From: a virus
Direction: 5' to 3' (one strand)
Virus record (IMG/VR): IMGVR_UViG_3300038465_000151
Coordinates: 1-22,889 of that record
Length of the DNA stretch: 22,889 nucleotides
Shown here: one piece after another, positions 1-22,889 of the stretch
How the letters are laid out: the number at the start of each line of letters is the position of its first letter
How positions within the stretch are numbered: the stretch's first letter is position 1
Notes under the pieces: generated by a model
Seen by the model: the letters and a program-made list of their open reading frames with translations, nothing else
What the model was told of the DNA's origin: nothing
Database searches by the model: none
Position numbers and translations under genes: made by a program

Positions 1-1437
1 CTGCGGAAAGGATCGGCTGATGGCCTGCCGATCGGTCCGCAGCTTATCCGATGCCTTCACCATCTCTTCGTCGCTGCTGATCTCCGGACCGCCGGGTATA
101 TGGTTCATAAACCAGGCCGTTTCGGGATCGTCGATATTGACCCCATAATTTTGGAATGCCTGGGTCAGATTGCGGCGCTGCCGTGCCTTCTCCAGCCACT
201 CCTGCTGATCCTTCTGGACGTTCTCTACCAGGCTGGTCAGGCCGGGAAAACGCTCTTCGATCTCCGCGCCCTGCCGCTGCCCTCGGACCGCCCGCGGACC
301 ATTGACCAGGGCGTTGCGCTGCTCCATGATGGTCATGTCGGCATGATCGTGCCGAGCATCGTTGATGCCACGATACAGCGGATTGCCGATGATCCGCCGT
401 CCCTCGGTTTCCAGCTGCGCCGCGCTGGTTCCGGGAATGCCGCCCCGGTCGATATCAGGATTGTACTGCCCGCCAAAGCGGCCGCGGGTCGACTGAAAGC
501 CCGTCGCCTCCATGGCCTCTGCTTCGTCGTACCTCCCCTGCTCCTGCAGGCTGCTGATCTGCCGCCGCCAGGCATCCTTTTCCTGATAGATCCGGGTCTT
601 GCCCCGGCCGGTCTGTGCGTTGCGCGCCGCAACGGCGGCCGGCGTGGCCCATTCCTCTACCGACTTGGCATTGATCAGCCGGCTTGCCACTTCCGCCGGG
701 CTGCCGTCCAGCAGCCCATAGTTGTCTTCTGGGTGGCGGAGATTGTGATGGCTGAATTTCGCCAGCGAGGCTGCGGCATCGGCTGCCGTATCGAATTTCC
801 CGTGCCCGCTGATTTCGACGAAGGCGGCTGCCTTGACCGAATTCGTAATCTCGGCATCGGTCATGCCCGACTGCTTGCCCTTCAGCACGGCATAATTGAC
901 CCGCTCGACATCGATGCCCGTATGCTTGGACAGTTCGGCGGCCATCAGCAGTGCATTGCCGCCCTGACCCAGCATGGCGCCCAGCTGGCTGCCATTTTTA
1001 TTCAGATAGGCGGCCCCGCCCTCTCCCTGTCGGTTCCGCGCTCCGCCGATGACGTCATGCGCGCGAAGCATCGCGTCGCCCAGGCTCTTTATCTCTTCGA
1101 TGGCGCCACCGAATACCTGCTTGGATGTCTCGCCGAGGAAATTAAACGCTTCCTTGATACCCTCGACGGCAAACAGGATCGGGCCGAATTCCGACACCAT
1201 GTCGCGCATCAGATGGCCGATCTCCGGCGCGCTGCGCCGCAGTTCTCCGCCCAGTTCCTTAAACTTATGCATGGCCCGCTCGGTATTTTCGCCGGTCTGC
1301 TGCAGGCTCTGCACCATTTCCTTCTGGCCCTGGACGTGCTGCTGTGCGCCCTGGTAGGATTGCGTCACGGCTCCGTGGAAGTCCCTCAGCTTCCGGGTCG
1401 ATTCCTCGACTCCGGGAGTGATAACGGGGAGCTCCAT
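1..1437 (-). CDS. Probable tail tape measure protein (N-terminal 479 codons; runs off left edge)
   Basis: Translating the minus strand from ATG 1437 gives 479 codons with no stop to base 1, so the 3' end lies outside the window. The product is helix-rich, with Gln/Glu/Lys-rich heptad-like stretches (about residues 20-60 and 330-400) and a small hydrophobic segment near 85-95 (GPILFAVEGI). In siphophages the long gene following the tail tube and chaperone genes is the tape measure, which sets tail length and helps DNA ejection; position, helical character and length fit. No muramidase or peptidase domain shows in this part. An in-frame GTG at 1452 adds five residues and could be the true start; neither start has a strong Shine-Dalgarno. 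A large virion protein of another kind is the main alternative. Confidence 0.72.
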   Translation of the reverse strand, partial: MELPVITPGVEESTRKLRDFHGAVTQSYQGAQQHVQGQKEMVQSLQQTGENTERAMHKFKELGGELRRSAPEIGHLMRDMVSEFGPILFAVEGIKEAFNFLGETSKQVFGGAIEEIKSLGDAMLRAHDVIGGARNRQGEGGAAYLNKNGSQLGAMLGQGGNALLMAAELSKHTGIDVERVNYAVLKGKQSGMTDAEITNSVKAAAFVEISGHGKFDTAADAAASLAKFSHHNLRHPEDNYGLLDGSPAEVASRLINAKSVEEWATPAAVAARNAQTGRGKTRIYQEKDAWRRQISSLQEQGRYDEAEAMEATGFQSTRGRFGGQYNPDIDRGGIPGTSAAQLETEGRRIIGNPLYRGINDARHDHADMTIMEQRNALVNGPRAVRGQRQGAEIEERFPGLTSLVENVQKDQQEWLEKARQRRNLTQAFQNYGVNIDDPETAWFMNHIPGGPEISSDEEMVKASDKLRTDRQAISRSFPQ

Positions 1438-1500
1438 CGGCTGGTCAACCACGGGGCACCATTCTCAGCGGCGCTCGGCCGCTACTGATCGCCCACATGG

Positions 1501-2178
1501 CTAGGCGATCGATTTCGCAGGGTGTAAGGGGGAGGTCGGCATAGCCGGCTGCGACGAGGGAGAACTGCCTCCATCGTCGCTGCAGGCTTTTGGGTCGCAG
1601 CCCCATATCTTTTCCATACATCGCATCATGTCCAGATCCGATAGGCAGATCAGATCGCTGGCCAGCTCATGGGTCAGATGGTAGCACTGGCTGATGCATG
1701 CATACAGGGTGGCCAGCAGATCGACCATCCGGCAGTCGTACTGGATTCGCATCCGGCCCGCGTCATCGATCACCCGGCAGTCTGCCCATAGCTGCAGGGC
1801 CATCAGGGCCCACTTGCTCACATGGGTCCCGTAGCCACCGCCGCCTGGCGTGAAGATCGCGCGCCGCGGGCTGCGCTTTACAAGCGGAAGTAGCAGCGTC
1901 GAGCCATCCTCCAGACTGATCGGCTCAGATTCTGGCCGATCCTTGCGTACCAGCGTCGCCAATGGTGGCAGGTCCGTCGGGTTCGGTGCATAGCCCCAGC
2001 CCTCCTGGGTCGTGCGCGTGATCTTGGCCAGCGCCTTGTCCCATCCGACCTGACTGACGATGCTGCCCCCCTTCCCATCGTTGAGCATCCGCCAGCCACC
2101 CATGCCGCTGAGGCGGGAGGTCTTGACGAAGGTCGGCGCCTCACTGAAGGGCACGCTGGGGAGGTAGTAGCCGATCAT
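1501..2178 (-). CDS. Putative tail assembly chaperone or minor tail protein, 225 aa
   Basis: I do not recognise this family. The start is ATG 2178 (MIGYYLPSVPF), seven bases after the tail-tube stop; a longer reading from 2238 would overlap that gene. The N-terminal half is soluble and rich in Gly and Pro. Residues about 150-200 hold a cysteine-rich helical part (LYACISQCYHLTHELASD and following), and the tail is Ser/Pro-rich. It lies between the tube and tape-measure genes, where siphophages normally keep their tail assembly chaperones, so that role is inferred from position only. A classical chaperone frameshift pair is not convincing: the next reading frame downstream is closed by TAG at 1501 and then by an in-frame TGA near 1465. 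Confidence 0.6.
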   Translation of the reverse strand: MIGYYLPSVPFSEAPTFVKTSRLSGMGGWRMLNDGKGGSIVSQVGWDKALAKITRTTQEGWGYAPNPTDLPPLATLVRKDRPESEPISLEDGSTLLLPLVKRSPRRAIFTPGGGGYGTHVSKWALMALQLWADCRVIDDAGRMRIQYDCRMVDLLATLYACISQCYHLTHELASDLICLSDLDMMRCMEKIWGCDPKACSDDGGSSPSSQPAMPTSPLHPAKSIA

Positions 2179-2185
2179 GGCCGGC

Positions 2186-2632
2186 TCAGGTAATGATCTC
2201 TTCGAGCAACGTCTGATCACCGTTGCCGTCGTAGACATCGAAGGTCAGATTGATCGTCGGATTGCCTTCGTTACTAAATCCCTCGCTGATGCTCTCCAGA
2301 TAGGCCGATCCGGTGCTGGCCGCAGCCGGGATGTTGAGCGTTGCATTACCACCGCCCACATCGCCGCTGCCCGCTGCCTGCTGGACGATTGGGAAGCTGA
2401 GCTTACCGATCATGGCTGGCTGCAGCGCCATATAGTTGCCATTTTGCTGCATCGTGACCGTGACGGTGCGGGTGAAGGCCTCGCCGTAGATCATGTTATA
2501 GGCCAGGCTGCCATCTGCGCGGGTGCGGCTCTTGCTCGCGCCCTTCTGGACCTTGACCTCCAGCAGGCTGGTCAGCGGGATGGCTCCGAAGACGCCAGTA
2601 GTCGTCTTGTAGATGATTCCGGGGGCGGGCAT
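2186..2632 (-). CDS. Tail tube-like (major tail) protein, 148 aa
   Basis: This small beta-rich protein probably polymerises into the tail tube. It starts at ATG 2632 behind a good AGGAG. The sequence alternates short strands, with a Gly-rich loop near residues 88-95 and a C-terminal run (NPTINLTFDVYDGNGD) typical of a compact beta-sandwich. It has no signal peptide, membrane segment or cysteine. Length and location, just after the tail completion gene and just before the chaperone and tape-measure slots, match siphophage major tail proteins. A 96-base leader separates it from the gene upstream, the longest gap in the window, which fits a highly expressed structural gene. The family assignment rests on context and fold appearance, not on a diagnostic motif. 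Confidence 0.62.
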   Translation of the reverse strand: MPAPGIIYKTTTGVFGAIPLTSLLEVKVQKGASKSRTRADGSLAYNMIYGEAFTRTVTVTMQQNGNYMALQPAMIGKLSFPIVQQAAGSGDVGGGNATLNIPAAASTGSAYLESISEGFSNEGNPTINLTFDVYDGNGDQTLLEEIIT

Positions 2633-2720
2633 GGCGGTCGCTCCTGGGCCGGATTAAGGGCCAAAGGGGGCAGGGTGGATGCGGGCATGATGGCAAGTTT
2701 CCGATCGGACGCAACCTGGC

Positions 2721-2740
2721 TCAGATGCTCAGATGCTCAG
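2721..2740. repeat. 8-bp tandem duplication at the end of the tail completion gene
   Basis: The unit tcagatgc occurs twice in a row and is followed by a partial third copy (tcag). On the minus strand the stop codon TGA of the tail completion gene (2731-2729) lies within the second copy, so the duplication extends the non-coding leader of the tail tube gene. It looks like a slippage duplication. Confidence 0.9.
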
Positions 2741-3295
2741 CCCAAAGCTAACCCGGCCTTCGCCGATCGCCTGGTTGATGAAATTCTGTCCGACCTGCCG
2801 GACGTCGGCCAGGTCCTCGTCGTTGGGCTTGAGAAAATTTCGCTGGGGCGGCCGGCCCGGCTTCGTGCCGCCGCTAACATGCCAGTGTGCGTAGTCGGGC
2901 ACCAGCCAGCGGATCAGTACCGACTCCGGCCCGGTCCGTTCGATGAATGCCGTAGTCAGGATCGCATTGCGCAGGGCACCGCTGCGGACAAGGACCGGCA
3001 GGGTGCCGGCCCCCAGGCTGACCGCCGCGCGGGTCGTCACCCAGCCCTTCCGGCTCGCCGCTTCGTTCGATGCCTTGCCGCCCCCCAGCCGACCCAGCAG
3101 GGTCGCGGCCGACAGTTCGGGCCAGCCGTAGCGGGCTACGTTGTCGGCCATGAAATGGCGGTCGATGATCGGCCGGGCCCGCCACTTGGTCGTCGCGTAG
3201 GCCTCGGCGCAGACGGTCGGCAGCGCCTCCAGGGCCTTCATCGCGCCTTCGATGCGGCTCAGGGCTTGCCGCCATCCCTTCAGTTCATCGGACAT
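2729..3295 (-). CDS. Tail completion / virion morphogenesis protein (Phage_tail_S or HK97 gp10-like), 188 aa
   Basis: This protein probably joins or completes the tail at the head-proximal end. ATG 3295 (MSDELKGWRQ) is chosen because it overlaps the preceding stop by 11 bases; a longer reading from 3325 adds a cysteine-rich stretch that looks untranslated. The N-terminal helix is followed by a Trp/Pro-rich middle (GWPELSAATL, residues 57-66), the hallmark LVRSGALRNAI (102-112), and a Gly/Pro loop ending in PPQRNFLKPNDED (149-161). This pattern, an 'R-x-G-x-L-R' helix followed by a 'PxRxFL' loop, is typical of Mu gpG/P2 S-type and HK97 gp10-type proteins. It sits directly before the tail-tube gene, as expected. 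Which of the two families it belongs to is not settled. Confidence 0.78.
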   Translation of the reverse strand: MSDELKGWRQALSRIEGAMKALEALPTVCAEAYATTKWRARPIIDRHFMADNVARYGWPELSAATLLGRLGGGKASNEAASRKGWVTTRAAVSLGAGTLPVLVRSGALRNAILTTAFIERTGPESVLIRWLVPDYAHWHVSGGTKPGRPPQRNFLKPNDEDLADVRQVGQNFINQAIGEGRVSFGLSI

Positions 3296-3794
3296 CGGGA
3301 TCTGCCTGCAGCAGCATCCGCGCATATTCGCGCGCGTCCTGCGTGCTGAGTTCGGGCTTGGCCTTCTGGATCATCAGCACCGTCTCGCCCATCTGCTCCA
3401 GACGGGTCAGGTCCCGGGATTTCAGCGATGCCAGGAAGCGTCGCCATCCCTCCAGATTCTCGTCCAGATAGGTCGCATAATGGGCGCCCGTGCTGGCCGC
3501 CTGCTTGTCGCTTACCGGCAGGATACTGGCCGCCTGGGTCTCGGGCTTGGCCCGGTAGGTGACGAAGCACCGGCAGCCGTAGTCCAGCGGTGGCGCGGGC
3601 GCGTCTGGGTCGCCCGGTGCCCAGACGGTGCCGTCCAGGGCCTCATGCGATGGCCGGACCCGATCGTCCTCCTGGGTATGGAATTCCACCAGCACCTGAT
3701 CGGGGTCCAGCGTGCCTCGGTCGGCCAGGTCGGCCTTGGATTCGTCGGTCAGCTTCTCGGCCGCATTGATCAGGAAGTCGAAATTGATACCCAT
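3285..3794 (-). CDS. MuF-type head morphogenesis protein, C-terminal domain, 169 aa
   Basis: MuF (SPP1 gp7-like) proteins are minor head proteins associated with the portal and needed for assembly or DNA ejection. The signature is clear: DDRVRPSHEALDG at residues 43-55, followed by a short acidic/Pro loop and CRC at 74-76. The usual N-terminal helical region of 150-250 residues is absent here. ATG 3794 overlaps the stop of the upstream gene by one base (TGATG), so that gene may supply the missing half. After the motif comes a helical tail (about 100-165). MuF genes normally follow the portal; here the gene lies some 14 kb downstream of it, between connector and tail genes. Confidence 0.8.
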   Translation of the reverse strand: MGINFDFLINAAEKLTDESKADLADRGTLDPDQVLVEFHTQEDDRVRPSHEALDGTVWAPGDPDAPAPPLDYGCRCFVTYRAKPETQAASILPVSDKQAASTGAHYATYLDENLEGWRRFLASLKSRDLTRLEQMGETVLMIQKAKPELSTQDAREYARMLLQADPDVR

Positions 3795-4444
3795 CAGCGC
3801 CCCACACCGGTCAGCGCGCGGGTGATCGTATCGCTCGCCTGCCCGGCGCCGGCCAGGAAGGCCTGACGGGCCTGCTGATCGAGCTTTCCGCCCAGCTGTG
3901 CCGCCACGGTGCCGAGCTGTCCGACTACGGCATCGCCGGCCGTTGTGACGAGGCAGAGACCCAGCGCGCCGCTGATGTCGTATCGCAGCATATTGGTCAG
4001 CCAGACGATCATTTCCGCCTTCGTGTGGCCCATCAGGTTGCAGCGCGCCAGGCCGGTCCGCACATCATCGGTCAGCCGGACGGTCGCCTTCGGGCCACCC
4101 TCCGCCTCGAGGATCTGCGTATCACCCTCGGCCTTGATCGTCCAGCCCAGTTCCAGCCAGCCCTGCATGGCATCGTCCAGCCAGACGGCGAAGCGGCGCA
4201 GATCCTTCTCTATGGCGGCCAGGACGGCACTGTCGACCCGGAGGGCCCGCATCTCCGCCGCGCTGGTCTGCAGACTGTCGGCTGCCCGGATCTTCTGCGC
4301 AATGGTCAGTGCCTTGCGGGCTGCGGCGATGGTCGTGCCGCTGATCGACTGCTCGCCATGATCGCGGGCCGCTGCGCAGATCCGCGCCATGGCCTTATCC
4401 TCGCGGGCGCGCAGCTGGTCGCGCAATTCGGCCGGCGTGGCCAC
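3794..4444 (-). CDS. Helical head protein, possible N-terminal half of a split MuF protein, 216 aa
   Basis: No family is recognised directly. The start is GTG 4444, with GGAG about eight bases upstream and the preceding stop (TAG 4450-4448) just before it. The product is mostly helical: a charged N-terminal helix (ELRDQLRAREDKAMARI), a central Ala-rich region, and a C-terminal stretch (GHTKAEMIVWLTNML and onward, about 140-216) that resembles the helical arm preceding the conserved motif in full-length MuF proteins. Stop and next start share a base (TGATG), so translation is coupled to the MuF motif gene. Together the two make about 385 residues, a normal MuF length. Partner identity is inferred from these facts; an independent head-completion protein is the alternative. 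Confidence 0.55.
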   Translation of the reverse strand: MATPAELRDQLRAREDKAMARICAAARDHGEQSISGTTIAAARKALTIAQKIRAADSLQTSAAEMRALRVDSAVLAAIEKDLRRFAVWLDDAMQGWLELGWTIKAEGDTQILEAEGGPKATVRLTDDVRTGLARCNLMGHTKAEMIVWLTNMLRYDISGALGLCLVTTAGDAVVGQLGTVAAQLGGKLDQQARQAFLAGAGQASDTITRALTGVGR

Positions 4445-4447
4445 GGC

Positions 4448-5281
4448 CTAGCTCCGATAGGCCCGGCGGCTCACGCAATCATTCTCCGTCGTCTTCTCCA
4501 GCGGAGTCCACCAGCGGCATAGCCGCAGCTCGCTGACGATGCGCTCTTGCCTGCCGTACTGCTCCAGCGCATGCTCCCACCGTTTCGCCATCGTGCTGAC
4601 GAAATCCCAGACCTGCATGCCCTGGCTGTAGATCTGCGTACCGAGGATCGCCGAGGCGCCATCTATCAGGCAGGTCGCCAGACTGAGCAGCGACTTGTTG
4701 TTCATCGGATTTACCGCCTTTTGTCCATACGTCGGGTCTGAGAAATTGACATCGAAGCTGACATATACGACCTGATCTTGCGACATTGGCGCCACGGGGC
4801 TGAGGATCTGGCCCGCGCCGGTATTGGTGTCCCAGCTGAATTGGTCGATCTGCAGTTCGAACAGATGATAATTTCCACCCGACCAGGCCGAGTCGTCCCA
4901 GGTTGCCGCGCCCATATATGCCGAATTCGTGCCCCAGCTGGTGCCGACTTCGCTCCGCTTCCGTGGCTCTAATTGGAACATGATCGGCGAGCCGTACCAC
5001 AGCGACATGCTGGCGGGCACGATGGGCAGGAAGGCCGGCGGGATCTGAAAGGCCGTCTGCCCCGTGAAGGCACGGGGCACCACACAGAGCAGCTTCGGAT
5101 TGATCAGTTGGCGGAAGACCTCGGGGCCAAGCGCAGCCTCCAACGCGCTTTCGCACAGATCCATGACGGCTTCGATGGCCTGCAGGCCACCGAATTCTGA
5201 TGGCAACGGCACATATGAGCCGTTGCTGTATCGCCGGATCACGTCCTGCGGTGTGGCACCGAACCAGTTGTAATTGCCCAT
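4448..5281 (-). CDS. Putative head-tail adaptor/connector protein, 277 aa
   Basis: The start at ATG 5281 has AGGG about six bases upstream, and the gene follows its neighbour's stop by nine bases. The N-terminal 60 residues (ATPQDVIRRYSNG, then a helical LQAIEAVMDLCESALEAAL) look like the start of small connector proteins of the gp6/DUF1320 type, where a short 'x-D-x-I-x-RY' segment leads into helices. The remaining 200 residues are Trp/Tyr/Ser-rich and probably beta, with no signal peptide or membrane segment. It is the first gene of the connector-tail block, so a role in sealing the filled head is reasonable. The long C-terminal part has no parallel I can name. Confidence 0.5.
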   Translation of the reverse strand: MGNYNWFGATPQDVIRRYSNGSYVPLPSEFGGLQAIEAVMDLCESALEAALGPEVFRQLINPKLLCVVPRAFTGQTAFQIPPAFLPIVPASMSLWYGSPIMFQLEPRKRSEVGTSWGTNSAYMGAATWDDSAWSGGNYHLFELQIDQFSWDTNTGAGQILSPVAPMSQDQVVYVSFDVNFSDPTYGQKAVNPMNNKSLLSLATCLIDGASAILGTQIYSQGMQVWDFVSTMAKRWEHALEQYGRQERIVSELRLCRWWTPLEKTTENDCVSRRAYRS

Positions 5282-5290
5282 CAGAGCCCT

Positions 5291-6190
5291 TTACGGGGCA
5301 GGGGGTGCGGTCGTTGAGGAAGGCGCCCCGGGCGCGGCAGGCACCGCCTTGACGGGTGCGCCCGGGGCAGAGGGAGCCTGGATGGTCGCGGTCTGGATCG
5401 CCTGCAGGAAGACCGGCATATCGGCCTGCACGGCCTTGATGGCATCCTGGCTGGCGGCTGGCAGCTGCGCCACCGCAGTGGCGATCGCCGCGCCGACGAT
5501 CGGATTCGCGGCCGCCTGATTGAGCTTCGACAGCAGCCCGGTCAGCGCCTGTGTGTGGGCCTCGGATTCCGCATCCTCAGCCAATCCGGCCCGGCTGGTC
5601 AGCAGCCAGTAGATCCCATCGACCACATGGTCGAACAGGGCAATCGCGTTGCCGATCGCCGGACTGCGCCTGGCCAGCGCCGGCTGCACGGTCTTGCCAA
5701 GCGCCAGCAGGACGCCCAGGCCGGTGATGATCCACGGCAGCGCGGTCAGCAGGACGGCCTGCAGATGCGCGATCCATGACAGGCTAGACTCGGCCCGGAT
5801 CGGCGCATCATCGCACCATGCCGCATCGCCGAGGAGGCAGAGAAGCGCAAGGACGGGTAGCTTGGCCAGTGCGGGCGCGATGGCCTGTTGGACCAGGCCG
5901 ACACCGGCCACTGCGGTCGCATTCGCATCCGCCGCCTGCGCGGCCGGGAGTGAGCGCAGTTCAGCGGCGAGCAGCGCGGCCGCGGCGGCTGCCTCGGGGC
6001 TCAGCGCCGGACTGACCGCCGCCGCACCGGCTGCCGCCAACCCAGGGATGACGCCAGCGGCCAGATTCTCCAGACTGCCGATCAGCAGCTGGAGCTCGGA
6101 CGGTGCGGCGCTGAGCGCCGCCGCATCGGTGGCGACAGCCTGATCGAGGGCGGAGGGGATGACCGGCGAACCGGCGGCAGGGGTGGTCAT
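5291..6190 (-). CDS. Ala-rich membrane protein of unknown function, 299 aa
   Basis: I do not recognise this protein. The start is ATG 6190, with AGGA six bases upstream and eight bases after the lipoprotein stop. Residues 1-105 are extremely Ala-rich and low-complexity. Two hydrophobic stretches follow: about 111-125 (LPVLALLCLLGDAAW) and about 143-165 (LQAVLLTALPWIITGLGVLL), separated by a short charged segment. Residues 200-270 are amphipathic helix, and the last 30 residues are Pro/Ala-rich and probably disordered. The first hydrophobic stretch resembles a signal sequence placed internally, which hints at a fusion or a missed internal start. It adjoins a lipoprotein and a TM coiled-coil gene, so a holin-like or envelope role is possible. 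No lytic domain is seen. Confidence 0.6.
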   Translation of the reverse strand: MTTPAAGSPVIPSALDQAVATDAAALSAAPSELQLLIGSLENLAAGVIPGLAAAGAAAVSPALSPEAAAAAALLAAELRSLPAAQAADANATAVAGVGLVQQAIAPALAKLPVLALLCLLGDAAWCDDAPIRAESSLSWIAHLQAVLLTALPWIITGLGVLLALGKTVQPALARRSPAIGNAIALFDHVVDGIYWLLTSRAGLAEDAESEAHTQALTGLLSKLNQAAANPIVGAAIATAVAQLPAASQDAIKAVQADMPVFLQAIQTATIQAPSAPGAPVKAVPAAPGAPSSTTAPPAP

Positions 6191-6198
6191 GGCTGATC

Positions 6199-6447
6199 CT
6201 ATGGGCTCGGGGTGGCGGGGGTGATCGGCACGGGTGAGCCGGCCGGATGAAGCGGCACACCGATCTGCGCGCTGGCGCTCTCAAACGCGATGCAGAGCGC
6301 AGTCTGCGTCGGGCCGGCCGGGACCTCATGCAGGGCCACCTGTTCGCCATCGGCCAACAGCTTGCCGGTCTGGGTCTGGGTCGGCGCGCTGATGACCTGG
6401 CAGCCGGTCAGGGCGAAGCCGCAAAGGATCAGGATGGAAAGGCGCAT
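6199..6447 (-). CDS. Small lipoprotein, possible outer spanin (Rz1-like), 82 aa
   Basis: The N-terminus is a textbook lipoprotein signal: positively charged MR, a hydrophobic core, and the lipobox LTGC with the acylated Cys at residue 16. The mature part is about 67 residues, with a Pro-rich C-terminal end (PLHPAGSPVPITPATP). The start ATG 6447 has AGGA seven bases upstream that overlaps the stop of the preceding gene (TAA then GGA). Coming directly after a one-TM coiled-coil protein, it has the arrangement of separate i-spanin/o-spanin genes, whose products link the two membranes during lysis of Gram-negative hosts. The spanin role is inferred; no endolysin is in the window, and a lipoprotein for exclusion or surface change is also possible. 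Confidence 0.7.
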   Translation of the reverse strand: MRLSILILCGFALTGCQVISAPTQTQTGKLLADGEQVALHEVPAGPTQTALCIAFESASAQIGVPLHPAGSPVPITPATPSP

Positions 6448-6456
6448 CGTGTGTCC

Positions 6457-6870
6457 TTAGGCGGTATGCGTTTGGAACGAGCCGCCGACATTCGGCAGCG
6501 GTGTGCGGTGAGCATGCGGAGGCGTGGCGTCAAAACAAGGGCGCTCGCGCATGACCGACACGATTTGCGAACAGGCCCGCTCCAACGATTCGTTGGACTT
6601 CGTATTGGCATTCAACGCCACACTGTTGCGCTCCAGCACGATGGCGATGCGGGCCGTCTGATTCTTCGATTCGCGCGTGCTCTCTTCGCGCTGGTCGTGA
6701 CATCGCTTCAGTTCTTCGATGATCCGGCGCTTATCGTCCTTTTCCTCGCGCATCGCCTTCAGCATCTGCCGGACATACCAGCGCACCAGGAAGGCGATCA
6801 GGGCAAGCAAAACCCCGGAGAATCCCAGGGCTTTATACATTGCCGGCAGGGCGTCGAGCCATTCGGACAT
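6457..6870 (-). CDS. One-TM coiled-coil protein: inner spanin or BhlA-like holin candidate, 137 aa
   Basis: There is one N-terminal transmembrane segment (about residues 15-33, ALGFSGVLLALIAFLVRWY). A highly charged helix of about 70 residues follows (KAMREEKDDKRRIIEELKRC onward) with heptad character, and then a Pro/His-rich end. The Arg/Lys just after the membrane segment suggests the coiled coil may stay cytoplasmic, as in BhlA/XhlA-type holins; an inner spanin would need it in the periplasm. The lipoprotein gene immediately downstream favours the spanin reading, so the two options remain open. Start ATG 6870 has GGAGAG about ten bases upstream. It follows fibre 2 by 18 bases, a common place for lysis genes in phages. 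Confidence 0.65.
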   Translation of the reverse strand: MSEWLDALPAMYKALGFSGVLLALIAFLVRWYVRQMLKAMREEKDDKRRIIEELKRCHDQREESTRESKNQTARIAIVLERNSVALNANTKSNESLERACSQIVSVMRERPCFDATPPHAHRTPLPNVGGSFQTHTA

Positions 6871-6888
6871 GACAGATACTCTCCGATC

Positions 6889-9800
6889 TTATTGATAGGT
6901 CGGTTCAATGATGTATTCATTGATCGACACCGGGATGGTGGGGAAGGCATCGACGGTCGTCGCTAGAAATGAGGCACTGAATAGGACGCCCGGCGGGCTG
7001 AATGATCCACTGGGTACCGCTGACGTGACGGCTCCCTGCAGGTAGGTGCCGGACGAATCTGATATCGATATGATCATCTGCGAGCCCACATCGCTGGCCA
7101 GCAGCGTATAGGCAGAGCTGAAGGTGCCGGAGAAGACTCCGGGGGTTGACGTAGCCGATACGGCAATGCTGGCGACCTTCGTCGCCACGCTGTTCCACAG
7201 CGAACAGTCGACCGTCTCGGCGGGCCCCGACCAGTAGAACCTGATGCCCTTGATAACGCCCAGCTGCGAGGGGATGAAGGCGCGGCCCGTCGTGCCCGTC
7301 CCGGCGCTGCTCGCAGATGAGAGGTCCAGGTTGCAGGGAGAGAACTGCAGCACGTTGCCGCTGCCGCCGCCGCTCGATGCGATCGTTATATTCGTGCCTG
7401 ATGGCGTCACGGTGATGTTTGATCCGGCGACGATCGTCAGACCGCCGGTCAGGCTATTAAGCGATGAGACCCCGCCGCCGCCGCCGGTCTGCCAGGTCGG
7501 CAGCGCGCTGGCCCCATTGGACGTCAGCACCTGGCCGCTGGTGCCCAGCCCGCTGATCGACTGCACCGCTCCGGTGCTGGTCGTCCCGCCGGCCAGCAGG
7601 CTGTAGGCCGTCAGGCTCGTCTGCCCGCTGCCGCCATTGGCGACCGGCAGGGCCGAGCCGCTGAGGCTGACCGCCAGCGTGCCGCTGGTCGTGATCGGTG
7701 AGCCGCTGACGCTCAGGAAGGCCGGGACGGTGGCCGCAACGCTCGTCACCGTTCCGGTACCGCTCACGGTCTGCCAGGTCGGCAGCGCCGAGGCGCCATT
7801 GGACGTCAGAATCTGGCCGGTCGTGCCCGTGCCGGCATTCTGCCATGCTCCCGTACCGGTCGTGCCGGCAACAATCGTCCCGTAGGCCGTCGAGGTCGTC
7901 AGGCCCGTGCCGCCATTGGCGACCGGGAGGGCGGTCCCGCTCAGACTGATGGCCAGCGTGCCGCTGGTCGTAATCGGCGAGCCGGCGACCGACAGGAAGC
8001 TGGGCACCGATGCGGCCACGCTGGTGACCGTGCCGCTACCGCTCGGGGCAGCCTGCCAGCTGGGCAGCGCGCCGGATCCGTTTGACGTGAGGATCTGGCC
8101 GCTCGTACCCAGGCCGCTGACCTGCTGAAAGGCGCCCGTGCTGGTCGTCCCGCCTGCCATCAGGGCATAGGGCGTATCGGTCACAATCCCCGTCCCACCG
8201 CTGCTGACCGGCAGCGCCGATCCGCTGAGCGTCAGGGCCAGCGTGCCGCTGGTTGTGATCGGCGAACCGGCGACGCTGAGAAATGATGGCACGGTCTGGC
8301 TGACGCTCGTCACCGTGCCGGAGCCGCTGCCGCTTGCCGCAATGGTGATGGCGCCGGCCGCATTCGTCACCGTTATGCCACTGCCGGCCGTCAGCGTAGC
8401 CAGACTGTAGCCGCTTCCGTTGCCGATCGGCAGAGACCCATTGGCCGCGCTGCTCCCATTCAGCCCCGTTCCACCGTACTGCGCCGACAGGGTGCCGCTG
8501 GTGATCTGGCTGGCCGGCAGGCCGGGCACATCGGCCGCAAGCAAGGCGCGGAAGGTGGGCGTCGTGGCGCTGCCGCTCGACGGGCCGGCGAAGACACTGT
8601 TGGCCACCTGATTGCCCGGGCTGCTCGCTACCGTGACGGTCCCACTGCCATTCGTGACGCTGATACCGCTGCCGGCCGTCAGCGTCGTGGCCACCAGGCT
8701 GCCGCTGGACGTCTGGCCGACGAGCAGCTGGCCGTCCGTATAGGATGACTGTCCGGTGCCGCCGCGCGCCACGGCCAGCGTCCCGCTGGTGACCTGGCTG
8801 GCCGGAATGGCGATGGTCGTCTGCGTCGCGCTGGTGGCCCGCCCCTTCGCGTCATAGGTGACGGTCGGTACCGCGATCGCGCTCCCATAGGTGCCCGAGC
8901 TGACGCCCGATGCGCCGAGGGTCGCGGTCGTGCCGCTGGTCGTCAGGTCACCGGTCAGCGCCGGCAGCTCAAGCAGCCAGGCCGATCCGTTGTCGTACCA
9001 GATCTTTCCCGTATCGCTGGCGAAGTAGATCCGCCCGACGATCGAGGCGCTGGGTCTGGAGCCGTCCAGTCCGGTCAGCATAACCGGCGCCCCGCCGCCA
9101 TTCTGGACAGCATCCGTGATGCCGAATCCGCCCAGGGTCGTCGGATTCGTGCCGGCTGTCACAATTCCCTGCGCGTTGACTGTCGCACTTTTATACGTGC
9201 CGGCCGTGACTCCGCTGGTCGGCAGATCTGAATTGAGCAGACTTGCAACGCTGACCGTCCCGCCGCTGCTCGTCTGCTTCAGCAGCTGGCCGGTGCCGCC
9301 CGTGCCGCTCAGATTCGCGCCCGTCCCACCGTTGGCCAGCGGGACGATACCGGAAAGCGTTGTGGCGCTGGCAGTTATTGCGACATTACCGGCAGCTGTC
9401 AGCCGCCCCTTCGCGTCGACGGTCAGCTGGGCAACCTGCGTGGCCGAGCCGAACGTACCGGCTCCGACCCCGCTGGCCGCAAGCGTGGCGGTCGTGCCGC
9501 TGGTCGTCAGATCGCCAGATAGCGATGGCAACAGCAGCGACCAGGCCGAGCCGCTATCCAGATAGAGCGCGCCCGTGTCGGTGCTGACGTAGATCCGGCC
9601 AGCGATCGACGCACTGGGCCGCGCGCTGAATAGTCCGCTGAGCAGCCCTGGGGCGTTGCCGTAGTTGTGCATCCCATCCGTGATCCCATAGCCGCTGAGC
9701 GTCGATGGTGTGGCGCCGGCCGTCACCCGCCCCTTCGCGTCGGTCGTTACCTGCGTATAGGTGCCGGCCGTGCCGACGCTCGCCAGCGTGCCGGCACCGC

Positions 9801-10638
9801 TGCTGGCCAGCGTCAGATCGCCGCTGACCGGCACGCTGGCCCACTGCGTACCGTTGGCCACCATCAGGTGACCGGTCGTCGGCGTCGTGCTGGCCAGCGG
9901 AGCTCCGGACCAGCCGGCGACCACCGGACCCGGATAGGTACCGGACAGATCACCTGATGCCGATCCGTTGGGCGCCCTGGAATTGCTTAGCCGCGCATCA
10001 TTTCCGGCGACCGGCGTGTCCGCACCGGTTCCATAGGTGACGAATTCCCATGCGCCCGAGCCGTTGAGCTTCGGAAAGCTGTTGGCGACGATTCCCGGGA
10101 GCGAAAGGCCGAGGATGCCTCCTACGGTGGGATTCGGATATGAGCCCGCCAGATCGCCTCCGGCGGCTCCCGAGGGCGTACGGGCATCGGTGAACCGGGA
10201 GTCGTTGCCAGCGGCCGGCTGGTCGGCTCCGGTTCCGTAGCTGACGAATTCCCATGCGCCCGAGCCGTTGAGCTTGAGGAAAGCGCCGGTCACGACACCG
10301 GGAAGGGCAAGACCCTTCAGACCCTGCACGGTCGGATTCGGATAGGTGCTGCCCAGGTCTCCGCCGGCCGCGCCGCTCGGCGCGCTGCTGGTCGTCAGGG
10401 CGACCCAGGCGGAGCCGTTGCAGCGGTAGAGCGTCTGCGTGTCGGTCGCCCAGTAGACCTGCCCGCTGATCGGCGTCCCGGCGGCCGGGATGGCCGAATA
10501 GGCGCCGGAAGTCAGCGGGCAGTAGATCGTCTGTCCGGCCTGGACGGGCATCCAGCCTCCGGTGCCGTTCGGCACCAGTGGATGGGCGTCGGCGCCGATC
10601 AGCGCGGCGCTGATGAGTGTCAGTATTAATATACGCAT
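6889..10638 (-). CDS. Giant repetitive tail fibre 2 with signal peptide and DUF4082-like C-terminus, 1249 aa
   Basis: This is a Gly/Ser/Thr-rich phage fibre, presumably an adhesin. ATG 10638 is chosen over GTG 10650: GAGGA lies five bases upstream and the protein then opens with a signal peptide (MRILILTLISAALIGADA). Order of parts: shared N-terminal domain (about 20-85, with YWATDT and GSAWV); two and a half repeats of 68 residues around GDLxGxYPNPTV (87-250); two long repeats of about 188 residues (from about 292); three repeats of about 94 residues beginning GTVTSV (774, 869, 962); and a unique C-terminal domain (about 1110-1249; GIRFYWSGP, LWNS) resembling DUF4082 beta-sandwiches. The repeat vocabulary is typical of phage fibres. 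A Sec leader on a fibre is unusual. No chaperone-like autocleavage domain is recognised. Confidence 0.85.
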   Translation of the reverse strand: MRILILTLISAALIGADAHPLVPNGTGGWMPVQAGQTIYCPLTSGAYSAIPAAGTPISGQVYWATDTQTLYRCNGSAWVALTTSSAPSGAAGGDLGSTYPNPTVQGLKGLALPGVVTGAFLKLNGSGAWEFVSYGTGADQPAAGNDSRFTDARTPSGAAGGDLAGSYPNPTVGGILGLSLPGIVANSFPKLNGSGAWEFVTYGTGADTPVAGNDARLSNSRAPNGSASGDLSGTYPGPVVAGWSGAPLASTTPTTGHLMVANGTQWASVPVSGDLTLASSGAGTLASVGTAGTYTQVTTDAKGRVTAGATPSTLSGYGITDGMHNYGNAPGLLSGLFSARPSASIAGRIYVSTDTGALYLDSGSAWSLLLPSLSGDLTTSGTTATLAASGVGAGTFGSATQVAQLTVDAKGRLTAAGNVAITASATTLSGIVPLANGGTGANLSGTGGTGQLLKQTSSGGTVSVASLLNSDLPTSGVTAGTYKSATVNAQGIVTAGTNPTTLGGFGITDAVQNGGGAPVMLTGLDGSRPSASIVGRIYFASDTGKIWYDNGSAWLLELPALTGDLTTSGTTATLGASGVSSGTYGSAIAVPTVTYDAKGRATSATQTTIAIPASQVTSGTLAVARGGTGQSSYTDGQLLVGQTSSGSLVATTLTAGSGISVTNGSGTVTVASSPGNQVANSVFAGPSSGSATTPTFRALLAADVPGLPASQITSGTLSAQYGGTGLNGSSAANGSLPIGNGSGYSLATLTAGSGITVTNAAGAITIAASGSGSGTVTSVSQTVPSFLSVAGSPITTSGTLALTLSGSALPVSSGGTGIVTDTPYALMAGGTTSTGAFQQVSGLGTSGQILTSNGSGALPSWQAAPSGSGTVTSVAASVPSFLSVAGSPITTSGTLAISLSGTALPVANGGTGLTTSTAYGTIVAGTTGTGAWQNAGTGTTGQILTSNGASALPTWQTVSGTGTVTSVAATVPAFLSVSGSPITTSGTLAVSLSGSALPVANGGSGQTSLTAYSLLAGGTTSTGAVQSISGLGTSGQVLTSNGASALPTWQTGGGGGVSSLNSLTGGLTIVAGSNITVTPSGTNITIASSGGGSGNVLQFSPCNLDLSSASSAGTGTTGRAFIPSQLGVIKGIRFYWSGPAETVDCSLWNSVATKVASIAVSATSTPGVFSGTFSSAYTLLASDVGSQMIISISDSSGTYLQGAVTSAVPSGSFSPPGVLFSASFLATTVDAFPTIPVSINEYIIEPTYQ
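6892..7308 (-). other. DUF4082-like C-terminal domain of fibre 2
   Basis: This segment codes for the last 139 residues of fibre 2, where the Gly/Ser/Thr repeats stop and a unique sequence begins. The pattern of GIRFYW, a following LWNS, and a later strand ending in YTLLASDVG resembles DUF4082 proteins, small beta-sandwich domains found attached to carbohydrate-active or surface proteins. Being at the fibre tip, it is the likely receptor-contact region. The family match is by eye and moderate. Confidence 0.5.
7471..8319 (-). repeat. Three tandem ~94-residue (about 280 bp) repeats in fibre 2
   Basis: Units begin at GTVTSV (fibre residues 774, 869 and 962). Each runs through SPITTSGTLA, a LPVxxGGxG turn, an AGGTTSTGA-type loop and LTSNGxxALPxWQ. 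The spacings are 95 and 93 residues. The copies are close at the DNA level, so unequal recombination could change their number. Confidence 0.9.
9886..10380 (-). repeat. 68-residue (204 bp) repeats in the N-terminal part of fibre 2
   Basis: Two full copies (fibre residues 87-154 and 155-222) and one partial copy share GAAGGDL, YPNPTV, LxLPGxV, KLNGSGAWEFV and YGTGADxPxAGND. The first two are nearly identical in protein. The third begins PNGSASGDLSGTYPGP and breaks off into a different sequence. Confidence 0.9.
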
Positions 10639-10646
10639 GCCATTCC

Positions 10647-11147
10647 TCACATGGGTCCGTTCGGGTAGCCGAATTCTAGAATCGCTTCAGTGGTCGAGAT
10701 AGCGACGCCCAGCCGGGTCGCGTATTTGCCCGATCCGGCGGCCGGCGGGGCGTTGGAAATCCCCCCAGCGGTGCCGAGCCATAGCGGACCGACTGTCAGT
10801 CCGACGAAGCCACGGCAATAGCCGTTGAACTGCACGGTACCCAGCTGGCCGACTGCGATTCCGGCCAGACAGACCGCTACGGCCTGGGCGAGCCCGAGGG
10901 TCGAATCGTCGGCCACTACCAGCTGGCCCGGCACACCGTTGGACGCCAGGATGGCGAAGGCTGGGAAGTTGACGATATCGGAATTCTTCATGGCCCGAAT
11001 GCCGATGCCGGCCAGGTCAGAGAGTAGGACCTTGGACGATACCCCGTTGTCATCTATGACATACAGGACCTCCGTCCCGGTGAAGGGCGGCACGATCTGC
11101 GGCAGCAGACTGACGGGAGAATCCTGGCCGATCAGCGGTGCGGTCAT
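10647..11147 (-). CDS. Fibre-associated protein, paralogue 2, 166 aa
   Basis: This is a probable virion protein working with fibre 2, the next gene. The N-terminus (LLPQIVPPFTGTEVLYVID, then SSKVLLSDL) has the layout common at the head of phage fibre proteins. Residues 105-166 (GFVGLTVGPLWLGTAG, later LGVAISTTEAI) match the end of the 14314-14799 product closely, so the two are paralogues. No signal peptide is present. ATG 11147 overlaps the fibre 1 stop by one base (TAATG), with GGGAG upstream. The stop TGA lies eight bases before the fibre 2 ATG, the same distance as in the other cassette. A capsid decoration role is a less likely option, suggested by the compact beta-type C-terminal domain. 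Confidence 0.7.
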   Translation of the reverse strand: MTAPLIGQDSPVSLLPQIVPPFTGTEVLYVIDDNGVSSKVLLSDLAGIGIRAMKNSDIVNFPAFAILASNGVPGQLVVADDSTLGLAQAVAVCLAGIAVGQLGTVQFNGYCRGFVGLTVGPLWLGTAGGISNAPPAAGSGKYATRLGVAISTTEAILEFGYPNGPM

Positions 11148-14100
11148 TATTTGCTCCCAAAGGTCCAGTAGATGGTCAGGGGGGCGACGCCCTGATTGGT
11201 CAGGGCCGTAGTCGTGGATGTAAGGCGGGTCAGTCCGAAGTCAGCCGTTGAGCCAAAGCTGCCCACCGTGGCCTTCTGGTATCCGGCCGCTGGCGTGATG
11301 GCAAGCGCCACGCTGCTGAGCGTTGGGGTCACGGTACTGGATGACGACTCCAGTCCGTAGGCGAAATCCAGCGACGTTCCGGCGCCGGGCAGGCTGCTGA
11401 TCGGCAGGCTGGTCAGCTGTGTCTGCAGCGTCGACATCGCATTGCCATAGGTGGTCAGATTGGCGCTGCTGAGCGTATGGGACACCCATGCGCTGCCCGA
11501 CCAGGCATACCATGTCGTGCCGGCGTCGGTCGAAATCATTCCGACCAGGGTCTGCGAATTCGCCGCGCTGGTGATCGTCGCCGAGAGGGTTGCGCCCGCA
11601 TAGGCGGTCAGACTAGGAAAGGCGCTGGCGCTGGTGGAATTGTTGATCGTGGTTGCGTAGTAGAGCGTTCCGGTCGGATAGCTGGTGCCACTGGCTATTG
11701 TCACGGTCAAGAGGTTTAACGCGATGCCGCTTCCGCTGACGACTCCAGAGACATTCAGCCTGTAATAGCGATACGAGGCGGCTCCGCTGATGGTGTAATT
11801 CGTGCCGGTCGTAGTCGAACTGGCATTTAGCGCAGATCCCTGCCCGGATCTGCTGTCGAGCGTCGTCCAGGTTGAGTCGTCATTAGATCCTTGGAAGGAC
11901 CAGTTGTTGGGGGTGCTGTTTGTCTGCTGATAGGCGCCGACATTATATGATGTAGCTATGCCCGCGTACCCAGTTCCGACATCCAATGACAGCCAGTAAT
12001 TCGTTGAGGTGCTGCCCTCCCATTGGCCTGCCGCATAGTTGTTCTGGTTAATGAAGGCATGCCATGGGGCGACACCATTACTAGATGGCGTGGCCGCCAT
12101 GTCGGCTGCTACGTATGGCGATGGGGCGGTATTGGAGGTCAGCGGAACCTTCGGAAATGTGCCGCCGCTTGTGCCTGTGCCATAAAGACTCAGCACCCCG
12201 CTGGCGATCTGCGTCCCGCTGCTGGAATTCTGCTGTGTCCAGGTGCTGCCTGGTGTCAGGGTGTAGTTGTGAACGCTCGGGCTACTGATGTATTTGGCAA
12301 CGGTGGTGAACCACTGTTCGCTGGTGACTGCCGAATGCGTCAGCAGCACCGTATCGCCCGGGGTTCCGAGGGAATTCAGCGTCACCGGCGTGCCGGTGGG
12401 CTGGGCAAAATTCAGACCAGTTCCGCTGCTTCCTGCGGCCCAGATGGGCAGCGCGGCAGCGCCCTGACTGGTCAGGACCTGACCGCTGGTACCCAGGCCG
12501 CTGACCTGTTGGAGCGCGCCCGTTGAGGTCGTGCCGCCGGTCAGCACCCCATAGGCGGTCAGCGTAGCGACGCCCGTTCCGCCATTGGCCACCGGCAGCG
12601 TACCGGATACGTCGGTGCTGAGCGCAACGGCCCCGTAGGACGGCGAGCCGCTGGCGTTGCCATGCAGGACCGTGGTCGTCGTGCCGGCGCTGCCCTGCAC
12701 GACCGCCGTCCCGTTGCTGACCATGATCGTATTGCCGCTCAGGGCCGTGGTCGAATTCGTTCCGCCGTTGGCGATCGGCAGAGCCGTGCCGGATAGGCTG
12801 ATGGCAAGCGTGCCGCTGCTGGTCACCGGCGAGCCGCTGACACTGAGGAAGGCCGGCACGCTGGCCGCGACGCTGGTCACATAGCTGAGCGCCGGGATGT
12901 CGGCGGCGACCAGCGCGCGGAATGCACTCGCAGCCGCGCTGCCGGTCGACGGACCGGCCAGCACGGTATTTGCCGTCTGGGCCGTAGCGGTCAGCGCCAG
13001 CGTGCCGGATGTCGTCACCGGGGAGCCGCCGACCGTCAGCCAGCTGGGCGCCGATGCCGCGACGGAGGTCACGGAGCCGTTGCCCGTCCCGGCGCCGATA
13101 TTCGTGCGGGCCGTGCTCGCGCTGGTGACGTCGCTAAGATTATTCGACGCAACCAGATAGGTGGCCGGCAGGTCGGCGGCGACGAGGGTCCGGAAGGTGG
13201 GCGCAGCCGCGCTGCCGGTCGTCGGGCTGGCCCAGACCTGATTGGCCGTCTGGGTCGCCAGCGTGCCGGTCAGCGTGCCGCTACTGGTCACCGGGCTGCC
13301 GCTGACACTGAAGATCGCCGGCAGGGCCAGACCGACGCTCGTCACCCCGCTGGCCGCCGCATTCTGCCAGCTGGGCAGCGCCGAGGCGCCATTACTCATC
13401 AGCACCTGGCCGGAGGTTCCGAGTCCGGCGAGCGATTGGAGGGCCCCGGTCGATGTCGTTCCACCGGCCAGCAGCGCATAGGCGGTCGCCGAGGTCTCCC
13501 CCGTGCCACCATTCGCCACCGGCAGCGCGGTTCCGCTGAGACTGATCGCCAGCGTGCCGGATCCGGTCACCGGACTGCCGGCGATGCTCAGAAACGAGGG
13601 CACGGAGGCGCCGACGCTCGTCACCGTACCGTTGCCCGTGCCGGCTCCGAGGTTCGACCGAGCCGTTGCCGCGTTGGCCACGTCGCTGAGGTTGTTGGCG
13701 ACCTGCAGGAAGGTGCCGGTGGCCTGCGTGGCTGCCGTCCCGAGTCCCAGATTAGTCCGCGCCGCCGACGCGCTGGCCAGGTCGCTCAGGTTGTTGGCCT
13801 TCTGCGCGCTGCTTGCCAGCACGGCCGCCGCCGCCCCGGTGGCGTCATAGGGCAGCGCCGGGATGTCGCTAGAGGTCAGGGCGCGGAAAGTCGGCTGCGC
13901 CGCCCCGCCGCTGATCGGGCCAGCCCAGACGGCACCGGGGCTTTGGGTCGTCAGCGCGGCCGACAGCGTGCCGCTACTGGTCACCGGGCTGCCGGTCACG
14001 GAGAAGATGCCGGGCAGCGCCAGACCGACGCTCGAGACAGTGCCCGACCCTCCGCTGGCGACCGGGACCCAGGCCGATCCGGTGCTCCGGTAGATCAGAT

Positions 14101-14305
14101 TAGTATCCGTCGCCCAGTAGAGCATGGCGACGTTGCTCGCCGCCGGACTGGGCAGCGCGGAAAACAGCCCGCTGGTCAACGGTACGTTGAGCGTGTCGCC
14201 CTGGCTGATCTGCTGCGGTTGCCCCTGCGGGCCCAGGACCAGCGGATATTGATCGGCACCGATCAGCGCCAAGCCGAGGCACATCAGGACTGCGATTCTG
14301 ATCAT
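11147..14305 (-). CDS. Giant repetitive tail fibre 1 with signal peptide and discoidin (F5/8 type C) domain, 1052 aa
   Basis: The ATG at 14305, behind GAGG, gives a protein opening with a clean signal peptide (MIRIAVLMCLGLALIGADQ); GTG 14317 would add four residues. The N-terminal domain (about 20-86) matches fibre 2 (PLTSGxxSAxP, YWATDT, GSAWV). Residues 86-628 are fibre repeats: TVTSV/SPVTSSGTL units alternating with NNLSDVxxAxTARxNLG and LPVANGGTG units. Residues about 721-871 form a discoidin-like domain: STNYWLSLDVG, NWSFQGSNDDSTWTTLDSRS and SYRYYRLNVSG are the standard F5/8C signature, a fold that binds sugars or glycans. A further beta region follows to the end. This makes it a strong receptor-binding candidate. 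The Sec leader is unexpected for a cytoplasmically assembled phage fibre. Confidence 0.87.
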   Translation of the reverse strand: MIRIAVLMCLGLALIGADQYPLVLGPQGQPQQISQGDTLNVPLTSGLFSALPSPAASNVAMLYWATDTNLIYRSTGSAWVPVASGGSGTVSSVGLALPGIFSVTGSPVTSSGTLSAALTTQSPGAVWAGPISGGAAQPTFRALTSSDIPALPYDATGAAAAVLASSAQKANNLSDLASASAARTNLGLGTAATQATGTFLQVANNLSDVANAATARSNLGAGTGNGTVTSVGASVPSFLSIAGSPVTGSGTLAISLSGTALPVANGGTGETSATAYALLAGGTTSTGALQSLAGLGTSGQVLMSNGASALPSWQNAAASGVTSVGLALPAIFSVSGSPVTSSGTLTGTLATQTANQVWASPTTGSAAAPTFRTLVAADLPATYLVASNNLSDVTSASTARTNIGAGTGNGSVTSVAASAPSWLTVGGSPVTTSGTLALTATAQTANTVLAGPSTGSAAASAFRALVAADIPALSYVTSVAASVPAFLSVSGSPVTSSGTLAISLSGTALPIANGGTNSTTALSGNTIMVSNGTAVVQGSAGTTTTVLHGNASGSPSYGAVALSTDVSGTLPVANGGTGVATLTAYGVLTGGTTSTGALQQVSGLGTSGQVLTSQGAAALPIWAAGSSGTGLNFAQPTGTPVTLNSLGTPGDTVLLTHSAVTSEQWFTTVAKYISSPSVHNYTLTPGSTWTQQNSSSGTQIASGVLSLYGTGTSGGTFPKVPLTSNTAPSPYVAADMAATPSSNGVAPWHAFINQNNYAAGQWEGSTSTNYWLSLDVGTGYAGIATSYNVGAYQQTNSTPNNWSFQGSNDDSTWTTLDSRSGQGSALNASSTTTGTNYTISGAASYRYYRLNVSGVVSGSGIALNLLTVTIASGTSYPTGTLYYATTINNSTSASAFPSLTAYAGATLSATITSAANSQTLVGMISTDAGTTWYAWSGSAWVSHTLSSANLTTYGNAMSTLQTQLTSLPISSLPGAGTSLDFAYGLESSSSTVTPTLSSVALAITPAAGYQKATVGSFGSTADFGLTRLTSTTTALTNQGVAPLTIYWTFGSK
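11693..12145 (-). other. Discoidin / F5/8 type C domain in fibre 1
   Basis: This segment encodes fibre 1 residues about 721-871. The conserved features are the YWLSLDVG strand, the GSNDDSTWTTLDSRSGQ turn-strand, and the closing YRYYRLNVSG strand, in the right order and spacing. Domains of this family usually bind galactose-type or other surface glycans, so it probably defines the target of fibre 1. Confidence 0.8.
12422..14050 (-). repeat. Degenerate internal repeats of fibre 1
   Basis: These are five TVTSV-like units (near fibre residues 88, 226, 320, 410 and 475), three NNLSDV-type units (near 173, 205 and 388) and LPVANGGTG/LGTSGQVL units (near 262 and 570). They share their vocabulary with the fibre 2 repeats, but the order is shuffled and the copies are more diverged. 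Confidence 0.85.
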
Positions 14306-14313
14306 GGGTCGCC

Positions 14314-14799
14314 TCACCGGTAGAGCGATGGAAAGCCGGGCTGAAAGATGATTTCCGTGGCGCTGATGGCTCGACCCAGCGGGACGTTGTACTGGCCGGC
14401 CACGTTGGGCGGATTGGCCGAGCAGATGATCGTGCCCGCGGCACCGAGCCAGATCGGGCCTGCGGTCAGTCCGACGAAGCCGCTCACGTATCCGACCGTA
14501 GCGATTCCGGCCGTCTGATCTACGGCCTGCATGGTCAGCGCGATGCCCTGCGCGAACGCTTCCGCCCAGGTGCCGTCAGGGATGCAGACCAGCGCCGCTC
14601 CGGCCGCCTGCAGGCTGACCACCATACCGGGCGTGAAGGCCTCGGCGTCGACATTTTCCACCTGGATCTGACCCAGGCTGGCCAGCAGCTCGCCCACCGT
14701 GATGGCGAAGCTGGCCGTCCCGGTATCGATCTCCAGCAGCGCGCCGCTGGGCAGCCCGCTGACCAGTTGATTCATGTCCGAAATTTTCTCGTAGATCAT
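14314..14799 (-). CDS. Fibre-associated protein, paralogue 1, 161 aa
   Basis: ATG 14799 (MIYEKISDM) is chosen because it overlaps the upstream stop as ATGA and follows a run of five Gs; a reading from 14865 would lie mostly inside the upstream gene. The N-terminus (ISDMNQLVSGLPSGALLEID, then FAITVGELL) resembles the opening of phage fibre proteins. Residues about 103-161 (GYVSGFVGLTAGPIWLG, later PLGRAISATEIIFQPG) match the end of the 10647-11147 product. It is probably a virion component paired with fibre 1, whose ATG lies eight bases beyond its stop. The protein has no signal peptide although its partner does. Exact role unknown. Confidence 0.7.
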   Translation of the reverse strand: MIYEKISDMNQLVSGLPSGALLEIDTGTASFAITVGELLASLGQIQVENVDAEAFTPGMVVSLQAAGAALVCIPDGTWAEAFAQGIALTMQAVDQTAGIATVGYVSGFVGLTAGPIWLGAAGTIICSANPPNVAGQYNVPLGRAISATEIIFQPGFPSLYR

Positions 14800-15446
14800 G
14801 CCGACCCCCAGACGATCCGAGCCGAACCGTCCCATGTTGTGCGCTGATATCCGCGCCTGGTGCATCGACTGATCGGCAGGACCTCGGTCCCAAGATTCTG
14901 CGGCGCCTCTAGGAGCAGTGCGCCGCCGCTCTCCAGCAGCAGGCAGCCGGGGCGGTCCTCCAGCATGATCCGGCCCGGCACAACGCCCAGGCTGCTGGCG
15001 TCCATCGTGTTCTCACAGCTGATCTGGGCCTCCAGCTGGTGACCGATCACGCCCGGCTTGAATTCGCCAATCTGCTCCGCCCCCCATTTCTGCCGGATAT
15101 TGTTCCGGATGACGGCCAGCAGGGTCGAGCAGATGAGCCGCGCCTGCCGCTCGGCCAGCTGACTGTCCACCTGGCCGACATGGACGCGGATCTTCCATCG
15201 GGATGTGACGAATCCGGCAGAAAAGCTAGTTCGGTGCGGCTCTTCTCCGACCTGCCAGATCTCAACCATGGGCAGCCGGCCGCGGTGCAGCCCGAACAGG
15301 TAACCCTGCTTGTTTGCGCCGATGACCCGCGGGCTGGCGACCGAGCCCCAGACGGCAACAGAAACCCCCGCCGCATTGGCTACGGTGGGGGATTGGGCTA
15401 GCGCGATCATTTCGGCCAGCCCCGTGCTGTGTACCGTTTCGGTCAC
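14796..15446 (-). CDS. Hypothetical virion protein, possible neck or tail-terminator-type protein, 216 aa
   Basis: The family is not recognised. The start is GTG 15446, with GAGG about nine bases upstream; the next in-frame ATG lies 12 codons in. The N-terminal half contains a stretch with strands and a helix (KIRVHVGQVDSQLAERQARL, about residues 85-105) reminiscent of tail terminator proteins. The segment GCLLLESGGALLLEAP (about 165-181) is a phrase common in phage virion proteins. There is no signal peptide or membrane segment. It follows the secreted Ala/Lys-rich gene and overlaps fibre-associated paralogue 1 by four bases, so translation is coupled to the fibre cassette. Function is open. 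Confidence 0.55.
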   Translation of the reverse strand: MTETVHSTGLAEMIALAQSPTVANAAGVSVAVWGSVASPRVIGANKQGYLFGLHRGRLPMVEIWQVGEEPHRTSFSAGFVTSRWKIRVHVGQVDSQLAERQARLICSTLLAVIRNNIRQKWGAEQIGEFKPGVIGHQLEAQISCENTMDASSLGVVPGRIMLEDRPGCLLLESGGALLLEAPQNLGTEVLPISRCTRRGYQRTTWDGSARIVWGSA

Positions 15447-15473
15447 GGGATTGGCCTCGGGGTGGGGAACCGG

Positions 15474-15890
15474 TTAGGCAGCGGGCGGCACAGGGGCTGC
15501 GGCAGCCTTTGCCTTCTTGGCCTTATCGGCCCGCCAGGCGGCCAGCAGGTCGGCGTTCATCAGCTTGGTATCCGCCGCATCCTGGTCGGCCTGGGCCTTC
15601 GCCGCAGCGTCCAGGACGGGCTTCCGCGACACCGCACGGGCCGCCGCCGTATCGATCGCGGTCTGCTCGGTCACCGAAATGGCGTCGAAGCCGAGCGCCT
15701 TGTATTCGGTCAGCGTCTCGGCGTCGTAGCTGACGATCGCCGATTCGGTGCCCTTCCGCACCGTGATGGTCTGCGGCCTGCCGTTGAGCAGATTAGCGCG
15801 ATCAAGCGCCTGATTCTTGGTCGGGAATGGCGCGGGGTTGATCGCGGCGCACACGCTGAGCGCGAAGCAGACGAGGATGATGGTCAGCAT
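15474..15890 (-). CDS. Secreted Ala/Lys-rich hypothetical protein, 138 aa
   Basis: Residues 1-16 (MLTIILVCFALSVCAA) are a likely signal peptide with cleavage before INPAP, although the N-terminus lacks a basic residue. The middle (about 25-75) is a compact domain with an ITVRKGTESAIVSYDAETL segment. Residues 80-138 form an Ala/Asp/Lys-rich helix ending in a Pro/Ala tail. No family is recognised. ATG 15890 has AGGAGA about ten bases upstream. The gene sits right after the major capsid gene, a spot usually held by head-decoration or connector genes, so an exported product here is surprising. It is separated from the capsid gene by a perfect hairpin. Confidence 0.62.
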   Translation of the reverse strand: MLTIILVCFALSVCAAINPAPFPTKNQALDRANLLNGRPQTITVRKGTESAIVSYDAETLTEYKALGFDAISVTEQTAIDTAAARAVSRKPVLDAAAKAQADQDAADTKLMNADLLAAWRADKAKKAKAAAAPVPPAA

Positions 15891-15913
15891 GGGGCGGTTC
15901 TCCTGACGCCAAG

Positions 15914-15941
15914 GCCCTGGCGCGCACGGGGCGGCCAGGGC
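15914..15941 (-). promoter_or_regulatory. Perfect 8-bp hairpin between capsid gene and next gene
   Basis: GCCCTGGC (15914-15921) and GCCAGGGC (15934-15941) form an 8-bp stem with a 12-base loop. It begins 25 bases past the capsid stop and ends 23 bases before the next ATG. There is no U-run, so it is not a standard intrinsic terminator. It may protect the capsid message or damp downstream expression. Confidence 0.6.
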
Positions 15942-15965
15942 TGGCGGGACTGATGGCCGGACGGC

Positions 15966-17162
15966 TTACTTGCCGATCCAGACCTTGGACAGCTCGGGGC
16001 GGGTCACCGTGCCGCCGTAGACATACTGCAGTTCGAACTGGTTCTTGAGGTAGCCCTCATAGTAGGCCAGCCGCATTGCCAGTCCGGTCTTCGGGTCCAT
16101 GAAGATCGCCGATTCCTTGGCCATATCGCCACCGGGCGGCATGGCGGTCGGCCGAACGGCGAGCTTCATCGCCTGGCTATGGAAGCAGGGCAGGCGCCGA
16201 CCGGCGGCCACAACCGTGACGGCTGCGTTGATGGCATTGATCTGGGCCACATAGCCCACATTCGTGCCCGGCCGGTTGCCGACGCTGAGGGTCAGGACGC
16301 CCGGAGCGGCGAAGCCGCCGGGGGTGAGGCCCGCAACGTAGTTGGTCGCATCGCCAGCGATCTGCACGATATCGCCCGGCAGGATGGTTCCGGTGCCGGT
16401 CTTGAGGGTCAGCGTCGCATCGCCGACCGCAGTCGCGACGCTGAGCAGATAGTTCTCCGCGGTGCCGACTGTCACGGGGGCGAGCAGCTGATCGAAGTTG
16501 ACGCCAATGCCCTGCAGCATGCCGATCATGCCCTGGCGGAGCATCTCGTCGTTGCCCGATTTCTGGACTTCAATCAGCAGCGGATTCTGGCTCAGCTGGC
16601 CATAGGCCGTGGTGCTCAGGATGCCGAACCGATCGGACAGCGGGGCCAGCGAATCATTGAGGTATTGCACCATCTGCTCCCAGTTGGGCAGCAGGCCCTG
16701 GATGGCAGTCGGCGCGGCGAACGGATCGGACCCGGCCGTACCGATGGCCGACGTAGCGCCAGCGGCCAGCAGGGCGTAGCCGAATACCGCGATTTCATTT
16801 CGCGCCACCCGCATCGCCTCCTTGAGCGAATTCGGCACGAAGCCGGGCGTCGGGGTCGGCGACTCGAGGGCCATGTAATCGTCACCGCTCAGGAAGAACT
16901 TCACGGCCCGCTGCTTCGTGAATGTGACGTTGACATTAGTCAGCGTCTCGGTCTGGCCTTCGATCGGGATGACGCCCGGCACGATGTCGACCGCAGTCAG
17001 GATGGGCGTGATCGGGGTCAGGATATTCTGACCCAGCGCGGCCGGAACGGTGCTGAATTCCGTGTCGGCAAGGCCATTCAAGACAGCCGCGTTTTCCTCA
17101 AGGATGGGCATAAAGCCCTCATTGATCGCGCGAGTGATCGCGTTGACGTTATTGATGGCCAT
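15966..17162 (-). CDS. Major capsid protein, P22 coat-like, 398 aa
   Basis: This is the main shell protein (HK97 fold, P22 coat branch). ATG 17162 lies behind AGGAG. Features in order: an N-terminal helix (ITRAINEGFMPILEENAAVL); the N-arm/E-loop region with VPGVIPIEGQTETLTNVNVTF (about 61-82); a helix with LKEAMRVARNEIAVFGYALL (113-132); an inserted beta domain at about 234-315 (GDATLTLKTGTGTILPGDIV), the counterpart of the P22 I-domain; and the closing FHSQAMKLAVRPTAMPPGG and TGLAMRLAYYEGYL (328-373), typical of P22-like coats. Length and position after the scaffold gene agree. No decoration or protease domain is fused. The combination with siphovirus-type tail genes is a mosaic. Confidence 0.92.
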   Translation of the reverse strand: MAINNVNAITRAINEGFMPILEENAAVLNGLADTEFSTVPAALGQNILTPITPILTAVDIVPGVIPIEGQTETLTNVNVTFTKQRAVKFFLSGDDYMALESPTPTPGFVPNSLKEAMRVARNEIAVFGYALLAAGATSAIGTAGSDPFAAPTAIQGLLPNWEQMVQYLNDSLAPLSDRFGILSTTAYGQLSQNPLLIEVQKSGNDEMLRQGMIGMLQGIGVNFDQLLAPVTVGTAENYLLSVATAVGDATLTLKTGTGTILPGDIVQIAGDATNYVAGLTPGGFAAPGVLTLSVGNRPGTNVGYVAQINAINAAVTVVAAGRRLPCFHSQAMKLAVRPTAMPPGGDMAKESAIFMDPKTGLAMRLAYYEGYLKNQFELQYVYGGTVTRPELSKVWIGK

Positions 17163-17225
17163 CTGATGAGCTCCTGGGCACGGTTATGTGCCAAAGGACG
17201 GGCGGGGCCCGCGTGGAAGAGAAGG

Positions 17226-17927
17226 TCAGTCGGTGATCTGCAGGGTCTTGTTCTTTGCGGCCTTGGCGTACTCCGACCTTCCCCATGTGCCCAGTTCCAT
17301 CATCCGCTGCTGCTGCGCATGGGTGATTGTATGGGTGAAGTCCTTTTCGCCATGTCGCAGGGCAACGTCACCGTCGCCCGCTGGGGCCTTGGACTTCTGC
17401 AGATGGGATCGGGTCTTGGCGAAGTCCGCTAGGACCGCATCCGCGGTCAAGGGTCTTCCCGTCTTGGGGTCGTTCAGCAGCTGTCCAGCCGCATCGACAA
17501 CCTCAATCTCGTCCGTATCGGCGTTGAGCCGGAACTTCCGAGCGTTGAGCGCGATCGTGTCCTCCAATGTGTCGTTGTCAACCTTCGGGTATAGCTGCGT
17601 GATCTTGGCGCGCAGATGCTCGGCTATGACGCGGGCTTCGCGGCGCTTCAGCTTGGCCACGCTTTCTTCGTTGGCGATCTCCCTCACCTTCTTGATGTCG
17701 CCTTCCTTGTTGGCCTTCTCGATCGCTACCAGCCGATCCGCTTCGGCCTTCGCCTCTTCGGCCGCCTTTTTCTCGCGCCGCGCCGCGCCGGCCTCGGTGG
17801 CCAGCGCCTCGCGCTCCTGCTTGTCTTTTGCGCGGTTGGTCCGGTAGTCCTCCAGCTTTTCCTTCGGGACCAGGATCTTGACCGCGCCGGGGCCTTCGAT
17901 CTCTTCGTAACCTTCCGGGATTGGCAT
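17226..17927 (-). CDS. Capsid scaffold protein, 233 aa
   Basis: This protein guides assembly of the coat into a procapsid and then leaves it. ATG 17927 (MPIPEGYEEIEGPG) is chosen for the strong AGGAGA seven bases upstream; an in-frame ATG at 17948 sits inside a hairpin loop and is less likely. Residues 25-95 are a Lys/Glu/Ala-rich coiled coil (REALATEAGAARREKKAAEE region). The middle is helical (HLRAKITQLYP), and the basic C-terminus would bind coat (WGRSEYAKAAKNKTLQI). No protease motif is seen. Placement between portal and coat is as in P22-like phages. The coding stretch for LTADAV repeats, base for base, the hairpin that precedes the gene. P22 scaffold is known to autoregulate its own synthesis, which makes this noteworthy. 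Confidence 0.83.
   Translation of the reverse strand: MPIPEGYEEIEGPGAVKILVPKEKLEDYRTNRAKDKQEREALATEAGAARREKKAAEEAKAEADRLVAIEKANKEGDIKKVREIANEESVAKLKRREARVIAEHLRAKITQLYPKVDNDTLEDTIALNARKFRLNADTDEIEVVDAAGQLLNDPKTGRPLTADAVLADFAKTRSHLQKSKAPAGDGDVALRHGEKDFTHTITHAQQQRMMELGTWGRSEYAKAAKNKTLQITD
17433..17450 (-). repeat. Second copy of the 18-bp palindromic element, inside the scaffold gene
   Basis: The plus-strand sequence gaccgcatccgcggtcaa here is identical to 17941-17958. It encodes LTADAV in the scaffold protein and folds as GACCGC-GGAT-GCGGTC on the message. An exact 18-base repeat 508 bases away is unlikely by chance. Confidence 0.9.
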
Positions 17928-17940
17928 CGTCGTTTCTCCT

Positions 17941-17976
17941 GACCGCATCCGCGGTCAAATCGCGCGGCATCCGCCG
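17941..17976 (-). promoter_or_regulatory. Tandem GGAU-loop hairpins abutting the scaffold ribosome binding site
   Basis: In the 51-base portal-scaffold gap the message has two consecutive hairpins with the same GGAU loop: CGGC-GGAU-GCCG (17976-17965) and GACCGC-GGAU-GCGGUC (17956-17941). The second ends exactly where AGGAGA begins. An 18-base copy of the second element (with two flanking bases) is found within the scaffold gene. A translational operator is the natural reading, but this is inference. Confidence 0.6.
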
Positions 17977-17978
17977 TG

Positions 17979-19553
17979 CTATTTTTTCGTCTTGTCGCCC
18001 GGAGTGGGCGGCTCTTTGGGTTTTGGCGGCAGCGCCCCGCCGATCCGCTCCTGCGACGGAAAGGCGGACAGGCCACCTTCGACCATATCCTTCCGCGCCT
18101 CCATCTGATCGTCGAGCTCCTGCTGCCGATCGGGCGCCAGGCTGAGATTCCGATGGACGAAGCGGGCCACTAGCTCTTCGCGCAGCACGCTGGGCAGACC
18201 CTGGGTGGCCAGCGCCTGGATCAGGCCTGCCAGCTCTTCCGCATAGTTCGGGATATCGAATTCGTCAGGATAATGGGTCGGCTTGGGTATCTTGAATCCC
18301 CAGCCGCCCTCCATCAGAATCCAGATCTTGTTTTCTGCCCGGCCGCATGCATCCGCCAAGCTCTTCAGCTGCGCGGCCAGATTCTGGAACTTGAACGCCA
18401 GCGCGACACCGGACTGCACATCGCCCTTCTGCTTGGTCGCGTCCTCGGCTTCCAGACCGGCGGCCAGGTAGACGTTCATCTTGATTTCAGTCAGCTGCAG
18501 CCGCAGCTGCTCGGCCGCTTCCGGTACCGCACTGGTGGCGTTGAATTTGGCCGCCGGATTGGTGAACCACATGACGCGGTTCGATCCGATCTTGACCTCA
18601 TCGTTGTCGCTGCCGCCCGTACCGGTCTTGCTCGGCGGCCTGGCGCCGCTGACCCAGTATTGGGTAAAGACGCAATTCCACAGCTCTTCGCGCAGCCACG
18701 ACTGGACGTTGAGGTAGTCCTGCTGCTGCTCGGCGACCGGCGCGGCCTGCGACTGCGGCGGCAGATCGGCGCACAGATCATCCGGCATGGGGATCAGCGG
18801 AACGAGCGGAAGCCCCGGGTAGCCGTGCTTCATGACCGGACCGGCCGATGTGACCGTATAGGACGACTTTCCGCGCTCCCGATCGGCGATCGGTGCGCGT
18901 TTGACCTTGAAATCCTGGCGGGTCGTCTCGGTGATGTACCGAGCCGTTGGCTTGCCGTCGATCTCGAGCAGCAGCAGGGCCTCGATCATCTGACCGCCGC
19001 GGATCGTCCAGTTGACCACCTGATCGGAGCCGACGATCAGCAGCCTGGGCCGCGCGCCCGCGCTCTGCGCCTCCGCCTTCGTGCTGATCTGCATCCCATC
19101 GGGAATGGGGTTTACGGGCATGCAGTAGCAGACCTGTTCGACCTGCCCCTTCTGGAGCCATTGGCGCATGAAATCGTCAAGCGACAGCCCATAGCCGTCC
19201 GCATTGTCGATCAGATCCAGATACTCCGGCGGACCCTCTTTGTCCCGCTCCGGTTTCTTGCGGAAGACGAAATCGTTAAACATGCGGGTGATCGGGCCGG
19301 TAAAGTTCGGGCACTTGGCCGATTTCTTGCGCACCGCATAGGTGTCCGGATCTTCGCGCGGATGCTGCCATAGCAGCGACTCGCCCCGTCCGTCCTGCTG
19401 CAACGGGTATTCGTCGCCTCCGTTGTAACTGACCCGCCAAAATGCGCGCTTCATCTGCCAGCCGGCATAATTCGCGTTCAGTGGTAGCAGCTTGTCGACA
19501 ACCGGGCGGACCCGCGCCTCTGTGACCTGATCGCCGACCGGTACGATTGCCAT
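17979..19553 (-). CDS. Portal protein (DUF4055-like), 524 aa
   Basis: The dodecameric portal forms the DNA channel and the docking site for terminase and head-tail proteins. Recognisable parts: an N-terminal helical region with the wing-like YAVRKKSAKCPNFTGPITRM (72-91); VNPIPDGM; the segment ARPRLLIVGSDQVVNW (167-182), which matches the 'RPYxxxYxxEDIINW' stretch of DUF4055 portals; GYPGLPLVPLIPMP (244-257); a helix QQDYLNVQSWLREELWNC (277-294); and the long stem/crown helix SGVALAFKFQNLAAQLKSLA (381-400). The last 50 residues are Pro/Lys-rich. Length is normal. ATG 19553 has only a weak Shine-Dalgarno, 40 bases after the terminase stop. The usual MuF gene does not follow it. Confidence 0.88.
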   Translation of the reverse strand: MAIVPVGDQVTEARVRPVVDKLLPLNANYAGWQMKRAFWRVSYNGGDEYPLQQDGRGESLLWQHPREDPDTYAVRKKSAKCPNFTGPITRMFNDFVFRKKPERDKEGPPEYLDLIDNADGYGLSLDDFMRQWLQKGQVEQVCYCMPVNPIPDGMQISTKAEAQSAGARPRLLIVGSDQVVNWTIRGGQMIEALLLLEIDGKPTARYITETTRQDFKVKRAPIADRERGKSSYTVTSAGPVMKHGYPGLPLVPLIPMPDDLCADLPPQSQAAPVAEQQQDYLNVQSWLREELWNCVFTQYWVSGARPPSKTGTGGSDNDEVKIGSNRVMWFTNPAAKFNATSAVPEAAEQLRLQLTEIKMNVYLAAGLEAEDATKQKGDVQSGVALAFKFQNLAAQLKSLADACGRAENKIWILMEGGWGFKIPKPTHYPDEFDIPNYAEELAGLIQALATQGLPSVLREELVARFVHRNLSLAPDRQQELDDQMEARKDMVEGGLSAFPSQERIGGALPPKPKEPPTPGDKTKK

Positions 19554-19593
19554 GCGGGGAGCATCCGGATTCCGCCCAGAATGGCAAGCCTGC

Positions 19594-21027
19594 CTAGTAG
19601 CGGGAGAATTTCATGCCGCCCTCTATGGGCAGCATGTCCCAGACCAGATAGCCCAGCGCATCCAGGATATGGCCCCATTTCTTGTCTTTCCCTGGGTCAT
19701 AGCTGCCGTCCGGCTTCCGCTTCACCCGCTGCAGTTCGAAGATCAGCCGGGTACAGCGGGGATCGACATAGATTCGTATCCGCCTGGTGGCATCCAGAAG
19801 GTTGCGCTCCACCAGATTGATGCGACTGATGATCGGCGGATTTGCCCCGTAGGCGTCTCCGTCGTGCTTCCATCCGTAGGATTCGGCGGTCTGGATCAGC
19901 ATATTGATTTCACTATTGCCGGTCGTGCTCCGCGCCTTGGCCGACTTGTCCGGGTGCAGGCCCACCCGCCGGCCGCGCCCACACCATAGCTTGTCGTTGG
20001 CCATCTGGACGGCTCGGTCCACCTGGGCGTTGTCTTCCAGGATCAGCTCATCGAAGATCAGCAGATTGCCCGCCTGATCCATCTGGGCAGCCACCCAGCA
20101 CATCGGGCTCACGTTGAAGTCCGCGCCGATATGGACCGGTCGCTGTAGGTCCATTTCGATTGGCCGACAGTGCGTCTCCATGGTGAAATTCGGGTGAGCC
20201 CGGCCGGCCGCATAGTCGACCGCGTAGCCCTCGAGGTATTGGCGCTTCAGCGCCTCCGGGATCTGCGCCTTATAGCCCTCGATCACCGCAGCCGGCAGGG
20301 CGGTATTCTTCACCGTGGCCAGCACGTAGGCCCGATGGTTCGGTTTCGGCTTGTCGTAAAAGTCCCGCTGCAGCCAGGTATCCAGACCCTCGGGCGTCGT
20401 GGTGTTGAGGAAATGATGCGTGCGTGCCTTCGGATGCCGGAGCCGTCCGACGATCTGCGTCGGCGCATCGCGGATCGGGTTGTCTGATGATACGAAGCGG
20501 GCCGACTCATCGGCCCAGCCGTGCCCGACCTCGACGCCAGTGATGCGTTCCGGCGCGTCGCCGCTGAAAAGGTAGATGACCTGGCCAAAGATCGTCATAT
20601 GCGGAAACTGCTCGGCCCCATGTCCATGCGGCCAGTAGTGGCAACCAAGGCCCAGTTCCATGCAGGCTCGGATCAGATAGGGCGCCATAACCCTGGCCAG
20701 GTCGCCCCAGGTGGGCGCCAGCATCATGCCGGCGCAGCCGTTGTACCGGTGTAGGGCGATGAACTTCCGACTACCCACCCAGCTCTTGCCGGATCCGAAT
20801 CCGCCACTGGCCAGCGTATGGCCTGTCCGGCAATCGCACAGGAAAGCCTGCTGTTCGGGCTGATTGCCCCGCACCAGGATGCCGGGCCGCGCGTCATCGA
20901 TGACTACAGCCCGCTCCGGGACGCTGACCGGCTCGACGGTCTGGAATTCCGCCGGTATGGCGTCCTGGATCGCCGCGCTGCCCAGCTGGCCGAATAGATC
21001 CAGCAGCCGCGGCTCATCAGCCATCAT
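19594..21027 (-). CDS. terL: Terminase large subunit, 477 aa
   Basis: This is the ATP-driven packaging motor and headful or site-specific nuclease. ATPase part: Walker A GGFGSGKS (75-82); Walker B region with the catalytic acid in GWADESARF (170-178); coupling motif NTTTPEG (208-214). Nuclease part: first acidic site GADFNVSP (Asp 303), second in LLIFDELI (Asp 326), third in HILDALGY (Asp 456). All key residues are present and the length is usual, so it should be active. The start has two adjacent ATGs (21027 and 21024); the first overlaps the upstream stop as ATGA. It pairs with the small subunit three genes' space upstream across a small protein of unknown function. Confidence 0.96.
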   Translation of the reverse strand: MMADEPRLLDLFGQLGSAAIQDAIPAEFQTVEPVSVPERAVVIDDARPGILVRGNQPEQQAFLCDCRTGHTLASGGFGSGKSWVGSRKFIALHRYNGCAGMMLAPTWGDLARVMAPYLIRACMELGLGCHYWPHGHGAEQFPHMTIFGQVIYLFSGDAPERITGVEVGHGWADESARFVSSDNPIRDAPTQIVGRLRHPKARTHHFLNTTTPEGLDTWLQRDFYDKPKPNHRAYVLATVKNTALPAAVIEGYKAQIPEALKRQYLEGYAVDYAAGRAHPNFTMETHCRPIEMDLQRPVHIGADFNVSPMCWVAAQMDQAGNLLIFDELILEDNAQVDRAVQMANDKLWCGRGRRVGLHPDKSAKARSTTGNSEINMLIQTAESYGWKHDGDAYGANPPIISRINLVERNLLDATRRIRIYVDPRCTRLIFELQRVKRKPDGSYDPGKDKKWGHILDALGYLVWDMLPIEGGMKFSRY

Positions 21028-21293
21028 GGCTTCCGGCTCGTCACATCCGCGAGCGTTCCGGTACCGACCCGGACCACATCGGCACGGGCCAGCGGCTGCT
21101 CGCCGATCTCGCAGGCCTGGGTGAATTCCTGGCCTTTGAAGTAGGACAGGCTACGGCCCGGCGCGAAGCTGGCCCGATGCGATGCGCTGAAATAGAAGGT
21201 AAGTTGCCTGGGCGCCAGGGCCGGCCGGGCGGCCTGGCTGGCGACCTGCGGAGCCGCTGGGGTGGTCGCTGCTGGGGTGGTCTGATCGGTCAT
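21024..21293 (-). CDS. Small protein between terminase subunits, 89 aa
   Basis: No family is recognised. The start ATG 21293 has an ideal GGAGG six bases upstream, and the stop overlaps the large terminase start (ATGA), so it is surely translated and coupled to terL. Residues 1-30 are a low-complexity Ala/Thr/Pro/Gln stretch. Residues 31-89 look like a small folded domain (LTFYFSASHRASFAPGRSLS, then FTQACEIGEQPL). There is no signal peptide or membrane part. The location suggests a packaging accessory or small-large subunit adaptor, but only by position. Confidence 0.7.
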   Translation of the reverse strand: MTDQTTPAATTPAAPQVASQAARPALAPRQLTFYFSASHRASFAPGRSLSYFKGQEFTQACEIGEQPLARADVVRVGTGTLADVTSRKP

Positions 21294-21306
21294 CGGAGCC
21301 TCCGGG

Positions 21307-21915
21307 TTAGGCGAATTTTATGCCATCAAAATAGATCGGCACTGGCTCTTTCTTATCCGCAGTGGAATCATTGTATAGACCGAGGATCTTGGCGAGCTCG
21401 CGGGCGGCCGAGACCTTATCGGCCAGCTTGACCTTGATGCCCTCGCGGCCCTCTGATACGGACTGGATGGCGCACCGTTCCACGGCCGGCAGATCGGCCG
21501 ATTCGGTCAGCTCGACGGTCGTCTGCCCCTTGCCGTCGCAATAGTAACATTCCGGATCCGGATTGAGCGGCTGGCTCTCCGGTTCGCCATCCCAGCCGCG
21601 CCAGCAGTCCCGACACTTCAGATGGACGACCTGCGCGACCTTGGTCGCATCGGCCAGTAGGCAGTTCGATAGGATGCGGATCACGTCATGCGCGCCGGCC
21701 ATCGCCTGGGCGTCCAGCAGGGTCCGGCGCCGCGCCAGCTCGGCCTGCACGGTCTTGGAGCTCAGGAAATGACGGGCCTGGCGGTTGGCCTCATATCCGG
21801 CCAGCCCCATCTGCCGGCAGGCCCGAGAGCCGTTGCCGTGCTGCAGATAGTACCGCATAAATGTCTGATGCCGCTCGGTCAGCCGTCCGGCTGGCCTGGT
21901 CTTGGGTCTTCGCAT
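21307..21915 (-). CDS. terS: Terminase small subunit (Terminase_2 type) with inserted four-Cys motif, 202 aa
   Basis: This subunit recognises the packaging start on phage DNA and feeds the large subunit. The N-terminal region has the usual helix-turn-helix layout: LTERHQTFMRYYLQHGNGSR (12-31), then QMGLAGYEANRQARHFLSSK (35-54) and VQAELARRR. Residues 100-130 hold two CxxC pairs, CRDC (101-104) and CYYC (123-126), a probable zinc ribbon also found in some other phage small subunits. The C-terminal part (KLADKVSAARELAKILGLYN, 163-182) is the standard oligomerisation and large-subunit-binding end. ATG 21915 lies nine bases after GGAGG. Confidence 0.9.
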   Translation of the reverse strand: MRRPKTRPAGRLTERHQTFMRYYLQHGNGSRACRQMGLAGYEANRQARHFLSSKTVQAELARRRTLLDAQAMAGAHDVIRILSNCLLADATKVAQVVHLKCRDCWRGWDGEPESQPLNPDPECYYCDGKGQTTVELTESADLPAVERCAIQSVSEGREGIKVKLADKVSAARELAKILGLYNDSTADKKEPVPIYFDGIKFA

Positions 21916-21961
21916 CCGCGCCGACCTCCGGGACGTAGCCTAGCCGGACGGTGCCCGATGG

Positions 21962-22234
21962 TCAACCTGGCGGCCCGTATTCAATCAACGGGCTGACGCT
22001 CAGCCGCATTGGTGGCTGTGTCCCTCCGGCATGGATGCTGCACCAGATCTCCCCCGTCAGGGCCAGCCGATCGATCTCTGCCCTTAAATCGCCATGATCC
22101 TCCGCCGCCGTATTCATGTTGGCCGAAAGGCATTTTACATCATGTTGTAAAACAGAGATTAATCGCAGTTGAAAGGCCACCGTTTGCCTCCGATCCTTGA
22201 TGGTATCGCGCCTGCACGGTGATTTAGTGGCCAT
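21962..22234 (-). CDS. Hypothetical protein, 90 aa
   Basis: This gene is not recognised. ATG 22234 (MATKSPCRRDTI) follows AGAGGA and overlaps the previous gene's end by 11 bases; a reading from 22258 would add eight residues without a better ribosome site. The N-terminal half is basic, then a helix (VAFQLRLISVLQHDVKCLS) and an acidic helix (EDHGDLRAEIDRLALTGE). It precedes the terminase genes by 46 bases, a spot often filled by small packaging or regulatory proteins, but nothing specific can be claimed. Confidence 0.6.
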   Translation of the reverse strand: MATKSPCRRDTIKDRRQTVAFQLRLISVLQHDVKCLSANMNTAAEDHGDLRAEIDRLALTGEIWCSIHAGGTQPPMRLSVSPLIEYGPPG

Positions 22235-22475
22235 CTGGTTTCCTCTTATTCTGGGCAATCCTGCCCCATTGGTTGTTGACCTTGACAGCCAGCCGGGCGG
22301 CGCGTCGCGCCATGCCCTTGGCCTTCGGAAATTGCGCCTGGACGTAGGCAGAAAAGCGCACCGGCTCGGCCCTGGCCCGCTGCTTGGCGCTGAGGTCTAG
22401 GGGCTTGGGCGGAGGGGGCGGCAGCGGCTTGCCATCCGCATCGCACAATATCGGCCTTTCTATTCTTATTTGCAT
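22224..22475 (-). CDS. Small basic hypothetical protein, 83 aa
   Basis: ATG 22475 (MQIRIERPILCDADGK) is chosen because it lies seven bases after the upstream stop and behind GAGGG; a longer reading from 22592 would overlap the upstream gene almost fully. The protein has a Pro run (PLPPPPPKP, 17-25) followed by a strongly basic helical part (AKQRARAEPVR to RRAARLAVKVNNQWGRIAQ). The charge suggests nucleic-acid binding, but no domain is recognised. The stop overlaps the next start by 11 bases. Confidence 0.6.
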   Translation of the reverse strand: MQIRIERPILCDADGKPLPPPPPKPLDLSAKQRARAEPVRFSAYVQAQFPKAKGMARRAARLAVKVNNQWGRIAQNKRKPDGH

Positions 22476-22482
22476 CGTGCCC

Positions 22483-22869
22483 TCAAGAGAAATTTGCGGC
22501 GCTGCCGGGGTGATAGCCGCAGATATGGCATGGTGTGATCCCCGCCGTCGCCGCTGGCCCAGGTGGGGCGGGGGCGCGGTATGCCGGCTCATAGGTGGCG
22601 GCGAATATATCCGGCTTGCACGGGTAGTGCTCGCCCTTGACGCCAGTGATGATCCAGTCGCCCGGCGTCACCATATGGCCGCCTTCCAGGGTCTTCACCC
22701 ATCCGAAGTCGCACTCCAGGTCTGATAGCGGCACGCGCTCAACGGCAGCATGGTCGCCATGCTTGAACCATTGCGTGGCCGTAATGACCACCGGGCGCTT
22801 GCGGTATTGAGTCGCCCCCTTCCCGTCATCGGGTTGGGGCGGCGGGGAGGGGAGGGCGGGGGGGGTCAT
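22483..22869 (-). CDS. PGDYG-like conserved phage protein, 128 aa
   Basis: Residues 22-95 carry a small domain widespread in phages: YRKRPVVITATQW (22-34), then a middle with WVKTLEGGHMVTPGDWIITG (57-76), and GEHYPCKPDIFAATYEP (79-95). The PGDW segment corresponds to the PGDYG signature. Its biochemical role is unknown. The N-terminal 20 residues are Pro-rich, and a short C-terminal addition holds a CHIC pair that is unusual for the family. ATG 22869 has no obvious Shine-Dalgarno; the end of a preceding gene may lie beyond the window edge. Confidence 0.8.
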   Translation of the reverse strand: MTPPALPSPPPQPDDGKGATQYRKRPVVITATQWFKHGDHAAVERVPLSDLECDFGWVKTLEGGHMVTPGDWIITGVKGEHYPCKPDIFAATYEPAYRAPAPPGPAATAGITPCHICGYHPGSAANFS

Positions 22870-22889
22870 GGCTAAAACGGCGGATTATC

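Follow-up and report, generated by a model that had tools for sequence, protein, structure and literature searches.

Export-signal-like leaders on both tail fibres of an environmental tailed phage

Textbook tailed phages finish their fibres in the cytoplasm. Why, then, should both tail fibres of one such phage begin with a sequence resembling a bacterial export signal? The question is raised by two paralogous genes in the window, the whole stretch of 22,889 bases analysed here, which is an environmental virus record with all its main genes on the minus strand.

The fibre genes and their leaders

The genes in the window are ordered as TerL, portal, scaffold, P22-like coat, a 10-kb block, connector, tail genes, and an open tape-measure gene, several of these names being assigned from order and size. 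The coat matches those of phages such as Caulobacter DMCA and Acinetobacter qsb1 at 22–29%. Since no fibre lies between coat and connectors in the three coat relatives examined, the 10-kb block looks like an insertion. It encodes a 138-aa protein, a 216-aa protein, two successive pairs of a partner protein and a fibre (fibre 1, then fibre 2), a transmembrane (TM) protein, a lipoprotein, and a second TM protein; the last three may be lysis genes. A 299-aa protein that is rich in Ala and Pro and has a hydrophobic segment in its interior is encoded at window positions 5291–6190. The virus is known from environmental contigs only. Scans of viral contigs with coat and TerL for a host returned solely L009 (99.94%), the same virus in another assembly, and a host search of 388 genomes from the phylum of contig L101 gave no match, a scan that was run without a positive control and says little.

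Table 1. Features of the window discussed in the text.
Feature	Positions	Strand	Remarks
Major capsid protein, P22-coat-like	15966..17162	-	PHROG 283, E 7.4e-46
138-aa protein	15474..15890	-	very hydrophobic N-terminus (MLTIILVCFALSVCAAINPAP) without basic n-region
Partner upstream of fibre 1, 183-aa ORF	14314..14865	-	161 aa from ATG 14799; no leader
Fibre 1, 1052 aa from ATG 14305	11147..14305	-	leader, N-terminal ATDT domain, ANGGTG and NLSDL repeats
Leader of fibre 1	14240..14305	-	MIRIAVLMCLGLALIGA, then DQYPL; predicted cut at about residues 17/18
Partner upstream of fibre 2, 166 aa	10647..11147	-	leaderless
Fibre 2, 1249 aa from ATG 10638	6889..10638	-	leader, N-terminal ATDT domain and further ATDT-like units, ANGGTG repeats
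Leader of fibre 2	10576..10638	-	MRILILTLISAALIGADA, then HPL (or predicted cut after LIGA)
137-aa protein	6457..6870	-	one TM segment, then charged stretch; inner-membrane spanin or holin candidate; Pfam matches sub-cutoff only
82-aa protein	6199..6447	-	lipoprotein signal (LTGC); outer-membrane spanin candidate

Both products carry a repeat shaft related to known tail fibres. Fibre 1 matches the PHROG 17517 tail protein and the solved short tail fibre gp92 (9zd7, E 7.7e-18), and fibre 2 matches the PHROG 31660 tail fiber protein (E 2.4e-16). A Pfam search of both gave nothing above cutoff; the weak F5/8 type C (galactose-binding-like) match at about residues 747–862 of fibre 1 falls below it (F5_F8_type_C_2, E 0.09). 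No N-terminal virion-attachment module was recognised on the fibres themselves, and PHROG and Pfam searches found no lysis domain in them. An AlphaFold model of fibre 1 residues 655–880 (pLDDT 34) was too poor for use. The earlier note called the fibres giant, a word that fits large fibres at most, and nothing suggests a giant phage.

Fibre 1 begins with MIRIAVLMCLGLALIGADQYPLV and fibre 2 with MRILILTLISAALIGADAHPLV. Sequence inspection confirmed the resemblance of both to a bacterial export signal; the earlier note is correct on the starts and lengths of the products and on their leaders, including the basic N-terminus, the hydrophobic core, ALIGAD, and PLV. A Sec/signal peptidase I substrate was defined by a basic n-region, an h-region of 7–15 residues, and small residues at −3 and −1. 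Both leaders have a basic n-region, an h-region of about 14 residues, which is short for a membrane anchor, and a plausible cut site. Their scores of 46.4 and 47.7, from a purpose-written rule-based scorer, lie within the range of ten E. coli secreted proteins (37.5–50.0), and three cytoplasmic proteins received no score. The n-region is short, with one Arg, and the −3/−1 pair is modest in fibre 1 (Ile, Ala) and good in fibre 2 (Ala-Asp-Ala). The scorer found no lipobox Cys after the h-region in either fibre. A lipoprotein reading of the fibres was thereby ruled out; the lipobox is found in the 82-aa protein instead.

GTGAGG stands upstream of both ATGs (14305 and 10638). Each gene also has an in-frame GTG 12 nucleotides upstream of the ATG, overlapping the stop of the preceding gene, and a start there would yield only a more basic n-region, with a fibre 2 score of 50.7. 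The leaders are identical at 13 of 22 aligned residues (59%), ALIGAD and PLV included, against 24 of 63 (38%) in the domain behind. For six of these 13 identities the codons differ, indicating that the protein sequence was kept while the DNA drifted, and all changes in the core stay hydrophobic or small. These figures bear out the argument that paralogues keeping the leader reflect selection; as the fibres are paralogues, the two leaders do not count as independent events.

The leaderless partners are themselves paralogues (35%). Duplication copied partner and fibre together, and each fibre gene, fibre 1 after the 183-aa partner included, retains a GTG overlapping its partner's stop. The N-terminus of the 166-aa partner weakly resembles ISxLPxxxxLxGTExxPIVQxGxTxKV, a segment at the N-terminus of leaderless fibres, with a score of 11.8 bits that none of 5000 shuffles reached and an E of 0.15 against 4114 ORFs. 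The 183-aa partner alone gave no significant match to this fibre module, nor did a profile of both partners against fibre N-termini on its own (hhalign E 0.056); an AlphaFold model of the partner (pLDDT 35) was too poor for use. It is possible that the partners are docks for exported fibres, as the segment in one of the two, the 166-aa protein, suggests.

Leader-bearing fibres in other phages

Other leader-bearing fibres were sought in contigs collected by repeat motifs shared with the queries, by inspection of the N-termini. At the best-supported start, 13 of 227 fibre-like ORFs from other contigs bear a leader and 214 do not; this is not a natural frequency, because sampling followed motifs and some queries (L010, L101, L169) were picked for having a leader. 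Among non-fibre ORFs, 24 of 984 (∼2%) score at least 36 at the best-supported start (Fisher p 0.016 for the two rates), several of the 24 being fibre- or spike-like themselves. The 13 include two chromosomal cases, L096 and L100, which were not counted as phage. These apparently non-phage proteins (L096 3843–7334, Holophagaceae; L100 from 1649, a Bacteroidetes MAG) combine a leader with ANGGTG repeats, and it is possible that phage fibres and secreted bacterial proteins exchange parts.

The individual cases are a stronger point than the survey rate. Leader-bearing fibres or spikes occur in unrelated phages (L010, L304, L334, L099, L101/L103, L104, L163, L169, L062, L268, L312, L328). The L099 gene comes after a tape-measure gene and tail genes, the L169 gene after tape-measure-like and baseplate-like ones. 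Leader-bearing genes are consecutive in L104 (three) and L163 (two); in L062 the fibre is leaderless, and a leader is found on a distinct spike-like protein. L010, L304, and L334 have an EEDGSP/EEDGAP mature domain in common behind unrelated hydrophobic cores. That phage fibres normally lack a leader, as the earlier note held, thus stands as a rule, but the exception recurs in so many unrelated phages that leader-bearing fibres form a class and are not an oddity of one genome. In L010, the coat region and the leader-bearing fibre are separated by a glycosyltransferase-like and a radical-SAM-like gene (7716–9301), both named by eye from motifs. Another phage contig encodes a leader-bearing protein made up largely of Asn/Thr/Ser repeats (L092, 1911–2930).

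Cellulophaga phages add cases with virion records. In phi39:1, gp25 begins with MRKLILFFGLIFCLEMAAQ and gp26 with MKNFIYLVLLFFSVASYGQ; the gp25 leader was counted by eye, having been missed by the scorer owing to a Glu in its core. These two proteins, gp93 and gp94 of phi10:1, and gp08 of phiSM, all products of fibre or pectate-lyase genes, bear leaders and are listed as virion proteins by MS/MS, according to notes in their database records; co-purification with virions is possible for secreted proteins. The leaderless fibre gp30 of phiST carries the same C-terminal enzyme tip as the leader-bearing gp26 of phi39:1 (L181 2030–5776, L183 2001–4034), and enzyme tips evidently move between leader-bearing and leaderless fibres.

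Signal peptidase I of Bacteroidetes is distinguished by a Q rule, Gln after the cut, which has been applied to Porphyromonas phage genes of unknown function (PMC10367356). For phages whose hosts are Bacteroidota, known or presumed, 12 distinct leaders were compared, seven from Cellulophaga phages and five from L104 and L163, and every one has Gln following the predicted cut, which is good evidence that these leaders are real peptidase substrates. The window leaders depart from the Q rule, having Asp or His at +1, as would fit a different host.

Export and attachment to the virion

The best explanation, to which we give a probability just short of even, is that the fibres undergo Sec export, mature in the periplasm, and join the virion at or after lysis, perhaps via a partner. 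The leaders would act as working Sec signal peptides; the fibres would be made in the cytoplasm and then translocated, probably with cleavage by signal peptidase I, and the mature fibres would form in the periplasm. Virions would meanwhile be assembled in the cytoplasm without fibres, and mature fibres would join the particles at or after lysis, possibly docking on the leaderless 166- and 183-aa partners as a virion-side base. Export followed by attachment is proposed because functional-looking leaders are combined with virion membership. For the window phage we infer that the fibres are translocated, cleaved, and located on the virion, that the partners serve as docks, and that attachment has this timing. 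The Cys content may also bear on the compartment. The mature part of the L010 fibre has 12 Cys, mostly in close pairs, and that of fibre 2 has four (40, 73, 1102, 1145), all absent from fibre 1. The residues of L010, and perhaps of fibre 2, fit an oxidising compartment, as expected for disulfides; fibre 1, with no Cys in its mature part, is uninformative.

Several observations count against export followed by attachment, namely the short n-region, the modest cut site of fibre 1, its lack of mature Cys, the weak partner match, and MS/MS evidence that comes from other phages with other hosts. A periplasmic fibre must also find its virion after lysis, for which no precedent was found in the literature searched. 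The main rival is that the exported fibres stay with the host envelope or pass into the medium as adhesins, receptor blockers against superinfection, or decoys, and are not virion parts. Signal-peptide genes of unknown function in Porphyromonas phages have been read in this way (PMC10367356), and the block also encodes a lipoprotein and other membrane proteins. We consider it rather unlikely, given that the window fibres match virion fibres, the solved short tail fibre among them, that they lie in a structural operon alongside leaderless partners, and that analogous leader-bearing proteins are listed in virions.

It is distinctly unlikely that the fibres remain cytoplasmic and keep the hydrophobic N-terminus uncleaved, as a virion anchor or assembly segment. 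The short n-region, the conservation of ALIGAD and PLV as sequence, and the lack of a strong canonical cut site in fibre 1 would suit such a segment, but the leaders score like secreted controls and the core varies freely on a conserved mature domain in L010, L304, and L334. Moreover, all 12 leaders examined for the Q rule follow a host cleavage signature that a mere anchor would not need. Retention of exported fibres in the periplasm or at the inner membrane, chiefly to time some event at lysis, with virion attachment secondary, is very improbable: the fibre genes adjoin a spanin- or holin-like pair, but lysis genes commonly adjoin tail operons and the fibres contain no lysis domain. Barely credible is a wrong start codon or a chance resemblance, the real protein having no leader. 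Some 2% of other ORFs do score equally, but the ribosome-binding sites, the coupling to the upstream gene, and the codon-level conservation in both paralogues oppose this reading. Among the three options offered in the earlier note, virion assembly after export is thus best supported, favoured by analogy with the Cellulophaga virion records, whereas the virion anchor has become less likely, and the note's interpretation as a whole is partly supported.

A broader proposal is more tentative: a recurring class of tailed phages may assemble the virion, fibre base included, in the cytoplasm while the distal fibre is Sec-exported, folded and oxidised in the periplasm, the two meeting at lysis. Some phage tails may include a part that is produced outside the cytoplasm and added to the particle at a late stage. 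If a sizeable minority of phages export receptor-binding parts, ideas on how their fibres are assembled, which chaperones they use, how disulfides form in them, and when host range is displayed would have to be revised, and typing or receptor studies that express such fibres may be working with wrongly processed protein. The question can be tested directly on isolates already available, the Cellulophaga phages. A search of open papers found no description of phage fibres with signal peptides, and the Nekkels paper does not mention signal peptides; given that restriction to open papers, leader-bearing phage fibres are an under-described class rather than a proven first discovery.

Relation to known systems

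The coat proteins of filamentous phages carry a signal peptide and are added to the virion outside the cytoplasm. Those phages are extruded through membrane assembly, whereas the window phage is tailed with a P22-like coat. The window fibres share repeat architecture and PHROG tail matches with the ANGGTG/NLSDL-repeat tail fibres (PHROG 31660 and 17517; gp92, PDB 9zd7). Nearly all of those surveyed lack a leader, which the window fibres have in addition, and the fibre-base-like module sits on a separate protein in the window. Phages of Porphyromonas gingivalis likewise encode proteins with Sec signals matched to the host peptidase; these were described as products of capsid, spanin, or unknown genes, with a role proposed at the host surface, and not as fibres (PMC10367356). 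The fibres and pectate-lyase spikes of Cellulophaga phages (phi39:1 gp25/gp26, phi10:1 gp93/gp94, phiSM gp08/gp09) resemble the window fibres in being large structural proteins with a Sec-type leader encoded in a tail operon. No sequence kinship between the two groups was found, and the Q rule applies to the Cellulophaga leaders only; five of those six proteins are recorded in virions by MS/MS.

Follow-up and report, generated by a model that had tools for sequence, protein, structure and literature searches.

A conserved, covarying tandem GGAU hairpin element in phage scaffold gene leaders as a candidate translational operator

Coat proteins of MS2-type RNA phages shut down translation by binding a small, fixed-loop hairpin located at a ribosome site. 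CsrA/RsmA recognizes GGA in hairpin loops near Shine-Dalgarno (SD) sequences, often in paired sites, with an unpaired A-N before the GGA in its hexaloop consensus. The scaffold protein of phage P22, gp8, reportedly reduces its own synthesis at a post-transcriptional step, and we know of no RNA target for this feedback. The candidate RNA motifs GP20-a and GP20-b are located upstream of phage genes of the GP20 (scaffold) type.

Like the MS2-type operators, the element analyzed in this study would place a structural protein on a fixed-loop hairpin at a ribosome site, whereas here two or three hairpins stand in tandem, the loop is a GGAU tetraloop, the phage is a DNA tailed phage and the proposed ligand is the scaffold. 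The hairpins differ from CsrA/RsmA sites in having a tetraloop closed directly by a C-G pair and in being confined to phage loci. The position before scaffold genes is shared with GP20-a and GP20-b. As in P22, the scaffold gene lies between the portal gene and a P22-like coat gene; however, the leader of P22 gene 8 contains neither tandem GGAU hairpins nor a match to the covariance model R1 described below, and the scaffold of the phage considered here was not matched to P22 gp8. Since the element is absent from it, the gene 8 leader was rejected as a direct homolog, and P22 serves as an analogy only.

The window, that is, the whole 22.9-kb stretch of DNA under analysis, is a virus record with its capsid genes on the minus strand. 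The small and large terminase genes come first, followed by the portal gene, an ORF of 233 aa where a scaffold is expected, and the gene for a P22-like coat. The portal gene (PHROG_145) occupies positions 17979-19553, the scaffold gene 17226-17927 and the major coat gene (PHROG_283, P22 coat-like) 15966-17162. At E <= 0.001 the scaffold matches neither Pfam nor PHROG, and it was assigned by its position between the portal gene and the coat gene. It starts with ATG at 17927-17925 (minus strand), preceded by the SD sequence AGGAGA at 17935-17940, recognized from the sequence. On the same strand, two giant ORFs at 6889-10650 (1253 aa) and 11147-14317 (1056 aa) contain DNA stretches that are common to both and internally repeated at 69-82% identity, a pattern resembling that of repeat-built tail proteins.

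The 50-nt gap between the portal stop and the scaffold start is filled by two GGAU-tetraloop hairpins on the minus strand. The distal one, H1 (17962-17979; GCaCGGC-GGAU-GCCGcGC), has one A.C mismatch, and its first base doubles as the final base of the stop codon of the portal gene. It corresponds to the second, weaker hairpin with a GGAU loop that the initial annotation had placed upstream. The proximal one, H2 (17940-17957; UGACCGC-GGAU-GCGGUCA), has a perfect stem of 7 bp and overlaps the SD by one A, its final base being the first base of AGGAGA. The H1 loop lies 22 nt upstream of the H2 loop. Both hairpins are predicted by folding and both are covered by the R1 match, which spans the whole tandem leader element (17925-17980, minus strand; 22.6 bits, E = 2.2e-6).

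The repeat noticed at the outset, an exact 18-base element lying against the scaffold AGGAGA and again in the scaffold coding region, was recovered as described: exact matches to the 18-mer GACCGCATCCGCGGTCAA stand at positions 17433-17450 and 17941-17958, the two copies being 508 bp apart. One hundred shuffles gave on average 0.04 matches and none reached two, and no third copy within three mismatches exists elsewhere in the window. The intragenic copy of the H2 hairpin (17433-17448, minus strand) encodes LTADAV, a stretch in rough alignment with a conserved section of the scaffolds of relatives; the hairpin copy itself has no counterpart in the relatives. Possible readings of this copy are a second operator, an accidental duplication and a decoy. 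In computed folding H1, H2 and the intragenic copy each fold as drawn. The 76-nt scaffold leader as a whole folds only slightly better than its shuffles (z = -1.13), and the minus strand of the window contains 17 perfect tetraloop hairpins with stems of at least 6 bp, so that a comparison of relatives was needed to decide. Within the window, the exact repeat, the common loop and the tandem position at the SD are above chance; what is decisive is conservation in relatives. No GGAU hairpin is present in the leader of the window coat gene, where the SD (CAGGAG, 17176-17171, minus strand) adjoins a 5-bp hairpin with a different loop (GGCAC-ATAACC-GTGCC, 17177-17192).

Searches of viral contigs with the scaffold, coat and portal yielded a sibling record as the only close relative of the window, and at 99.94% identity it is useless for covariation; tblastn of the window scaffold against phages gave no match. 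Loci were therefore collected from viral contigs and bacterial genomes with an alignment of P22-like coats (25-31% identical to the window coat) and a second alignment seeded with a relative, and annotated phage and plasmid records were added, giving 246 loci in total. A usable scaffold leader was available for 224 of them (14 have no scaffold ORF, in five the leader is cut and three are short), and 169 leaders were left once redundancy was removed. Two loci were left out by hand (L087, of 1.6 kb, and L012, with no adjacent scaffold); L003 and L015 represent the same contig as L004, the twin of the window phage among the loci. The caller of start codons preferred starts followed by an MKLK- or MPFK-like N-terminus, so the leader positions depend slightly on the type of N-terminus.

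When all 256 tetraloops closed by at least four Watson-Crick pairs were counted in the 90-nt leaders, GGAU was found in 57 of the 169, a figure that is not a population rate because part of the locus searches used motif-positive phages as the query alignment. The expectation from the rest of the same loci is 0.62, and the next most frequent tetraloops reach five leaders. With looser pairing and 150-nt leaders, 64 of the 169 contain a hairpin with a GGA loop and 43 contain at least two. The usual layout is two or three hairpins 19-24 nt apart with the last one at the SD. Loop-to-loop spacing is 18-27 nt in 50 of 51 neighboring pairs, most commonly 24, and the last loop lies 18-25 nt upstream of the start codon in 44 of the 64 leaders. 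Prophages in which the element occurs include those of alpha-, beta- and gammaproteobacteria and of planctomycetes, among others. Among 115 hairpins the loop is GGAU in 102, GGAA in nine and GGAC in four, and the tetraloop is closed directly by C-G in 109. As GGAG occurs in none of them, the loop does not mimic an SD, and SD mimicry is not favored.

This hairpin set was preselected for pairing, and every CGGATG in the leaders was then tested irrespective of pairing. At least three further flanking pairs are formed at 104 of 132 sites, compared with 19 for shuffled partners (maximum 32 in 1000 shuffles). Outside the scaffold leaders of the same loci 62 of 426 sites are paired, and many of these 62 precede the coat gene. 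Some of the 28 unpaired leader sites belong to a further element on the distal side, the third in the leader, which lies at about -61 to -77 relative to the start of the scaffold gene (L042, L007, L226, L239, L248, L181 and others). It has a short stem, mismatches rich in A.G and A.A, and two or three outer pairs; by eye it closes again past a purine-rich internal loop, as if it were a conserved, internally looped hairpin.

In a structural alignment of 32 tandem leaders, 99.6% of the cells are paired, and 44 cells with changes on both sides of the pair were counted, compared with 13 after shuffling and at most five after sliding. The two hairpins of the alignment differ in their stems and have the loop in common. 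The check for covariation in relatives, proposed when the hairpin was first noted, thus came out in favor of conserved stem pairing, both in these leaders and in the new loci discussed below. Of the features of an MS2-like operator, a conserved hairpin at the ribosome site, a fixed loop and a covarying stem were observed. By comparison of these sequences, the leader of the window is one case of a conserved, covarying RNA element, and a functional hairpin at the scaffold ribosome site is favored.

The palindromic stem and the exact copy 508 bp away could also be taken as signs of a DNA element, such as a dispersed palindrome, a recombination or packaging site, or a DNA operator, with the duplication of the 18-mer as its mark. 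We consider this very improbable. The leaders contain 132 CGGATG and only seven CATCCG, the reverse orientation; an RNA is likewise indicated by the covarying stem with its fixed loop and by the constant spacing from the SD; and an exact scan of viral contigs finds the 18-mer solely in this phage, that is, in the near-identical sibling record, the duplication being absent from relatives. A DNA palindrome or dispersed repeat was rejected on strand bias and covariation.

The covariance model R1 was built on the 32 tandem leaders with the window phage excluded. It recovers the window leader as given above, with the next match at E = 0.054. In 24 of 25 genomes or records, with coordinates compared with the locus ranges by hand, its best match is at the scaffold leader; the match in one of the genomes or records, W02, is weak (E = 0.014). 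In class-wide genome searches the center genome alone was matched (1/289 and 1/369), which demonstrates that R1 is specific and gained no new members. Nothing at E <= 1e-6 was found in 656 further alpha- and gammaproteobacterial genomes, so the element is not a host-wide regulon.

The latter results bear on binding by host CsrA/RsmA, an explanation suggested by GGA loops in paired hairpins at the SD, which resemble the CsrA arrangement. The CsrA family (PF02599) is absent from 12 of 20 genomes with prophages that carry these loci, including nine of nine alphaproteobacteria and L245, labeled a complete chromosome; the element is confined to the prophage, as the 656 other genomes indicate; and GG is preceded by a paired C, where the CsrA consensus has an unpaired A-N. 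A CsrA regulon was rejected as a general explanation on host gene content, and CsrA sites in these leaders appear highly unlikely.

Motif-bearing leaders precede scaffolds of one class, starting with MKLKLDxxGxxVVQDGKPVYVxDDGKE (PHROG_784/206). The scaffolds of the relatives match the PHROG_206 head scaffolding protein, and in the scaffolds of this class Pfam DUF6651 lies C-terminal of the N-terminal domain. When stop-to-stop ORFs were scored with a profile of this domain, 75 of the 169 loci had it. The motif occurs in 61 of these 75 and in one of the 94 without the domain, the exception being the window phage in the form of its twin. All 12 seeds of the profile are motif-positive; with the seeds removed, the counts are 49/63 and 1/94. 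R1 at E <= 0.01 matches 60 of the 75 leaders of domain-bearing scaffolds, three of them (L206, L223 and L240) added by hand as matches running beyond the called start (57 in the automatic count); of the 43 among these 75 leaders that lie outside the model, 28 are matched. Among the 94 domain-less loci it matches the window twin only, plus one match elsewhere in L026. On a tree of coat proteins, domain and motif form 12 independent pairs, of which about nine agree and about none oppose (median p = 0.004).

The same association was obtained from a gene-blind scan, in which viral contigs were searched for a pattern of two tandem cores with no gene as reference. At least 120 stretches were found, and 80 of the listed loci were examined. 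Among the matches listed, 67 of these 80 lie directly upstream of an ORF with the scaffold N-terminal domain, three (L267, L280 and L316) are leaders of coat genes just behind a domain-bearing scaffold, six end within 135 nt of sequence, and four (L272, L308, L323 and L327) pair poorly and look like chance matches. Judged by identical N-termini, only eight of the 67 among the matches listed overlap with the earlier set. The third pair of the proximal stem had been left free in the scan pattern, except that G or C was required; in 33 new non-redundant loci among the matches listed it is formed in every case (25 G-C and 8 C-G, compared with at most 27 in shuffles), and the stem of the distal hairpin is paired in 27 of the 33 (shuffle mean 8.0, maximum 17).

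In one phage such hairpins also precede another gene. Locus L253 (G023:C1:24600-25700) has three tandem CGGATG hairpins with GGCC, GCCC and CCGC stems on the minus strand at about 666-598, directly before an ORF that contains HELYH and probably encodes a metallopeptidase. The site belongs to the L048 phage, whose scaffold follows 5 kb downstream. The putative metallopeptidase gene is a possible extra member of the regulon, and the targets are not strictly capsid genes.

The leader adjoins the start of the scaffold gene, and co-inheritance of domain and motif could therefore be mere linkage. The element would then be an operator for another phage protein, such as the coat, the portal or an unannotated RNA-binding protein, and the leader and the gene start would recombine as a block. 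In line with this are the contiguity of the leader with the scaffold 5' end, the occurrence before a non-capsid gene in G023, and the window scaffold, which has no recognizable domain. The coat gene, which is separated from the scaffold leader by the whole scaffold gene, has the element in its own leader, at a position further upstream, in 20 of 61 loci with the domain and in none of 47 without it. These copies argue against mere linkage, although the association is not significant once corrected for the tree, a point on the side of another binding protein. In L267, a domain-bearing scaffold is combined with an unrelated coat (PHROG_247, not 283), and the element is retained at both leaders (38.2 and 24.3 bits). 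The coat protein is thus an unlikely ligand and the scaffold is the best candidate. On balance, an operator for some other protein seems to us unlikely, though less so than the CsrA and DNA explanations.

The scaffold of the window has the motif in its leader and no match to the N-terminal domain profile, and a profile comparison with the domain-bearing class gave no support (probability 0.1%). AlphaFold models place a small N-terminal beta element in the L184 scaffold (pLDDT 85); the corresponding part of the window scaffold is modeled as a beta-hairpin (pLDDT 74). In both models the helices then follow in one common order, and a C-terminal strand-helix-helix-strand unit is shared, the window at lower confidence. 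As modeled, the window scaffold has the architecture of the PHROG_206/784 head scaffolds without a recognizable domain sequence. The domain consensus is slightly acidic, with no obvious surface for RNA binding. The model had no significant match in a fold search against the PDB (best E = 0.85), and a sequence search against solved structures gave nothing beyond a match at E = 0.035 to an unrelated protein.

The element covaries, is specific to one strand, is laid out in tandem and is associated with one class of scaffold. We infer that a protein binds it, that the scaffold is the binder and that repression is the effect. Autoregulation by the scaffold is the leading mechanism in view of the association with the N-terminal domain. 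The ligand would be an RNA-binding protein of the phage, most likely the scaffold via its N-terminal domain. It would grip both loops, probably in dimeric or oligomeric form, and binding beside the SD would block ribosome entry. While procapsids consume scaffold, the operator would be free and the scaffold translated; with free scaffold in excess, the scaffold would switch off its own gene and, in some relatives, also the coat gene. We judge it somewhat better than an even chance that the tandem pair of C-GGAU-G hairpins is a translational operator of this kind, with the scaffold N-terminal domain as the most likely ligand and repression as its effect. The suggestion in the initial annotation of an autoregulatory operator at the scaffold ribosome site is upheld as to the conserved hairpin and gains from the domain association; what operates is the pair or triplet of hairpins in tandem, and not the exact repeat.

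The ratio of scaffold to coat in tailed phages is an old question of control, and a recurrent covarying leader operator, if confirmed, would make it directly testable by means of short RNAs and a single protein. A scaffold doubling as an mRNA-binding regulator would likewise provide a compact model of RNA-protein co-evolution. The tandem GGAU switch looks undescribed. It is absent from Rfam: at gathering score, no Rfam 15 family was found in the window or in 17 relatives, and at relaxed E-values there was no match to the leader in seven relatives and chance-level matches, below gathering score, in the leader region of the window. The open-access literature searched contains no description of a tandem GGAU element in scaffold leaders.

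Other loops show a similar pattern. The leaders of 93 domain-less scaffolds contain 91 perfect small hairpins, compared with 19.4 (s.d. 4.1) after shuffling, whereas an intragenic control stretch of the same set has 17 against 19.9 shuffled. Loops within one leader tend to match: 24 of 66 pairs agree within one mismatch, compared with 5.4 in shuffles (0 of 2000 as high, kinship being ignored). Matched loops in domain-less leaders include UGA/UGA, AGU/UGU/AGU, GAG/GAG, GAGAU/GGGAG and more, and by eye some domain-bearing scaffolds without GGAU (L147, L235, L006 and L129) have AGYAA or GUGAW loops. Such matching within a leader, with loops that differ between lineages, points to sequence-specific recognition, and the sequences suggest that the loop recognized is specific to the lineage.

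These counts also bear on a ligand-free role of the hairpins as a structural or ribosome-facing RNA, for instance, a standby site, an mRNA stabilizer or an RNase processing site. Small stable hairpins adjoining the SD would suit such a role, and several proximal hairpins of domain-less relatives contain the SD itself. Stability alone, however, does not explain the conservation of the loop, nor the matching of loops within a leader although they differ between lineages, and we regard a ligand-free RNA as improbable.

Returning to recognition by the scaffold, we tentatively propose, as a possibility somewhat short of an even chance, that the head scaffolds of this large group of tailed phages recognize, in their own mRNA, a loop code specific to the lineage, with one N-terminal type per loop type, and that this feedback sets the scaffold-to-coat ratio across widely differing hosts. 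GGAU might then go with the MKLKLD...DGKPVYVHDDGKE type, and UGA, AGU/UGU, GAG, GRGAK, AGYAA and GUGAW with types found elsewhere, an assignment that we hold just as tentatively. Under such a code, a swap of the scaffold head by recombination would swap the operator too. Lineage-specific loop recognition, if true, would be a source of new orthogonal operator-protein pairs. Finally, the scaffold leader of L026, which belongs to a scaffold class without the N-terminal domain, contains a perfect palindrome of 32 bp with a 14-bp stem at -54 to -23.
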